Source: Tritonibacter mobilis
GTDB taxonomy: Bacteria; Pseudomonadota; Alphaproteobacteria; Rhodobacterales; Rhodobacteraceae
DNA: 64,000 nucleotides
Reading direction: 5' to 3'
Assembly: GCF_001681715.1 (NCBI RefSeq)
Contig: NZ_LNWY01000016.1
Location: 124,001 to 188,000, forward strand
The position numbers and the translations under genes were made by a program. The notes below the pieces were generated by a model. The model worked only from the letters and a program-made list of their open reading frames with translations, was not told the DNA's origin and did not search any database. Below are positions 1 to 64,000 of this stretch, piece by piece. Each line of letters starts with the position of its first letter. Position 1 is the first letter of the stretch.

Positions 1-468
1 ACGGCGATCTGCGCTCCGGTAGCAGAGGGGGAAGACCTCTCAGGCCTGATCGCGAATATGCTGGAAACCATGTATGATGCGCCGGGACGGGGCTTGGCCG
101 CGCCGCAGGTGGGCGTTCTAAAACGGTTATTCGTGATGGACGTCGATTGGAAAGATGGGGCACGAAATCCCATTGTGATGGTAAACCCGGACATCCTGTG
201 GCGTGCGACTGAGACCGCCGAGGGCGAAGAGGGCTGCCTGTCTATTCCTGGCGTCACCACACCAGTCACTCGCCCAACAGAGATCCGAGTGCGCTGGTAT
301 GATGCCGAAAACGCAGTGAACGAACAGTGTTTTGACGGGTTCGCGGCCCGTTGCATTCAACATGAATACGACCATCTCGACGGGCGCGTAACATTCGATC
401 ACTTGTCGCCAGAGATGCGCCACACGGCTCAACAGCACTATCTTTCCCAAAAGGAGGCCAATGCATGA
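1..468 (+). CDS. def: Peptide deformylase, 5' end outside window
   Basis: Metalloenzyme that removes the formyl group from the N-terminal methionine of new proteins in the cytoplasm. The frame is open from base 1, so the start lies upstream; 155 residues are visible. All three family motifs are present: GRGLAAPQVG, EEGCLSIPG with the metal-binding Cys, and HEYDHLDG with the two His ligands and catalytic Glu, so this copy should be active. Its stop overlaps the next gene by 4 bases (ATGA). It lies upstream of fmt, which supplies the formyl group that deformylase later removes. The family is certain; only the N-terminus is unseen. Confidence 0.95.
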   Translation, partial: TAICAPVAEGEDLSGLIANMLETMYDAPGRGLAAPQVGVLKRLFVMDVDWKDGARNPIVMVNPDILWRATETAEGEEGCLSIPGVTTPVTRPTEIRVRWYDAENAVNEQCFDGFAARCIQHEYDHLDGRVTFDHLSPEMRHTAQQHYLSQKEANA

Positions 469-962
469 CCACCCGAACCTGTCTGCCATGGCCCGATAAA
501 CGCCTGCGCACTGCAGCGACTGAGGTCAGCGAGATCACTGATGAGATCCGTGCGATCTGGGATGATATGATCGACACGATGGAGGCAATGCCGGGTGTGG
601 GCCTGGCGGCCCCTCAGATTGGGGTCATGCTGCGCCTCGCAGTAGTAGATGGCTCGACCGAGCGTGGCCGCGCTGTGCGTCTCGCCAACCCCGAAATTCT
701 GCACGCTTCAATCGAGCTGCGTGAACACGAAGAAGCCAGCCCGAACCTCCCAGGTGTTTCGGCAAAAATCAAACGCCCCCGCGCGGTCACAGTGCGGTTC
801 CTCAATGAGGATGGCGTGATCGACCGACGTGATTTTGTCGGTATTGAGGCCACGTCAGTGCAGCATCAGATCGATCACCTGAACGGAAAGATGTACTTTG
901 ACAATCTCTCCAAGGTGAAGCGCGACATGCTGATTAAGAAAGCGCGCAAATTCGCGCGCTGA
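465..962 (+). CDS. Degenerate peptide deformylase paralog
   Basis: 165-residue protein of the deformylase fold. Motif 1 is intact (GVGLAAPQIG, residues 44-53). Motif 2 reads EEASPNLPG, so the Cys metal ligand is Ser (residue 92). Motif 3 reads HQIDH (134-138), so the catalytic Glu is Gln. Loss of one metal ligand and the general base argues against ordinary deformylase activity. The reading frame is intact and translationally coupled to the active copy upstream, so the protein is probably made. A structural, regulatory or altered-substrate role is inference. Confidence 0.88.
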   Translation: MTTRTCLPWPDKRLRTAATEVSEITDEIRAIWDDMIDTMEAMPGVGLAAPQIGVMLRLAVVDGSTERGRAVRLANPEILHASIELREHEEASPNLPGVSAKIKRPRAVTVRFLNEDGVIDRRDFVGIEATSVQHQIDHLNGKMYFDNLSKVKRDMLIKKARKFAR

Positions 963-967
963 GCGGT

Positions 968-1001
968 TTCATCTTCTCCCAAATACCTCCACCGGAGGCA
1001 C
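968..1001. repeat. Intergenic repeat, family B copy 1
   Basis: A stretch containing CAAATACCTCC followed by CCGGAGGCAC. Nearly the same sequence occurs at 16087-16120. The CCTCC and GGAGG halves can form a short hairpin. It follows the stop of the deformylase paralog and precedes the fmt leader. I see no coding content. Confidence 0.6.
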
Positions 1002-1121
1002 TGGCCTGACCCAGAGGGGCAGGCTTGACCCGTCGCGCGTCAGCGCGTCTGCTCTGGCCCTGACTGTCATCCTGCGCTAAGCCTTCGTGCACAGACGGTT
1101 GCGGCAAGAAGGGGCTGGAAT

Positions 1122-2048
1122 ATGCGGGTTATCTTTATGGGAACACCGGAGTTTTCTGTCCCGGTACTGGATGCCTTGGTGCAGGCGGGACACGAGATTG
1201 CTGCCGTATATTGCCAGCCCCCCCGTCCAGCCGGGCGCGGCAAGAAAGACCGTCCGACACCCGTTCATGCAAGGGCCGAGGCACTAGGGCTTGAGGTGCG
1301 CCATCCGGTGTCGCTGAAAACCGCAGAAGCGCAGTCGGAGTTCACTGCGCTTGAGGCCGATATCGCTGTGGTGGTGGCCTATGGGTTGATCCTGCCACAA
1401 GCAATTCTGGATGCGCCGAATAAGGGCTGCCTCAACATTCACGCAAGCCTTTTGCCGCGCTGGCGGGGGGCGGCTCCGATCCACCGGGCGATTATGGCGG
1501 GGGATGCAGAAACCGGTGTTTGCATCATGCAAATGGAAGCGGGGCTGGACACTGGTCCGGTGCTTTTGCGCAAGAAAACGGCCATTGGAGCCGAGGAAAT
1601 CACATCTGAACTACAAGATCGCCTCTCGATGATGGGCGCGACACTCATTATCGAGGCACTTGAAGCCCTGCCGGATCTCGCGCCCGAGCCTCAGCCCGAC
1701 ACAGGCGTCACCTATGCCAGCAAGATCGACAAAGCCGAGGCGCAGATCGATTGGTCGCAGCCCGCTGAGGATGTGGACCGCAAGATCCGGGGCTTGTCTC
1801 CCTTTCCCGGGGCCTGGTGTGAAGTGCAGGGGCAGCGGATCAAGGTGCTTGCATCGCGACTGGCTGAGGGTAAGGGGCTGGCAGGAACGGTGTTGGATGA
1901 AAATCTGACGGTGGCCTGCGGCAAGGGGGCGGTAGAGTTATTGCGCCTGCAACGCGCAGGCAAAGGCGCGCAGGATCGGGAGACTTTCTTGCGCGGGTTC
2001 CAGATGCCTAAAGGTATGCAGCTGTCGGCAGCGGAGGATACGCAATGA
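1122..2048 (+). CDS. fmt: Methionyl-tRNA formyltransferase
   Basis: Transfers a formyl group from 10-formyltetrahydrofolate to initiator Met-tRNA. 308 residues, the normal family length. The N-terminus [16 protein letters not shown] is the Rossmann start of the family, and [14 protein letters not shown] (about residues 107-120) is the catalytic formyltransferase signature; the C-terminal part is the OB-type tRNA-binding domain. A purine-rich AAGAAGG lies about 10 bases before the ATG. The stop overlaps the next gene by 4 bases. It pairs functionally with the deformylases just upstream. Confidence 0.97.
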
Positions 2049-2281
2049 TGCTGGCCCTTTTTGGCACCGTGGTGATTGCGGGTATTGTCGGTTACGCGTC
2101 CGAACGCAGTGGCTTTACGCAAAATGGTGTGGTGCAATCCATTATTATCTGTGTTGGCGGAGCATTCCTGTTTTTCTTTTTGCGGCTGATGTTTGGGATC
2201 GGCTTCAACGCTCCGGGCTGGAATGCTGTGGCGTCATCAATTGGGGCGCTTATCATCGTGCCGTTTCATTGGCGCCGCTAA
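2045..2281 (+). CDS. Small membrane protein, transglycosylase-associated type
   Basis: 78 residues with two or three hydrophobic segments (about 3-20, 29-50 and 57-72) separated by glycines. The pattern resembles the GlsB/YeaQ/YmgE transglycosylase-associated family, more loosely than the next gene. Its ATG overlaps the fmt stop by 4 bases, so it is read in the same operon. No biochemical function is established for these small inner-membrane proteins. Confidence 0.65.
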
Positions 2282-2371
2282 AGTCATCCCGTGGTGCAGG
2301 CGCGGTTGTGATCGGGGCCTGAGTGAATGTGAAAACGAATGGCTCTGAGGTGAGCCGGAAAGTGAGACAGA

Positions 2372-2608
2372 ATGCCAGTTGTTTTCCTGATCATTGTCGG
2401 CGCTGCAGCCGGATTCATCGCAACGCGCATCATGCGAATTGAGACGGACGTGATCACGACCATTGTGATTGGCATCGCTGGCGCTTTGATTGGCGGGCTG
2501 GTGTTGCGAACTCTGCTGGCGGTCATGGGGATGTTCGCAGGGCTTGTGGGAGCCATATTGGGAGCGGTGGTGCTGATCCTGCTGTGGCAGAAAATTCAAA
2601 ATAGATAG
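2372..2608 (+). CDS. GlsB/YeaQ/YmgE-family stress membrane protein
   Basis: 78 residues, three glycine-rich transmembrane helices (about 2-18, 28-45, 48-72) containing GAAAGFIATRIM and GIAGALIGGLV, the usual pattern of the transglycosylase-associated (YeaQ/YmgE) family. It lies 90 bases after the previous small membrane protein and is probably a divergent relative of it. The gene ends just before two strong hairpins that separate it from the convergent TRIC gene. Confidence 0.75.
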   Translation: MPVVFLIIVGAAAGFIATRIMRIETDVITTIVIGIAGALIGGLVLRTLLAVMGMFAGLVGAILGAVVLILLWQKIQNR

Positions 2609-2626
2609 CTATGTGTTGAGGTGTTT

Positions 2627-2649
2627 CGCTTCGGGCTTTGCCCGAAGCG
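2627..2649. terminator. Hairpin between convergent genes
   Basis: Perfect 10-bp inverted repeat CGCTTCGGGC / GCCCGAAGCG with a 3-base loop. It lies 18 bases after a plus-strand stop and upstream of the convergent TRIC stop at 2754. There is no strong T-run on either strand, so the terminator function is inferred from position. Confidence 0.55.
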
Positions 2650-2654
2650 ACCAG

Positions 2655-2687
2655 CCCGGCAGCGCGCCCTATGGGCGCGCTGCCGGG
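2655..2687. terminator. 15-bp perfect GC hairpin between convergent genes
   Basis: Perfect inverted repeat with 15-base arms (CCCGGCAGCGCGCCC and its complement) and a 3-base loop, five bases after the previous hairpin. Similar very strong GC hairpins occur at 47169-47201 and 54371-54399. It is probably a bidirectional terminator or a repeated extragenic hairpin. Confidence 0.5.
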
Positions 2688-2753
2688 CGTGAAATAGGCT
2701 GGTGTCTGAAGATCCAGAAGACCAGCGCATTGCTAGCGGTCGCAGTTATTGAG

Positions 2754-3377
2754 TTATTGCCGGGGTGGGCGGGGTTTATAGACGGGCAAGTGCCAGCCAA
2801 ATGCCAGCGAACCCGCCCGCGTAACCCAAGTGACACCAGCGCAGGCCAACAATGCGGTGGCCGCAGGAAGGTTCAGCCACACCAATGCGACGGCAGTGAT
2901 CGCCCCGGCCATTGCACAGGATATGTACAGCTCCCCCTGTTTCAAAACCAATGGCACCTCATTGCAGACAACGTCTCGCATCAAACCACCAAGACTGCCG
3001 GTCGCCATGCCCATCAGCACAACAATCACGGGGCCGTGCCCCAGCTCCAGCGCGGCACCTGTCCCGGCAGGAACCGCAATGGCAAGCGCAAAGGTATCGA
3101 GCCAGATCACCCAGCGCAGGCGGCTTTCGACGAGATGAGCCGTAAAAAACACCAAAATGGCCACACCGGAGGCAAGGAGGATCGGCATGGGATCGCCAAC
3201 CCAGAACACAGGATGCCGGTCGAGCAGCACATCCCGCACAGTGCCGCCGCCAACCGCTGTCAGACAGGCGATGAACGCAAAACCTACAATGTCCAATTGC
3301 GCGCGGCTGGCGACCATCGCACCCGATGCTGCAAATACGATGGCTGCGGCGTAGTCCAGAAGGGTCAGAATGGTCAT
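2754..3377 (-). CDS. Trimeric intracellular cation channel family protein
   Basis: 207 residues, about seven hydrophobic helices. It has the internally duplicated UPF0126/YadS (TRIC) domain: the first repeat carries GGGTVRDVLLDRHPVFW and the second GSLGGLMRDVVCNEVP, each with the family's glycine-rich kinked segment. Prokaryotic TRIC proteins are homotrimeric monovalent cation channels in the inner membrane; the physiological ion here is unknown. AGAGG lies before the ATG. It is the last gene of a minus-strand run that includes rnhA, 130 bases upstream. Confidence 0.88.
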   Translation of the reverse strand: MTILTLLDYAAAIVFAASGAMVASRAQLDIVGFAFIACLTAVGGGTVRDVLLDRHPVFWVGDPMPILLASGVAILVFFTAHLVESRLRWVIWLDTFALAIAVPAGTGAALELGHGPVIVVLMGMATGSLGGLMRDVVCNEVPLVLKQGELYISCAMAGAITAVALVWLNLPAATALLACAGVTWVTRAGSLAFGWHLPVYKPRPPRQ

Positions 3378-3507
3378 GCTGGAACCTCTGCGCCGAGTAC
3401 GATCCTACCCGCAGTCAGACGCTGTTCACCGTCTGCATGCGCAAAGGTCGGCCATTCTTCGCGATGAAGTACGACCGAACAGGCATTGCGCGGGAGTGAT
3501 GCCATGT

Positions 3508-3993
3508 TTAACCCGCAGAAGCCTTGCCAGCGGGTTTGCCAGAAGATTTGAAAGGGGCCATGCCCGCGCGTGCCAACTCATCCGCACGTTCGTTTTCTGG
3601 GTGGCCTGCGTGCCCTTTGACCCATTCCCATGTGACATCGTGGCGGGCCTGCGCTGCATCGAGTCGCTGCCATAGCTCTACGTTTTTCACAGGCTTTTTG
3701 GCAGCGGTTTTCCAGCCGTTCTTTTTCCAGCCGAAGATCCAACCGGTGACCCCGTTTTTCACATAGGCCGAGTCGGTGACGACGGTGATTTTTGAAGGCC
3801 GCGCAAGACTTTCGAGCGCGTGGATCGCAGCCAGAAGCTCCATCCGGTTGTTGGTGGTCTCTTGCTCGCCACCTTTGAGTTCGCGTTCTTTCACGACGGT
3901 CTCGCCGTCCATGGCACGTAAGAGGGCACCCCAGCCACCGGGGCCGGGATTTCCGGAGCAGGCTCCGTCGGTATAGGCAAATAAATCAGGCAT
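3508..3993 (-). CDS. rnhA: Ribonuclease HI
   Basis: Cleaves the RNA strand of RNA-DNA hybrids, removing R-loops and primers. 161 residues, the usual length. The DEDD catalytic residues are visible: Asp9 ([14 protein letters not shown]), Glu52 (NRMEL), Asp74 (VVTDSAYV) and Asp138 (NERADELA). A short Ser/Lys/Gly-rich tail follows. Its start overlaps the end of the upstream methyltransferase gene by 8 bases, so the two are translationally coupled. Confidence 0.97.
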
Positions 3994-4585
3994 GTGCGGT
4001 CAGTACGATAAAGGTCTCTTCTGCGCCAGCCAATCCTTTGCCATTGCCGCGTCTTGCGCCAAGGGGGGTGAAGCCAGCCTCGGATAGGAGTGTGCGCAGT
4101 TCGTCCTCGCTGTAGTAGGCATAGAAACGGCCCAGCTCGTCACGTCCTTCCGCTGTGCCAAGCTTCATGCCCAGTGCCAACATGCCGCGTGGTTTGAGCG
4201 CGTTGTGCAGGCGCAACAGGTGGCCCGGGAACTCTGAGCGCGGAGCATGCAGCAGGCTGAAGAACGCCCAGATCCCATCATAGCTTGCCTCAGACGTGAC
4301 GTTCTCGAACCGGCCAACGGTTACTTCAAGGTCATAGGCGTCTTGTGCATATGAGGCCATTTCGGGCGATGCGTCCATTGCAGTGACAGTGTAGCCGTCA
4401 TCGCGAAACCGCGCGGCCCAATGTCCCGGCCCGCAGCCCAGATCCAGCACTGAGCCGCCAGACGGGAGCCCTGCGGTGAAGGCCTCGTAATCGGGTTCGT
4501 GAAAGGTATCTTTGGAGCGGGCAAAACCCTTGGCGTAATCCGCTGCGGCCTTGGCGTAGACGGCCATGGTTTCTTTGTCGCTCAT
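3986..4585 (-). CDS. Class I SAM-dependent methyltransferase
   Basis: 199 residues from the ATG at 4585. The SAM-binding motif [13 protein letters not shown] and the acidic motif [10 protein letters not shown] identify a Rossmann-fold class I methyltransferase; the rest resembles small-molecule types. The substrate cannot be told. A longer open frame exists upstream, but the start at 4585 overlaps the DUF3429 stop in an ATGA arrangement, which fits the chain of overlapping genes here. The gene overlaps rnhA by 8 bases. Confidence 0.88.
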
Positions 4586-5040
4586 AAGAACACCCCGACG
4601 CTGAGGCACAAGACAACAATACTGGTGAGTAGCAGGCGTAGCTTGACCCACCACGATGGCGTGAGACGCCACAGGCTAAACATCATATCGAGCAGTAACA
4701 GGCCTAAGAACCCCCAGATAAGGTTCATGCCGGCGCTGACAGGCCCGCCTCCTGTCATGAAGAACGCCCAGAGGGCCGGGATCACCGAGAGGGCGTAGCA
4801 GGCCGCTGATTGTAGTCGACCAGAGGCGCGGGTGGCATAGCCCCAGAGGACGCCAGACATGAAGCTGAGGATCACCGAGCCGTAAAAAAGCTGCACATAG
4901 GGGCCAACGAAACGCGGACCTAGATTGTTGATTCCCCAGCCCTGCAGGGAAGGCAGCAAAAGCGTTAGCGCCCCCCACACGAAAGGTATGAGTCCCGCAA
5001 GCCCCAGAGCGAGCGGGGCCGTCGGGATGCCACGCAGCAT
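4582..5040 (-). CDS. DUF3429 family membrane protein
   Basis: 152 residues with five hydrophobic helices, beginning MLRGIPTAPLALGLAGLIPF and containing YGSVILSFMSGVLWG, the conserved region of the DUF3429 family. No function is known. The start at 5040 shares one base with the upstream LysE stop (TGATG) and the stop overlaps the methyltransferase by 4 bases, so three genes are tightly coupled. Confidence 0.8.
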   Translation of the reverse strand: MLRGIPTAPLALGLAGLIPFVWGALTLLLPSLQGWGINNLGPRFVGPYVQLFYGSVILSFMSGVLWGYATRASGRLQSAACYALSVIPALWAFFMTGGGPVSAGMNLIWGFLGLLLLDMMFSLWRLTPSWWVKLRLLLTSIVVLCLSVGVFL

Positions 5041-5657
5041 CAGGCGCGCTCCATCGCGAGGCGTAGAGCGAGTGCCGCAAAGATCGCCGCAAAGCTGCGG
5101 TTGAGCCATTTTACAACCGCTTCTGAACCAAGGATCAGACTGCGGGCCTGGGCGGCAAAGAGGCCGTACAGCGCAAAGACGGCAAAGGTCATACCCATGA
5201 AGACCGTGCCGAGGATCATCATTTCCTGTGTCGCCGTGGCGGCGCTGCCGGATAGGAACGGCGGCATCAGGGCAAGAAAGAAAATCGAGAGTTTCGGGTT
5301 CAAAATGTTAATCAGTGCACCACGTTTGGCGATGGTAATACCCGGCTGCGGGTCAGGTTTTGCCGCCGAAACAGAGAGTGCGCCGTCTGATTTCAGCATC
5401 TGCCACGCGAGATAGAGCAGATATAGAACGCCTGCGATTTTTACGCCTTGGAACAGCAGTGCCGAGGAATGCAGGACCGCTGCGAGACCGAGCGTTGCGG
5501 CAATCAGGTGCGGCAGAATTCCAATAGTGCAGCCGAAAGCCGCCCAGATTGCGGCACGCCGACCGCGCCCAAGGCCAAGCGCGAGTGTGTAGATCACACC
5601 GGTTCCCGGCGCGAGGACGACGACAAATGCGGTGAGGAGAAATTGCAGAGAGATCAA
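5040..5657 (-). CDS. LysE/RhtB family amino-acid exporter
   Basis: 205 residues with about six membrane helices. The N-terminal segment FVVVLAPGTGVIYTLALGLGRG corresponds to the PGP motif region of LysE/RhtB exporters, and INILNPKLSIFFLALMPPF is the conserved central motif. Such proteins export amino acids or homoserine-type metabolites; the substrate is not predictable. It is the first gene of a coupled run (LysE, DUF3429, methyltransferase, rnhA), 149 bases after ispH on the same strand. Confidence 0.92.
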   Translation of the reverse strand: MISLQFLLTAFVVVLAPGTGVIYTLALGLGRGRRAAIWAAFGCTIGILPHLIAATLGLAAVLHSSALLFQGVKIAGVLYLLYLAWQMLKSDGALSVSAAKPDPQPGITIAKRGALINILNPKLSIFFLALMPPFLSGSAATATQEMMILGTVFMGMTFAVFALYGLFAAQARSLILGSEAVVKWLNRSFAAIFAALALRLAMERA

Positions 5658-5806
5658 AGCACCCGTTCCTTATAACTCAATAGACGACACCCGAGCGGCG
5701 CAACGCCCAAGGTAGCTGCGCTTTGTGAAGTTGCAAGCGAAGTTCAGTACCTTGAGGGGAGCCTGTTTCGGTGAGACATGCCGCTACGGGTTACGTTTCG
5801 TCGGTG

Positions 5807-6757
5807 TCAGGCCGTGCGCAGGACGCGGGGTACTTTAAATTCGACGCGTTCCACTGCGGTTTCGACCAGTTCCACGGTCACATCATAGCGCTCGCGAAAG
5901 GCGTCGATCACTTCGTTCACCAAGAGTTCTGGTGCTGACGCGCCGGCGGTAATCGCGATGGAGCGAATGCCGTCGAGCGCACGCCAGTCAATGTTCTCAG
6001 CGCGTTGAACCAGTTGCGCATAGCTGCAACCGTTTTTGGCACCGACCTCAACCAAGCGACGGGAGTTCGAAGAATTTGGCGCTCCCACCACAAGAAGCGC
6101 ATCAGATTTGGGTGCAACCTCTTTGACGGCTTCCTGACGGTTGGTGGTCGCGTAGCAGATGTCTTCTTTGTGCGGGCCGATAATCGCAGGGAAGCGCGTT
6201 TGCAGCGCGGCTACGATGTCTTTGGTGTCGTCGACGGAGAGCGTGGTTTGGGTCACGAATGCGAGGCGCTCAGGATCGCGCACGTCAACATGTTCCACAT
6301 CCTCGACGGTCTCGACCAAGAGGACTTCTCCTTCAGGCAACTGACCCATGGTGCCAATGGTCTCCGGGTGCCCCTTGTGACCGATCATGATCATCTGCAG
6401 GCCAGCCTCGGCGTGGCGCTGGGCCTCGATATGTACCTTCGAGACCAGCGGACAGGTGGCGTCGACAAACACCATCTCGCGCGCCTGCGCGGCGGCGGGG
6501 ACGGATTTCGGCACACCATGCGCAGAGAAAATGACCGGGCGATCATCGGGGCATTCTTCGAGTTCTTCGACGAAAACCGCCCCCTTGTCGCGCAGACCAT
6601 CGACCACGAATTTATTGTGCACGATTTCATGGCGCACATAGACCGGTGCGCCCCATTTCTCCAGCGCCATTTCCACGATTTTAATCGCGCGATCCACCCC
6701 GGCGCAAAAACCGCGCGGGGCTGCAAGGTAGAGCATGAGAGGAGGTTTGGCGGTCAT
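5807..6757 (-). CDS. ispH: 4-hydroxy-3-methylbut-2-enyl diphosphate reductase
   Basis: Last enzyme of the MEP isoprenoid pathway, a [4Fe-4S] reductase giving IPP and DMAPP. 316 residues from the ATG at 6757. The three cluster cysteines are Cys18 ([11 protein letters not shown]), Cys102 ([11 protein letters not shown]) and Cys201 ([10 protein letters not shown]); the SAHGVP and HKGHPE motifs are also present. An upstream in-frame extension to 6988 is rejected because it would run through the terminator of the neighbouring NYN gene and adds nonhomologous sequence. Confidence 0.96.
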
Positions 6758-6850
6758 TGGCGCGGGTCTCCGCAGGTCTGAAAGGAGGGCATTGGCCAAG
6801 AGGTAAGGCTTGCACCGCCCGAGGTCCAGAGCTGGGCAAGGCCAGTGCGC

Positions 6851-6887
6851 AAAAGAAAACACCCGACGATGTGATTGCGCCGGGTGT
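6851..6887 (-). terminator. Rho-independent terminator of the NYN gene
   Basis: Read on the minus strand: ACACCCG, a 15-base loop, CGGGTGT, then TTTTCTTTT. It begins about 43 bases after the NYN stop and about 94 bases before the ispH start, so ispH must have its own promoter in 6758-6850. Confidence 0.8.
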
Positions 6888-6929
6888 ATATCAGAGCTTG
6901 AAGGTCGGTAAGCGACGACAGCGGGCGCT

Positions 6930-7499
6930 TTAGTCTTCGACTGTTGCGGCGCGCGGTTCGCTGGGGATGTCGCGCGGAGGACGGCCAATCACATCGCGCA
7001 ACTCTTCGAGTTCGATGAAATTGTCGGCCTGACGGCGCAATTCGTCCGAGATCATCGGCGGCTGGCTGCGAATCGTAGAGACGACCGAAACGCGGACGCC
7101 CTGACGTTGCAGGCTGGCGATCAGAGGGCGGAAATCTCCGTCACCTGAAAACAGCACGATATGATCAACGCGTGGCGCAAGCTCCATGGCATCGACAGTC
7201 AGTTCGATATCCATGTTGCCCTTCACCTTACGGCGGCCCATGCTGTCAGTGTATTCTTTGGCGGGTTTGGTCACCATGGAGAAACCATTGTAGTGCAACC
7301 AATCCACCAAAGGCCGGATGGGAGAATATTCGTCGTTTTCCAGCAGCGCAGTATAATAGAAAGCCCGTACAAGTTTGCCGCGACGCATGAATTCTTGGCG
7401 CAGAAGCTTGTAATCGATGTCAAATCCCAATGCCTTTGCCGAGGCATACAAATTCGAGCCATCTATGAACAGCGCGAGCCGTTCGTCTTTGTAAAACAT
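6930..7499 (-). CDS. LabA-like NYN domain protein
   Basis: 189 residues from the ATG at 7499 ([16 protein letters not shown]). NYN domains are PIN-like RNase folds; the conserved acidic residues appear in [23 protein letters not shown] and [12 protein letters not shown], arranged as in LabA/DUF88 proteins. The predicted role is a metal-dependent RNase, but the target is unknown. It is divergent from folK across a 135-base gap and ends at a clear terminator. A start ten codons further upstream is possible but less likely. Confidence 0.88.
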
Positions 7500-7634
7500 T
7501 AAATGTGTCCTTCTGGTGTCGCGGGCCAAAGTTCCGTGAGTGAGTTAAATAAATCTCCGGCTCCGCGGGTGGACTTAATTTAGGTTATTTGGCACTCCCC
7601 GCAAGAGTTAGGTCTTATGGAATTGGGGTCAATA

Positions 7635-8204
7635 ATGGCCGAAAACCGGTCAAACTATCTTGTCGCTTTGGGGAGCAACCTCGAAGATGAGGGTACTACA
7701 CCGCTCGAAATTCTGCAAACCTGCCTTGCAGAGTTTCACGCAGAGGGCCTTGATCTTTCGGCTGTTTCACGCTTCTTCGCGACACCTTGCTTCCCTGCGG
7801 GAGCAGGGCCTGACTATGTGAATGCGGCAGTGCTGCTGGAAGGTAACTTTCCAGCAGCGGAAACGTTACGTCGCCTTCACAAAATCGAAACTAAGTTCCA
7901 TCGCACCCGAACGCAGCGCTGGGGAATGCGAACACTGGATCTGGATCTTCTTGCGGTGGGTCGAGAAATTATCCCAAACATTCAATTGTTTAGATATTGG
8001 CGTGACCTGCCATCGGCGGAGCAACGTGTCAGCGCCCCGGATCAACTGATTCTTCCACACCCTAGATTGCAGGATCGCGCGTTTGTGCTCGTTCCACTTG
8101 CGGACATTGCTGGTGATTGGGTCCATCCGGACTTGGGGAGGTCTGTGCGTCAGATGCTATTGTCGTGCCCTGCGAATGATGTTGAGCAGGTGAGACCACT
8201 ATAA
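7635..8204 (+). CDS. folK: HPPK, folate pyrophosphokinase
   Basis: Transfers pyrophosphate from ATP to 6-hydroxymethyl-7,8-dihydropterin in folate synthesis. 189 residues from the ATG at 7635. Family motifs: ALGSNLEDEG, the signature RWGMRTLDLDLL with the two Mg-binding Asp, and LILPHPRLQDRAFVLVPL. An ATG six codons upstream (7617) is also possible; neither has a strong Shine-Dalgarno site. It stands apart from other folate genes and leads into the rpoZ-rsh block. Confidence 0.92.
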   Translation: MAENRSNYLVALGSNLEDEGTTPLEILQTCLAEFHAEGLDLSAVSRFFATPCFPAGAGPDYVNAAVLLEGNFPAAETLRRLHKIETKFHRTRTQRWGMRTLDLDLLAVGREIIPNIQLFRYWRDLPSAEQRVSAPDQLILPHPRLQDRAFVLVPLADIAGDWVHPDLGRSVRQMLLSCPANDVEQVRPL

Positions 8205-8315
8205 CGACGGCTTTTACAGCATTCGTGCAATTGTGAACGCCTCCGCCTTGTCAAGCCCCGTGATTCATCATAGAAGCACGTCTTCTGGACCCAGAACTGT
8301 ATTGGAGAGTCGCCC

Positions 8316-8669
8316 ATGGCCCGCGTGACGGTCGAAGACTGCGTTGACAAGGTTCCCAACCGATTTGAGCTGGTGATGCTGGCCGCACATCGTGCGCGTG
8401 AGATCTCCGCCGGTGCTGAACTCACTGTGGACCGCGACAACGACAAGAACCCGGTCGTCTCCCTGCGCGAGATTGCCGAGGAAACTCAAAGTGCCGACGC
8501 CCTGCGTGAGCGCCTGATCGAGAGCAACCAATCTCAGATCGAGGTCGACGAACCGGAAGAAGATTCCATGGCTCTGCTCATGGGTGGCGAAGCGGACAAA
8601 CCTCAGGAAGACGACATGAGCGAAGAAAAGCTCCTGCGCGCCCTGATGGAGGCTCAGGGTCAAGGCTGA
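8316..8669 (+). CDS. rpoZ: RNA polymerase omega subunit
   Basis: 117 residues. Conserved N-terminal core [24 protein letters not shown] followed by RAREISAG and [11 protein letters not shown], then an acidic C-terminal tail common in alphaproteobacteria. Omega stabilises the beta-prime subunit and in proteobacteria contributes to ppGpp binding. It sits 38 bases before rsh, the ppGpp synthetase/hydrolase, a widespread and functionally sensible pairing. Confidence 0.97.
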
Positions 8670-8707
8670 TCCGGGCTGTTTGACATGAGAGAGGTTGCGG
8701 ACCGGCG

Positions 8708-10840
8708 ATGACTTCTGCTGACGACCTGATTTCCCTGGTCCGCGACTATAACCCGAAGACGAATGAACAGCGCCTGCGTGATGCCTTTGCTTTTGGCGAG
8801 GAAATGCACGAAGGGCAGTTCCGTCATTCGGGTGAACCCTATTTTACGCATCCCGTAGCGGTGGCCGCGATCCTGACGGAGCAACGGCTGGACGATGCCA
8901 CGATTATCACCGCGCTCCTTCATGACACCATCGAAGACACGAAGGCCAATTTTGAGGAGGTCTCTTCCCGCTTTGGCGAGGAAGTTGCGATGCTGGTCGA
9001 CGGGGTCACCAAGCTGACCAACCTGCAGCTTTCGTCGCGCGAAACCAAGCAGGCGGAAAACTTCCGCAAACTGTTTATGGCAATGTCCAAGGACCTTCGG
9101 GTCATTTTGGTCAAGCTCGCGGACCGGCTTCATAATATGCGGACCATCCGCGCCATGCGTCCTGAAAAACAGGCTCAAAAGGCGCGGGAGACCATGGACA
9201 TCTATGCGCCGCTGGCAGGCCGCATGGGGATGCAATGGATGCGCGAGGAGCTGGAAGACCTCGCGTTTAAGGTGCTGAACCCTGAAGGGCGCCAGTCGAT
9301 CATCCGTCGTTTTGTCACCCTGCAACGGGAAACCGGCGATGTGATCCATCGGATCACCGGCGACATGCGGCTGGAGCTGGAAAAGGCGGGCATTGAGGCC
9401 GAAGTCTTTGGTCGCGCGAAGAAACCCTATTCGATCTGGCGCAAGATGCAGGAGAAGGATCAAGGCTTTTCCCGCCTCTCCGACATTTATGGGTTCCGCG
9501 TCATCACCCGCTCAGAGGAAGACTGCTATCGCACCCTTGGCACCATCCACCAGCGTTGGCGCGCGGTGCCGGGGCGGTTCAAGGATTATATCAGCCAGCC
9601 AAAATCCAACGGCTATCGCTCGATCCACACCACGGTGTCGGGGCGCGATGGCAAGCGGGTCGAGGTACAGATTCGCACCCGCCAGATGCATGACGTGGCC
9701 GAGTCGGGCGTGGCGGCGCATTGGTCCTATCGCGACGGCGTGCGTACCGAAAACCCCTTTGCCGTTGACCCGGCCAAGTGGATTGCCTCGCTGACGGAAC
9801 AGTTTGATGGCGAGGACGATCACGACGAATTTCTCGAAGCGGTCAAGCTGGAGATGTATTCGGATCAGGTGTTCTGCTTCACTCCCAAAGGGGACGTGAT
9901 CAAGCTGCCTAAGGGCGCGACACCGATTGATTTTGCGTATGCGATCCACACCCGCATCGGTCATGCCTGCGTCGGCGCAAAGGTTGATGGCATCCGCGTG
10001 CCGCTCTGGACCCGTCTCAGAAATGGCCAGTCGGTGGAGGTGATCACCGCCGAAGGGCAAACTCCGCAAGTCAGCTGGTTGGAAATCGCCACCACGGGGA
10101 AGGCGCGCACAGCCATCCGCCGGGCCCTGCGCGAAGCAGACCGCGAGAGATTTGTGAAGCTCGGTCACGAGCTTGCTCGGTCTGCCTTTGAGCATGTGAA
10201 CAAGAAGGCCACCGACAAGGCATTGGAAACCGCAGCGCGCGCCTTGCGGGTCAGTGATGTCACCGAACTGCTCGCACGTCTGGGTGCTGCAGTGATTACC
10301 GCGCATGATGTGGTGCAGGCAGTTTATCCTGAACTGACCGACAAAGAAGGCGATGAGGTCTCGCCACGCCGCGCGGTGATCGGTCTGGAGCCCGGACAAA
10401 AATTCGAACGCGCCTCCTGTTGTGAGCCGCTTCCGGGTGAGCGGATCATCGGCATCACCTCACGCGGGCAGGGGGTTGTGGTACACTCTGCTGATTGCGA
10501 CCGTCTGGGCGAATTTGAAGATCAAATGGATCGCTGGGTGGATGTGCATTGGCATTCCGGCACCCATCCGGCCGTCTATGGTGTCACGCTGGAGTTGACC
10601 ATTGGCAACGACGCGGGCGTTCTGGGGCGGATCTGTACGTTAATTGGTGAAAAAAAGGCCAATATTTCTAACCTTGAATTCAAGGATCGGAAACCTGACT
10701 TTTACCGCTTGATGATCAATGTGGAATTGCGTGATGTGGAACAGCTGCATTCGCTGATACTTATGTTGGAAGCTGAAAGCGACGTCGCCGCGGTCGCGCG
10801 CCACCGGGAAACGCCTGGAACGCAACTCCGTACGATCTAG
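8708..10840 (+). CDS. rsh: Bifunctional (p)ppGpp synthetase/hydrolase
   Basis: 710 residues, the standard long RSH architecture. The N-terminal HD hydrolase domain has His48 and His72-Asp73 (LLHDTIEDT). The synthetase domain follows at about 230-340, with RAKKPYSIWRKM and SRLSDIYGFRVI. A TGS domain lies at about 390-450 (FTPKGDVIKLPKGATPIDFA) and an ACT domain near the C-terminus (ITSRGQGVV through VELRDVEQL). Both catalytic sites look intact, so it should make and degrade the alarmone, as the single RSH of alphaproteobacteria does. Confidence 0.97.
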   Translation: MTSADDLISLVRDYNPKTNEQRLRDAFAFGEEMHEGQFRHSGEPYFTHPVAVAAILTEQRLDDATIITALLHDTIEDTKANFEEVSSRFGEEVAMLVDGVTKLTNLQLSSRETKQAENFRKLFMAMSKDLRVILVKLADRLHNMRTIRAMRPEKQAQKARETMDIYAPLAGRMGMQWMREELEDLAFKVLNPEGRQSIIRRFVTLQRETGDVIHRITGDMRLELEKAGIEAEVFGRAKKPYSIWRKMQEKDQGFSRLSDIYGFRVITRSEEDCYRTLGTIHQRWRAVPGRFKDYISQPKSNGYRSIHTTVSGRDGKRVEVQIRTRQMHDVAESGVAAHWSYRDGVRTENPFAVDPAKWIASLTEQFDGEDDHDEFLEAVKLEMYSDQVFCFTPKGDVIKLPKGATPIDFAYAIHTRIGHACVGAKVDGIRVPLWTRLRNGQSVEVITAEGQTPQVSWLEIATTGKARTAIRRALREADRERFVKLGHELARSAFEHVNKKATDKALETAARALRVSDVTELLARLGAAVITAHDVVQAVYPELTDKEGDEVSPRRAVIGLEPGQKFERASCCEPLPGERIIGITSRGQGVVVHSADCDRLGEFEDQMDRWVDVHWHSGTHPAVYGVTLELTIGNDAGVLGRICTLIGEKKANISNLEFKDRKPDFYRLMINVELRDVEQLHSLILMLEAESDVAAVARHRETPGTQLRTI

Positions 10841-10871
10841 CCTCTTCAGTACGAAGAATAGGGACGATCTT

Positions 10872-11576
10872 TTGGTATTCAGGCGCCGAGACAGACGCCC
10901 GCCGCATAGGGCGGTTGCGGAGTTTCTCTGGCCTCGTGGAGGTTGGGGAAGGGCGTTTTTGTATGTCAAACATCGGGTGCGCCGTCTGCCGGACAACCCG
11001 GAGCGCATCGCGCGTGGCATCTGGGCCGGGCTCTTCACCACCTTTACCCCGTTTTATGGTCTGCATTTTCTTGTTGCCGCAACCATTGCGCGGGTCATGA
11101 ACGGCAATATCCTTGCAGCGCTTTCAGCGACATTTTTTGGAAACCCGCTGACGTATGTGCCAATCGGTGTGATTTCTTTGCAGACCGGGCACTGGTTGCT
11201 GGGCAGTCAGCCGGTGGCGGAGGTTGATGCGACATTGGCGGACAAGTTCCTCGCGGCAGGGTGGGACCTTTGGTACAACATCTACGCCTATGCGACTGGG
11301 ACACCCGTTGATTGGACGGGGCTGAAGATCTTTTATGACGAGGTTTTCTACCCCTATATGATTGGCGGCATCATCCCGGGCCTCATTGTCGCAACTGTCG
11401 GCTATATGCTTTCTGTTCCATTGATCCGCACCTACCAGCAGCGGCGTCGCCGCAAGATCAAGGCGAAGTTCGAAGCGATCAAGAAACGTGCAGAACTTGA
11501 ACCCGTCAACAGCCCACATGCACCGAGCGGAACCACCCCGCCGAGCCGCTCGCCCAAGATTGGCCGCACAGACTAA
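10872..11576 (+). CDS. DUF2062 family membrane protein
   Basis: 234 residues with a DUF2062 core: NPERIARGIWAGLFTTFTPFYGLHF, then FFGNPLTYVPIG, with about three membrane segments and a basic, Ser/Pro-rich C-terminal tail. The function is unknown. The start is a TTG at 10872, with AGGGA about 9 bases before it; no ATG gives the conserved N-terminus. It lies 31 bases after rsh and is probably cotranscribed. Confidence 0.85.
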   Translation: MVFRRRDRRPPHRAVAEFLWPRGGWGRAFLYVKHRVRRLPDNPERIARGIWAGLFTTFTPFYGLHFLVAATIARVMNGNILAALSATFFGNPLTYVPIGVISLQTGHWLLGSQPVAEVDATLADKFLAAGWDLWYNIYAYATGTPVDWTGLKIFYDEVFYPYMIGGIIPGLIVATVGYMLSVPLIRTYQQRRRRKIKAKFEAIKKRAELEPVNSPHAPSGTTPPSRSPKIGRTD

Positions 11577-11686
11577 ACGCGCTTGGCGGCGGGAGAATTG
11601 TATCACTCTGGTTCTTGTGCCTTGCCTCTTTGGCCTTGCCCGCTAGGCTCTGCCGCAAAAGACATCCCTGACAAAGAGACGTTCTC

Positions 11687-12445
11687 ATGTCCAAAAACTC
11701 CCTGCGCCTTGGCGTCAATATCGACCATGTGGCCACAGTGCGAAATGCCCGTGGCGGAGCTTATCCAGACCCGATCCGTGCGGCGAAACTGGCAGAAGAG
11801 GCAGGTGCCGACGGCATCACCGCTCACCTGCGCGAAGACCGCCGCCACATCACAGATGCGGACATTGACGGGCTGATGGAGGCGCTGTCGGTGCCACTGA
11901 ATTTTGAGATGGCCGCAACCGATGAGATGCAGAAGATAGCGCTTCGGCACAAGCCGCATGCGGTCTGTATCGTGCCAGAAAAGCGTGAAGAGCGAACCAC
12001 GGAGGGCGGTCTTGAAGTGGCGCGTGAAGAAAATCGTCTGGCCCATTTTATCGCGCCATTGCGTGATGCGGGGTGTCGGGTGTCGATTTTTATCGCCGCA
12101 GACCAAAAGCAGATCGAAGCCGCGCATCGCATCGGTGCCGAAGTCATCGAACTTCACACAGGGGCCTATTGCGACCACCACGCCGAAGGAAACTTTGCTG
12201 CGCGGGACAGGGAACTGGACGCGCTGCAGGACATGGCGACGTTTGCGCATTCACTGGGGTTAGAAGTACATGCAGGGCATGGGCTTACCTATGAAACGGT
12301 CGCGCCCGTTGCGGCTTTTCCAGAGGTGATGGAGCTAAACATCGGTCATTTTCTGATTGGCGAGGCCATCTTTCGCGGTCTCACCCCGGCAGTGCAGGAA
12401 ATGCGCCGCCTGATGGATGAGGCGCGCTTAGGAGACAGCACATGA
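11687..12445 (+). CDS. pdxJ: Pyridoxine 5'-phosphate synthase
   Basis: TIM-barrel enzyme that condenses 1-deoxyxylulose 5-phosphate with 3-amino-1-hydroxyacetone 1-phosphate to pyridoxine phosphate. 252 residues. Motifs: LGVNIDHVATVRNARGG, HLREDRRHI, ELHTGAYCD, VHAGHGLTYE and ELNIGHFLIGEAIF. The stop overlaps the next gene in an ATGA. It is beside acpS, as in many proteobacteria. Confidence 0.97.
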   Translation: MSKNSLRLGVNIDHVATVRNARGGAYPDPIRAAKLAEEAGADGITAHLREDRRHITDADIDGLMEALSVPLNFEMAATDEMQKIALRHKPHAVCIVPEKREERTTEGGLEVAREENRLAHFIAPLRDAGCRVSIFIAADQKQIEAAHRIGAEVIELHTGAYCDHHAEGNFAARDRELDALQDMATFAHSLGLEVHAGHGLTYETVAPVAAFPEVMELNIGHFLIGEAIFRGLTPAVQEMRRLMDEARLGDST

Positions 12446-12867
12446 AGCTTGGGCGCTTTGCCGTTATTTATCTCGCCATCATGGTCGCGTTGATGGTTCT
12501 GATTCTGCTGGTTCAGGCGATTTTCCGGTTCGACATCTCCAATGCAGGCATGGCGATTATCCCTGCGATGGGGGCTGCGATGGCGGAGGGACAGGCCTTT
12601 GCCAAGGCAGAGGATCGCGCGCCTGAGACCTCTGAAATGTGGGCGTTTGCGCGGCGTGCAGGGCTGGTTGTTCTTGGTCTGACGCTTTTGTCGACCGCGG
12701 CGTTCAGCATCGCGGTTCCAGAGATCAAATTTGTGCTCAGCCAGCCCGGAGGCGCATTGGTGCTTCTGGCCGCGATCCTGTTCCAGACCTTGATTTCATT
12801 CGTGCTGGTGCGGTTCTTCTTGGCGACAGGTGCGAAATCCATATTGCGTGCTCAGAAGCGTGGCTGA
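12442..12867 (+). CDS. Membrane protein, ABZJ_00895-like
   Basis: 141 residues with four hydrophobic segments (about 5-27, 34-50, 71-90, 100-128). The conserved stretch AMGAAMAEGQAFAKAEDR between the first two helices recalls proteins named ABZJ_00895 family; this assignment is from memory and tentative. No function is known. It is translationally coupled to pdxJ and 27 bases before acpS. Confidence 0.7.
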   Translation: MKLGRFAVIYLAIMVALMVLILLVQAIFRFDISNAGMAIIPAMGAAMAEGQAFAKAEDRAPETSEMWAFARRAGLVVLGLTLLSTAAFSIAVPEIKFVLSQPGGALVLLAAILFQTLISFVLVRFFLATGAKSILRAQKRG

Positions 12868-12894
12868 GTATCAAGAACCTGATGAGAGGCCCAA

Positions 12895-13314
12895 GTGATC
12901 TTAGGAATCGGCACTGATCTGGCGAACATAGAGCGCATTCAAGGCGTGCTTGATCGTTTTGGTGACCGGTTTCGAAACAGGGTTTTCACTGAGGTGGAGC
13001 AGGCAAAGTCTGAACGTCGCCTTGACGTAGCAGGCACCTATGCCAAGCGCTGGGCTGCAAAAGAAGCCTGCTCCAAGGCGCTCGGTACAGGATTGCGCAT
13101 GGGGATCGCGTGGAAGGATATGTCCGTGTCCAATCTGCGCAGCGGCCAGCCGGTCATGCATGTGACGGGTTGGGCGAAGGAGCGGCTCGACCAGATGACC
13201 CCGGCTGGGCATGAGGCTGTGATCCATGTGACACTCACCGATGATCACCCCTGGGCACATGCGATGGTCTTAATCGAGGCGCTGCCAGTGTCCCGGCCCG
13301 GTCCAGAGACCTAG
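12895..13314 (+). CDS. acpS: Holo-[acyl-carrier-protein] synthase
   Basis: Attaches 4'-phosphopantetheine from CoA to acyl carrier protein. 139 residues from a GTG start preceded by GAGAGG. The Mg-binding Asp is in [12 protein letters not shown] (Asp8), and the second motif [14 protein letters not shown] carries the conserved Glu and Lys. The tail is slightly longer than in short homologs. Confidence 0.96.
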
Positions 13315-13459
13315 ATGATTTGTTTGGTGCGCATCGAAAGTGCGGCAGAGTTGCTCACTTCTGCGCCACATCCCATATGTCTTGCCTCCACCGCTTGACT
13401 TGCGCCGGACAGCCCCGCATGTACGCGCCTGACCCGTCCACAAATGACCGGAGAGCCTG

Positions 13460-14296
13460 ATGGCGTCGAAAACCACGACCGGGAACTCAATCGTCGAGAC
13501 GATCAAGACAATCGTCTACGCACTTTTGATTGCCGGTGTCTTCCGCACCCTGTTTTTTCAACCCTTCTGGATTCCTTCCGGCTCGATGAAAGAGACGTTG
13601 CTGATCGGCGATTTCCTCTTCGTCAATAAGATGGCCTATGGCTATTCCTATGCGTCCTGTCCAACCATCCGCATCGGTGCTGTTGGCCTCAATATCGATG
13701 CCAAAGACATCTGTGGCTTTATCGATGGTGACAACACGCGCATCCTCGGCAGTGAGCCAGAGCGCGGCGATGTGGTGGTGTTCCGCCATCCGGTGAATGG
13801 CACGGACTACATCAAGCGTCTTGTGGGGCTGCCTGGCGATAAGCTGCAGATGAAGGACGGCGTACTCTACATCAACGGCACCGCGGTGGGGCTGATGGAT
13901 GATGGCGAGTTCGAAGAAGAAATGGAACGTCAGGGGCCGCAGGGCAACTTCCCGCGCTGTGAAAACGACCCTGTCGGGCAGGGCGGAATCTGCAAGAAAT
14001 CCCGCCAGATCGAAACTTTGCCTGGTGGAACCTCTCACGCTGTCATCAATATTGGCAACCAGTCGAGCGATCATACCAAGGTCTATCATGTCCCCGAGGG
14101 TCACTTCTTCTTTATGGGGGATAACCGCGACAACTCCACCGACAGCCGCGTGCCACAGGCCGTGGGCGGCGTGGGATATGTACCGTTTGAAAACCTGATC
14201 GGGCGCGCAGATCGCATCATGTTCTCGTCTGCTGGCCGCTCCATGCTGTTCTTCTGGACATGGCGCAGTGATCGGTTCTTTAAGGGCATCACATAA
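13460..14296 (+). CDS. lepB: Signal peptidase I
   Basis: Cleaves signal peptides of exported proteins at the outer face of the inner membrane. 278 residues. An N-terminal membrane anchor (about 12-32) is followed by the nucleophile Ser42 (PSGSM) and the general base Lys119 (DYIKRLVGLPGD), then GDNRDNSTDSR and a C-terminal aromatic segment. The insert at about 145-195, with paired cysteines (FPRCENDPV, GGICKK), is typical of alphaproteobacterial enzymes. A strong terminator follows. Confidence 0.97.
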   Translation: MASKTTTGNSIVETIKTIVYALLIAGVFRTLFFQPFWIPSGSMKETLLIGDFLFVNKMAYGYSYASCPTIRIGAVGLNIDAKDICGFIDGDNTRILGSEPERGDVVVFRHPVNGTDYIKRLVGLPGDKLQMKDGVLYINGTAVGLMDDGEFEEEMERQGPQGNFPRCENDPVGQGGICKKSRQIETLPGGTSHAVINIGNQSSDHTKVYHVPEGHFFFMGDNRDNSTDSRVPQAVGGVGYVPFENLIGRADRIMFSSAGRSMLFFWTWRSDRFFKGIT

Positions 14297-14318
14297 TTAG
14301 TGTCGCTTTGTGACGTTG

Positions 14319-14355
14319 AAAAAGGCCGTTGGCAGCCCCTGCCTGCGGCCTTTTT
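14319..14355 (+). terminator. Rho-independent terminator after lepB
   Basis: Perfect 10-bp inverted repeat AAAAAGGCCG / CGGCCTTTTT with a 17-base interior that can pair further. It starts 23 bases after the lepB stop. It separates lepB from rnc, so rnc-era needs a promoter in 14356-14486. Confidence 0.85.
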
Positions 14356-14486
14356 ACTGTGGTGGGCGAGGCGAAGTGCTATCTTAGCGCATGCGACACG
14401 CAGAGTGCTTTCCTCTGGCGCTTTGCTGGGATAAGGAACGAACCCACCGGGGCCGAAACGCCCCAATGATGCTCAAAGGACCACAT

Positions 14487-15173
14487 GTGAAGCTATCTCG
14501 GGATATCCTCGCCTTTCAGGCAAGGCTGGGGCATGAATTTTCCAGCCCGGAGCTGTTGATCCGTGCGCTGACTCATCCTTCGGTCTCCTCGCCAAACCGT
14601 CAGGACAATCAGCGGCTGGAATTTCTCGGCGACCGCGTGCTGGGGCTGGTGATGGCGACGGCGCTCCTTGAGCATGACAAACACGCCACAGAGGGCCAAT
14701 TGGCACCGCGGTTCAATGCGCTGGTGCGCAAGGAAGCCTGCGCGGATGTCGCGCGCCAGATTGATCTTGGTGCGGTGCTGAAACTTGGCCGATCTGAAAT
14801 GCTATCCGGTGGGCGGCGCAAGCAGGCGCTTCTGGGCGATGCGATGGAGGCTGTGATTGCCGCCGTCTACAAGGACGCAGGTTTTGAGGCTGCCCAGAAC
14901 GTGATCCTGCGCCTGTGGGGTAAGCGCGTTGGCACGGTTGAAGATGATGCCCGTGACCCCAAAACAGCGCTGCAGGAATTTGTGCAGGCGCGCCGTCAAC
15001 CGCCACCCGCATATGTATTGATCGCCCGTACAGGCCCCGATCACGAACCCGTCTTCACCATCGCTGCCCGTCTTGAAGATGGAACCGAAGAACAGGCCAC
15101 CGCAGGTTCAAAACGCCTCGCAGAGCAGGCCGCCGCCAAGGCCCTTTTGGCCAAACTGGAGCAAGAGACATGA
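14487..15173 (+). CDS. rnc: Ribonuclease III
   Basis: Double-strand-specific endoribonuclease for rRNA and mRNA processing. 228 residues from the GTG at 14487, which has AAAGGA six bases upstream and gives the normal family length. Catalytic motif [15 protein letters not shown], second acidic site [16 protein letters not shown], and a C-terminal dsRNA-binding domain ([11 protein letters not shown] to [10 protein letters not shown]). An upstream ATG at 14391 would add 32 unrelated residues. The stop overlaps era by 4 bases. Confidence 0.95.
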
Positions 15174-16075
15174 CCACACGCGCAGGCTTTATCGCCCTCA
15201 TCGGCGAGCCAAACGCCGGGAAATCCACGCTTCTCAATCGCATGGTGGGGGCAAAAGTCTCCATCGTGACCCACAAGGTGCAAACCACCCGCGCGCGCAT
15301 TCGTGGCGTGGCGATGGAAGGCGAGAGCCAGCTTGTGTTCGTCGACACCCCGGGCCTGTTCCAGCCGCGCCGCCGCTTGGATCGCGCTATGGTTGCGGCT
15401 GCATGGGGCGGTGCTGCGGATGCTGATGTGATCGTTCTGCTCATCGAGGCGCATCGCGGCATCACAGAAGGCGTTGAACGGATCATTGAAAACCTTGGCG
15501 AAGTTGCTCAGGGCCGCCGTGTCGCACTGGCGATCAACAAGATCGACAAGGTGCAATCCGATGTGCTGCTCGGCCTGACCAAGGATCTGAACGACCGTTT
15601 CTCCTTCGCCGAGACTTTTATGATTTCCGCAGAAAAAGGCTATGGCACCGACGATCTGCGCAAGTGGCTCGCGGCCGAGGTGCCCGAAAGCCCGTGGCTC
15701 TACCCCGAGGATCAGATCGCGGATCTTCCACTCCGAATGATTGCCGCCGAGATGACGCGCGAGAAACTCACCCTGCGCCTGCACCAGGAACTGCCTTACC
15801 AGCTCACAGTTGAGACTGAGAAATGGGAGGAACGCAAGGACGGCTCTGCGCGCATTGATCAGGTGGTCTATGTGGTTCGCGATGGCCACAAGGGCATCGT
15901 GCTGGGTAAACGCGGCGAGACAATCAAAGCCGTGGGACAAGCGGCCCGCGCAGAACTTGAGGAATTCCTGGATCGCAAAATCCACCTGTTCTTACAGGTC
16001 AAGGTCCGCCCGAACTGGCTAGAGGAATCCGAACGCTACTCGGAAATGGGACTCGATTTTAAGGACGGGAACTAA
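15170..16075 (+). CDS. era: GTPase Era
   Basis: Essential GTPase that binds the 3' end of 16S rRNA during 30S assembly. 301 residues. G motifs: [10 protein letters not shown] (G1), the switch [16 protein letters not shown] (G3) and NKIDKV (G4). The C-terminal KH domain contains [17 protein letters not shown]. Translationally coupled to rnc, the common rnc-era-recO order. Confidence 0.98.
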
Positions 16076-16086
16076 ACGCCCGCTCC

Positions 16087-16120
16087 TTCATCTTTTTACA
16101 AATACCTCCGCCGGAGGCAC
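16087..16120. repeat. Intergenic repeat, family B copy 2
   Basis: Second copy of the sequence at 968-1001, with CAAATACCTCC then CCGGAGGCAC on the same strand. It sits between the era stop and the DUF1491 start. Short CCTCC/GGAGG hairpin. Confidence 0.6.
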
Positions 16121-16154
16121 ATTAAGGGTGTCGCGCAGGTCGCAAGGAGCACTT

Positions 16155-16484
16155 ATGTCCCGTCTCACTGCCCGGTTTTGGGTCGACGCCTATCTGGCCC
16201 GCTTGCGTTTTCAGGATATCCCCGCCTTTGTCACCGCACATGGCGATGACACCGCCGGCGCGGTGCTGGTGAAGCTCAATACACTGGACGGTGAGGCCCG
16301 CGCGTATCACCGAAGTTTCGATCTGATGACAGGAGATCGCAAATGGGTCGAGCTGGTTGCGGGTTCGGACGAAGATGTGGAGGCATCAATCGCCAAGCAA
16401 CGCCAGTTTGACAGCGACCTCTGGGTGATTGAGGTAGAAGATCGGCAGGGTAGACATCTGCTGGATGAGCCGGGGCTGGATTAG
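16155..16484 (+). CDS. DUF1491 family protein
   Basis: 109 residues from the ATG at 16155, which has AAGGAG eight bases before it. The sequence MSRLTARFWVDAYLARL with GAVLVKLNTLDG and DSDLWVIEVEDRQGRHLL matches the alphaproteobacterial DUF1491 family as I know it. No function is established. It ends 3 bases before recO, so the two are coupled. Confidence 0.85.
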   Translation: MSRLTARFWVDAYLARLRFQDIPAFVTAHGDDTAGAVLVKLNTLDGEARAYHRSFDLMTGDRKWVELVAGSDEDVEASIAKQRQFDSDLWVIEVEDRQGRHLLDEPGLD

Positions 16485-16487
16485 GAA

Positions 16488-17213
16488 ATGGACTGGCGTG
16501 ATCAGGGCATTTTGCTGACGGTACGTCGCCACGGCGAATCTTCGGCCCTGATCGAAGTATTCACTCAAGCACATGGTCGGCACGCGGGCCTCGTGCGCGG
16601 TGGCGCCAGTCGCAAGATGGCACCACATTTACAGCCGGGGGCGCAATTGGATCTGACGTGGTCCGCCCGTCTCGAAGATCACTTGGGCACCTATAAGGCA
16701 GAACCGCTGCGCAGCCGTGCTGCTTTGGCGCTGTCGGGGCGGCTGGCTTTGTCAGGGTTGAATGCGGTCTGCGCGCTTCTGGCTTTTGCTCTGCCGGATC
16801 GCGAAGCATATCCGGAGCTTTACCACCGCAGCGAAGCTTTGCTGGATTTGCTCGACAACGAAGATCTCTGGCCGCTGGGGTATCTGCGCTGGGAACTCTC
16901 GCTGCTTGAGGATCTGGGGTACGGTCTAGATCTGTCTTGCTGCGCGGTGACCGGTGCCACTGAGGGGCTCATGTATGTTTCACCCAAAACGGGCCGCGCG
17001 GTCTCTGAGGCGGGCGCGGGGGGATGGGCTGATCGCTTGTTGCCCCTGCCACCGGTGATGCGAGGCGAGGGCGATGGCAAGGACATAGAAATCCTGACTG
17101 CGCTGAGAACCACGGGGTTTTTCCTCGAATCAAAGCTGGCGCCAGCTTTGGGCAATCGGCCTGTGCCCGAGGCGCGCGGGCGCTTTCTGGATGCGCTGTC
17201 GCGTCGTCTATAG
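16488..17213 (+). CDS. recO: DNA repair protein RecO
   Basis: RecF-pathway mediator that anneals DNA and helps load RecA. 241 residues. The N-terminal OB fold starts [26 protein letters not shown] and continues [20 protein letters not shown]; the helical C-terminal domain holds [10 protein letters not shown] in place of the usual four-Cys zinc site. It closes the lepB-rnc-era run. Confidence 0.95.
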
Positions 17214-17372
17214 GCGGGTTCGGCGAAATATCGCATCCACCCCTGGCAATCACTGCCGGAGCGGGGTGGCGTCACACGCATGATACATCGCCCGGAGAAG
17301 AACGCTGTCGCGGTTGGGCCCACGCATTTCGGGTCGCATCCCAGCCTTTATGACAGCTAGGAGCACAGTAAA

Positions 17373-19256
17373 ATGGTTGAAAAGAGCCTTATCGATCTCT
17401 CATGGGACGACTTTGATGAACATCGCGATCCCCGCCCGAATGAGAATCAGTTTGATGCCGTGGTTGAGCGTGCCGTCTCTCGCCGGGGCTTTCTCGGTGG
17501 TGCGCTGGCCTTTGGCTCTGGTGCGGCGGTCTTTGGCACTGGCTTGATGTCCTCCACCACGGCGTCACGCGCGGAAGGGCACACAAGATTTGCATTCAAG
17601 CCCATCGATATTGCCACCGATCACGCGGTTCATGTCCCTGAGGGCTATACCTCACAGGTTTTGGTGCGTTGGGGGGATGCGCTTTGGTCCGAGGTCGAAG
17701 GGGCCTATTCTCCCGAAACCGGTGTGCCGGCAGAGATGTCCGACAAGGTCTTTGGCGAGAACACGGACGGTATGGAGCTCTTTGAGGTCGACGGCCGCGA
17801 GATCATTGCTGTGAACTCGGAATATGTGAACCCGAAGATCAACTTGCCTGCAGCCTCCGAGGGTGTGCCGCAATCTTCCGAGGAGGTGATGCTGTTGAAG
17901 AACCTTCAGGGCGTCACTGTCATGGAAATCGCGCGGGGTGACAACGGCTATCAGGTGGTCAAAGACAGCCCCTATAATCGCCGGATCACCCATGAGACGG
18001 AAATGGTTCTGGCGGGTCCGCTGGCCGGTCATCCACTGGTTCAAACCAATGCCGACCCAGAGGGACGCCGGGTGAAGGGCACCATGAACAACTGTGGAGC
18101 AGGAAAGACCCTTTGGGGCACCTATCTGACCTGTGAAGAGAACTTTAACGGTTACTTCGGTGCCACCGGTGCAATGCCCGAAGGCGAAGGTTACATTCGC
18201 TATGGCATCGGCGGAGAAGGTCGCTACGCCTATGAAAAGTTCGACGAGCGGTATGATTTGTCGAAAGAACCCAACGAGCCACACCGCCATGGGTTTGTGA
18301 CCGAAATCAACCCGGCGGATGCATCGTCGACACCGGTGAAACGCACGGCACTCGGCCGTTTCAAACACGAAAACGCCGAGATGGTGCAGGCTTCTGATGG
18401 TCGGATTGTCGTCTACCTGGGCGATGATGAGCGCGGCGAATATCTATATAAATACGTCTCGACCAACACTTGGGCCGAAGGTGAGCCAACCGAGGGTCTG
18501 TTGGATGATGGCCAGCTCTATGTGGCAAAGTTCAACGACGACCAGACCGGTGAATGGCTGGCATTGACGCCGGAGACGACGGGCATGGAGCAGGCAGAGA
18601 TCCTCTGTTTCACGCGCATGGCGGCCTCTGCTGTTGGTGGAACCACCATGGACCGTCCGGAATGGGTGGCCTGCAACCCGCTCAAGGCGGAGGGCTATTG
18701 CGCGCTGACCAACAACAAGAACCGTGGCGTGAAGCCTAATGCGGGTGGGGATGATACCTCTGTCAACGGACCCAACCCCCGCGAGACCAACAACTTCGGG
18801 CAGATCGTGCGCTGGGCACCGGCCGATGAGAATCACGCCGCAGAGGCCTTTACTTGGGATCTCTATGTGATGGCGGGCAATCCGAAGGTTTACAACAATG
18901 CCTACGCCGGGTCTGCCAACATCAACGAGGGCAACATGTTCAACTCGCCCGATGGCATGGCCTTTTCCTCGGACGGTATGCTCTGGATTCAGACCGATGG
19001 TGACGATGACAACGAGGGCGAATTTGAGGGACAGGGGAACAATCAGATGCTGGTTGGCGACCCAGAATCTGGCGAGATCGCCCGGTTTATGACGGTGCCG
19101 AACGGTGCCGAGGTCACTGGCTTGTGCTGGTCGCTGGACAAAAAAGTGGCCTTTGTCGGCGTACAACATCCCGGCGGTGCATGGCCGGATGGCGCGGGCA
19201 AGCCGCGCTCTTCTATCGTTGCAGTCTGGCGCGAGGACGGTGCGCTGATCGGCTGA
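17373..19256 (+). CDS. phoX: PhoX family alkaline phosphatase
   Basis: 627 residues. Exported by the Tat route: twin arginines at 37-38 (SRRGFLGGALAFGSG) after a roughly 36-residue acidic n-region starting MVEKSLIDLSWDDFDEH, then an AxA-like cleavage region near residue 68. The body is the PhoX (DUF839) propeller, with NCGAGKTLWGTYLTCEENFNG, HRHGFVTEINP, GRFKHENAE and YLGDDERGEY. PhoX enzymes are calcium/iron phosphomonoesterases in the periplasm. I do not see a convincing Pho box in the 159 bases upstream. Confidence 0.88.
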   Translation: MVEKSLIDLSWDDFDEHRDPRPNENQFDAVVERAVSRRGFLGGALAFGSGAAVFGTGLMSSTTASRAEGHTRFAFKPIDIATDHAVHVPEGYTSQVLVRWGDALWSEVEGAYSPETGVPAEMSDKVFGENTDGMELFEVDGREIIAVNSEYVNPKINLPAASEGVPQSSEEVMLLKNLQGVTVMEIARGDNGYQVVKDSPYNRRITHETEMVLAGPLAGHPLVQTNADPEGRRVKGTMNNCGAGKTLWGTYLTCEENFNGYFGATGAMPEGEGYIRYGIGGEGRYAYEKFDERYDLSKEPNEPHRHGFVTEINPADASSTPVKRTALGRFKHENAEMVQASDGRIVVYLGDDERGEYLYKYVSTNTWAEGEPTEGLLDDGQLYVAKFNDDQTGEWLALTPETTGMEQAEILCFTRMAASAVGGTTMDRPEWVACNPLKAEGYCALTNNKNRGVKPNAGGDDTSVNGPNPRETNNFGQIVRWAPADENHAAEAFTWDLYVMAGNPKVYNNAYAGSANINEGNMFNSPDGMAFSSDGMLWIQTDGDDDNEGEFEGQGNNQMLVGDPESGEIARFMTVPNGAEVTGLCWSLDKKVAFVGVQHPGGAWPDGAGKPRSSIVAVWREDGALIG

Positions 19257-19309
19257 GGCGCGTACCACCCCTTTGGATTGGCCCTCATCGCGGGGCCAAT
19301 CTCAGGGTA

Positions 19310-20140
19310 TCAGCGTTTGCGGTCTGCTGGGTAGACGCCCAGAATTTCCACATCGGTTGTGAAATAGTTCAGTTCGTCCATGGCGAGGCGTACGTTTTCG
19401 TCCTCGGGGTGGCCGTCGATGTCGGCGTAAAACTGAGTCGCTGTGAAAGAGCCGTTGACCATGTAGCTCTCCAGCTTGGTCATGTTGACCCCATTGGTCG
19501 CAAATCCGCCCATCGCCTTATAAAGCGCAGCGGGGATGTTGCGCACTTGAAAGACAAAACTGGTGATCATGCCGTTTTCGCCCCGGCGGCTGGTGTCTGC
19601 CTCACGCGCCATCGTCAAAAAGCGGGTAGTGTTGTTGCCTTGATCCTCGATGTGGCGGGCCAGCACGTTCAGACCGTAAATTTCTCCGGCCAGTTCAGAG
19701 GCCAGTGCTGCGTGGGTTACGTCGCCGCGTTCGGCCACTTCGCGCGCCGCACGCGCATTGTCGGGGCTCACCCGGCCCTGAATGTTGTGTTCACGCAGGA
19801 AGCTTGCGCATTGCGGCAGCAAGACCAAATGCGAATGCGCTTCGCGGATGTCTTCGAGTTTTGCACCCGGAACACCAAGCAGATTGATGTGAACGCGCAC
19901 GAAGGCCTCGTCAATGATCTTGAGACCAGAATGCGGCAGCAAGCGGTGAATATCGGCCACCCGCCCATAGGTGGTATTCTCCACCGGTAGCATCGCCAAC
20001 TCCGCCTCGCCCGAGCGCACAGCGTTGATTGCATCCTCAAAACCACGGCAAGGCAGCACCTCCATATCGGGCCGCTTGTTGCGGCAGGCCTCATGGCTGT
20101 AAGAGCCGAGTTCGCCCTGTATCGCGATTTTTTGGGTCAT
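19310..20140 (-). CDS. pheA: Prephenate dehydratase
   Basis: Converts prephenate to phenylpyruvate in phenylalanine synthesis. 276 residues without a chorismate mutase domain. The catalytic PDT domain includes IAIQGELGSYSHEA, LPVENTTYGRV and the key Thr-Arg pair in GNNTTRFLTMA. A C-terminal ACT domain at about 195-270 carries the Phe-binding KLESYMVNGSFTATQFY. It stands alone and is convergent with phoX. Confidence 0.96.
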   Translation of the reverse strand: MTQKIAIQGELGSYSHEACRNKRPDMEVLPCRGFEDAINAVRSGEAELAMLPVENTTYGRVADIHRLLPHSGLKIIDEAFVRVHINLLGVPGAKLEDIREAHSHLVLLPQCASFLREHNIQGRVSPDNARAAREVAERGDVTHAALASELAGEIYGLNVLARHIEDQGNNTTRFLTMAREADTSRRGENGMITSFVFQVRNIPAALYKAMGGFATNGVNMTKLESYMVNGSFTATQFYADIDGHPEDENVRLAMDELNYFTTDVEILGVYPADRKR

Positions 20141-20260
20141 AGCTGCGTCATCTTTGCAAAAACTTGGGGATTTAGTCGTTTAGTCGCGGTGTCTATACCT
20201 TGCCAGTTGATAGGGGAAGCCTTAGACACCGAGGAAGACAGCTGAAATGGACACGCTATC

Positions 20261-20761
20261 ATGTTTGACACAATGACACTCACCAAAGCGACTGCAGGTT
20301 TCTGTGGCGCGTTCCTTGTGTTCCTCTTGGGCAAATGGGTTGCCGAGGAGCTTTATCTGGTCGAAGCACACGGCGAGGCGTCTTACGTCATCGAAGTGGC
20401 TGATGCCGGTGGCGCAAGTGACGAGCCTGAAGTGGACTTTGCGACGCTGATGGCGGAGGCTGATGTCGACAAAGGTGCCAAGGTCTTCCGCAAGTGTTCT
20501 GCTTGTCACAAGGTTGACGGCACAGATTCGACAGGTCCGCACCTCGATGGCGTCGTCGGTCGCGATATCGCTTCTGTAGCGGGCTTTGGTTATTCCGGCG
20601 CTCTCACCGGCCTCGAAGGCAACTGGACCCCTGAGCATCTGAGCGAGTTCCTCACCAAGCCGTCGGCATATGCGTCGGGCACCACCATGTCCTTTGCTGG
20701 CCTGAAAAAGGTCGAGGACCGGGTGAACCTGATTGCCTATCTGGAAAGCCTGGCAAACTGA
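20261..20761 (+). CDS. Membrane-anchored cytochrome c, c552/cy type
   Basis: 166 residues. An uncleaved N-terminal helix (about 8-28) is followed by a linker and one class I cytochrome c domain: haem site CSACH at 79-83, GPHLDGVVGR, and the Met ligand in TTMSFAGLKK. This is the layout of Paracoccus CycM (c552) and Rhodobacter cytochrome cy, which carry electrons from the bc1 complex to terminal oxidases, with the haem domain in the periplasm. It would be a natural electron donor to the cbb3 oxidase encoded 10 kb away; that link is inference. Confidence 0.93.
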   Translation: MFDTMTLTKATAGFCGAFLVFLLGKWVAEELYLVEAHGEASYVIEVADAGGASDEPEVDFATLMAEADVDKGAKVFRKCSACHKVDGTDSTGPHLDGVVGRDIASVAGFGYSGALTGLEGNWTPEHLSEFLTKPSAYASGTTMSFAGLKKVEDRVNLIAYLESLAN

Positions 20762-20786
20762 TCCTCCGATCACAGAATTCCCGAGA

Positions 20787-20817
20787 AAAGGCCGCAGCCC
20801 CCGCTGCGGCCTTTCTT
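20787..20817 (+). terminator. Rho-independent terminator after cytochrome c gene
   Basis: Perfect 11-bp stem AAAGGCCGCAG / CTGCGGCCTTT with a 6-base loop, ending in CTTTCTTCTT. It starts 26 bases after the stop codon. Confidence 0.85.
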
Positions 20818-21010
20818 CTTGTGGCGACCTGTACTGCAGACAATTGCGGTGCATTCGCGCTGATCGGCGAGGATTGGCTTTCAAATCACTGCGAGGCGGC
20901 ATTCTCGGCTTGAAAACAAGGCGCTCTGGCCTTTAGCTTTGTCAGAAGCAGATAAAACGTCAGATCCGGTGAAACACGGACAATGGCGCCACATAAGAAG
21001 GGTTAGGCAG

Positions 21011-22951
21011 ATGACGATCAGACACGCGCGTGGAATGGCAAAAGTGGCTGCGAAGTCCCGCACCCGATCGTGGATCAAGCCCTTCACCACTGCTGCGCTA
21101 CTGTCCGCAGCGGCGCTGATGACATCTGTTCTTGCGGCGAGCAGTGCCGAAGACGGGGCCATCACCAAAAGCCACGGATATTCCTTCTACGGGGATCTCG
21201 ATTATCCGGCGGATTTTGAGCACTTCGATTACGTGAACCCGGATGCGCCCAAAGGGGGGGAACTGGCAGTTCCCTTTATCGGCACACTGGACAGTATGAA
21301 TCCCTACTCCGGAAAGGGGCGGGCGCATGCCTTTTCTGTCTACCCATATGAAAGCCTGCTTGCGGATGCAGCGCCTGCGGATAAATACGGCCAATCCTAC
21401 TGCTTGCTGTGCGAAAGCGTAGAATATCCCGAAGACAAAAGCTGGGTCATCTTCCGCATGCGGCCTGAGGCGCGGTTCTCTGATGGCACTCCGGTGACAG
21501 CCCATGACATTGCCTTCAGCCATAACCTGCTGCTCGATCAGGGGTTGCAGTCCTACGCCGATTTTGTTCGCAAGCTGATCCCCAAGGTCGAAGTCATCGA
21601 TGACTATACCATTAAATTCTATTTTGCTGACGGTGTATCCCGCCGTAGCTTGGTCGAACAGGTGGGCGGGGTGCCTGCATGGTCGAAGAAATGGTTCGAA
21701 GAGACCGGTCAGAAGCTCAATGAGAACTGGATTGAAGGGCCTCCGGGCTCTGGTCCCTATGTGATCGATGAAATTGATCTTTCACGGCGCATCGTACTCA
21801 AACGCAATCCCGATTATTGGGGCAAGGATCTGCCGGTCAATCAGGGGCGGCATAACTTTGATGCGCTTCGGGTTGAGATCTTTGCCGATGACACCGCCGC
21901 TTTTGAGGCGTTCAAGGCGGGCGAGTACACATTCCGTGCCGAGGGCGACAGCAAGAAATGGGCCAGCGGCTATGACTTCCCCAAGGTTGATAGCGGCGCG
22001 GTAAAGCTCGAAGAACTGCCCAATGGCGCACCGCCCGCGGCCTCCGGTATTGTGTTCAATCTGGCATCACCCAAGCTTCAAGACCGCCGTGTCCGTGAGG
22101 CGCTGGCCTTGGCGTTCAATTTTGAGTGGTCCAATGAAAGCCTGCTCTATGGGTTGTTCGAACGTCGCGCGTCCTTCACCCAGAACTCGCCCTTGATGGC
22201 GACGGGCACTCCCGAAGGTGCGGAGCGTGAATTCCTCGAAAGTCTCGGTGATCTGGTTCCGCCAGAGATGCTGAGCGAAGAGGTCTATATTCCGGCAACA
22301 TCTGATCCTGCCCGACTGTTTGATCGCCGCAACGCGCGCAAAGCTGCCGCAATGCTAGAGGACGCAGGCTATGTTGTTGGCGACAACGGCAAGCGGGTGA
22401 CGCCCGAGGGCGCACCGTTTGAACTGAATTTCCTGTTCTCCTCGTCGTCGTCACCTACCACGCGTGGCGTGATGGAGAATTTCGTTGATAATCTCGAAAA
22501 TCTCGGCATTGCGGTTAATTTTGAGGTGGTCGACACTGCGCAATACACCAGCCGCGAGCGAGAGCGGGACTATGATCTGGTCGTGGACAGCTACACGACC
22601 TTCCTTGGGACGGGTACGGGGCTGGAGCAGCGGTTCGGGTCTGAGGCGTCGGCCTATTCGCTGTTTAACCCCGCTGGTCTGGCCTCGCCGCTGATTGATG
22701 CGATCATCACAAAATCGCTGCGCGCGGAAACACGAGAGGAAGAAACGGCGATCATGACCGCGCTTGATCGCGCATTGCGGCATGAGTTCATCATGATCCC
22801 GCTGTGGTACAACCCGAACCATTGGGCGGCTTATTACGACCAATACGAACACCCGGCGGAAATCCCACCCTACAGCCTCGGGTATCTGGACTTCTGGTGG
22901 TATAACGAGGACAAGGCCAAAGCGCTGCGAGATGTTGGCGCGCTGAGGTAA
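21011..22951 (+). CDS. yejA: Peptide ABC transporter substrate-binding protein, YejA-like
   Basis: 646 residues from the ATG at 21011, with AGAAGG upstream. Family 5 extracellular solute-binding protein. The signal segment [21 protein letters not shown] ends near residue 45 after a basic n-region. The mature part has the SBP_bac_5 pattern: [45 protein letters not shown] and [14 protein letters not shown]. The neighbours are the matching permeases and ATPase, in YejABEF order. YejABEF of E. coli imports microcin C and oligopeptides. An earlier TTG (20939) would bury the signal peptide. Confidence 0.93.
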
Positions 22952-22958
22952 ATCCCCG

Positions 22959-24047
22959 ATGCTAAACTATATTCTGCGGCGCCTCTTGCTGGTGATCCCG
23001 ACCTTGATCGGGATCATGGTGGTGAATTTCGCGCTGGTGCAATTCGTTCCCGGTGGTCCGGTTGAACAGATGATCGCCCGTCTTGAGGGCGGCGGCGACG
23101 TCTTTGGGGGCTTTGCCGGTGCCGCAAACGATGGCGGCGCTGAAACCGTGGGTCAGGCTGAGAGCCAGTATGCCGGTGGGCGCGGTCTGCCGCCTGAGTT
23201 CATTGAGGAGCTGGAGCGCGAGTTCGGTTTTGACAAGCCGCCGCTGGAACGTTTCCTCAATATGATGTGGAACTACGTCCGGCTCGACTTTGGTGAGAGT
23301 TATTTCCGCAATGTCGGGGTGATTGATCTGGTGATGGAGAAAATGCCGGTGTCAATCTCGCTCGGCCTGTGGTCGACGCTGATCGCCTATATGATTTCCA
23401 TTCCATTAGGGGTGAAAAAGGCGCTGCGTGATGGCAGCAAATTTGACAGCTGGACAAGCGGCGTGATTATCGCAGCCTACGCCATACCGGGCTTTTTGTT
23501 TGCGATCCTGCTGCTGGTGCTCTTGGCGGGCGGGTCGTATTGGCAGATCTTCCCGCTGCGGGGACTGACATCGGAAAACTGGGAAAGCATGAGCCTTTTG
23601 GGCAAGATTGGCGACTATTTCTGGCATATCACTTTGCCGGTTGTGGCCTCCACCATATCCGCCTTTGCAACGCTTACACTGCTGACCAAGAACTCCTTTC
23701 TGGATGAGATCAAGAAACAGTATGTCATGACCGCGCGCGCCAAGGGGCTCACCGAGAACCGGGTGCTCTATGGGCATGTGTTCCGCAATGCGATGCTGAT
23801 CGTGATCGCAGGGTTTCCGGGTGTGTTTATCTCGATCTTCTTCACCGGCAGCCTGATCATTGAGACGATCTTCTCGCTGGACGGACTGGGGCGGCTCGGG
23901 TTTGAGGCCGCAGTGGCACGCGACTACCCTATTGTTTTTGGAACGCTTTTCATCTTTGGGCTGATGGGCCTAGTGGTGGGGATCTTGTCTGACATCATGT
24001 ATGTGCTGGTCGATCCGCGCATCGATTTTGAAAAGCGGGAGGGGTGA
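22959..24047 (+). CDS. yejB: Peptide ABC transporter permease, YejB-like
   Basis: 362 residues. DppB-type permease: N-terminal helix [21 protein letters not shown], then the FVPGGPVE element and an Ala/Gly-rich insert (about 45-70), then five more helices. The cytoplasmic EAA loop [20 protein letters not shown] contacts the ATPase. It starts 7 bases after yejA and ends 4 bases before yejE. Confidence 0.94.
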
Positions 24048-24051
24048 TCCG

Positions 24052-25158
24052 ATGGCACTGTCTCCGCTGAATCAACGCCGCTGGAACAACTTCAAGCGCA
24101 ACCGCCGGGCCCTCTGGTCGCTCAGGATCTTTTTGGTTCTGTTTGGCCTGTCGCTGTTTGCGGATGTGCTGGCCAACGACAAACCGATCCTCGTGAACTA
24201 TCGCGGTGAGTATTTCACCCCGGTGTGGAATTTCTATCCGGAAACCACCTTCGGTGGCGATTTCCAGACCGAAGCCGTCTATCGCGACCCAGAAGTAAAA
24301 TGCCTGATCGCTTCCGGCGGCAGTCTCGACTGTTTTGATGATCCCGATGGCATCATTGCCGAGATTGATGCTGGCACCTACGCGGGAGAGGATTTTGTCG
24401 AAGGCTGGTCGCTCTGGCCGCCGATCCCTTACCGTTTTGACACGCCAGTGGATCGCTCCGGAGCCGCACCGCTACCGCCTAACGGGCAGAATTGGCTGGG
24501 CACCGATGACACCAAACGCGACGTGTTGGCGCGGGTCATCTATGGTTTTCGGCTCTCGATCGTCTTCACCCTCGTGGTTACGATCGCCGCAAGCCTGATC
24601 GGGATTGTGGCGGGCGCTGTGCAGGGGTTCTTTGGCGGCTGGGTGGATCTGATCTTCCAGCGCGTGATCGAGATCTGGTCCGCAACGCCATCGCTGTATG
24701 TCATCATCATCATGTTTGCCATCTTGGGGCGCAGTTTCTGGCTCCTGGTGTTTTTGATGATCCTGTTTAGCTGGACGGCGCTTGTGGGCGTGGTGCGCGC
24801 GGAGTTTCTACGGGCGCGCAACCTCGAATATGTACGCGCGGCCAAGGCGCTTGGCGTGGGGAACGTCACCATCATGTTCCGCCATATGCTGCCCAATGCG
24901 ATGGTTGCGACACTCACCATGCTGCCGTTCATCGTGACTGGCACCATCGGCACCTTGGCGAGCCTTGATTTCCTCGGCTTTGGCCTGCCCTCTTCAGCGC
25001 CATCGCTGGGTGAGATGACCCTACAAGCCAAACAGAACCTGCAAGCGCCTTGGCTTGCCTTCACCGCCTTCTTTACCTTTGCAATCATGCTCTCGCTTCT
25101 GGTCTTCATCTTTGAAGGCGTGCGGGACGCGTTCGACCCGAGAAAGACCTTTTCATGA
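24052..25158 (+). CDS. yejE: Peptide ABC transporter permease, YejE-like
   Basis: 368 residues from the ATG at 24052 (MALSPLNQRRWNNFKRNRR). DppC-type permease with a large periplasmic loop after helix 1 (about 45-145; YRGEYFTPVWNFYPETTFGG), as in YejE, then GTDDTKRDVLARVIYGFRLS and the EAA loop VRAAKALGVGNVTIMFRHML. Part of the yej operon. Confidence 0.94.
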   Translation: MALSPLNQRRWNNFKRNRRALWSLRIFLVLFGLSLFADVLANDKPILVNYRGEYFTPVWNFYPETTFGGDFQTEAVYRDPEVKCLIASGGSLDCFDDPDGIIAEIDAGTYAGEDFVEGWSLWPPIPYRFDTPVDRSGAAPLPPNGQNWLGTDDTKRDVLARVIYGFRLSIVFTLVVTIAASLIGIVAGAVQGFFGGWVDLIFQRVIEIWSATPSLYVIIIMFAILGRSFWLLVFLMILFSWTALVGVVRAEFLRARNLEYVRAAKALGVGNVTIMFRHMLPNAMVATLTMLPFIVTGTIGTLASLDFLGFGLPSSAPSLGEMTLQAKQNLQAPWLAFTAFFTFAIMLSLLVFIFEGVRDAFDPRKTFS

Positions 25159-25216
25159 GCCATGCAGACATGAGGATTGAAAAACGTGCGACCTCTCGCC
25201 AGAGCGGGCAGCCGCA

Positions 25217-26809
25217 ATGACGCAATCTCCCATTCTTCAGGTCAAGGACCTTCGCGTTGCCTTTCGCCAAGACGGTCAGCTCACCGAGGCGGTGAAGGGC
25301 GTGTCCTTCACGGTGTCGCGTGGCGAAACGGTTGCTCTGGTGGGCGAGTCGGGGTCCGGCAAATCGGTCTCCGCATTGTCCACGGTTCAATTGCTGGGCG
25401 ACAGCGCACAGGTTTCCGGCTCCGTCACCTATGATGGGCAGGAAATGATCGGCGCAGATGAACGCACCCTGCGACGGGTGCGCGGCAATGATATCTCCTT
25501 CATCTTCCAAGAGCCGATGACCTCGCTCAACCCGTTGCACAGCATTGAAAAACAGCTGGGTGAGGCGCTTGCCCTGCATCAGGGCGTAATGGGCGAAGAT
25601 GCACGCGGGCGCATTCTGGACCTGTTGAACAAGGTCGGTATCCGCGACGCCGAAACCCGGCTTGGTGCCTACCCACATCAACTCTCGGGCGGGCAACGTC
25701 AGCGGGTGATGATCGCGATGGCGCTTGCCAATAAACCAGACGTGCTGATTGCGGACGAACCCACCACGGCGCTTGATGTGACCATTCAGGCGCAGATCCT
25801 CGACCTTCTGGCGGATCTGAAAACAAGTGAAGGCATGGGGCTTTTGTTCATCACCCATGATCTGTCGATTGTGCGCCGCATCGCTGATCGGGTCTGCGTG
25901 ATGAAATCCGGCGAGATCGTCGAAGAGGGCCCCACCGCAGAACTGTTTGCTGATCCCAAACACCCCTACACGCAGAAACTGCTGGCGGCTGAGCCCTCCG
26001 GCAGGCCGGGGCCGGTTCCTGAGAATGCGGAGGGGCTTGTCGCGGCAAACGACCTCAAGGTCTGGTTCCCGATCCAGCGCGGTCTGCTCAAACGTACGGT
26101 TGGCCATGTGAAGGCCGTGAACCCGATGTCGCTTTCGGTGCGCGCCGGTGAAACCCTCGGCATCGTGGGGGAATCCGGTTCTGGCAAAACCACGATGGCG
26201 CTGGCGATCATGCGTCTGATCGCCTCCGAGGGCGAAGTGCGTTTTCAAGATCAGGACCTGCGCAAGTGGTCGACGCGTGAGTTGCGCCGCCTGCGCAAGG
26301 ATATGCAGATCGTATTTCAGGACCCCTTTGGCTCGCTGTCACCGCGGATGACTTGTCAGCAGATCATTGCCGAAGGCCTGGCCATCCACGAGGTCGACCA
26401 GCACCGCAAACCACGCGAACTGGTGGCGGAGGTGATGGAGGAGGTCGGCCTCGATTCCGCCGCCATGGATCGCTACCCGCATGAATTTTCCGGCGGACAA
26501 CGCCAGCGTATTGCGATTGCCCGCGCCATGGTACTGCGCCCGAAACTGGTGGTGCTGGACGAGCCAACATCGGCGCTTGATATGACGGTTCAGGTTCAGA
26601 TCGTTGATTTGCTGCGCGACCTGCAGGCCCGCTACGGGTTGGCCTATCTCTTTATCAGCCATGATCTCAACGTGGTGCGCGCCATGTCGCATGAGATTTT
26701 GGTGATGAAAGCTGGCGATGTGGTGGAGCAGGGCGCTGCAGAAGAGGTCTTTGCCAATCCCAAGGAGGAATACACAAGGCATCTGCTTTCAGCCGTGACA
26801 GGCGTTTAA
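25217..26809 (+). CDS. yejF: Peptide ABC transporter ATPase, duplicated, YejF-like
   Basis: 530 residues with two fused ATP-binding domains. The first has Walker A GESGSGKSVSALS, signature LSGGQRQRVMIA and Walker B VLIADEPTTALD; the second has GESGSGKTTMALA, FSGGQRQRIAIA and LVVLDEPTSALD. An oligopeptide-transporter C-terminal segment follows each domain (PKHPYTQKLLAAEP, PKEEYTRHLLSAV). It powers the YejBE channel, 58 bases after yejE. Confidence 0.95.
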   Translation: MTQSPILQVKDLRVAFRQDGQLTEAVKGVSFTVSRGETVALVGESGSGKSVSALSTVQLLGDSAQVSGSVTYDGQEMIGADERTLRRVRGNDISFIFQEPMTSLNPLHSIEKQLGEALALHQGVMGEDARGRILDLLNKVGIRDAETRLGAYPHQLSGGQRQRVMIAMALANKPDVLIADEPTTALDVTIQAQILDLLADLKTSEGMGLLFITHDLSIVRRIADRVCVMKSGEIVEEGPTAELFADPKHPYTQKLLAAEPSGRPGPVPENAEGLVAANDLKVWFPIQRGLLKRTVGHVKAVNPMSLSVRAGETLGIVGESGSGKTTMALAIMRLIASEGEVRFQDQDLRKWSTRELRRLRKDMQIVFQDPFGSLSPRMTCQQIIAEGLAIHEVDQHRKPRELVAEVMEEVGLDSAAMDRYPHEFSGGQRQRIAIARAMVLRPKLVVLDEPTSALDMTVQVQIVDLLRDLQARYGLAYLFISHDLNVVRAMSHEILVMKAGDVVEQGAAEEVFANPKEEYTRHLLSAVTGV

Positions 26810-26828
26810 CCCAAAGCACCTGTCGTAT

Positions 26829-26876
26829 TTCTTCTAACTGAAAATATCCCGGGAGCGCGAGGGCAGCGCCCTCGCT
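26829..26876 (-). repeat. Intergenic repeat, family A copy 1
   Basis: Read on the minus strand: a GC hairpin (GCGAGGGC, AGC, GCCCTCGC at 26857-26875), then CTCCCGGGATATTT, then TTAGAAG. The same ordered parts recur at 39891-39958 and 50515-50566 on the plus strand. It lies between the convergent yejF and hemN genes, where the hairpin may also act as a terminator. Confidence 0.65.
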
Positions 26877-26921
26877 TCCTTCGCCTTCCCAAAACGATGT
26901 CACCGGATATTATGTGGCCGC

Positions 26922-28277
26922 CTAGATGGCGGAACTGTGCCCGGCTTTGCTGAGATCATAAGCGTCAAAGTGGCGTGCAATCATGCGGGTCAGAGGTTTA
27001 CCCTCCGGGCGAATGCGGATCCCACCTGCATGTAGATCAAGCATGTCGGGAAACGCAGCCGACACGTCACGATACATCCTGTCCAGCGCGGCAGGCGCAA
27101 TGTCAAACGTCGTCAGTATTTCCTCTGAGGAAATCGCAAAGTCGCACATCAATCCCTCGATCATGCGCCCACGCAACAGGTCTTCACCTGCAAAAACATG
27201 TCCGCGTGCGGTCGAGAACTGCCCATCACGGATCGCCTTGGTATAGGCAGATGTGGAAGGTGCGTTTTGTGCGTAGCCTTGTGGGAAGCGCGAAATCGAC
27301 GAGGCTCCCAATCCGATCAGCACCTCTGCACGATCGTCGGTATAGCCTTGGAAGTTCCGGCGCAGCTTGCCAGTTCGTTCCGCCACAGCAAGTCCATCAT
27401 GGGGCGTGGCAAAGTGGTCGATGCCAATTTCGCGATATCCGTCCCACATGAACAAACGCTGAGCCGTTTCAAACAGTTGCAATCGTGCCTTTGGCGAGGG
27501 CAGGCTGTCGGTGGGGATCATATTCTGCCGTCGTGCCATCCACGGCACATGTGCATACCCATAGAGCGCAACCCGGTCAGGCGACAGCGACAGGAGCTTC
27601 TGCACGCTCTCGGTCATGCGCATCCTTGTCTGATGTGGTAAGCCAAACAGGATATCAGCATTAAGGCTGGCAATCCCACGTGCGCGGATCATGTCAACCG
27701 CGTCACGGGTGAGATCAAACGGCTGGATGCGACCGATTGTTTCCTGAATTTCAGGGTCGAAATCTTGCACACCGATCGACGCGCGGTTCATCCCTGCTGC
27801 GGAGAGCGCATCTAGGCGAGGTTCGTCAATCTCATTGGGGTCGATCTCCACTGAGAACTCGCCGCCCTTCGCCATCGGGGTGATGGCGAATATCGCCTCT
27901 GCCAGTTCCGCCATCATTTCTGCAGACAGTAGCGTCGGTGTTCCTCCGCCCCAATGCAGCCGGGCCAGTCGCACGCCCTCCGGCAGGTGACGCGCCAGAA
28001 GTGCGATTTCCTGCTTTAAAACGTCCAGATAAGCACGCACCGGAGAATCCGATTGCGTGCCTTGAGTGCGACAAGCGCAAAACCAACATAGCCTGCGACA
28101 GAACGGCACATGCACGTATAAGGAGATCTCCGCACCGGGTTTAATGGCCTTGATCCAATCAGCGAATCCTTTTGCGCTTACATCATTTTTGAAATGAGGC
28201 GCAGTGGGATAGCTCGTATATCTGGGCACCTTTGCGTCGAATAGTCCGAGCCGTGCCAATTGAGATTCCTGTGTCAT
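26922..28277 (-). CDS. hemN: Oxygen-independent coproporphyrinogen III oxidase
   Basis: Radical-SAM enzyme that converts coproporphyrinogen III to protoporphyrinogen IX without oxygen. 451 residues. The N-terminal PRYTSYPTAPHF is typical of true HemN; the cluster cysteines are Cys60, Cys64 and Cys67 (PFCRRLCWFC) plus Cys69, followed by LHWGGGTPTLL and ASIGVQDFDP. Divergent from fnrL, with an FNR box between them. No Shine-Dalgarno site precedes the ATG, and the predicted FNR-dependent start falls on it. A TTG at codon 7 with AGGA upstream is an alternative start. Confidence 0.95.
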   Translation of the reverse strand: MTQESQLARLGLFDAKVPRYTSYPTAPHFKNDVSAKGFADWIKAIKPGAEISLYVHVPFCRRLCWFCACRTQGTQSDSPVRAYLDVLKQEIALLARHLPEGVRLARLHWGGGTPTLLSAEMMAELAEAIFAITPMAKGGEFSVEIDPNEIDEPRLDALSAAGMNRASIGVQDFDPEIQETIGRIQPFDLTRDAVDMIRARGIASLNADILFGLPHQTRMRMTESVQKLLSLSPDRVALYGYAHVPWMARRQNMIPTDSLPSPKARLQLFETAQRLFMWDGYREIGIDHFATPHDGLAVAERTGKLRRNFQGYTDDRAEVLIGLGASSISRFPQGYAQNAPSTSAYTKAIRDGQFSTARGHVFAGEDLLRGRMIEGLMCDFAISSEEILTTFDIAPAALDRMYRDVSAAFPDMLDLHAGGIRIRPEGKPLTRMIARHFDAYDLSKAGHSSAI

Positions 28278-28283
28278 AGGATT

Positions 28284-28289
28284 ACGATA
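28284..28289 (-). promoter_or_regulatory. Predicted -10 element of hemN
   Basis: TATCGT on the minus strand, matching TATAAT at 4 of 6 positions. With the FNR box at 28312-28325 centred at -41.5, it sits at -12 to -7 relative to the A of the hemN ATG. On the plus strand the overlapping TACGAT could serve fnrL. Confidence 0.5.
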
Positions 28290-28311
28290 GGGATGGTCGG
28301 CATTGTCGGCT

Positions 28312-28325
28312 TTGACTCAGATCAA
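28312..28325. promoter_or_regulatory. FNR box between hemN and fnrL
   Basis: TTGAC-TCAG-ATCAA, one mismatch from the FNR consensus TTGAT-N4-ATCAA. It is centred 41.5 bases upstream of the hemN ATG (class II activator spacing) and 13 bases upstream of the chosen fnrL start, where it would lie downstream of an fnrL promoter and could mediate autorepression. Target genes and the protein's FNR-type helix make the assignment likely. Confidence 0.8.
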
Positions 28326-28337
28326 CCAGAGGCGCGT

Positions 28338-29078
28338 ATGTCCCTTGCCCAATTCCAGTCGATCGAGTGTGCGGATTGCCCAATTCGCCACCGCGCCGTG
28401 TGCGCCCGTTGTGATTCGGACGAGCTCGAGGCACTCGACGCAATTAAATTCTATCGCAGCTATGAGGCTGGGCAGACCGTGATCTGGTCTGGAGATCAGA
28501 TGAACTTTGTCGGTTCGGTGGTGTCTGGGATCGCGACGTTAACCCAGACGATGGAGGATGGGCGCACTCAGATGGTTGGGCTGTTGCTGCCGAGCGATTT
28601 TGTAGGCCGGCCCGGGCGCGATGGATCTGCGTATGATGTCGTTGCGACGACAGACGTTGTAATGTGTTGTTTTCGAAAAAAACCTTTTGAAGATTTGATG
28701 ACGCGAACACCTCATATCGCGCATCGATTGCTGGAAATGACACTGGATGAGCTTGATGCAGCGCGTGAGTGGATGTTGGTGCTCGGGCGTAAAACCGCGC
28801 GTGAGAAGATCGCCAGTCTCTTGTCGATTATCGCACGGCGCGATGCGTCGCTCAGTGTGGATGCCGCCAGTGGTGCTGTCAGCTTTGATCTGAAGCTGAC
28901 GCGTGAGGCGATGGCGGATTACCTGGGCTTGACCCTGGAAACCGTGAGCCGTCAAATCTCTGCACTTAGGAAGTCGGGTGTGATCGAACTGGAAGGAAAG
29001 CGGCACGTTACGGTGCCCGATATGCGGCGCCTGATCGAAGAGGCCGGAGATGATAGCGACGGCGGTGTGCTTGGTTAG
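28338..29078 (+). CDS. fnrL: FNR-type oxygen-sensing transcription regulator
   Basis: 246 residues from the ATG at 28338. The N-terminal cluster-binding cysteines are Cys11, Cys14, Cys22 and Cys25 (CADCPIRHRAVCARC), with a distal Cys pair at 110-111, giving an oxygen-labile [4Fe-4S] site. Then comes a cyclic-nucleotide-type beta roll, a dimer helix (about 130-150) and a Crp HTH with recognition sequence ETVSRQIS, whose E-SR residues read TTGAT in FNR proteins. Starts at 28260 or 28293 are possible, but the FNR box would then lie inside the coding region. It governs the box sites nearby. Confidence 0.94.
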   Translation: MSLAQFQSIECADCPIRHRAVCARCDSDELEALDAIKFYRSYEAGQTVIWSGDQMNFVGSVVSGIATLTQTMEDGRTQMVGLLLPSDFVGRPGRDGSAYDVVATTDVVMCCFRKKPFEDLMTRTPHIAHRLLEMTLDELDAAREWMLVLGRKTAREKIASLLSIIARRDASLSVDAASGAVSFDLKLTREAMADYLGLTLETVSRQISALRKSGVIELEGKRHVTVPDMRRLIEEAGDDSDGGVLG

Positions 29079-29178
29079 AGAATTTCCAGTGTCGCGTTGA
29101 TTCGGCGTTTGTGAACGGGAATGGGCTAGAATTTGAATTTGGTCGGCCTGAGGCGAAATTTTCTCAAACCGGGTTTCT

Positions 29179-29210
29179 CAACCACCATCACTGGTTGAAT
29201 TTATAAATTC
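29179..29210 (+). terminator. Weak hairpin and AT palindrome after fnrL
   Basis: CAACCA / TGGTTG inverted repeat with a 7-base loop (29179-29197), running directly into the perfect 14-base palindrome GAATTTATAAATTC (29197-29210). It is about 100 bases after the fnrL stop. A possible terminator; the T-run is poor. Confidence 0.35.
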
Positions 29211-29279
29211 GAATAGTAAGCTCACGTCGCTTCCCGGAGCCATGATGTGAAGCACCACTCCAATTTCCTGACAAGATGA

Positions 29280-29303
29280 GGCCGGTCCCGATTTAGACCG
29301 GCC
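29280..29303. terminator. Hairpin between convergent fnrL and usp
   Basis: Perfect 8-bp stem GGCCGGTC / GACCGGCC with an 8-base loop, 36 bases beyond the usp stop. There is no clear T-run on either strand, so the role is inferred from its position between convergent genes. Confidence 0.5.
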
Positions 29304-29338
29304 AATTGCCCAAAAACGCGCGACTTCGCGTGATGCCG

Positions 29339-30178
29339 TCAATGCGCCATCAGCACCGGGACTTTTGCATGTTCGAGCATGTTGCGCGTTGCGCCGCCAA
29401 GGATCGACTCACGGAAGCGCGAATGCCCATAAGCGCCCATCACAATAAGCTCTGCATCCGTATCTGTTGCGTGACGACACAGCACATCAGAGATGCGCGG
29501 CAGCGTTTTGCTGAGGACGTCAATCTCGCAGGCGACGCCGTGGCGTGCCAGCATCTGACACAACATGCCACCGGGATCTGAGCGTTCGATCCCGTGTTTT
29601 GGCGGATCAATTACAGTGATCCGAACCAGATCTGCAGACTGAAGGAGGGGCAGGGCTTTTCGCACGGCCGTGAGGGCTTCGATGCTTTCATCCCATGCGA
29701 CGAGGACAGTTTTGGGTGATGCGGCAAGTGTTGTCCCCTCTGGCATCACGAGAACAGGGGTGCGCGTGTCAAAGAGGGCAGCCTCGACGATTGGCTCGAC
29801 TTCCGGCCCCTGACCTTCGCCATAGGGCAGATCCATCACCACCAGATCACTGAAACGCGCATGATGCGAGGTGACCCGAGAGATATCACCAAATGGGGCA
29901 ATTGCGGTGGAGAGACTGCGCGGCACATCGCTACCAGAGAGATATTGCTTGGTGCTTTCTTCGGTTGCCTGCACTTCTTCACGGGCGCGATCTAGCATTG
30001 TGTTGATGGCAATCGCATTCGCACCGCCGTCGTAGTACCCCACGCGAGTGCGATCTACTCCAAGGCACAGAACATCCAGATGCCCATCAGCGCGGCGCAC
30101 CATGGTCTCGGCTTGGTCCAATGCAGTTGTCGATCCGTCTGGAGTGGATCGCACTGTCAGAATTGTCTTGTACGTCAT
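29339..30178 (-). CDS. Universal stress protein, UspA family
   Basis: 279 residues from the ATG at 30178, with AAGGTAAG upstream. Two Usp folds in tandem: an N-terminal degenerate half (MTYKTILTVRSTPDGS), and a C-terminal half with VLVAWDESIEA and the ATP-binding loop GAYGHSRFRESILGGATRNML. It is divergent from ccoN, with an FNR box in the shared 225-base region, so it may be induced at low oxygen. A Usp gene beside ccoNOQP is common in Rhodobacteraceae. Confidence 0.92.
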   Translation of the reverse strand: MTYKTILTVRSTPDGSTTALDQAETMVRRADGHLDVLCLGVDRTRVGYYDGGANAIAINTMLDRAREEVQATEESTKQYLSGSDVPRSLSTAIAPFGDISRVTSHHARFSDLVVMDLPYGEGQGPEVEPIVEAALFDTRTPVLVMPEGTTLAASPKTVLVAWDESIEALTAVRKALPLLQSADLVRITVIDPPKHGIERSDPGGMLCQMLARHGVACEIDVLSKTLPRISDVLCRHATDTDAELIVMGAYGHSRFRESILGGATRNMLEHAKVPVLMAH

Positions 30179-30288
30179 GAGCTTACCTTTTCCCAAATCC
30201 CGTGATTCCGGTTGAAGGTAACGGGGCCTTGGTTCTCAGGTTACCCGTATCCCGTGAGGTGACATGACACATCCCAAACGCCAGCATC

Positions 30289-30302
30289 TTGATGCAGATC
30301 AA
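30289..30302. promoter_or_regulatory. FNR box upstream of ccoN
   Basis: TTGAT-GCAG-ATCAA, a perfect match to the FNR consensus. It lies 102 bases before the ccoN ATG and 111 bases from the divergent usp start. Class II spacing predicts a ccoN transcript start near 30337, with CATCAG at the -10 position (3 of 6 matches). Confidence 0.85.
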
Positions 30303-30403
30303 TGTTTGCAAAACCTCGCTCTGGCATCAGGGACGGGGAAAACGACGCCCGAGGTGTATCTGCGAGGGGTACGATTCGGGTGAATCATTCAAAGGGGCAT
30401 GAA

Positions 30404-32008
30404 ATGTCTAATTATCTCAAGCTGATAGTGCTTGGCGTATTGACGGTCTTCTTCATGATCGCCGCCGGCTATGCCAGGGATCTGGCCTATCAGGTACATG
30501 CGGTGATCTTGATGCTCGTCGCAGGTGGCCTGTTTTTGTCAACGCTACGCAGTACCGACGAGCCGGTCGCGGCTCCCGTCACCGGGGAATACCTCGATGG
30601 CGTCGTGCGCGCGGGCGTCATTGCAACCGCGTTCTGGGGTGTTGCGGGGTTCCTCGTGGGAACGTTCATCGCGTTCCAGCTGGCGTTTCCGGTTCTGAAC
30701 TTCGACTGGTCCGAAGGATTTGCGAACTTTGGCCGGTTGCGTCCGCTGCACACTTCTGCAGTGATTTTTGCGTTTGGGGGCAACGCGCTGATCGCAACCT
30801 CTTTCTACATCGTGCAGCGGACGTCTGCGGCGCGGTTGTGGGGCGGTAACCTCGCGTGGTTCGTGTTCTGGGGCTATCAACTCTTTATCGTTCTGGCCGC
30901 GACCGGTTATCTTCTGGGCGGCACGCAGTCCAAAGAATATGCTGAACCCGAATGGTATGTTGATCTGTGGCTGACCGTCGTCTGGGTCGCCTATCTGGCC
31001 GTTTTCCTGGGCACCATCATTCGCCGCAAAGAGCGCCACATCTATGTGGCAAACTGGTTCTTCCTCGCCTTCATCGTGACCGTTGCCATGCTGCATGTGG
31101 TCAACAATCTGACCATTCCGGTGTCGATCTGGGGCTCCAAGTCGGTGATCGTCTGGCCGGGGGTGCAGGATGCCATGGTGCAATGGTGGTATGGCCACAA
31201 CGCTGTGGGCTTCTTCCTGACCGCAGGTTTCCTCGGCATGATGTACTATTTCATCCCAAAACAAGCAGATCGTCCGGTCTACAGCTACAAACTGTCGATC
31301 ATCCACTTCTGGGCGCTGATCTTCATCTACATCTGGGCAGGTCCGCACCACCTGCATTACACCGCGCTGCCCGACTGGGCTTCGACCCTCGGCATGGTGT
31401 TCTCGGTCGTGCTGTGGATGCCGTCCTGGGGTGGTATGATCAACGGTCTGATGACGCTTTCAGGCGCTTGGGACAAGCTGCGCACCGACCCTGTACTGCG
31501 GATGCTGGTGATCTCGGTTGGTTTCTACGGCATGTCCACGTTTGAGGGCCCGATGATGTCGATCCGCGCTGTGAACTCGCTGTCGCACTACACGGACTGG
31601 ACCATTGGTCACGTGCATTCCGGTGCGCTCGGCTGGAACGGTATGATCACCTTCGGTGCGCTCTATTACCTGACGCCGGTTCTGTGGAAGCGCGAACGGC
31701 TCTATTCGCTGAGCCTCGTCAGCTGGCACTTCTGGCTCGCCACCATCGGCATCGTGCTCTACGCGGCGTCCATGTGGGTGACTGGTATCATGGAAGGTCT
31801 GATGTGGCGTGAAGTGGACGCAAACGGCTTCCTCGTGTGGTCCTTTGCCGACACCGTGGCTGCGAAGCTTCCGATGTATGTGATGCGTGGTTTGGGCGGG
31901 GTTCTGTTCCTCTCCGGGTCGCTGGTCATGTGCTACAACCTCTGGATGACCGTTCGTCGGGCGCCGGCCAAAGAGGCCAGCCTGTCCGTCGCGGTCCCGG
32001 CTGAATAA
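30404..32008 (+). CDS. ccoN: cbb3 cytochrome c oxidase subunit I
   Basis: Catalytic subunit of the high-affinity oxidase that reduces oxygen and pumps protons in the inner membrane. 534 residues from the ATG at 30404, with AAAGGGG upstream. About 12 helices. His ligands for the low-spin haem and the CuB/haem b centre are visible in [55 protein letters not shown] and [17 protein letters not shown]. First gene of ccoNOQP, under an FNR box. Confidence 0.98.
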
Positions 32009-32022
32009 GGAGGGCCGGAGAG

Positions 32023-32751
32023 ATGGCAATTCTCGACAAGCATAAAATCCTCGAGACGAACGCAACGCTTCTGCTGATCTGTTCCTTTCTCGTCGTCACC
32101 ATCGGTGGCTTGGTGCAGATCACCCCGCTGTTCTACCTAGAGAACACCATCGAGGAGGTGGAGGGCATGCGTCCCTACACCCCGCTCGAGCTGGCAGGGC
32201 GCGACATCTACATCCGCGAAGGCTGCTACGTCTGCCATAGCCAGATGATCCGTCCCATGCGCGATGAGGTCGAACGCTACGGCCACTACTCACTGGCGGC
32301 GGAGTCGATGTACGACCACCCGTTCCAGTGGGGCTCCAAACGCACAGGGCCGGACCTGGCCCGTGTGGGGGGGCGTTACTCTGACGAGTGGCACGTAGAC
32401 CACCTGCGCGATCCGCAAGCAGTGGTGCCGGAATCGGTGATGCCGAAGTATGACTTCCTCGAGCGCACCCGCATCGACGGCAAGTATATCGGCGATCTGA
32501 TGGCCACCAATGCCATTGTCGGCGTGCCCTACTCGGACGAGATGATCGAAGAAGCGCGCCGCGATTTCCGCGCTCAGGCTGATCCCGACAGTGACTATGA
32601 CGGGCTGCTGGAGCGGTACGGCGAGAACGTCAACGTGCGGAACTTCGACGGTCAACCGGGTGTCTCTGAAGCGGACGCATTGATCGCTTATCTGCAGATG
32701 TTGGGCACGTTGGTCGATTTCTCGACCTTCACACCTGACGCAAGCCGGTAA
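32023..32751 (+). CDS. ccoO: cbb3 oxidase monohaem cytochrome c subunit
   Basis: 242 residues. One N-terminal membrane anchor (about 16-34), then a single haem c site CYVCH at 68-72 ([15 protein letters not shown]) and a distal Met ligand in [11 protein letters not shown]. The haem domain is periplasmic and passes electrons from CcoP to CcoN. It starts 14 bases after ccoN. Confidence 0.98.
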
Positions 32752-32765
32752 GGGAGGATTGAGCC

Positions 32766-32963
32766 ATGGAAACCTATTCCTTGCTGCGACAGTTCGCTGA
32801 CAGCTGGATGCTTCTCTTTCTGTTCCTCTTTTTCATTGGTGTTGTGTTCTGGGCGTTTCGCCCCGGCTCCACCAAAACTTATGAGGACACAGCCAATATC
32901 CCCTTCCGCAACGCGGATAAGCCGGCGTCAGAGAGCGCCGCTCAACCGGAGGCCCAGAAATGA
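32766..32963 (+). CDS. ccoQ: cbb3 oxidase subunit CcoQ
   Basis: 65 residues: one membrane helix (about 15-32, [19 protein letters not shown]) followed by RPGS and a polar cytoplasmic tail. CcoQ stabilises the CcoNO/CcoP association. The stop overlaps the ccoP start by 4 bases. Confidence 0.95.
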
Positions 32964-33844
32964 GTGAGACGGGCAACAAAAACACCGTAAAGATCCAAGA
33001 AGGTGATCCAAACACCACCGGCCATGAGTGGGATGGGATCATGGAGTTCGACAACCCGATGCCGCGCTGGTGGCTTTGGGTGTTCTACGCCACCATCGTC
33101 TGGGGGATCGGCTATAGCATCGCCTATCCGGCCTGGCCGCTGGTGAGTGAGGCAACCTCTGGCATGTTGGGCTGGTCCTCGCGTGCCAAGGTTGAAGCTG
33201 AAATCGCTGCGGTCGAAACGGCAAATGCGCCGATCAACGCACAGTTGGAGGCTCTGGAACTTGCGGCCATTCCGGGTCACCCGGAACTTGAGGATTATGC
33301 GGTGTCTGCGGGTGCTGCGGTGTTCAAGACCTGGTGTGCGCAGTGTCACGGCTCCGGTGCGGCGGGTGCCAAAGGGTATCCGAACCTCTTGGACGATGAC
33401 TGGCTTTGGGGTGGTACAATGGAAGACATCCATACCACCGTGTCCTACGGTATCCGCAATGAGGAAAGCGACGATGCGCGCTTCTCTGCGATGCCTGCCT
33501 TTGGGCGTGATGGGCTGCTGGAAAAAGAGCAGGTCAGTCAGGTGGTCAACTATGTGATGTCCCTGTCGGATACGCCACAAGATGCAAGCCAAGTGGCGGC
33601 TGGTGCCGCTGTGTTTGAGGCGAACTGTGCCTCCTGTCATGGCGAAGACGCCTCGGGAGATATCTATCAGGGCGCTCCGAACCTCAAAGATGCCATCTGG
33701 CTCTATGGTGGCGATTACGAGACCGTCTATGAAACCGTTTGGAACTCTCGCTACGGGGTCATGCCGAACTGGGATACCCGCCTGAGTGAGGCCGAAATCC
33801 GCGCAGTGAGTGCTTATGTGCACCAGTTGGGTGGTGGCGAGTAA
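32960..33844 (+). CDS. ccoP: cbb3 oxidase dihaem cytochrome c subunit
   Basis: 294 residues. The N-terminal cytoplasmic segment [19 protein letters not shown] leads into one membrane helix (about 37-58), then two cytochrome c domains with haem sites CAQCH (126-130) and CASCH (223-227) and Met ligands in SAMPAFG and GVMPNWD. It accepts electrons from soluble or anchored cytochrome c. A terminator follows 25 bases later. Confidence 0.98.
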
Positions 33845-33868
33845 ATCGCGATCTGGCACCGAAAAAGC

Positions 33869-33896
33869 AGGCCGCTCCAAACGGGGCGGCCTTTTT
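33869..33896 (+). terminator. Rho-independent terminator of ccoNOQP
   Basis: Stem AGGCCGC / GCGGCCT around a 10-base loop, ending in TTTTT at 33892-33896. It closes the oxidase operon. Confidence 0.88.
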
Positions 33897-33927
33897 AGTT
33901 GGGGACAGTCAATTGGATGTGCAAGCG

Positions 33928-33959
33928 CGCCGGACCTGCGCAAAACAGCGGCGTTTTTT
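33928..33959 (+). terminator. Second weak terminator-like hairpin
   Basis: CGCCG / CGGCG with a 16-base loop followed by six T (33954-33959). A weaker backup to the ccoP terminator, and it isolates the downstream FNR box from read-through. Confidence 0.4.
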
Positions 33960-33978
33960 GGTGTGAACTTTGGTCGAG

Positions 33979-33992
33979 TTGATCTGCATCAA
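33979..33992. promoter_or_regulatory. Perfect FNR box in a gene-free stretch
   Basis: TTGAT-CTGC-ATCAA, a full consensus match. No protein gene begins within 500 bases downstream except the LysR gene at 34502, and a terminator intervenes. Class II spacing puts the transcript start at 34027 and the -10 at 34015-34020, where CAAAAT stands. Confidence 0.8.
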
Positions 33993-34014
33993 GGCTGCGC
34001 GAGCATGCAGATGA

Positions 34015-34020
34015 CAAAAT
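34015..34020 (+). promoter_or_regulatory. Predicted -10 of candidate FNR-activated RNA
   Basis: CAAAAT, 4 of 6 matches to TATAAT, at exactly the -12 to -7 position expected if the FNR box at 33979-33992 is centred at -41.5. Confidence 0.5.
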
Positions 34021-34026
34021 GGTATC

Positions 34027-34167
34027 GAGACGAAATTCAGGGCCATGGTTGGGAAGGCTATCGTGTCAGGCCTCGGATTTCGCCGTGCCCCGCTGGGTTG
34101 ACTAGCGGGTCTTTACGACGCCGGTTCCCTGCTTGTTCGCGCGTTTCCTGGGGAGCCGGCGTCTTTT
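34027..34167 (+). ncRNA. Candidate FNR-activated small RNA
   Basis: Predicted transcript of about 140 nt from the FNR-positioned start to a strong terminator. It contains a hairpin CCCGCT / AGCGGG at 34089-34109 followed by TCTTTA, which could end a shorter form of about 88 nt. The terminal 13-bp hairpin carries a T-run. An 18-codon frame (34045-34101) lies inside, with only a weak ribosome site, so a leader peptide or dual-function RNA cannot be excluded. It is flanked by the ccoP terminators and a convergent small gene. E. coli FnrS is the functional precedent; no sequence relation is claimed. Confidence 0.5.
34117..34167 (+). terminator. Terminator of candidate small RNA
   Basis: Arms GACGCCGGTTCCC (34117-34129) and GGGAGCCGGCGTC (34151-34163) pair over 13 bp with one G-U pair; 21-base loop; TTTT at 34164-34167 then CCTTCT. 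No plus-strand gene upstream other than the already terminated ccoP would need it. Confidence 0.75.
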
Positions 34168-34187
34168 CCTTCTGATCACGAACAAGG

Positions 34188-34391
34188 CTATTTGCAGGTC
34201 GCGATGCGCGGTTGACACGGAGATTGGCCATCGCGTGTCTCTTTCCGCGCCTTGATCAGGGCGGTCACGATGCGACGCCATATACCGGGGCGGACCTTGG
34301 GGCTGCGGTAGGCCACTGGCAATGGCCGCTGGGGAAGATCGCTGTGGCGGGTCGCGTTCAACAGGGTGCGGGCATAAATATCAACTAACAT
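34188..34391 (-). CDS. Small basic protein divergent from LysR gene
   Basis: 67 residues from the ATG at 34391, which has GAGGAGAG seven to eight bases upstream, a strong ribosome site. Rich in Arg, Lys and Pro, with a possible amphipathic helix (about 35-52, IWRRIVTALIKARKE); two Cys near the C-terminus (SPCQPRIATCK). I do not recognise a family. It is divergent from a LysR-type gene across 110 bases, which suggests it may be that regulator's target. It converges with the candidate small RNA. Confidence 0.55.
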   Translation of the reverse strand: MLVDIYARTLLNATRHSDLPQRPLPVAYRSPKVRPGIWRRIVTALIKARKETRDGQSPCQPRIATCK

Positions 34392-34482
34392 GTTCACTCT
34401 CCTCGGCATGTGATCCACACGCTGGATCTGTGCTCATGCTTGCCTGAATTCGTGTTTTATGCGAGTCAGGAAGAAATCTAAC

Positions 34483-34501
34483 ATGTAAGGTTAGCTTACA
34501 T
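34483..34501. promoter_or_regulatory. Inverted repeat abutting the LysR gene start
   Basis: ATGTAAG / CTTACAT, perfect 7-base arms with a 5-base spacer, ending on the base before the LysR ATG. It contains a T-N11-A LysR-type half-site pattern and overlaps the place where a ribosome site should be. Likely an operator for autorepression and for control of the divergent small gene. Confidence 0.55.
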
Positions 34502-35386
34502 ATGAACTGGCGTGATATGCCCTCAATGGCGGCCCTTCGGGCTTTTTCGGTTTTTTCTGAAACCGGGAACCTGCAACAAGCGGGCGCGCAGCTGAACGTC
34601 AGTCACGCAGCAATCAGTCAGCAATTGCGCCAGCTTGAGGCCCATATGGGAGTGCCGCTCTTGGACCGGTCAGGTCGCGCATTGCAACTGACGCCGGAAG
34701 GCGAGCAGCTTGCGCAGGCCTTGACGCTGGGGTTTGGTGCAATTCGCATGGCGGTACAGGATTTGACGACGCGCGGCGCAGGGCAGCCGCTCCATGTAAC
34801 CTGTACGCCGATGTTTGCCACCCACTGGCTGATGCCGCGTCTGGCCGGGTTTCGGCAGGCCTATCCTGAGGTGGATCTGGTGATTGATCCCACCGGGGAA
34901 GTGGTACAGCTGACGCCTGGTGGCATCGACGTTGCGCTGCGGTACGGAAGCGGCGCTTGGCCCGGTCTTGAGGCCGAGATGCTGCTGGCGTCGCCTATGG
35001 TGGTGGTGGCAGCCCCTGGCCTTTTGGACCAGCGAGCGGTGAAACAGCCGGAGGACCTGCTTGACTTGCCGTGGCTGGAGGAAATCGGCACCAATGAAGC
35101 CTCTGTCTGGCTCCGCTCCCGCGGGGTGGAAGACAGCCTTAAAGCAGGGCGAGTCGTTTTGCCCGGCAACCTCTTGATGGAGGCCTTGCGGGCGGGGCAG
35201 GGGGTTGCGGTCTCGGTGCGCGAATTCGTCGCGCCGGATGTTGCCGCAGGGCGTCTGACCGAGCTTTTTTGTGAAGAACAAGGGCGTGGATACCATATTG
35301 TCCATCGTCCCGGTGTGCTGCGCCCCGGTGCGCGGCATTTCGTCAACTGGCTGCGCCGAGAGCGCGGATCTACCCCCTTGATCTGA
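34502..35386 (+). CDS. LysR-type transcription regulator, GcvA-like
   Basis: 294 residues. N-terminal winged HTH (FSETGNLQQAGAQLNVSHAAISQQLRQLE) and a type 2 periplasmic-binding effector domain with the GcvA-subgroup pattern VTCTPMFATHWLMPRLAGF and DVALRYGSGAW. The effector is unknown. It sits between ccoP and ccoG, interrupting the usual adjacency of ccoNOQP and ccoGHIS. No Shine-Dalgarno site is visible because the inverted repeat directly abuts the ATG. Confidence 0.92.
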   Translation: MNWRDMPSMAALRAFSVFSETGNLQQAGAQLNVSHAAISQQLRQLEAHMGVPLLDRSGRALQLTPEGEQLAQALTLGFGAIRMAVQDLTTRGAGQPLHVTCTPMFATHWLMPRLAGFRQAYPEVDLVIDPTGEVVQLTPGGIDVALRYGSGAWPGLEAEMLLASPMVVVAAPGLLDQRAVKQPEDLLDLPWLEEIGTNEASVWLRSRGVEDSLKAGRVVLPGNLLMEALRAGQGVAVSVREFVAPDVAAGRLTELFCEEQGRGYHIVHRPGVLRPGARHFVNWLRRERGSTPLI

Positions 35387-35458
35387 CCGCACAGTTTGTG
35401 TGCGGCGCTCCCGCAGGGCTGCGACATTTGTGCAAAATGCACATATGGGATGCGAATT

Positions 35459-35472
35459 TTGATCCACGTCAA
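35459..35472. promoter_or_regulatory. FNR box upstream of ccoG
   Basis: TTGAT-CCAC-GTCAA, one mismatch from the FNR consensus, 62 bases before the ccoG start. Class II spacing predicts a start near 35507, although the -10 there (GAGAAC) is poor. Confidence 0.75.
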
Positions 35473-35534
35473 AGTCTCGATCCCCGGTCTCTGGGAGAAC
35501 ACCATCAGACCTGTCACAGGATCGGAGCCAGAAG

Positions 35535-36965
35535 TTGAGCGATTCGAGCCAAGCCCCCAGCCTTTACGCCGCAAGGGAGCCCATCTTTCCCCGCCGAGTC
35601 TCGGGAAAGTTCCGCACTCTCAAATGGGTGATCATGGCGGTTACCTTGGGCATCTACTACCTGCTGCCTTGGATCCGTTGGGACCGTGGGCCAGAACTGC
35701 CGGATCAGGCGGTGTTGCTCGATCTTGCCGGGCGACGGTTTTATTTCTTCTGGATTGAGATCTGGCCGCATGAATTCTATTTCGTCGCGGGCCTGTTGAT
35801 CATGGCGGGCCTTGGCCTGTTTCTGTTCACCTCGGCGTTGGGGCGGGTCTGGTGCGGCTATGCTTGCCCGCAGACTGTCTGGACTGATCTTTTCATTCTG
35901 GTTGAGCGCTGGATCGAGGGGGACCGCAACGCGCGCCTGCGCCTGCACCGTCAGAAAAAATGGGATTTCAAAAAAGCGCGCCTGCGGATGACCAAATGGG
36001 TGGCCTGGCTTTTGATTGGCCTGGCAACCGGTGGGGCATGGGTGTTCTACTTTGCCGATGCACCAACCCTGCTGCATGATCTGGTGACAGGTCAGGCACA
36101 CCCGGTGGCGTACACCACAATGGCGATCCTGACCTTCACGACCTTCTTCTTCGGCGGCTTTGCCCGCGAACAGATCTGTATCTATGCTTGCCCGTGGCCG
36201 CGTATTCAGGCGGCGATGATGGATGAGGATACGCTGACCGTCGGGTATCGCGATTGGCGCGGCGAGCCGCGTGGCAAGCACCGGAAATCGGCCGATGCGG
36301 ATCAAAAGGGCGATTGTATCGACTGCATGGCCTGTGTGAACGTCTGTCCCATGGGGATCGATATTCGCAAGGGCCAACAGATGGAGTGCATCACCTGTGC
36401 GCTTTGTATTGATGCCTGCGATGACATCATGGCCAAAGTGGGCAAGCCACGCGGGCTCATTGATTATATGGCGCTGTCGGATGAAACCAATGAGCGTGCG
36501 GGCAAACCACCGCGCCCGGTCTGGAAGCACATCCTGCGCCCGCGCACGATTATGTACACGACGCTTTGGGGTGGTGTGGGGCTGGCGCTTGTGTTCGCAC
36601 TCTTCATCCGTGCAGACATCAATATGACTGTAGCGCCGGTGCGGAACCCGACCTATGTCACGCTCTCGGACGGAACCATTCGCAACACCTATGATGTGCG
36701 ACTGTCAAACAAACACGGTGAGCCGCGACTGTTTGAGCTGTCGATTGTCGGTGATCCGGCGCTCTCTGTCTCGCTCGAGGGGGAAGAAAGTGTTACGGTT
36801 CAAGTCCCTGCTGACAGCGCAAGCCTGCAACGGGTCTATATCGCCGCGCCGCGTGGGAGTGCTCCCGCGGAAGCCGAGAACACCGGGCTGCGGATTTGGG
36901 TCGAAGATCTCACATCGGGCGAGCGTGCTTACCGCGACACCACCTTCAACGGACGGGGGAATTGA
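35535..36965 (+). CDS. ccoG: cbb3 oxidase accessory ferredoxin-like protein CcoG
   Basis: 476 residues from a TTG start with GGAG seven bases before it; no ATG precedes the conserved N-terminus. Polytopic iron-sulfur membrane protein (RdxA/FixG). CPQTVW and ACPWPRIQ elements; two [4Fe-4S] ferredoxin motifs, CIDCMACVNVCP and CITCALCIDAC; a C-terminal periplasmic Ig-like domain. CcoG reduces Cu(II) to Cu(I) for CuB insertion. First gene of ccoGHIS. Confidence 0.96.
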   Translation: MSDSSQAPSLYAAREPIFPRRVSGKFRTLKWVIMAVTLGIYYLLPWIRWDRGPELPDQAVLLDLAGRRFYFFWIEIWPHEFYFVAGLLIMAGLGLFLFTSALGRVWCGYACPQTVWTDLFILVERWIEGDRNARLRLHRQKKWDFKKARLRMTKWVAWLLIGLATGGAWVFYFADAPTLLHDLVTGQAHPVAYTTMAILTFTTFFFGGFAREQICIYACPWPRIQAAMMDEDTLTVGYRDWRGEPRGKHRKSADADQKGDCIDCMACVNVCPMGIDIRKGQQMECITCALCIDACDDIMAKVGKPRGLIDYMALSDETNERAGKPPRPVWKHILRPRTIMYTTLWGGVGLALVFALFIRADINMTVAPVRNPTYVTLSDGTIRNTYDVRLSNKHGEPRLFELSIVGDPALSVSLEGEESVTVQVPADSASLQRVYIAAPRGSAPAEAENTGLRIWVEDLTSGERAYRDTTFNGRGN

Positions 36966-36968
36966 TCC

Positions 36969-37445
36969 ATGACGGGAGAGACCACACGAAAACCTCGCGA
37001 GTTCACAGGCAAGCATATGCTGGCGCTGTGTGTGGGGTTTTTCGGGATCATCATCACGGTGAATGTCTACATGGCCTATAGCGCTGTGAGCACGTTTCCC
37101 GGCCTTGAAGTGAAGAACTCTTATGTCGCGAGCCAACAGTTTGATACACGCCGCGCCGCGCAGGAGGCGCTGGGGTGGTCGGTATATGCCTCCGCGGTTG
37201 GGGAAGAGGTGAAGCTGGAGATCACCGATCGTGACGGTCAGCCGGTAGAAGTCGCCTCGCTGACCGCGACACTTGGTCGGGCCACGCATGTGAAGGACGA
37301 TCAGAACCCGCAGTTTGTATTCGATGGCTCCGCATATGTCGCACCTGCGGAACTGGCACCGGGAAACTGGAACATTCGAATGATCGCGCGTGCCAAGGAT
37401 GGCACTGAGTTCACTCAGCGCGTGATTCTGCACGTCAAAAAGTAG
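36969..37445 (+). CDS. ccoH: cbb3 oxidase assembly protein CcoH/FixH
   Basis: 158 residues. One N-terminal membrane helix (about 17-38; FFGIIITVNVYMAYSAVSTFPGLEVKNSYVASQQF in part) and a periplasmic beta domain, matching FixH. It associates with the oxidase during assembly. It starts 3 bases after ccoG, with GGGGGA upstream. Confidence 0.95.
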   Translation: MTGETTRKPREFTGKHMLALCVGFFGIIITVNVYMAYSAVSTFPGLEVKNSYVASQQFDTRRAAQEALGWSVYASAVGEEVKLEITDRDGQPVEVASLTATLGRATHVKDDQNPQFVFDGSAYVAPAELAPGNWNIRMIARAKDGTEFTQRVILHVKK

Positions 37446-37525
37446 CACTGACGCCTGACTCCACCGTGCGAGATACGCGCGTTTGCACGCAGTATCTGTG
37501 ATCAGCGTCCCTCAGAGGTAGAACC

Positions 37526-39709
37526 ATGACTGCTCCGATGCGTCATCAAACGGCTGTGTGCCCCGGTTGTGTGGCTGCCCCGACAGAGGCGGCGGAGGAT
37601 GCACCCACCGAGGCGCGCCTTGCGATATCCTTGCCGACAATCCACTGTCAGGCCTGTATTTCCAAGGTCGAGCGCGGGTTGTCGCAAGTGCCGGGCGTGC
37701 GAACTGCGCGCGTCAATCTGACCCTGAAACGGGCCCTCATTGAGGCTGACCCGGACATGCGGGCGGCGGATCTGGTTCCGGTTTGCGAGGGGCTTGGTTA
37801 CGAGGCGCATGAGTTGGATCTTGCGGCTTTGGCTGCGACTGAAACAGATCGCGCAGGGCGTGAATTGTTGCTGCGGCTTGCGGTGGCAGGCTTTGCGTCC
37901 ATGAATGTGATGCTGCTGTCGATCTCAGTCTGGTCCGGCGCGTCTGACGCGACCCGTGACATGTTCCACTGGATTTCCGCTGCGATCACCTTTCCAGCCA
38001 TCATCTATTCCGGGCAACCGTTTTTCCGAAACGCATGGCATGCGCTGCGGGCACGTCGTCTCAATATGGATGTGCCCATCGTGTTGGCGTTGTTGCTCGC
38101 GTTGGTGACTTCGCTATGGGAGACATCGCTTTCGGGGGAGCATGCCTATTTCGATGCGGCGCTGACGTTGACGTTCTTCTTGCTGGCGGGGCGGTATCTT
38201 GACCACCGGACTCGTGCTGCGGCCCGATCCGCCGCGGAGGAGCTTGCAGCGCTCGAGGTTCCGCGTGCCTGGCGTCTGGATGAGCAGGGACAGGAGGTCG
38301 AGGTCTCCGTTGCTGATCTGGCGATTGGTGATCTGATCCGCGTGCGCCCCGGCGGACGTATGCCGGTAGATGGCGAGATCATTGAGGGGCGTTCAGAGCT
38401 GGATCGTTCATTGCTGACCGGGGAGACATTGCCGGTCCTCGCAGAACCGGGCACCGAGGTTTCCGCAGGTGAGGTCAATTTGACCGGACCGCTGACCATC
38501 CGCGCCACAGCAGTTGGCGCTGAGACCTCACTACATCGTATGGCGGATTTGGTGGCAATCGCAGAGTCGGGGCGGTCTCGTTACACCTCGCTCGCGGATA
38601 GCGCGGCGAAACTCTATGCGCCCGGGGTACATATCCTGTCGGCGCTCGCCTTCGCTGGGTGGTATCTATACACCTTTGATCTGCGCACGGCCCTGAATAT
38701 TGCGGCTGCGGTGCTGATTATCACATGCCCCTGTGCATTGGGCCTTGCGGTCCCTGCGGTGACCACGGCTGCCTCGGGTCGATTGTTTCGGGCGGGTCTG
38801 CTGGTCAAACATGCCACTGCGCTGGAGCGGCTCGCCGAGGTGGACACGGTGGTGTTTGACAAGACCGGAACATTGACAGCGGGAGCGCCGGAGGTTGTGA
38901 ACCTTGATGAGTTGACCCCCCAACAGCTGTCCGTCGCTTTGGCCTTGGCCGAAGGGTCGAGCCACCCGCTGGCCATCGCGCTGACCCGTGCGGCAAAGGC
39001 GGCAGGGGTTGAGGCTGTGGTGTTGGAAGATCTGCAAGAAGTGCCCGGCTACGGCACGCAGGCGTGCCTTTCCGGGCAGGTCGTGCGGCTGGGGCGTGCC
39101 GCTTGGGTCGGGGCGCGTGGGTCGTTGGAGCAGACAGCCACTTGGCTGGATCTGGGCGATGGCCTGCCAGTTGCAATCCGTTTTACGGATGCCTTGCGCC
39201 CCGGTGCGCAGGAAGCGGTTTCAGCGCTTCAAGATGCAGGTATGGACGTGATGCTTATCTCCGGCGATACGGTGGCGGCAGTCCGCGATCTGGCAGAACG
39301 ATTGGGTATTCAGAGTTGGGTGGCCGAAGCGCTACCAGATGAAAAGGCTGCGCGCGTGTCACAACTGACCGAGGCAGGCCATAAGGTGCTGATGGTCGGG
39401 GATGGTCTCAACGACACGGCGGCGTTGGCGGGTGCGCATGTCTCGATCTCGCCCGCTTCGGCGCTCGATGCTGCGCGGGTGGCGTCTGATATTGTTTTGC
39501 TGGGTAAAGATCTGTCTCCGATTTCGGAGGCATGCGGTGTGGCCAAGCGTGCCACTAAGCGTATTCGCGAGAACTTCCAGATTGCAACACTGTACAATGT
39601 GATAGCTGTGCCTCTGGCGATTGCCGGTCTGGCCACGCCCTTGATTGCGGCGCTGGCGATGTCTACGTCGTCGATTACCGTATCACTCAACGCACTGCGC
39701 CTGCGTTAG
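37526..39709 (+). CDS. ccoI: Copper-exporting P-type ATPase for cbb3 oxidase
   Basis: 727 residues. Cys-rich N-terminus (CPGC), then a heavy-metal domain with HCQAC (about residues 45-49), eight helices, the ion-binding CPCALGLAVP, phosphorylation site DKTGTLT and hinge GDGLNDTAAL. CcoI/FixI moves copper to the periplasm for cbb3 biogenesis rather than for resistance; the operon context supports this. AGAGG lies before the ATG. Confidence 0.96.
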   Translation: MTAPMRHQTAVCPGCVAAPTEAAEDAPTEARLAISLPTIHCQACISKVERGLSQVPGVRTARVNLTLKRALIEADPDMRAADLVPVCEGLGYEAHELDLAALAATETDRAGRELLLRLAVAGFASMNVMLLSISVWSGASDATRDMFHWISAAITFPAIIYSGQPFFRNAWHALRARRLNMDVPIVLALLLALVTSLWETSLSGEHAYFDAALTLTFFLLAGRYLDHRTRAAARSAAEELAALEVPRAWRLDEQGQEVEVSVADLAIGDLIRVRPGGRMPVDGEIIEGRSELDRSLLTGETLPVLAEPGTEVSAGEVNLTGPLTIRATAVGAETSLHRMADLVAIAESGRSRYTSLADSAAKLYAPGVHILSALAFAGWYLYTFDLRTALNIAAAVLIITCPCALGLAVPAVTTAASGRLFRAGLLVKHATALERLAEVDTVVFDKTGTLTAGAPEVVNLDELTPQQLSVALALAEGSSHPLAIALTRAAKAAGVEAVVLEDLQEVPGYGTQACLSGQVVRLGRAAWVGARGSLEQTATWLDLGDGLPVAIRFTDALRPGAQEAVSALQDAGMDVMLISGDTVAAVRDLAERLGIQSWVAEALPDEKAARVSQLTEAGHKVLMVGDGLNDTAALAGAHVSISPASALDAARVASDIVLLGKDLSPISEACGVAKRATKRIRENFQIATLYNVIAVPLAIAGLATPLIAALAMSTSSITVSLNALRLR

Positions 39710-39726
39710 GCGCGCTGGGGAGCGAC

Positions 39727-39885
39727 ATGACCGTTTTGTCTTATCTTATTCCTATCTCCCTGATCCTTGGCGGGGCGGGGTTGATCGGGTTCATCTATAC
39801 CGTGCGTTCAGAACAATACGACGACCCAGAGGGGGATGCGCGTCGGATCTTGAGCGATGAATGGGACGACCACCCCAAGCCCTGA
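39727..39885 (+). CDS. ccoS: cbb3 oxidase maturation protein CcoS
   Basis: 52 residues beginning MTVLSYLIPISLILGGAG. One membrane helix (about 5-26), then the CcoS signature SEQYDDPEGDARRIL and an acidic C-terminus. CcoS is needed for cofactor insertion into the oxidase. It starts 17 bases after ccoI, completing ccoGHIS. Confidence 0.93.
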   Translation: MTVLSYLIPISLILGGAGLIGFIYTVRSEQYDDPEGDARRILSDEWDDHPKP

Positions 39886-39890
39886 AGGCT

Positions 39891-39958
39891 GGTGGGGGCA
39901 CTGCCCCCTCTTGCCCGTGCCGGGCAATTCACCCCCGGGATATTTGGGGTTAGAAGAA
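39891..39958 (+). repeat. Intergenic repeat, family A copy 2
   Basis: GGGGGC-ACT-GCCCCC hairpin, a CCCGTGCCGGG segment, then CCCCCGGGATATTT and TTAGAAG. Same modules as 26829-26876 and 50515-50566. It directly follows ccoS. Confidence 0.65.
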
Positions 39959-39961
39959 TGA

Positions 39962-40005
39962 AATAGCCGCTGCCCCGGGTGATGGTGCAGCGGCTATTAT
40001 TTTTT
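39962..40005 (+). terminator. Rho-independent terminator of ccoGHIS
   Basis: Perfect 12-bp stem AATAGCCGCTGC / GCAGCGGCTATT with a 13-base loop, followed by a T-run (TTTTTT, 40000-40005). It separates ccoS from the convergent DD-carboxypeptidase gene. Confidence 0.88.
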
Positions 40006-40043
40006 AGATGCTGTCGGCAGGCCTTGGCTCTGTCGCTTGGGGG

Positions 40044-41723
40044 TTAGGACGCCGGCCCCAGTGTTTCACAGGTTACATTGCGAGAGTTGAGGCGGCGGCA
40101 GGCAAGTTCCGCGCTTTCCTTGGTCATACCGAGGAAGTTTGCATCAAAGCCGCGCGGGCTCTGTACCACTTTGCGGAGTGAGCCATCGAGTGTTTCCATT
40201 TCAGCCAAAGCGGTGCGCAACAGGACTTTCTCGGCCTGAAAACGGTTCGTGTAGCGACCGACATTGATACCCCAGTAGCGCCCGCCTGAGGTCGACAGGC
40301 GTGTCACAACTACAGGTTCCTCGACCGAAGCAACCTGTGTTTCCAGCCCCGTCGGGCGCACCTGTGGGCGCGGTCCCGTGTAGCGACGCTGGGTTGGGGC
40401 CTCGACCGCGCGGGCAACGGCGGTTCGAATTTCGGCTTTCAGAGCTTCTTCGCCCTCTACATCTGCTTGACGTTGAGCAGGACGTGCGAGGGGCTGAATT
40501 GCCGACACTTCAGAAACTTCGGTGACCTCCAGAAGCGCGCTGTTGATGCCGGATTGAAGCGCGTCTGTGTCCAACGCGGCGATCTGCACCTCTTCTTCTG
40601 CGGTTTCGGGCGCAACCTCTGCTTCGGCCACCAGCAAGGCCGGATCGACCTCGGGTGCGGGGCGGGCACGCGGGCGCATGGTTTCGGAGATCACACCGCT
40701 TACGCGAATGGTCTTGCCAGCAAGCCCATGAGTGTCATCCTCTGCCAGGCGCACGCCGCTGTTGCCCACATAAGGTGGCATCGGGGGTTTTTGCAATTTG
40801 GCGTAGGCGGGCGCGCGTCGGAACCCAAGGTCCAGAAGTTCGGCAACCTTGGCGTTGCGTGCCGCCGTAGATTGGCCGCCGAACACGGTCGCGATGATGC
40901 GCTCATCTCCGCGTTTGGCTGAAGACACAAGGTTAAAGCCAGCCGCACGGGTGTAGCCGGTCTTAATGCCGTCCGCGCCGCGATAGGCTGCGAGAAACCG
41001 TCGGTTGGTGTTGTACACCACTTTGGTTCCTGCGTTGGTCGATTTGCGCGAGAACAGGTTATAATACTCAGGGTAATCATAAAGCATATGACGCCCGAGG
41101 ATGGTCATGTCGCGCGCCGTAGACATATGCCCATTGGCGGTCAGACCGTGCGCGTTTTTAAATGTGGTCCGGGTCATACCCAGCGCTTTGGCCGTGCGGT
41201 TCATGCGCCGGGCAAAGGCGGCTTCGGAGCCGGAGATTGCCTCGCCGATGGCAGTTGCGGCGTCATTGGCAGATTTCACCGCAGCTGCACGGATCAAATA
41301 GCGCAGGGCGATTTTCTGGCCACGCCGCAAGCCCAGTTCTGAGGGCGGCTCTGCTTCGGCGTTACGGGAAACCGTGATTTCTGTATCGAGGCTTATTTCT
41401 CCGTTCCGCACCGCCTCAAAGGCGATGTAGAGCGTCATCATTTTAGTGAGGGAGGCCGGGTGCAATCGTGTGTCGGCGTTACGGGAGTGCAAGACCTCCC
41501 CCGTGCGCGCATCCATCACCATTGCAGCATAAGGTGCCGCTGCCGCCTGTTCTGGAGCGACCGCAACCAGCCCGACTGCGAGCGCCAGACCCTGTATGGT
41601 GCGTTTGCACAGCCCTACCGCGCCTTGGAGAATTGCTTGCCCTGAATTGCGACGTTGCCCACGGCCACACTTCCCCCAACGGGAGAAGAGACGACCGCCG
41701 TCGACCTGAGAAATCACTGCCAT
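40044..41723 (-). CDS. D-alanyl-D-alanine carboxypeptidase with SPOR domain
   Basis: 559 residues from the ATG at 41723, with GAGGC upstream. Penicillin-binding protein 5/6 type: signal segment ending AAAAP near residue 64, then SLTK (91-94, Ser nucleophile), SAN (151-153) and KTG (254-256). A Pro/Ala/Glu-rich linker (about 340-475) leads to a SPOR domain (RYWGINVGRYTNRFQAEKVL) that binds denuded septal peptidoglycan. It trims peptide stems in the periplasm, probably at the division site. The longer upstream frame lacks signal-peptide logic. Confidence 0.93.
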   Translation of the reverse strand: MAVISQVDGGRLFSRWGKCGRGQRRNSGQAILQGAVGLCKRTIQGLALAVGLVAVAPEQAAAAPYAAMVMDARTGEVLHSRNADTRLHPASLTKMMTLYIAFEAVRNGEISLDTEITVSRNAEAEPPSELGLRRGQKIALRYLIRAAAVKSANDAATAIGEAISGSEAAFARRMNRTAKALGMTRTTFKNAHGLTANGHMSTARDMTILGRHMLYDYPEYYNLFSRKSTNAGTKVVYNTNRRFLAAYRGADGIKTGYTRAAGFNLVSSAKRGDERIIATVFGGQSTAARNAKVAELLDLGFRRAPAYAKLQKPPMPPYVGNSGVRLAEDDTHGLAGKTIRVSGVISETMRPRARPAPEVDPALLVAEAEVAPETAEEEVQIAALDTDALQSGINSALLEVTEVSEVSAIQPLARPAQRQADVEGEEALKAEIRTAVARAVEAPTQRRYTGPRPQVRPTGLETQVASVEEPVVVTRLSTSGGRYWGINVGRYTNRFQAEKVLLRTALAEMETLDGSLRKVVQSPRGFDANFLGMTKESAELACRRLNSRNVTCETLGPAS

Positions 41724-42041
41724 GTTTGCCTCGTGTCGCCGGTTTTCCGGCTGACGTTTTGTCTGCTTATGCAAGCGTATCATAGCCGGTCTGACGAATA
41801 AACCAGTTGTGAAGGAACATCTTGTTGTGCTGGACGGGCGAAACCTAAGGGTTGTCGACATCTAGTAGTCGCATGCCTTTTCCTCGCTAAATAAAGCGAT
41901 AGCGGCGGCAAAAATGTCAGCAATTTTCTGTCTGCTTGGCAGTGCTGCAACCGGTATCACGCCTTATTTCACAGGTGAAATGAAGCGTTGAGGTCACAGT
42001 AGTGAATGATTGGTTAACATAACCCGGTTTTCCGGCGGGTT
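41724..42041. other. Gene-free region upstream of DD-carboxypeptidase
   Basis: 318 bases without a recognisable gene. It must hold the promoter of the carboxypeptidase. A short AACCCG / CGGGTT hairpin (42021-42041) directly follows the stop of the minus-strand HAD gene and may terminate it. A small CCGG-AAAA-CCGG hairpin lies near the carboxypeptidase ribosome site. Nothing else stands out. Confidence 0.5.
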
Positions 42042-42755
42042 TTAGCCGAGTCGCTCGATGAGAGCGGGCAGGGCGCTCAGATCGGAAATCTCGTGGTAGC
42101 GCGGGCTGTGTTCGGGGGCGTCGGCGTGCTCGACTTCCCACACGAGTCCATGGGGAACATAGACGCCATGCCCACCTGCCTCCACCACGGGGACGACATC
42201 GGAACGCATGGAATTTCCGGCCATCAAGGCGCGCGCGACTCCGTCGCCATGGCGATTGAAGATATCGATATACACCTGAGGCGTCTTTTCAGAGACCACC
42301 TCGACCGCGTCGAATAACTCGCCAAGGCCGGATTGCGCCAGTTTGCGTTCCTGATCCAATAGATCGCCCTTGGTAATCAGGACAACGCGATAGTCGTCTG
42401 CCACGGCCTCGACTGCTGTTCTTGCGTGTGGCAACAGCTCGATCGGAAAGGAGAGCATCATTTGTCCCGCTTCCAGTAACTCTTTGATAACAGAAGATGG
42501 AACCCGGCCTTCGGTGACGTCGATAGCGGTTTCGATCATCGAGAGGGTGAAGCCCTTGACGCCGTAGCCATAGGCCCCAAGATTGCGCTTTTCAGCATCC
42601 AGCAGTTTGCGCTCCAGGGCCTCTGGTCCCATATCTTCTGGAGTGTGGTCCATCAGCAGTTCAGCAAAGCGATCCTGCGTCACCCGAAAGAAACGCTCGT
42701 TGTGCCAGAGCGTGTCATCTGCGTCAAAACCGATGGTCGTGAGCGTTCTAGGCAT
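42042..42755 (-). CDS. HAD family hydrolase
   Basis: 237 residues. HAD motif I is [12 protein letters not shown] (Asp10 nucleophile, Asp12), motif II VLITKG, then a conserved Lys ([10 protein letters not shown]) and motif [17 protein letters not shown]. The family is phosphatase-like; the substrate is not predictable, though the N-terminus resembles YjjG/nucleotidase types. Divergent from clpS. Confidence 0.88.
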
Positions 42756-42845
42756 TATCCCGGCCTCAATCTCTTTTCCTTATGGGGTCTTCCCCTATAT
42801 AAGCCGTTGACGAACGCAGATGCACGACTGGAAAATTTTGATCCC

Positions 42846-43187
42846 ATGCTAAAGCACCCCGTAATGATGTCGGACAATCCGGATGACGAGAGCGACCTTG
42901 GTGTTCTGACCAAAACCCGCCCGCGTACGCAACGGCCGCCGCGCTACAAGGTGCTGCTGTTAAACGATGACTACACACCGATGGAGTTTGTGGTCATCGT
43001 CCTGGAGCGGTTCTTTGGGCTCAACCATGCGCAAGCCTTTGAAATCATGCTGACAGTGCATAAAAAAGGTCTCGCCGTTGTTGGTGTTTTCAGCCATGAA
43101 GTTGCTGAAACCAAAGTGGCGCAGGTGATGGATTACGCGCGTCGCCATCAGCATCCTCTGCAATGCACCATGGAAAAAGACGACTGA
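42846..43187 (+). CDS. clpS: ATP-dependent Clp protease adaptor ClpS
   Basis: 113 residues from the ATG at 42846; an ATG seven codons later (42867) is equally plausible. Delivers N-degron substrates to ClpAP. Conserved core [25 protein letters not shown] with the NDD pocket, then [21 protein letters not shown]. No clpA lies in the immediate neighbourhood; the next gene is a methyltransferase 39 bases on. Confidence 0.94.
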
Positions 43188-43226
43188 CCCGATCATAGCG
43201 GGTTGGTTCTGGAAAGGTCTCTCAAG

Positions 43227-44213
43227 ATGTCTCAACGCCTGAGCCTCGCGGTTCATTCAGGCGATTTCGCCGTTCCTGAAACGGGGCGAATCGCTGTTTT
43301 TCTTCCGCGTGAGGGCCATGACCTCTCGGCTCTGCCTCAGGGGCAGCTAGAGGTGATCCAGCCGCTGAAGCCGGAAAATGACTATTGGACCGCGCGTGGT
43401 TTGACCTGTGTAGCTGAGGCTGAGGCAGGGGCGACCTATGCTGCGGCGGTTGTGTTCATCCCGCGTGCCAAACCGCTTGCGAGGCAGCTTGTGGCGCAGG
43501 CGGTTGCTGCAACCCAAGGTCCGGTACTGATTGATGGTGCCAAAACCGACGGCATCGATTCCCTCCTGAAAGAGTTGAAAAAGCGAACCACGCCCTCTGC
43601 AGCCACGTCAAAGGCACATGGCAAGGCTTTTTGCATCGAGGGTGGTTTGGGTCTGTCTGATTGGATCTTGGGGGCGCAGGAAGTTTCTGGCGGCTTTGTC
43701 ACCGCGCCGGGTGTATTTTCTGCAGATGGGATTGATCCTGCATCGGCGCTATTGGCTCAGGCGCTTCCGGCAAAGCTCGGTAAAGAGGTTGCGGATCTAG
43801 GAGCCGGTTGGGGCTATCTTTCTGCGCAGATTCTTGGTCGCGACACCGTGGAGACGCTGCGTCTGGTGGAAGCCGATCATATCGCACTGACCTGCGCACG
43901 TCGCAATGTGGACGATGCACGCGCGCAGTTTCACTGGGCGGATGCACGCCAGTGGGGAGTGAAAGGCAGTTTGGATGCGGTCGTCATGAACCCGCCGTTT
44001 CACACCGGTCGCGCCGCCGAGCCTGCGTTGGGACAGGCGTTTATCGCCAATGCGGCGCGGTTGCTGAAACCGGCAGGCCAGCTTTGGTTAGTGGCCAATC
44101 GGCATCTTCCGTATGAGACGCCACTGAACGAGGCCTTTGCGTCGCTCACTGAGGTTGCAGGAGACAATCGTTTCAAGATCCTGCATGCCGCTCGTCCACG
44201 CCGCAGCCGCTAG
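43227..44213 (+). CDS. RsmC-like class I methyltransferase
   Basis: 328 residues from the ATG at 43227. The N-terminal half is a degenerate methyltransferase-like domain; the C-terminal half has SAM motif VADLGAGWGYLSAQIL and the catalytic NPPFHTG typical of RNA guanine-N2 methyltransferases such as RsmC (16S G1207). Duplicated architecture fits RsmC. The specific rRNA target is inference. Confidence 0.82.
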   Translation: MSQRLSLAVHSGDFAVPETGRIAVFLPREGHDLSALPQGQLEVIQPLKPENDYWTARGLTCVAEAEAGATYAAAVVFIPRAKPLARQLVAQAVAATQGPVLIDGAKTDGIDSLLKELKKRTTPSAATSKAHGKAFCIEGGLGLSDWILGAQEVSGGFVTAPGVFSADGIDPASALLAQALPAKLGKEVADLGAGWGYLSAQILGRDTVETLRLVEADHIALTCARRNVDDARAQFHWADARQWGVKGSLDAVVMNPPFHTGRAAEPALGQAFIANAARLLKPAGQLWLVANRHLPYETPLNEAFASLTEVAGDNRFKILHAARPRRSR

Positions 44214-44369
44214 GATCTGCCCTTACGGCAAGGCCGCAAAACCTGTTCAAATCTCAAATCCTTCGGGCTATCGTCGCGACAACACGCGCACCAACTTGGG
44301 TGCTTTTTGTTCTGAAACCTGGCCCAAGGAACAGGCGCATCGCCTGACGCAAGCAAGGATCTTTATCCC

Positions 44370-45173
44370 ATGAGTTTTTCCATCTCTGGCAAGACGGCCA
44401 TCGTAACTGGTGCCGCAAATGGCATTGGTCTGGCGATTGGTCGACAGTTCGCGCGCGAAGGCGCGAATGTTATGTTCGTGGACCATGATGAGGCCGCACT
44501 CCTGCAGGAACTGGGCAGCGACGTCGAAGATGGCAATATCCGCCATTTCGCCGGGGATCTACGAGAGCGCCTGACCATTGCCAACCTTTTATCGGCCACC
44601 ATTGATGCCTTCGATCAGATCGACATTCTGGTCAATGGGGCGCGCAAGGTTGTGCCCAGTGATCCACTCAACCCGGATGATGAGAGTGTCGAATTTCTGT
44701 TGCACCAGAACCTGATGTCGACATTGCGCCTGTCGCAGCATGTGGCCAAGCGGATGATCCGCCAGGGCGAGGAGCGCGACGACGAGGGCGCAAATGGTGC
44801 CATCATCAACCTGTCGTCAATTGCCGCCCGGCGCACCCACCCGGATCTGATGGGCTACTCCGTGACCTCGGCTGCGCTGGACCAGATGACACGCTCGCTG
44901 GCGGTGTCGCTGGCGCCGCATAAGATCCGGGTGAATTCCATCGCTTTCGGCTCTGTGATGAGTGCATCGATGCAGGCCACGCTCAAGGACAACCGCTCCC
45001 TGCGGCAGGACATCGAGGAGCACACGCCCCTCAACCGGATCGCGCCGCCCACCGAACTGACCGAGACGGCGCAGTTTCTGGCCTCCGAGGCCTCGGGATT
45101 TATGACCGGGCAGGTGTTGACGCTGGATGGTGGGCGTACGCTGCTTGATCCCGTCACCGCGCCGGTGCATTGA
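44370..45173 (+). CDS. SDR-family protein with altered active site
   Basis: 267 residues, short-chain dehydrogenase fold. Nucleotide-binding TGAANGIG (13-20), DHD after strand 2, and a modified VNGARK in place of NNAG. The catalytic Ser (NLSS, about 149-150) and Tyr163 remain, but the Lys of Y-x3-K is replaced: the sequence is YSVTS, with Ser167. The C-terminal LTLDGG is normal. Catalysis may be impaired or rely on another base. It lies 40 bases upstream of hemF and is probably cotranscribed. Confidence 0.88.
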   Translation: MSFSISGKTAIVTGAANGIGLAIGRQFAREGANVMFVDHDEAALLQELGSDVEDGNIRHFAGDLRERLTIANLLSATIDAFDQIDILVNGARKVVPSDPLNPDDESVEFLLHQNLMSTLRLSQHVAKRMIRQGEERDDEGANGAIINLSSIAARRTHPDLMGYSVTSAALDQMTRSLAVSLAPHKIRVNSIAFGSVMSASMQATLKDNRSLRQDIEEHTPLNRIAPPTELTETAQFLASEASGFMTGQVLTLDGGRTLLDPVTAPVH

Positions 45174-45213
45174 GGCGACACGCTCGAATTACGATCTGAC
45201 TCAGGAGGCCCGG

Positions 45214-46116
45214 ATGGCAGAGAATGCGACAGAGATGCGCGCAGAAAAAGCGCGCGCGGCAGCATGGTTCCGGGAGTTGCGCGATCAGATCGTTGCAGCT
45301 TTTGAGGGGCTGGAGGGCAGCCATGCAGACGGTCCCTTTGCCGATATGGAGGCGGAACGGTTTGACGTGAGCGAGACCAAGCGCACGGCGGAAGATGGCT
45401 CTGACGCGGGCGGTGGCTTGATGAGCGTGATGCGTGGCGGGCGCGTATTTGAAAAGGTCGGCGTCAATATTTCCGAGGTCTACGGGACACTTGGCGAACG
45501 CGCGCAAAACGCGATGGCGGCCCGCAAGGGGCTGCCGGGCATGAAAGAAGATCCGCGGTTCTGGGCCTCGGGCATTTCGCTGGTGGCACATATGCGCAAC
45601 CCGCATGTGCCGGCGGTACATATGAATACGCGTATGTTCTGGACACCGCATGGCTGGTGGTTCGGGGGCGGGTCTGACCTCAACCCCTGTATCGAGTATG
45701 ACGAGGACACGGGGCATTTCCACGGCGTGCAGCAAGCGCATCTCGACCCGCATGGCGGCGACCTCTACCCCCGGCTGAAGGCCTGGGCGGATGAGTATTT
45801 CTTCATTCCGCATCGCGGGCGGGCGCGCGGAGTTGGCGGTATTTTTCTGGACGATCACAACACCGGCGACTGGGCGGCGGATTTTGCGCTGATTCAGGAC
45901 ATTGGCCGCGCCTTCCTGCCGGCCTTTGTGCCTCTGGTGGAAAAACGCCGAGTGCAGACTTGCTCTGAGGCGGACAAAGAGGCGCAGCTCATTCACCGCG
46001 GGCTCTATGCGGAATACAACCTCGTTTATGATCGCGGTACCAAGTTCGGTTTGGAGACCGGGCATGACGCCAATGCGGTGTTGATGAGCCTGCCGCCGCT
46101 CGCAAAATGGGTCTGA
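45214..46116 (+). CDS. hemF: Oxygen-dependent coproporphyrinogen III oxidase
   Basis: Aerobic counterpart of HemN, decarboxylating coproporphyrinogen III with oxygen. 300 residues from the ATG at 45214, preceded by a perfect AGGAGG. Family signatures include HMNTRMFWTPHGWWFGGGSDLNP, EYFFIPHRGRARGVGGIFLDD and EYNLVYDRGTKFGLETG. The genome can thus make haem with or without oxygen. A terminator follows 71 bases later. Confidence 0.97.
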   Translation: MAENATEMRAEKARAAAWFRELRDQIVAAFEGLEGSHADGPFADMEAERFDVSETKRTAEDGSDAGGGLMSVMRGGRVFEKVGVNISEVYGTLGERAQNAMAARKGLPGMKEDPRFWASGISLVAHMRNPHVPAVHMNTRMFWTPHGWWFGGGSDLNPCIEYDEDTGHFHGVQQAHLDPHGGDLYPRLKAWADEYFFIPHRGRARGVGGIFLDDHNTGDWAADFALIQDIGRAFLPAFVPLVEKRRVQTCSEADKEAQLIHRGLYAEYNLVYDRGTKFGLETGHDANAVLMSLPPLAKWV

Positions 46117-46187
46117 CGGTCACATCGGTGTAAACCCGCTCAGCGTGCGGGAAAGCGGACCCTATTCGGCATTCTGCATTGAAGGAT

Positions 46188-46227
46188 CTGCCTGTCTCCG
46201 GCTCTATGGAGGCAGGCAGTTTTCTTT
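46188..46227 (+). terminator. Terminator between hemF and lysozyme gene
   Basis: CTGCCTGTCTCC / GGAGGCAGGCAG, 12 pairs with one G-U, 8-base loop, then TTTTCTTT. It ends only 11 bases before the next ATG, so it sits in the leader of the lysozyme gene. Confidence 0.8.
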
Positions 46228-46238
46228 GGCAGGTAGAT

Positions 46239-47117
46239 ATGAAATTTCATCAACTGATTGGTTTGGGGATGCTCGCGGCGCTGGCCGCCTGCGGCAGTGC
46301 AACGCGGGAGCCGGTGCCGCCGCCGCCTCTGGAGGGGGAGGTCGAGCGGGTGATAGATCCCGCTTTTGCACGTGCCTATGCGGCGCTCGCGACCTATCCG
46401 AAATACGGCGACAATGACCCCCACGACTGGGAGGGGGGCACGCCATGGGGCTATCCGATCCATGGCATCGATGTGGCGCGCTATCAGGGCGATATAGACT
46501 GGCGTCAGGTGGGTGCGGCGGGGGTGTCCTTTGCGTGGATCAAGGCCACGGAAGGGGGCGACCATCTGGACCCCGAGTTCAAGTCCAACTGGCGCGCGGC
46601 ACGGCGTGCAGGTCTGCGACGCGGGGCCTATCATTTCTATTATTTCTGTCGCAGCCCGGAAGAGCAGGCGCGCTGGTTCATCCGCAATGTCCCCAAGGAG
46701 GCAGGTAGTCTGCCACCGGTGCTGGACATCGAATGGAACCATGCCTCGCCGAGCTGCAAACGCCGCCCTTCCGGAGCCGAGGCGCGGCATGAGGCGGAAC
46801 GCTTCATCCAGAAGATTGAGCAGCACTATGGTCGCAGGCCGGTGGTTTATACCACGGTGGATTTCTATCGCGACACCGGGATTGGGCAGCTTCAGGGGGG
46901 GGATTTCTGGCTGCGGTCGGTCGCCGGGCATCCAGAGCAGGTCTATCCCGGCGCGCATTGGGTGTTCTGGCAATACACGGGCACAGGCTCTGTTCCCGGC
47001 ATCAAGGGAAATGTGGACTTGAACGCCTTTGCGGGGAGCGCGGAGAACTGGCTCCAATGGCTTGGATATAGGAAATACCTGCCGGTGGAGGTGCCCCCGG
47101 CAGAGGCGGAGGGCTGA
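46239..47117 (+). CDS. GH25 family lysozyme, lipoprotein
   Basis: 292 residues from the ATG at 46239. Signal peptide with lipobox LAACGS (Cys about 18), then Pro-rich linker. The GH25 barrel starts HGIDVARYQGDIDW, with catalytic acids in GIDV, FAWIKATEGGDHLD and VLDIEWNH; VFWQYTGTGSVPGIKGNVDLN is the usual end. It hydrolyses peptidoglycan beta-1,4 bonds, here anchored to a membrane. The start falls just after the hemF terminator. Confidence 0.92.
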   Translation: MKFHQLIGLGMLAALAACGSATREPVPPPPLEGEVERVIDPAFARAYAALATYPKYGDNDPHDWEGGTPWGYPIHGIDVARYQGDIDWRQVGAAGVSFAWIKATEGGDHLDPEFKSNWRAARRAGLRRGAYHFYYFCRSPEEQARWFIRNVPKEAGSLPPVLDIEWNHASPSCKRRPSGAEARHEAERFIQKIEQHYGRRPVVYTTVDFYRDTGIGQLQGGDFWLRSVAGHPEQVYPGAHWVFWQYTGTGSVPGIKGNVDLNAFAGSAENWLQWLGYRKYLPVEVPPAEAEG

Positions 47118-47168
47118 TTCAAGCGCGGGGCAGTAGGTTTTGCGCTCCGCTTGCGCGGATCGCCGGGG

Positions 47169-47201
47169 GGCAGGGGCAGCGCCTTCGGCGCTGCCCCTGC
47201 C
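47169..47201. terminator. 15-bp perfect GC hairpin
   Basis: GGCAGGGGCAGCGCC, 3-base loop, then the exact complement. It lies between the convergent lysozyme and desaturase genes. No T-run. Same style as 2655-2687 and 54371-54399. Confidence 0.5.
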
Positions 47202-47295
47202 GGGCCCAACGCTTTTGGGGGAGGCTTGTCTCACCCGCAAAGGGGCGGGAGCGCCCCCTTACCCGGTGCGGCAGCAGCGACGGTCCGGTCAGGTG

Positions 47296-48216
47296 CTAGG
47301 GCGGTGCCAGCCCGCTTCGATCAGGGCCTGCCTGTAGCTTTTTGCCACCCGCATGCGCGTGCCGTATCTTTTTTGCCAGCAAGAGAGCGTGCATCTTTGG
47401 CAGCTGCCAGCACGGAACATGCATGACCATGTGGTGTTCGAGGTGATAGTTCACCCAGTAGGGCGCGACCAGAGCACGGGCTAGTGGGCCGGCATAGGTG
47501 GTTCGCACGTTTTGGAACGGGTTCTCAGATCGTTCTACCGCGCTGTGTTCGGCGATATTGCGCAGGCGCACGACGAATTGGAACCATGTCAGATAGGGCA
47601 GGAGCCAGAAGGCCAGCCCCCACCACCAGCTGCCCAGCAGGCTCATGACCAGCATCGGCAGCAGGAACATTGGCAGGGCGGGCAGCAGACGCGGGCTCTT
47701 GAACGTCTGCGCAAAATCGCCCGAGGCGGCCAGCACAAGGGACATGCGGATCTGGCCAAAGAGTTGCTTGAGGCCGGTTTGGCCCGTGAGGTCGCGGGTG
47801 AACTTGCGCTTGAGGGAGGCGCGTGTGGTCGGGAAGGCCAGCGACAGCGCCAGATCCGGGTCATTATCGGTCTGGGTGTAGCGGTGATGGGTCAGATGAT
47901 AGTGGCGATAGGCCAGCAGGTCGGCCAGGATCGGACGCGCGCAGAACCATTGCCCAATGTGATCATTCAGCCTGCGCGTTTTGAACAGCGCATTATGCGC
48001 GGCCTCATGCATCAGGATGGCCAGTCCCAATTGGCGCGAGCCGATGAGCATCACTGCAATAAGCGCCGTCAGGAGGTTGGGCCAGAGTGCAAACAGCGCC
48101 ACCGCCGCCGCAATCACGCCCCAGCAATGCAGCACCAGCCACGCGCCCATCAGGTCTGATCGCGCAGCAAGCGGGCGAATGTCGTCGCTGCTGAGATAGG
48201 CCTTTCCCGGTGTCAT
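47296..48216 (-). CDS. Fatty acid desaturase family protein
   Basis: 306 residues from the ATG at 48216, with GGAGGG upstream. Membrane di-iron enzyme with the three His boxes HEAAH (70-74), HYHLTHH (105-111) and HLEHH near residue 255; about four helices in pairs. The regiochemistry and whether the substrate is a lipid acyl chain or a carotenoid-like molecule cannot be told. It lies beside hem genes with no obvious functional link. Confidence 0.9.
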   Translation of the reverse strand: MTPGKAYLSSDDIRPLAARSDLMGAWLVLHCWGVIAAAVALFALWPNLLTALIAVMLIGSRQLGLAILMHEAAHNALFKTRRLNDHIGQWFCARPILADLLAYRHYHLTHHRYTQTDNDPDLALSLAFPTTRASLKRKFTRDLTGQTGLKQLFGQIRMSLVLAASGDFAQTFKSPRLLPALPMFLLPMLVMSLLGSWWWGLAFWLLPYLTWFQFVVRLRNIAEHSAVERSENPFQNVRTTYAGPLARALVAPYWVNYHLEHHMVMHVPCWQLPKMHALLLAKKIRHAHAGGKKLQAGPDRSGLAPP

Positions 48217-48349
48217 GACGTGCCCTCCCCGCACCCTGGTTCACTCCTCAGGCTGGCAGCGGAGCGGGCCTTGCGTCAATCGGGGCGTGGCGTCACGCAG
48301 GCTGCGACCGGTTATGACGGTTGCAAACGCGGGAGCGCGGGCCCGTCGG

Positions 48350-49306
48350 TCAGTGGCTGAAGAACCCTTCTCCCGCCCGCGCGCGCAGAGCCTCGCCCAT
48401 GCGGCGACCGAGTTCGGCACCGTCTTCTATCGCGCAGCTTTGCTGGTCCGCCAGCGCCTCTGATCCGTCGGGGCGTAGAATTTGGCCGCGCAGCTGCAAG
48501 GTGCCGCCGGAGAGGTCGGCCAGCGCGGCAATCGGCGTTTCGCAGGATCCATCCAGCGCGGCCAGAAACGCGCGCTCGGCCGCGAGGCGCAGGCTGGTCT
48601 CGGCGTGGTGGATGGCTTCCAGCATGGCGGCCGCGGTTGTGTCGTGGCTGCGACGTTCGATGCCGATCGCGCCTTGGGCCACCGCAGGCAGCATGTCCTC
48701 GGGCGCGATGGGCGTGGCGGGAACCTCCTCGGCCATGTTGAGGCGGCGCAACCCGGCCATGGCGAGGAAGGTTGCGCTGGCCACGCCATCGTGGAGCTTT
48801 TGCAGGCGGGTCTGGACGTTACCCCGGAACTCCACCACCTGCAAATCCGGGCGCCGGTGCAGCAGTTGCGCGCGCCTGCGCAGGGAGGAGGTGCCCACGA
48901 CCGCGCCCTCCGGCAGATCGGCAATCGCACGGATCTGGGGGGAGACAAACGCGTCGCGGACATCTTCGCGCGGCAGGTAGCAATCCAGCATCAGCCCTTC
49001 GGGCTGCTCGGTAGGCATGTCCTTCATCGAATGCACCGCGAGGTCGATGCCGCCGGAGGTCAGAGCCTCTTCGATCTCCTTGGTGAACAGCCCCTTGTTG
49101 CCGATCTCTTTCAGCGGACGATCCGCGTCGATCATGGCGCGGTTGTCGCCGGTGGTCTTGATCACCACGATATCAAAGGCCGTGGGCTCCAGCTCAAAGG
49201 CGCGGGCCAGCCGGTCGCGGGTCTCATAAGCCTGAGCGAGCGCCAGCGGAGAGCCGCGGGTGCCGATCTTCAGGGGCGAAGCGGGAGAGGGCAGGGTCAA
49301 GGTCAT
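48350..49306 (-). CDS. hemC: Hydroxymethylbilane synthase
   Basis: Polymerises four porphobilinogen units in tetrapyrrole synthesis. 318 residues from the ATG at 49306. Motifs: KIGTRGSPLALAQA, DLAVHSMKDMPT, GTSSLRRRAQLL, EFRGNVQTRLQKL, and the dipyrromethane-binding Cys in LDGSCETPIAA. Divergent from hemE across 121 bases, so the two early pathway genes share a regulatory region. Confidence 0.97.
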   Translation of the reverse strand: MTLTLPSPASPLKIGTRGSPLALAQAYETRDRLARAFELEPTAFDIVVIKTTGDNRAMIDADRPLKEIGNKGLFTKEIEEALTSGGIDLAVHSMKDMPTEQPEGLMLDCYLPREDVRDAFVSPQIRAIADLPEGAVVGTSSLRRRAQLLHRRPDLQVVEFRGNVQTRLQKLHDGVASATFLAMAGLRRLNMAEEVPATPIAPEDMLPAVAQGAIGIERRSHDTTAAAMLEAIHHAETSLRLAAERAFLAALDGSCETPIAALADLSGGTLQLRGQILRPDGSEALADQQSCAIEDGAELGRRMGEALRARAGEGFFSH

Positions 49307-49427
49307 GGTGCACAGGATTAGTCGCGACATTATGCCGTGGCAAGCGCCAGTCTGTGCGGGCCGGCAAGCCTTGACAATTTGCCGCTGAGGCTAGACCTCA
49401 GAGTGACCGCAATTAAAGGGGCAGAGC

Positions 49428-50471
49428 ATGGGCCAGAAAAAGACGATCCTTCGCGCATTGGCAGGCGAAACACAGGCTGTGCCACCGATTTGGATGATGC
49501 GGCAGGCGGGTCGCTACCTGCCCGAATATCGCGCCACACGGGCGCAGGCCGGCGATTTCCTGAGCCTGTGCTACAACCCGGAACTGGCCGCTGAGGTGAC
49601 GTTGCAGCCCATCCGTCGCTACGGTTTTGATGCGGCGATCCTGTTTGCGGATATTCTTCTGGTGCCGCAGGCGTTGGGGGCGGAGTTGTGGTTCGTCACC
49701 GGTGAAGGGCCGCGCCTGTCCACCATCACGACGGAGGCGGATTTTGCCAAGATTGGCCCCGCCAGCGACGTGCATGAGACCTTGAACCCGATTTACGAGA
49801 CGGTGCGCATACTGTCGCGGGGGCTTCCTTCTGAGACTACGCTGATTGGGTTTGCGGGGGCGCCGTGGACTGTGGCGACCTACATGATCGCGGGACGCGG
49901 GACACCGGATCAGGGTCCTGCACACGCATTGATGCAGGAAAATACCGCTCTTTTTGAGGCTCTCTTGGCGCGTATCACCGAAGCCACTATTCACTACCTT
50001 TCGGCGCAGATTGAGGCGGGCGCAGAGGTGGTGAAGATCTTTGACAGCTGGGCTGGATCGCTCAAGGGGGTTGCGTTTGAAAAATACGCGTTGGAGCCTG
50101 CACGTGAAATCACGGCGGCACTGAAGGCACGCCATCCCGGTATTCCGGTCATCGGTTTTCCACGTGAGGCCGGAGAGAAATACGTTGGCTTCCATAAGGC
50201 GACCGGCGTGGATTGCGTGGCACTCGACAATTCTGTTGATCCGGAATGGGCAGCGGCGCAGGTGCAGGTGGATGGTTGTGTGCAAGGCAATCTTGCGTCG
50301 CGCCATATGGTGACTGGCGGCGAAGAGCTTGTCGCGGATACACGCCGGATCGTGCAGGCGTTTTCAAAAGGGCCACATATTTTCAACTTGGGCCACGGGA
50401 TCACGCCGGATGCCAACCCTGACAATGTTCAACTTATGATTGACACAGTCCGCGCGGGGGGCACGGGGTAA
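49428..50471 (+). CDS. hemE: Uroporphyrinogen decarboxylase
   Basis: Converts uroporphyrinogen III to coproporphyrinogen III. 347 residues. Signatures [17 protein letters not shown] with the substrate-binding Arg pair, [14 protein letters not shown] and [13 protein letters not shown]. Its product is the substrate of both HemF and HemN, also encoded here. Confidence 0.97.
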
Positions 50472-50514
50472 TCTGGCTTGGCCCGGTCAAATGCCGTTTC
50501 AGCTCTGCTATGAT

Positions 50515-50566
50515 GAGGGGGCTTTGCCCCCTCAAACTCCCCCGGGATATTTTGGTTTAGAAGATG
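50515..50566 (+). repeat. Intergenic repeat, family A copy 3
   Basis: GAGGGGGC-TTT-GCCCCCTC hairpin, then CTCCCCCGGGATATTTT and TTAGAAG. Same modules as 26829-26876 and 39891-39958. The minus-strand CoA transferase reading frame ends inside this copy (stop at 50532-50534). Confidence 0.65.
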
Positions 50567-51653
50567 ATGTGAGGCGATCAGCGAGGTCTGCGAGAATATG
50601 CGCGCGATGCTGATCGCGGTATGGCGATGTCCCGATCGGGCGGATTTTATCATCAAAGCGCGGCGCGGGAGCAGCCTGAAGGTGGCCATCCTGTGTAAGC
50701 CATGTTTTGCGGCTGTTCATTGCATCTTGCGCAGCTTCTGCCGGGGAGAGCACGGCCGTTACGCAGGCGTCACAGTCGTTGAACATGTCTGCCCAGTATT
50801 CGCGCGGGTGTTCTGCAAAGCGGCCTGACAGGCGGACTGTGAGCTCAGGCCAGAGTGTCTTGTCGAATTGGTGAAGGAAATCAGGATCGTCGCCAAGGCC
50901 CAGTTTCGCAAGGAAGATGGCGTAGAATTTAGGCTCAAAACACTGGACCGCGATATATCCTCCACCTTTGCAGAGATAGGTTCGGCTCCAATGCGGGCCG
51001 TCCAGCAGGTTTTCCCCGCGTGTTTCTCCAAATCCACCGGCTTGGCGCAGCGCCATAAGCAGGTTCATCATATGCGCAGACCCATCATAGATTGCCGCGT
51101 CGACCACGGTGCCCACGCCGGTTTCTGCGGCGCGCAGGAGACCCGCCAGCAGCCCTGCGACGAGGTAGAGCGCGCCGCCACCGATATCTCCTACGAGGGT
51201 CGGTGGCGTCAGGGGCGTATCGTTTGGGGCTGAGGCTGACCAGAGTGCCCCGGACAGGGCAATATAGTTCAGATCATGCCCAGCCTGTGTCGCGCGAGCG
51301 CTTTGTTGCCCCCAGCCCGTCATCCGGCCATAGATCAGCTTGGGGTTTTTCTGATGCATTTGCGTGGGGCCGAGCCCCAAGCGCTCCATGACACCGGGGC
51401 GAAACCCCTCGATCAGGCCGTCTGCGGTGGCAATCAATTCCTGTGCGATCTGAAGATCTTGTGCATTTTTGAGATCAAGCGCGATGGATTTCTTACCACG
51501 ATCCAGAATTGAGCGCTCTGGCATGCCGGGAGGTGCGGCGGTTCCCTTGCGATGAATGCAAATGACTTCAGCCCCCAAATCAGCAAGCATCATTGCTGCA
51601 AACGGTGCGGGGCCCAGTGCTTCGATTTCGATGATGCGAATCCCACGGAGCAT
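50532..51653 (-). CDS. CaiB/BaiF family CoA transferase
   Basis: 373 residues. Class III CoA transferase/racemase fold: MLRGIRIIEIEALGPAPFAAMMLADLGAEVI, SIALDLKNAQD, GRMTGWGQ and GHDLNYIALSGAL resemble alpha-methylacyl-CoA racemase (Amacr) more than formyl-CoA transferase. It probably acts on branched acyl-CoA substrates. The last residues (SSSKPKYPGGV) are encoded by the intergenic repeat, so the C-terminus has been extended or replaced by it. Confidence 0.88.
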   Translation of the reverse strand: MLRGIRIIEIEALGPAPFAAMMLADLGAEVICIHRKGTAAPPGMPERSILDRGKKSIALDLKNAQDLQIAQELIATADGLIEGFRPGVMERLGLGPTQMHQKNPKLIYGRMTGWGQQSARATQAGHDLNYIALSGALWSASAPNDTPLTPPTLVGDIGGGALYLVAGLLAGLLRAAETGVGTVVDAAIYDGSAHMMNLLMALRQAGGFGETRGENLLDGPHWSRTYLCKGGGYIAVQCFEPKFYAIFLAKLGLGDDPDFLHQFDKTLWPELTVRLSGRFAEHPREYWADMFNDCDACVTAVLSPAEAAQDAMNSRKTWLTQDGHLQAAPAPRFDDKIRPIGTSPYRDQHRAHILADLADRLTSSSKPKYPGGV

Positions 51654-51870
51654 GTCTGTCCCTCGTTGTTGTGCTGATGGGTGTAAATCGCATTCGCGCA
51701 GGTCATGGCGTGCGCTGTCAATCTATGTGGCAGGCCATGACGCCACGTTGCGGCCCTTCGCTGTCGATGTGGATCGCGGCAAGAGGTTCTTGGCAGCGCG
51801 ACAAATTTCCGGCTAGGTGGAGACAGATGTGCCGTTTGGCCCGCAGGTGCAGAGCAAAGGGAGTTACGCC

Positions 51871-52416
51871 ATGCAGATGAGTGATCAAAAAGAAATTGCG
51901 GCAGATCCGGCGAGTGTTTACGCGGCCCTGCTCAATCCTGAAGTGTTGAAGGCCTGCGTTCCCGGCGCGCAAGAAGTCACCGGCTCACCGGAAGAGGGAT
52001 TTGAGGCGAAAGTGACCCAGAAGGTCGGCCCGGTAAAAGCGACCTTTACAGGCAAGGTGACGCTTTCTGATATGGTGCCGGGTGAGACGCTGACCATTAC
52101 TGGCGAGGGGAAAGGGGGCGCCGCTGGTTTTGCCAAAGGCGGCGCAGAGGTGACGCTGACACCGAGTGATACCGGCACTCTGCTTTCTTATGATGTTGAG
52201 GCCAAAGTTGGTGGGAAACTGGCGCAGCTTGGCAGTCGGATTATCGACGGTTTTGCCAAGAAGATGGCAGATCAGTTCTTTACGAACCTCCAAGATGCAC
52301 TTGCGCCAGAACCACCAGAGGGTGAAGCCGAGGCACCGGATGCCGACGCTGGCGATGCTAAGCCAAAGGGTTGGTTCAGAAAATTGTTGGGCGGAACCCC
52401 GGACGAAAGCGCCTAG
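51871..52416 (+). CDS. CoxG-like SRPBCC domain protein
   Basis: 181 residues from the ATG at 51871, with GGGAG upstream. CoxG/SRPBCC fold: CVPGAQEVTG, the repeated beta pattern VTQKVGPVKATFTGKV and GEGKGGAAGFAKGGAEV. The C-terminus is acidic and Pro-rich (about 148-165), then GWFRKLLGG. CoxG homologs help anchor or mature molybdenum hydroxylases such as CO dehydrogenase, but no cox genes lie here, so the role is open. Confidence 0.85.
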   Translation: MQMSDQKEIAADPASVYAALLNPEVLKACVPGAQEVTGSPEEGFEAKVTQKVGPVKATFTGKVTLSDMVPGETLTITGEGKGGAAGFAKGGAEVTLTPSDTGTLLSYDVEAKVGGKLAQLGSRIIDGFAKKMADQFFTNLQDALAPEPPEGEAEAPDADAGDAKPKGWFRKLLGGTPDESA

Positions 52417-52523
52417 ATCCGCGATCTCTTTGTGCGCGTTCGTTTATGCAGAAGGTCGCGCCGCATTGAGTTCAAGGCTGCGTCAATGCACAGTGGAATG
52501 CGCGGCGATGGGGGTGGTGGTTT

Positions 52524-52535
52524 GCTCACGTGAGC
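52524..52535. promoter_or_regulatory. 12-base perfect palindrome
   Basis: GCTCACGTGAGC, about 80 bases upstream of the ABC transporter start. The following bases CGTTAC extend a match to 57355-57370. A possible operator. Confidence 0.35.
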
Positions 52536-52549
52536 GTTACCAGTAATAC

Positions 52550-52577
52550 AAAGCGTGAACAAAATGGTTCGCGCTTT
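52550..52577. promoter_or_regulatory. Inverted repeat upstream of ABC exporter
   Basis: AAAGCGTGAAC, 6-base spacer, GTTCGCGCTTT: 10 of 11 arm positions pair. It ends 39 bases before the ATPase start. Likely a dimeric regulator site. Confidence 0.45.
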
Positions 52578-52616
52578 GATTGCCCGTATTCGAGCACGAT
52601 CCGAAGTGGAGGCCGC

Positions 52617-53546
52617 ATGAGCACCATCCTGTCCATAACTGACCTGCGTAAATCTTATGCAGGCGGGTTTGAGGCGTTGAAAGGCGTTAACCTTGAGATT
52701 GCTGAAGGCGAGATTCTCGCACTTCTTGGTCCCAATGGCGCTGGGAAAACGACCCTTATTTCAACAATCTGCGGGATTACCACCGCGACCTCCGGCTCTG
52801 TCACCGTGGGGGGGCACTGTATCGAACGGGAGTATCGCGCGGCGCGGGCGATGATTGGTTTGGTGCCGCAGGAGATTAATTTGGAACCGTTTGAAACGGT
52901 GATGAATTCGGTCCGGTTCTCGCGCGGACTGTTTGGTAAACCGAGAAATGACGCGCTAATTGACGACATCCTCAAGAAACTCTCGCTCTGGGACAAGCGC
53001 TCTAGTCAAATCAAGGAACTGTCTGGTGGTATGAAGCGCCGTGTGCTTATCGCCAAAGCGCTGAGCCATGAGCCGCGTGTGCTGTTCCTCGATGAGCCTA
53101 CTGCGGGTGTCGACGTGGAATTGCGCAAAGATATGTGGGACGTGGTGCGTGAGCTGCGGGAAAGCGGTGTCACCATCATCCTCACCACTCATTACATTGA
53201 AGAAGCGGAGGCAATGGCCGACCGCGTTGGCGTTATTGCTGGGGGAGAGATCCTGCTGGTGGAAGAAAAATCCGATCTGATGGCGCGTATGGGCAAAAAG
53301 GAATTGCAGGTGTTCCTTATCGATCCGGTTGCGACTGTACCCGAGGCTTTGGATCAGCATGAGTTGCGTCTGGGCGAGGACGGGCACTCCCTGATCTATA
53401 CCTATGACGTGAAGGCCGAGCGCACCGGGATCACCACGCTGCTGAACGATGTGGCGGCTGCGGGACTGGTGCTTTCGGATGTGTCGACGCGGCAATCAAG
53501 CCTTGAGGACATTTTTGTCGGCCTTGTTTCGGGAGAAGATGCATGA
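52617..53546 (+). CDS. ABC exporter ATPase, YadG-type
   Basis: 309 residues from the ATG at 52617, with GGAGG upstream. One ABC domain: Walker [11 protein letters not shown], signature [15 protein letters not shown], Walker [13 protein letters not shown], then the C-terminal segment of ABC-2 exporters. The partner permease overlaps it by 4 bases. The pair resembles E. coli YadGH, whose substrate is not known. Confidence 0.92.
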
Positions 53547-54304
53547 ACTGGACGGCCGTATCTGCCATATACAAATTTGAAATGGCGCGCTTTTTTCGCA
53601 CCCTTGCACAGAGTTTTCTGTCACCGGTCTTATCGACCTCGCTCTACTTTGTGGTGTTTGGGGCCGCCATTGGCAGCCGCATAGATCAGGTAGAGGGCGT
53701 GTCTTATGGGGCGTTTATCGTGCCGGGGCTCATCATGCTCAGTGTGATCACGCAGGGTATCTCTAACGCGTCTTTCGGGATCTATTTTCCAAAGTTTATC
53801 GGCACAGTTTACGAGTTGCTGTCGGCTCCGGTGAATTTTTTGGAAATCGTGCTGGGGTATGTGGGCGCAGCCGCGACCAAAGCGTTGTTTATCGGGGTGG
53901 TCATTCTTGCGACAGCGCATCTGTTCGTTGACATCACCATTGCGCATCCACTCGCGATGCTGCTGTTTTTGGTGCTGACCTGTATCAGCTTCGCGCTCTT
54001 GGGGTTTATCATCGGGATCTGGGCGAAGAACTTTGAGCAGTTGCAGCTGGTGCCGCTTCTGATCATCACGCCGCTGATTTTTCTCGGGGGGTCGTTTTAC
54101 TCGATTTCGATGTTGCCGCCAATCTGGCAGACAATCACCCTGTTTAATCCTGTCGTCTATTTGATTTCAGGGTTCCGCTGGTCTTTCTTTGGTGTTTCGG
54201 ATGTGCCGGTCGGGTTTAGCTTGTTGGCGATTGCGGTGTTCACGGGTCTGTGCCTAGCGGTTATCGGCTGGATATTCCGGACTGGCTGGCGGCTGCGCTC
54301 GTAA
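53543..54304 (+). CDS. ABC-2 type permease, YadH-type
   Basis: 253 residues with six helices. ABC-2 pattern: [24 protein letters not shown], then [20 protein letters not shown] and [12 protein letters not shown] with [13 protein letters not shown], very like YadH. It forms the membrane channel for the ATPase encoded just before it. Exports an unknown substrate. Confidence 0.92.
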
Positions 54305-54370
54305 GGATTGCCGGGTGATCTCCCGCCCGGCAGAACTGCATTGTAAATGCCGCCCTGCCCGTTGGGTCGA

Positions 54371-54399
54371 GCGCCGCCCCCTCATTGAGGGGGCGGCGC
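54371..54399. terminator. 13-bp perfect GC hairpin after ABC operon
   Basis: GCGCCGCCCCCTC, ATT loop, exact complement; 66 bases after the permease stop. No T-run. Belongs with the hairpins at 2655-2687 and 47169-47201. Confidence 0.5.
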
Positions 54400-54443
54400 G
54401 GTTGCATCAGGACGCAGATGTTGTGACTTGAATTGAACGAGGA

Positions 54444-54483
54444 TTACGTTGCATTTTTACCCTCCGGAGGGCTGCAAACGTAA
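54444..54483. promoter_or_regulatory. Nested inverted repeat upstream of S49 peptidase
   Basis: Outer arms TTACGTTGCA and TGCAAACGTAA pair with one bulge; inside lies the perfect palindrome CCCTCCGGAGGG (54460-54471). It is about 65 bases before the peptidase start. It could be a regulator site or a structured leader. Confidence 0.45.
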
Positions 54484-54547
54484 CATCGCAACAATTCCTC
54501 TATGCCGATACCTTGTTTCCGGGGGGTGGGCATTCTACATCGGCGCC

Positions 54548-55345
54548 ATGAGTGTTCGATTGCCCTTCAAAAAACGCCCGCCTCTTGTGGCGGTAGTGCG
54601 CCTGTCAGGAGCCATTGGCATGGCAGGTCGCGGAAGTCTGAACGACACAACGCTTGCTCCTGTGCTGGAGCGCGCCTTCAAAAAAGGCAAGCCACAAGCT
54701 GTCGCGATAGAGATTAATTCTCCTGGTGGAAGCCCGGTGCAAAGCGCCCTGATCGGTGCCCGTATTCGCCGCCTTGCCGAAGAACACGACGTTCCTGTTT
54801 TTGCGTTTGTCGAGGATGTTGCGGCTTCTGGCGGATATTGGCTTGCGGCAGCGGCAGACGAGATTTTTGCCGATGCTAGCTCGGTCGTTGGCTCTATCGG
54901 GGTTATCTCCTCCGGTTTTGGTGCGCATATCTTTTTGGCGCGGCAGGGGCTTGAGCGCCGTGTACATACGGCCGGTGAAAGCAAGAGCATGCTCGATCCG
55001 TTCCGCCCGGAAAACGAAGGCGATGTTGCACGCCTGAAGGTGCTTTTGAACGATATACATGCCAATTTTATTGAGCATGTAACTGAGCGGCGCGGCACCA
55101 AGCTCACGAGTGATGAGAAACTCTTTACCGGTGAGGTTTGGCTGGCACGCCGGGCTATTGGACTGGGGCTCATAGATGGGATCGGGCATCTGAAGCCGGT
55201 GCTGCAAGAGAGATTTGGAAAGAAAGTCCGCCTGCGCCGCTATGGCGTGAAGAAGCCGTTTTTAAGCCGTTTTGGCCTGTCGATGGCTGAAGACGCGCTG
55301 GCTGCGGTGGAGGAGCGCGCGCAGTTTGCGCGTTTTGGCCTGTGA
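54548..55345 (+). CDS. S49 family peptidase, SppA/SohB-like
   Basis: 265 residues from the ATG at 54548. Ser/Lys protease: nucleophile Ser94 (DVAASGGYWLAAAAD) and base Lys146 (GESKSMLDPF); INSPGGSPVQSA forms the oxyanion region. It lacks the long N-terminal domain of E. coli SppA and shows no clear membrane anchor from this start. It may degrade cleaved signal peptides or membrane-protein fragments. Confidence 0.9.
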   Translation: MSVRLPFKKRPPLVAVVRLSGAIGMAGRGSLNDTTLAPVLERAFKKGKPQAVAIEINSPGGSPVQSALIGARIRRLAEEHDVPVFAFVEDVAASGGYWLAAAADEIFADASSVVGSIGVISSGFGAHIFLARQGLERRVHTAGESKSMLDPFRPENEGDVARLKVLLNDIHANFIEHVTERRGTKLTSDEKLFTGEVWLARRAIGLGLIDGIGHLKPVLQERFGKKVRLRRYGVKKPFLSRFGLSMAEDALAAVEERAQFARFGL

Positions 55346-55346
55346 C

Positions 55347-55520
55347 GTGATCCTAAAGATCGTCTCTCTGTTTCTGGTGGCCATGGCTGTCCTCGCCATG
55401 TTTGGACGTTTGCGTTTTCCGGGACAAAAGAAACTCAATTCGGCCCGCTGCCCGTCCTGTGGACGTTTCAAAATTGGCAGAGGCGCCTGTGACTGTGGAC
55501 GAGGAGGTCCAAAAACATGA
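55347..55520 (+). CDS. Small membrane protein with zinc-ribbon-like tail
   Basis: 57 residues from the GTG at 55347, one base after the peptidase stop. Membrane helix at about 3-20 (LKIVSLFLVAMAVLAMFG), then a basic segment and four Cys in C-x2-C and C-x-C arrangement (ARCPSCGRFKIGRGACDCG), a plausible metal site. The stop overlaps the antiporter start by 4 bases, so it is translated between two coupled genes. No function known to me. Confidence 0.7.
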   Translation: MILKIVSLFLVAMAVLAMFGRLRFPGQKKLNSARCPSCGRFKIGRGACDCGRGGPKT

Positions 55521-56461
55521 TGCCCTGGCTGTTTTCTGCCCTTGGCCTGGTGATCCTGTTACTGGCCGGTGACGCGCTGGTGCGCGGCGCTGTGAACCTC
55601 AGTCTGCGGGTGGGTATTCCTGCGCTGATCGTAAGCCTGACCATCGTGGCCTTTGGCACCTCCGCGCCCGAGCTGTTGATCGCAATACAAGCGGTGCATG
55701 AAAATGCCGATGGCATCGCGCTGGGCAATGTTGTCGGGTCCAATACTGCAAATATTCTGTTGGTTCTGGGCCTGCCTGCTTTGCTGCGCGCGCTGCACAC
55801 CAGTGAATGTGACAGCCGGAAGAACTACATCTTCATGGTTGCGGCTTCCGTATTGTTCATTGCACTCGCCTTTGTCGGAACCTTTACGTGGGTGTCCGGT
55901 CTGATCCTGCTGCTTGCGCTGTTTGGCGTGCTGTTTACGGCCTTTCGCGAGGCCAAGGCGCACCGCGCAGCGGGGGAAGAGGACGAGCTGGAAGACATCG
56001 ACGAAGCAGATCCGAATATGCCGTATTGGCGTATCGGGATCTATTTGGTGCTGGGTCTCATCGGTCTGCCTCTGGGGGCCGAACTTCTGGTGGAGAACGC
56101 GACCATCATTGCACGTATGTATGGCCTCTCGGAGACCGTGATTGGTCTCACACTTGTGGCACTCGGCACCTCGCTGCCTGAGCTCGCAACGACATTGGTT
56201 GCGGCCATGCGTCGACAAGCGGATGTGGCGCTGGGCAATGTGATCGGGTCGAACATGTTCAACCTTCTGGCGATCATTGGCATCACCACCTTTATCGGGC
56301 CTATCACAGTTGATCCGGCGTTCCTGCATTTCGATCTGTGGGTGATGCTGGCGGCATCGCTGCTGATTATTCCCTTCGTGTTCTTCCGTCAGGACATTAC
56401 GCGCATTTGGGGCATCGCATTGACGGCTCTTTATGTGGTCTACGTGTGGTCACTGCTCTAA
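55517..56461 (+). CDS. Calcium/sodium antiporter, CaCA family
   Basis: 314 residues, about ten helices in two inverted halves. Each half carries the alpha-repeat: VAFGTSAPELL with GNVVGSNTAN, and VALGTSLPELA with GNVIGSNMFN; the Glu in each binds cations. An acidic cytoplasmic loop (about 155-168, EEDELEDIDEADP) separates the halves. Similar to E. coli YrbG. It exchanges Ca2+ for Na+ or H+. Confidence 0.94.
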   Translation: MMPWLFSALGLVILLLAGDALVRGAVNLSLRVGIPALIVSLTIVAFGTSAPELLIAIQAVHENADGIALGNVVGSNTANILLVLGLPALLRALHTSECDSRKNYIFMVAASVLFIALAFVGTFTWVSGLILLLALFGVLFTAFREAKAHRAAGEEDELEDIDEADPNMPYWRIGIYLVLGLIGLPLGAELLVENATIIARMYGLSETVIGLTLVALGTSLPELATTLVAAMRRQADVALGNVIGSNMFNLLAIIGITTFIGPITVDPAFLHFDLWVMLAASLLIIPFVFFRQDITRIWGIALTALYVVYVWSLL

Positions 56462-56497
56462 GTCTTTGTGCAAGACACAAAGATAAAGGGGACAGAG

Positions 56498-57274
56498 ATG
56501 CGGGCATTGGTGACCGGCGCGGGCAAGCGCCTGGGTCGAGCGATGGCATTGGCATTGGCTCAGGACGGCTATGATGTGGCCGTCCACTATGCATCCTCCG
56601 AACGGGACGCCGAGGAGGTGGTGGCCCAGATCCGTCGCCTTGGACGCAATGCCGTGGCGCTTCGGGCAGATTTGCTGCAAGATGAGGAGACCGAGACATT
56701 GCTGCCGCGTGCGGCAGAGGCTCTTGGCGGGCATATCACATGTCTGGTGAACAACGCTTCCATCTTTGAGCCGGACGCATTGGGGACCGTGACCCGACAA
56801 AGTTGGGATCGACACCTGCAGAGCAATCTTCGCGCGCCGGTCGTGTTGCTACAGGCGCTGGCTGCACAGTCTCTGCCAGATCTGAGGGACAATTCCGGCG
56901 AGCCGCTCGCTGCGGCTGTCGCGGTGAACATGGTTGATCAACGGGTCCAAAAGCTCACCCCGGATTTCATGAGTTATACCTTAGCAAAATCCGCGCTTTG
57001 GACACTGACGCAGACGGCGGCGCAGGCCCTAGCTCCTAAAATCCGGGTCAACGCGATTGGTCCAGGACCGACGCTTCAAGGGCCACGCCAGAGCGCATCT
57101 GACTTTTCAGCTCAACGTGCATCGACGCCGTTGCAGCGTGGAGCAGGGGAAAATGACATCACTGCGGCTCTGCGCTATCTGGTCGCCTCTCCCGCTATCA
57201 CCGGGCAGCTGATTTGCGTGGATGGCGGTCAACATATGGCATGGCAAACGCCTGATACCCTTCTTCCAGAGTAG
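56498..57274 (+). CDS. SDR oxidoreductase, pteridine-reductase-like
   Basis: 258 residues from the ATG at 56498, with AGGGGA upstream. Nucleotide site TGAGKRLGRAMA, whose KR after the Gly matches the pteridine reductase/FolM group; NNASIF; catalytic SYTLAK (Tyr and Lys intact). It may reduce dihydromonapterin or dihydrofolate; the exact substrate is inference. Confidence 0.85.
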   Translation: MRALVTGAGKRLGRAMALALAQDGYDVAVHYASSERDAEEVVAQIRRLGRNAVALRADLLQDEETETLLPRAAEALGGHITCLVNNASIFEPDALGTVTRQSWDRHLQSNLRAPVVLLQALAAQSLPDLRDNSGEPLAAAVAVNMVDQRVQKLTPDFMSYTLAKSALWTLTQTAAQALAPKIRVNAIGPGPTLQGPRQSASDFSAQRASTPLQRGAGENDITAALRYLVASPAITGQLICVDGGQHMAWQTPDTLLPE

Positions 57275-57596
57275 CGTTGGCGACGGTCAAAATAGGCGTC
57301 GTCAAAGTACAAAAGTGCAACGTGAGCCACGACTTATGCACCCGTCACAGACCCTTCACATGAGCGTTACAAAAACCTCATTGTTTTCAATGATTTGGAG
57401 TGGGTGCGGAGAAAATGTAAGAAAAATCAGCCATTTGCGGCATCGCCTAATTTTTAGGCAAATCTGCGAAGTCGCGATATATAAAGGTAAAATTCCAACA
57501 AGCCCAAAGTTACCCGTACAGTTATCCACAAGAATGGTGGATTCATCACAGCTTGAAATCCCCGTCTGAAGATTGCAGCAAACCCCTCAGAATCAT
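57275..57596. other. AT-rich intergenic region with DnaA box
   Basis: 322 bases between the SDR stop and uvrC, clearly richer in A and T than the surroundings. It contains TCACATGAGCGTTAC (57356-57370), the perfect small hairpin GCCTAA-TTT-TTAGGC, a TATATAAA stretch near 57480 that could be a -10, and a consensus DnaA box TTATCCACA at 57522-57530. No gene seen. Presumably the uvrC promoter region. Confidence 0.55.
57522..57530 (+). promoter_or_regulatory. Consensus DnaA box
   Basis: TTATCCACA, 67 bases upstream of the uvrC ATG. Only one exact copy seen in the vicinity, so a regulatory rather than an origin role is more likely. Confidence 0.4.
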
Positions 57597-59489
57597 ATGT
57601 CAGAGAACATGAGTGATCCCAGCGCAGAATCGCCCGGCCAATCCGAGACGCCGCGCACCGGCTACGGTGTAATTCAGGACTATCTGAAGACGCTCGACTC
57701 CTCGCCCGGCGTTTATCGCATGCTCGATCATGAGAGCCGTGTTCTCTATGTGGGTAAGGCACGCAACCTGCGGGCGCGGGTGTCGAATTACACGCGCCCG
57801 GGCCACACGCCGCGTATCGAAAAAATGATCTCGCAAACCACCCGCATGATGTTTCTGACCACACGGACGGAGACTGAGGCGTTGCTGCTTGAACAAAACC
57901 TGATCAAACAGCTGAAGCCCAAGTACAATGTGCTGCTGCGTGATGATAAGAGTTTTCCCAACATTCTTGTCGGGAAGAACCATGCCTACCCGCAGCTGAA
58001 AAAACACCGCGGGGCCCGCAAGGAGAAGGGCAGCTATTTTGGGCCTTTCGCAAGTGCCAGCGCGGTGAATAGAACGTTGAACCAGCTGCAAAAGGCGTTT
58101 TTGCTGCGTAACTGCTCGGACACGATGTTTGAGAACCGCACGCGGCCCTGTCTCCAGTACCAGATCAAACGCTGTTCGGGGCCCTGTGTGGGGCTGATCT
58201 CACACGACGACTATTCCGACAGCGTGCGCGATGCAGAGCGGTTCCTCGCGGGGCGCTCCACCAAGATTCAAGAGGAACTGGGCGCGCAGATGATGGCCGC
58301 CTCTGAGGCGATGGAATACGAACGCGCGGCGGCCCTCAGGGATCGGATCAAGGCGCTTACTCAGGTGCAGTCGGCTCAGGGTATCAATCCGCGTGGGGTT
58401 GCGGAGGCGGATATCATTGGCCTGCATTTGGAAAACGGGCTGGCTTGCGTGCAGGTGTTCTTTATTCGCGCCAATCAGAACTGGGGCAATCAGGATTTTT
58501 ATCCGCGTGTGGCGGATGACATGTCTGCGGCAGAGGTCATGGAGGCCTTTATCGGCCAGTTCTATGACAACAAGGATGTGCCGCGTCAGTTGATCTTGTC
58601 CGATGATATTGAAAACGCGGATCTGATGGCCGCTGCTTTGGGTGATAAGGCCGGGCGGAAGGTTGAAATCCTGATCCCCCAAAGAGGGGAGAAGACCGAG
58701 CTTGTGGCCTCTGCCGTGCGCAACGCCCGCGAAAGCCTTGCGCGCCGGATGGCTGAAAGCGCGACACAGGCGAAGCTGTTGCGCGGCATTGCGGATGCCT
58801 TTGGTCTGGAAGGACCGCCGAACCGGATCGAGGTCTACGACAACTCTCACATTCAGGGCACCAATGCCGTAGGCGGAATGATTGTCATGGGACCGGAGGG
58901 GTTCATGAAGAACGCCTACCGCAAGTTCAACATCAAGGATGGCGAGACCATCGCGGGGGATGACTTTGGCATGATGAAGGCGGTGTTGAACCGTCGTTTC
59001 TCGCGTCTGCTGAAAGAAGATCCTGACCGTCAAAAGGGCATGTGGCCGGATCTATTGCTGATCGATGGGGGCGCGGGGCAGGTTTCTGCTGTTGCGGAAA
59101 TCATGGAAGAACACGGTGTGCAGGACATCCCGATGATCGGCGTGGCCAAAGGCGTGGACCGGGATCACGGCAAGGAAGAGTTTTACCGTCCCGGCGAGAA
59201 TGCGTTTGCGTTGCAACGAAATGATCCGGTGCTCTACTTCATTCAGCGCATGCGGGACGAGGCACACCGCTTTGCAATCGGAACTCATCGAGCCAAGCGG
59301 GCAAAGTCTCTGGTCGCAAATCCGTTGGATGAAATCCCCGGTGTAGGCGCACGGCGCAAGAAGGCATTGCTGACGCATTTTGGCAGTGCCAAGGCCGTAA
59401 GCCGGGCGAACCTGTCGGATCTGAAAGCGGTTGATGGCGTGTCGGACGCGTTGGCGGAAACCATCTATAACTATTTTCAGGTGCGTTGA
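57597..59489 (+). CDS. uvrC: Excinuclease ABC subunit C
   Basis: Makes both incisions in nucleotide excision repair with UvrAB. 630 residues from the ATG at 57597; ATG 57609 and TTG 57573 are alternatives. The N-terminal GIY-YIG nuclease has SSPGVYRMLD and VLYVGKARNL; a UVR motif (AMEYERAAALRDRIKAL) binds UvrB; the C-terminal RNase-H-like nuclease has EVYDNSHIQGTNAVG and LLIDGGAGQVSA; tandem HhH domains end the protein. Confidence 0.96.
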   Translation: MSENMSDPSAESPGQSETPRTGYGVIQDYLKTLDSSPGVYRMLDHESRVLYVGKARNLRARVSNYTRPGHTPRIEKMISQTTRMMFLTTRTETEALLLEQNLIKQLKPKYNVLLRDDKSFPNILVGKNHAYPQLKKHRGARKEKGSYFGPFASASAVNRTLNQLQKAFLLRNCSDTMFENRTRPCLQYQIKRCSGPCVGLISHDDYSDSVRDAERFLAGRSTKIQEELGAQMMAASEAMEYERAAALRDRIKALTQVQSAQGINPRGVAEADIIGLHLENGLACVQVFFIRANQNWGNQDFYPRVADDMSAAEVMEAFIGQFYDNKDVPRQLILSDDIENADLMAAALGDKAGRKVEILIPQRGEKTELVASAVRNARESLARRMAESATQAKLLRGIADAFGLEGPPNRIEVYDNSHIQGTNAVGGMIVMGPEGFMKNAYRKFNIKDGETIAGDDFGMMKAVLNRRFSRLLKEDPDRQKGMWPDLLLIDGGAGQVSAVAEIMEEHGVQDIPMIGVAKGVDRDHGKEEFYRPGENAFALQRNDPVLYFIQRMRDEAHRFAIGTHRAKRAKSLVANPLDEIPGVGARRKKALLTHFGSAKAVSRANLSDLKAVDGVSDALAETIYNYFQVR

Positions 59490-59518
59490 GCGGAAATGCA
59501 CACGTGTCGCACAAAATG

Positions 59519-59550
59519 AAACCCCCACGGCCATGGGCTGCGGGGGTTTT
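59519..59550. terminator. Terminator between convergent uvrC and rpsU
   Basis: AAACCCCC / GGGGGTTT flanking an imperfectly paired interior (ACGGCC/GGGCTG), with T-run at 59547-59550. On the minus strand it ends in TTTCAT, so it can serve both genes. Confidence 0.7.
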
Positions 59551-59595
59551 ATTCTTAAACAGTATCCAGAAGCGACTGGAGACGAGCGAGGGGTC

Positions 59596-59802
59596 TTAGA
59601 GGAGACCTTCGCGCTGTGCTTTTTTGCGTGCCAGCTTGCGGGCACGGCGGATAGCTTCAGCTTTCTCGCGCGCTTTTTTCTCGGAGGGCTTCTCGAAATG
59701 TTGCTTGAGCTTCATTTCGCGGAAGACGCCTTCGCGCTGCAGCTTCTTCTTCAGGGCGCGGAGCGCCTGATCGACGTTGTTGTCGCGAACACTAACCTGC
59801 AT
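59596..59802 (-). CDS. rpsU: 30S ribosomal protein S21
   Basis: 68 residues: [20 protein letters not shown], then [20 protein letters not shown] and a highly basic C-terminal helix. Part of the small-subunit platform near the anti-Shine-Dalgarno. It stands alone, divergent from the COQ9 gene. Confidence 0.98.
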
Positions 59803-59919
59803 GTGGTTTTCACCACCTTTCTAAGTTGAGTTGCAAGGATTTGCAGGAAGTGGCCGTATAGCAAGACAGTCCTAAATTGTCTAGTACTGGAGCCGCCGAC
59901 ACAAAGGAGCACGGGCATC

Positions 59920-60621
59920 ATGGCAGAAAACCAAGGAAATTCCACCGGTCAGGGCGCGGATTTGCAGGCAAAGCTGCTGGATGCGGCGCTGATGCATGTG
60001 GCATTCGACGGCTGGACCAGGGCGACCTGGGATGCGGCTGTTGCTGATTCGGAGGTCGATCCCACCCTTGCCGAGGCGCTATTTCCGCGTCGTGCGCTGG
60101 ATCTGGCGGTCGCCTATCACAAACGCGGTGATGCGCTGATGCTGGAACGGCTGAAGGATGCGGATCTGTCGAGTTTGCGGTTTCGTGACCGGGTTGCGGC
60201 TGCGGTGCGGTATCGTCTGGAAGCGGTTGGCGACAAAGAAGCAGTGCGTCGCGGCGCGACACTCTTTGCGCTGCCGCAAAACGCCGCTGAGGGCACCAAA
60301 CTGATCTGGGGAACGGCGGATGCGATCTGGAATGCGCTTGGTGACACGTCAGAGGATGCAAACTGGTACACCAAACGAGCAACGCTTTCGGGGGTCTATT
60401 CCTCTACTGTGCTATTCTGGCTTGGCGATGACAGTCCCGAGCACCAAGCGACTTGGGATTTTCTGGATCGTCGCATCGACAATGTCATGCAGTTTGAGAG
60501 CCTTAAGGCCAGCGTAAATAAGAACCCATTGCTGAAGCCGCTGCTGGCAGGACCAAATTGGTTGTTGAGCCATGTTCGAGCCCCAAGCCAGCGGGATGAT
60601 CTGCCCGGTCGCTGGCGATAG
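59920..60621 (+). CDS. COQ9 family protein
   Basis: 233 residues. TetR-like helical fold with a C-terminal lipid-binding COQ9 domain: LFPRRALDLAVAYHKRGD, ADAIWNALGDTSEDANWYTKRATLSGVYSSTVLFWLGD (in part) and FLDRRIDNVMQFE are conserved. COQ9 supports ubiquinone hydroxylation by presenting lipid substrate to COQ7-type enzymes. AAAGGAG lies upstream. It precedes a quinone oxidoreductase by 128 bases. Confidence 0.92.
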   Translation: MAENQGNSTGQGADLQAKLLDAALMHVAFDGWTRATWDAAVADSEVDPTLAEALFPRRALDLAVAYHKRGDALMLERLKDADLSSLRFRDRVAAAVRYRLEAVGDKEAVRRGATLFALPQNAAEGTKLIWGTADAIWNALGDTSEDANWYTKRATLSGVYSSTVLFWLGDDSPEHQATWDFLDRRIDNVMQFESLKASVNKNPLLKPLLAGPNWLLSHVRAPSQRDDLPGRWR

Positions 60622-60749
60622 CCCCGCGTCGACGGTTGAGATATCCTGCGCCCGTCCATTCGCGGGGCGTTGCCAATGTGGCATGGCTTGGCCAGAGGCG
60701 TCGCGGGTGATACCTCTCGAACGGAGATGCAGGGGAGAGGACCGCACCG

Positions 60750-61754
60750 ATGACTTTAGAACTTCCGCAAACCATGCGTGCCGTCGAGATCTCAGAGTTT
60801 GGCGCTCCAAACGTTCTGAAAATGGTGGAGCGGCCAGTCCCCGAAGCCGCGCATGGGCAGGTGGTGATCCGTGTTGCCTATGCCGGTGTCAATCGCCCCG
60901 ATGCGCTGCAACGTGCCGGGGCTTATGCGCCGCCCAAAGGCGCAAGCGATTTGCCGGGGCTTGAGGCATCTGGCGAGATCGTCGCCATCGGTGCAGGCGT
61001 CGCGGGCCGGTCCATTGGAGATCAAGTGTGCGCGCTCCTGCCTGGCGGGGGATATGCAGAATATGTGGCCACTCCGGCTGCACATTGTCTGCCGCTCCCA
61101 GAAGGCGTGAGCCTGAAAGAAGCGGCCTGTCTGCCAGAGACCTGTTTTACTGTCTGGTCCAACGTGGTGACGCGTGGGGGACTTGCTGCTGGTGAGCGCT
61201 TTTTGGTGCATGGCGGATCATCGGGCATTGGAACCACGGCAATTCAGCTGGCCTCGGCCCTTGGCGCGCGGGTCTACGCCACCGCGGGGTCGGATGATAA
61301 ATGTGCAGCTTGCGTTGGGTTGGGCGCCGATGTGGCGATCAACTATCGCGACGAAGATTTTGTCGAGATCATGAAAGCCGATGGAGGCGCGAACCTCATC
61401 CTCGATATGGTGGGCGGCGATTACATCCCCCGCAATATCAAAGCGCTGGCCGAGGACGGACGACTGGTTCACATCGCCTTTCTGCAAGGGCCGAAGGCAG
61501 AGCTCAACTTTGCCCAGATCATGGCGCGGCGATTGACGGTAACCGGTTCGACGCTACGCCCGCAAAGCGATTTGGCCAAGGCCCGCATTGCGCGTGATCT
61601 GCTTGAGGCAGTGTGGCCATTGATTGCTGCGGGCAAGCTACGCCCGGTGATGGATTCAACCTTCCCGCTGGCGGAGGCGGCCATTGCGCACGCCCGGATG
61701 GAGGGCTCCACCCACATCGGGAAGATCGTGCTTGAGGTGGCTGGCGACAGCTAA
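60750..61754 (+). CDS. NAD(P)H-quinone oxidoreductase, PIG3-like
   Basis: 334 residues, zinc-free MDR family. GroES-like N-terminus (ISEFGAPNVLKMVERPVPE), NRPDALQRAG, then the NADPH site VHGGSSGIGTTAIQLASALGA in part, and a C-terminal TGSTLRPQSDLAKARIA typical of the PIG3/TP53I3 group. It reduces quinones by one or two electrons. Placement after COQ9 suggests quinone metabolism, but the link is only positional. Confidence 0.92.
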   Translation: MTLELPQTMRAVEISEFGAPNVLKMVERPVPEAAHGQVVIRVAYAGVNRPDALQRAGAYAPPKGASDLPGLEASGEIVAIGAGVAGRSIGDQVCALLPGGGYAEYVATPAAHCLPLPEGVSLKEAACLPETCFTVWSNVVTRGGLAAGERFLVHGGSSGIGTTAIQLASALGARVYATAGSDDKCAACVGLGADVAINYRDEDFVEIMKADGGANLILDMVGGDYIPRNIKALAEDGRLVHIAFLQGPKAELNFAQIMARRLTVTGSTLRPQSDLAKARIARDLLEAVWPLIAAGKLRPVMDSTFPLAEAAIAHARMEGSTHIGKIVLEVAGDS

Positions 61755-61808
61755 GCCCAGTCATTCAGCCCCGACCCAATCCGAGCGCCGCATGTCATTG
61801 CGCGGCGC

Positions 61809-62675
61809 TCACATCACCGCGCGGCGATACAGATGCCATGTTGCGTGTCCAAGCAGCGGCACCACGAAGATCAGGCCCGCAAACAGAGGCACTGAGCCGA
61901 TCACCAACATCAGGCCCACTAAGGCACCCCACGCAAGGCAAACCACACGATTTTTGCGCATCACCTCAAGCGAGGTCGCCACGGCAATCGGAAGTCCGAC
62001 ATGGCGGTCGAGCAGGAGTGGGAAGGATACGATGCTGATGGCGAGCGCCGCATATGCAAAGGCGGCCCCAACCAGCGTGCCAACAATAATCATAGTCCAA
62101 CCCGATGAAGTGTAGAACACATCGCGCACGAAGGCACTCAGCGTAGCAGGGCTCTCTGGTCCGAGCGTGGCGCCATAAATTGCTTCGGCAACCATGATCC
62201 AGATCACGAAGAGTGCCGCGAGATAGAAGGCGAGCATCAGGACCGACGCAAAAGCGGGGGATCGTATCACCGCGAAGGCTGACGCCCAGCCCATGGGTTG
62301 CCCTGCTTCGCGGCGGCGCGACATCTCATAGAGGCCAATGGCGGCGGCGGGGCCAACGAGTGCAAAGCCCATCACCATCGGAACCAGAAGCGGTAACACC
62401 TCAAGGTGAAACCCGCTGACGACCATCGCAAGGCCGATCAGCGGGTAGATGAACACCAGAAACATTGCGTCAGAGCGCGCGGCTTTGAAATCGTCCCAAC
62501 CTGCCCGAAGGGCATGCGTAAGATCCGCCATGTCGAGGCTTCGAACACGTGGGCGACTGTGCGATGCGCCGCGGATCTCGTCGATTGCATCGGCGGTGCC
62601 ATGACTGGCGGATTGCATCGATTGCAGAACCCAACTGGCTGGGTTGCCGATGGTTTTGGGGGCGGTGTCTGACAT
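61809..62675 (-). CDS. DUF2189 family membrane protein
   Basis: 288 residues from the ATG at 62675, with AGGAGGAG upstream. A polar N-terminus (about 1-65) leads into six or seven helices; LRAGWDDFKAARSDAMFLVFIYPLIG, in part, begins the DUF2189 core, with VGPAAAIGLYEMSRRREAG a conserved loop. No function known. An upstream in-frame extension to 62867 is rejected for lack of a ribosome site and low-complexity content. Confidence 0.85.
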   Translation of the reverse strand: MSDTAPKTIGNPASWVLQSMQSASHGTADAIDEIRGASHSRPRVRSLDMADLTHALRAGWDDFKAARSDAMFLVFIYPLIGLAMVVSGFHLEVLPLLVPMVMGFALVGPAAAIGLYEMSRRREAGQPMGWASAFAVIRSPAFASVLMLAFYLAALFVIWIMVAEAIYGATLGPESPATLSAFVRDVFYTSSGWTMIIVGTLVGAAFAYAALAISIVSFPLLLDRHVGLPIAVATSLEVMRKNRVVCLAWGALVGLMLVIGSVPLFAGLIFVVPLLGHATWHLYRRAVM

Positions 62676-63156
62676 GGCTTGGCTCCTCCTGTGGCGCGCT
62701 GGGGCGTGCCGCGTGGACAGGCAGGATCTAAGCCGGGACCGGGCCAAGAAGGCGCGGACATGACGCGGCGGCTCTCGGTCGGTCCCGGTGGGAGGTTCCC
62801 ACGATTGGGCCTGTGCGCGGCATGTCTGCGTTTCAGTGTAGCAGGATCGCTGCCGGGGCGGGATCAATTTCTGCTGAGGTCATCAGGTGCAGTCGTAGAC
62901 TTCGCTCGGAAACGCGGTTGCTTGCTGCGTTGGCGATCAAATAGAATGGGTATGTCATATGCGCGTCATCGCGTTGTCATCAGCTGGTAGCCAAATCCAA
63001 GAAGAGTTGCGACGCAGGGCGAATTGAGCCATAAGACCAGCAAGAATGTTTGCGTTAACGGAAGATGCGGTCACGAACTGATGCCGTGCAAGTCCACGCA
63101 AATTCAAATTTAAGAATTGCCGTATTTAAAGGCGGCTGTCGAAGGATGGAGATCCC
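62676..63156. other. Gene-free region upstream of pyk
   Basis: 481 bases between divergent DUF2189 and pyk. Open frames exist (for example plus 62679-62990), but none has a ribosome site with a recognisable product. The 100 bases before pyk are AT-rich (around TTCAAATTTAAGAATTG) and should hold its promoter. No repeat, RNA gene or strong hairpin noticed. Confidence 0.5.
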
Positions 63157-64000
63157 ATGAAACGCACGCGCAATGTCAAAATCGTGGCCACGCTCGGTCC
63201 TGCGTCCGAGACCTACGAGACCATTCGCGCGCTGCATGAAGCGGGGGCGGATGTATTTCGCCTCAACATGTCGCACGGCAGCCACGAAGAAATCGCATCA
63301 AAGCACAAGATCATCCGTCAGGTTGAAGCTGATCTGGATTCCACCATCGCCATCCTTGCTGACTTGCAAGGGCCGAAACTGCGGGTTGGTGTCTTTACCA
63401 ATGGGTCCGAAGAATTGGAAGAGGGTGCGAAGTTTCGCCTCGATCTTGATCCGGCTGAGGGAAATCTTGATCGTGTGTGCCTGCCACACCCCGAGATTTT
63501 TCAAGCGTTGGAGCCGGGGGCGTCGCTACTGGTCAATGACGGCAAAATCCGCCTGAAGGTCGAAGATTGTGGTGAAGATTTCGCCAATTGCGTGGTGACC
63601 ACCGGTGGCACCATCTCCAATCGCAAGGGGGTGAATGTTCCTGACGTGATCCTGCCTCTGGCGGCGCTTTCGGAAAAAGACCGTGCCGATCTGGAATTTG
63701 TGTGTGAACTGGGTGTCGACTGGCTGGCGCTCTCTTTTGTGCAGCGCGCCAAGGATGTCTTTGAAGCACGCGCGCTGGCTGATGGGCGTGCCGCGATCCT
63801 GTCTAAAATCGAGAAACCCGCTGCGGTCGACAATTTTGCCGAAATCCTAGATGCCTCTGACGGGATCATGGTGGCACGTGGTGACCTTGGGGTGGAATTG
63901 CCAGTATCGCATGTGCCGCCAATTCAGAAACGTCTGGTGCGCAAGAGCCGGGCAGCGGCGAAGCCCGTCATTGTGGCGACTCAGATGCTGGAAAGCATGA
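63157..64000 (+). CDS. pyk: Pyruvate kinase, 3' end outside window
   Basis: Last step of glycolysis, phosphoenolpyruvate plus ADP to pyruvate plus ATP. 281 codons are visible from the ATG at 63157, with AAGGATGGAG upstream; the frame is open at base 64000. N-terminal barrel [15 protein letters not shown], the nucleotide-binding [12 protein letters not shown] domain (about 70-165), then [12 protein letters not shown] with the catalytic Lys, [11 protein letters not shown] binding Mg and PEP, and VATQMLESM running off the end. Confidence 0.97.

Follow-up and report, generated by a model that had tools for sequence, protein, structure and literature searches.

The window, which is the whole 64,000-nt stretch of DNA that was analyzed, contains a candidate small RNA between the ccoNOQP operon and a LysR-family gene, and all features described here lie on the forward strand unless stated otherwise. 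Approximately 5 kb to the upstream side lies fnrL (28338-29078), which encodes the predicted activator and matches the FnrL equivalog model of NCBIfam (NF045989) with 455 bits against a cut-off of 300. Its translation features an N-terminus with CADC...CARC cysteines, which we take to be the ligands of the Fe-S cluster. An FNR box, TTGACTCAGATCAA, is found at 28312-28325, immediately 5' of the fnrL start at 28338, which suggests that fnrL may be autoregulated. The ccoN promoter contains a perfect TTGATN4ATCAA box (30289-30302), and boxes were found 5' of ccoN in all 52 relatives in which ccoN was visible. The final gene of the operon, ccoP (32960-33844; TIGR00782, 399 bits, cut-off 180), is followed by a terminator (33869-33897) that comprises a 10-pair stem (33869-33892) and a T run, with a folding energy of -21.1 kcal/mol for 33860-33900, and then by a second, weaker hairpin with a T run at approximately 33927-33954. 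An earlier note on this DNA had described ccoNOQP as already terminated, with a second T-run hairpin behind it, and both features are indeed present between the end of ccoP and the next FNR box.

Downstream of the candidate RNA, a LysR-family gene (34502-35386) with PF00126 and PF03466 domains occupies the position of hvrB, a name that is given from position only; its top NCBIfam model is GcvA, with a score under the cut-off of that model. The gap that separates the RNA from the LysR gene contains a minus-strand frame of 76 codons (34188-34418), for which four close relatives have matches of 41-64% identity in the equivalent place. This frame matched no family in Pfam or NCBIfam. Further downstream, ccoG (35535-36965) has a promoter of its own with an FNR box at 35459-35472.

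A predicted FNR-type promoter behind ccoP

The promoter of the candidate small RNA features a perfect FNR box, TTGATCTGCATCAA, at 33979-33992. Perfect TTGATN4ATCAA boxes occur twice in the 64-kb window, at 30289 before ccoN and at 33979, as opposed to 0.05 expected by chance. An extended -10 element, TG-A-CAAAAT, follows at 34012-34020: with a predicted transcription start at 34027, the CAAAAT hexamer (34015-34020) spans -12 to -7, the box is centered at -41.5 as in class II promoters, and the TG at 34012-34013 provides the extension. The box and the hexamer at class II spacing had both been claimed in the earlier note, and they stand where it placed them, with the TG as an addition. Among the matches listed, 64 loci have a box upstream of the corresponding hairpin (boxed loci), and in these the score for a TATAAT-like hexamer with a preceding TG peaked 23 nt past the box with a mean of 3.3, as compared to 0.7-1.9 at the remaining 29 offsets, which indicates the same class II spacing as in the window. 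Individual positions are less strict: among the matches listed, A at -11 and G at -14 were found in 71% and 73%, respectively, of 56 boxed loci, and A at -11 together with T at -7 in just 27 of 64.

The protein that uses the box would most plausibly be FnrL, which is encoded beside the locus, and a like box precedes ccoN, which the excerpts of PMC4634722 report to be targeted directly by FnrL in both R. capsulatus and R. sphaeroides; the same excerpts describe ccoGHIS of R. capsulatus as repressed by FnrL. We consider it improbable that the box is mainly used by another Crp/Fnr protein of the Dnr or CrpK type, with nitric oxide or something else as the signal, even though such paralogues share the motif and, among the PF13545 matches of the window's genome, the top five, FnrL included, read as full-length Crp/Fnr-type proteins. 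According to the excerpts of PMC4263372, CrpK but not FnrL occupied the R. sphaeroides ChIP peak assigned to rdxBHIS (the ccoG homologue), which suggests that in some species a paralogue may be the protein that uses the box.

The predicted RNA and its terminal hairpin

For the predicted RNA (34027-34170), the computed fold consists of three hairpins followed by TTTT, with a minimum free energy of -64.4 kcal/mol (z = -2.42), and 5 of 200 dinucleotide shuffles folded as well or better. Hairpin 1 (34031-34082) is kept in close relatives and overlaps an 18-codon frame, and hairpin 2 (34089-34109) is the mid hairpin at which the earlier note had allowed for a shorter form of the RNA. Such a form is unlikely, because the T run of hairpin 2 is lost in close relatives even though the stem is kept. 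The terminator hairpin (34117-34167) comprises a stem at 34117-34163 and four T residues, in agreement with the terminal hairpin that had been proposed approximately 140 nt past the predicted start. Over the first two thirds of the RNA, sequence conservation extends to the closest relatives only. Among the matches listed, the predicted RNAs of the 64 boxed loci are 77-164 nt in length, with a median of 124 nt, so that the transcript is predicted to be short, to have its own terminator and to lack a conserved open reading frame, as for an FNR-activated small RNA. Taken together, we regard an RNA unit beneath the FNR box as very probably real.

The possibility of a dual-function RNA, which had also been raised, concerns the 18-codon frame at 34045-34101. 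The frame is present and begins with ATG, but this codon is lost in one relative (G004, which reads CCAAGG), the stop differs in other close relatives, and the frame is absent in more distant members of the genus. We thus consider it highly improbable that the transcript encodes an 18-codon peptide, either as its sole product or in a dual-function form.

We evaluated conservation with a DNA search and with a covariance model, R1, of the terminator hairpin. Using 33900-34185 as the query, matches were found in 11 of 41 genomes, which include the genome of the window and one (G017) in which the match covers the sequence before the box only. R1, which was built from 72 sequences, scores 66.7 bits (E = 3.6e-14) for the terminator hairpin in its own genome and detected the hairpin in 13 of the 18 genus members, counting the window's own genome, and each of these 13 contains an FNR box 133-156 nt 5' of the loop motif; the five genomes of the genus that showed no R1 match include one that is 67% complete. 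At the level of the family, the hairpin was found in 113 of 248 genera, which is close to half of those sampled, and not in the other 135. The earlier note had held that its proposal would fall if box, -10 element and terminator were not conserved in related genomes, and all three are conserved in such genomes. CcoP scored above its cut-off in 225 of the 248 family genomes, and none of the other 23 contains the hairpin.

Among 40 aligned sequences, 15 of 18 stem pairs showed changes on both sides, with a covariation score of 0.50 as opposed to 0.21 for shuffled and at most 0.13 for slid alignments, although the alignment was fitted to the model and is biased toward it. The loop contains a core, TGTTCGCGCGTTTCCTG (34134-34150), that is a candidate seed or ligand site. 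This core is near invariant in the 72-sequence set, which was picked by exact motif and is invariant by that selection, and it is also near invariant over the 40-sequence set, where every sequence has CTGTTCGCG and the 3' side of the loop (TTTCCT) differs among them. The loop pattern TGTTYGYGCGTTTCCYG occurs in 67 of 248 family genera, as compared to 1 of 248 for a reversed control pattern. In the genus of the window, the loop variant is TTGTTCGCG or TTGTTTG, and the core is looser in the weakest R1 matches, with an altered core in two of the eight weakest (L360 and L365).

The terminator hairpin fits the published description of HRC-8-4 in every comparable point. In the excerpts of Brewer et al. 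(2021, PMC8632094), HRC-8-4 is described from 160 representatives, all within Rhodobacterales, as a terminator stem with a conserved tip that lies between ccoNOQP and ccoGHIS and frequently before hvrB. Here, the hairpin has a strong stem and a U run, with the U run being weak in many relatives in which it directly follows ccoP; it lies between ccoNOQP and ccoGHIS, with the LysR gene, taken as hvrB, downstream; and it appears similarly restricted, as a class-wide R1 search of 289 genomes returned two matches that are both from the family of the window, in addition to the 113 family genera above. The assignment is made by published description, the published consensus being given as a figure. 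The discoverers speculated that HRC-8-4 is a riboswitch or a binding site for HvrB, and the motif section of their paper mentions no FNR boxes, separate promoter or small RNA. Relative to that section, and as far as our searches reach, the transcription context of HRC-8-4, its role as a 3' module and the switch between two arrangements described below are new.

Other known RNAs resemble the candidate in logic or in setting. FnrS of E. coli is FNR-activated, non-coding and made without oxygen (excerpts of PMC8139620 and PMC4263372), as is predicted for the RNA here, and by analogy the candidate RNA fits FnrS-like logic, with no sequence relation being claimed. PcrZ of R. sphaeroides, a related genus, is a low-oxygen small RNA of 136 nt that is influenced by FnrL and for which PrrA is the likely direct activator (excerpts of PMC6238624 and PMC8139620); its 5' end at 2,565,820 of chromosome 1 and the promoter peak of ccoNOQP at 2,440,200 are approximately 125 kb apart, and identity with PcrZ was rejected by position. 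No Rfam family reached its gathering score within the window, and a match to mir-128 at lax thresholds (18 bits, cut-off 49) was taken as chance. In a literature search that covered mainly the main texts of open papers, we found none that joins HRC-8-4 or a ccoP-adjacent RNA to FNR; the name HRC-8-4 itself appears in a single paper among those searched, and the excerpts of PMC5107571, PMC4809877, PMC5398030, PMC6686037, PMC8625941 and PMC9603517 contain nothing on this RNA.

Two arrangements of the hairpin

Among the matches listed, the loop motif has 158 places in loci L001-L159 (with duplicate L023 dropped), of which 136 have ccoP, ccoG or a window-like LysR gene in the locus and 22 do not. 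Eighty of the 136 lack an FNR box 40-260 nt upstream, and 78 of these lie 49-103 nt behind ccoP (type A); the two exceptions are a second tandem copy, 341 nt from ccoP, and one place next to the end of a contig. An FNR box lies 85-170 nt upstream of the remaining 56 (type B), with the end of ccoP 190-5872 nt away in 47 and not visible in nine. As a test set, we used 48 genomes that were matched by R1 and missed by the exact pattern, including the eight weakest matches, and all 48 fit the same division: 39 are type A, with no box and ccoP 50-88 nt away, and nine are type B, with ccoP at a distance of 200-1765 nt and a box that precedes the hairpin by 83-150 nt. Combined, there are 184 loci with cco or LysR neighbors among the matches listed; 119 lack a box, 117 of which lie 49-103 nt behind ccoP, and all 65 detached loci, defined as at least 190 nt from ccoP or with no ccoP end seen, have a box 83-170 nt upstream.

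An FNR box was present within 300 nt before ccoN in all 34 type A and all 18 type B loci with ccoN visible, which together with the separate box of type B places the hairpin RNA behind an FNR box in both designs, where visible. Consistent with a separate unit, 42 of 55 type B loci among the matches listed have a terminator-like site within 130 nt after ccoP, as compared to a mean of 1.8 in mononucleotide shuffles. At least four T residues within eight followed 34 of 48 type B hairpins and 28 of 64 type A hairpins. If processed from the end of its mRNA, a type A RNA would resemble NarS, a small RNA from the 3' end of the FNR- and NarL-controlled narK mRNA (excerpts of PMC8139620), although NarS is enterobacterial and unrelated. 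We also examined CcoP trees of 154 of 176 loci, which remained after the removal of duplicate rows, of a tandem copy and of loci whose ccoP could not be used. Being detached and being boxed coincided in 154 of 154 loci, with at least 22-23 state changes, and all supported independent pairs agreed (12 of 12 with FastTree; 10 of 10 with IQ-TREE in quick mode with no mixture).

Six of the 22 places that lack neighbors match R1 at E of at most 0.001, with L039 and L012 matching well. In G042 (L039 1296-1530), the order is the end of fnrL, usp, an FNR box, the hairpin and ccoI, with gene names given by resemblance of translations; the ccoNOQP-ccoG block is gone from between usp and ccoI, and ccoN lies 1.6 Mb away on the same contig. 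This hairpin has no U run, and a -10-like TATTAA stands at the class II offset. L012 (1476-1544), from genome G252, contains a 37-bit hairpin match with neither ccoP or other cco genes nor an FNR box near, and the same genome has a second, better match elsewhere. Three tandem two-hairpin units with the HRC-8-4 loop, 91-92 nt apart, lie behind ccoP on the minus strand in G219 (L358, approximately 1442-1647), and L064 has a second hairpin copy 286 nt from the first. On one contig of Shimia thalassica (L063 and L080), one hairpin lies directly behind ccoP with no box and another, boxed, lies before ccoG; a comparable arrangement is possible in G133, where a second, weak match follows ccoP.

These arrangements bear on whether HRC-8-4 is a terminator-embedded riboswitch or HvrB site that governs read-through into hvrB or ccoG. 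In many loci, the hairpin does precede a co-directional LysR gene or ccoG, its conserved loop caps a terminator stem as described in the excerpts of PMC8632094, and in G042 it precedes ccoI with no second FNR box and no U run, where it may serve as a leader of that gene, which is downstream on the same strand. However, those excerpts state that hvrB, if present, is always immediately downstream of HRC-8-4, whereas 8 of 62 LysR-bearing loci among the matches listed have a LysR gene on the upstream side of the hairpin, with the caveat that these eight share 46-51% identity with the LysR protein of the window and may represent another gene. Two further loci with an upstream LysR gene (L227 and L366) occur in the later set, and the remaining 74 of the 136 loci among the matches listed, some of which are short, showed no LysR gene. 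Among the matches listed, 98 of 101 ccoG-bearing loci give ccoG an FNR-like box of its own (TTGAYN4RTCAR) at a distance of at most 160 nt. For LysR-less loci with a long gap, of which 36 qualified and 30 gave a frame, an ORF heuristic placed the nearest long downstream frame on the opposite strand in 14 of 30; five of the 14 were compared with Pfam and all belong to known families (DUF2270 in three, a methyltransferase and an arylsulfotransferase), and at least two of the remaining ones look spurious (L078 and L253). The window itself has its minus-strand frame between hairpin and LysR gene. The hairpin therefore does not occupy the 5' UTR of hvrB or ccoG as a family-wide rule, and we consider this kind of read-through control quite improbable as an account of HRC-8-4.

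Proposed function, target searches and significance

Based on these findings, we propose that the window contains a separate transcription unit that would produce a non-coding RNA of approximately 140 nt (34027-34167) at low oxygen. FnrL would bind at -41.5 and activate transcription while its Fe-S cluster is intact, and the RNA would end at the HRC-8-4 hairpin. Coupling to FNR would be reached by one of two routes: in type A, the FNR-driven ccoNOQP mRNA would carry the hairpin as its 3' UTR, and in type B, as in the window, a hairpin detached from ccoP would have its own FNR promoter. That the coupling is kept by either route suggests selection on the RNA itself and a role separate from that of the oxidase mRNA, and the repeated re-coupling to FNR together with the conserved loop points to function as a small regulatory RNA. 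At low oxygen, the conserved loop CCUGUUCGCGCGUUU would act by binding to other RNAs as targets, a protein being the less likely partner. Taken as a whole, this statement, in which a low-oxygen, FnrL-activated and separately transcribed non-coding RNA acts as a small regulatory RNA through its conserved loop, is in our judgment probably correct. Points that speak against it are the narrow conservation of the 5' part, the genomes of the genus and genera of the family with no match, the altered loops of L360 and L365, the CrpK-only peak at rdxBHIS, the poor U tract of many type A hairpins, the isolated hairpin of L012 and the outcome of the target searches.

No pairing target emerged from the cis genes or from ctaC, and pattern searches did not stand out from background. 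In the genome of the window, no site other than the locus itself is perfectly complementary to the loop, complements with at most three mismatches numbered 35 and 35 as compared to 44 and 52 for the control, and background dominates among loop complements near ATG codons. Start regions in cis scored above their own shuffled mean in 27 of 56 loci for ccoN, 82 of 139 for ccoG, 43 of 73 for LysR and 63 of 130 for ccoP; the excess for ccoG and LysR is small and not convincing. Start regions of ctaC gave no pairing signal, and two genomes without the hairpin (G010 and G011) scored at least as high as most hairpin-bearing genomes. Apart from the loop, CCTCCC was found in the 5' parts of 9 of 59 type B RNAs, as compared to 2.35 in shuffled sequences (largest value, 6; eight motifs tried), sometimes in the loop of the first hairpin, where it resembles an anti-Shine-Dalgarno seed. 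CCTCC and CTCCC showed no enrichment in type A, and CCTCC is missing from the RNA of the window.

The negative searches are compatible with a hairpin that has no pairing targets and serves as a 3'-end stabilizer or terminator through a loop-binding protein, or as a titrator of such a protein. The hairpin alone is widely conserved, and it forms the 3' end of the RNA in both architectures, as would be expected of such an element. However, a pure stabilizer of mRNA would need no FNR promoter of its own, yet every detached locus among the matches listed has a box (65 of 65). We consider this alternative unlikely, with the qualification that the loop may titrate a protein.

With the small regulatory RNA as our preferred reading, the orphan motif HRC-8-4 gains a testable role as an FNR-coupled small RNA, and the riboswitch idea fits its surroundings poorly. 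The family Rhodobacteraceae includes many marine, soil and phototrophic bacteria, in which mainly protein regulators are known for the switch to low oxygen. More tentatively, HRC-8-4 could mark a family-wide low-oxygen small RNA of Rhodobacteraceae that has retained FNR control through many switches between the two routes, acts in trans through one apical loop of approximately 15 nt on the hairpin that also terminates it and occurs in tandem in some species, a possibility under which it would supply the FnrL regulon with its missing RNA arm. If the proposal is true, it would add a post-transcriptional arm linked to the cbb3 oxidase, and the swaps between 3' UTR and own promoter would represent a record of 3'-UTR RNAs becoming independent genes, or the reverse.
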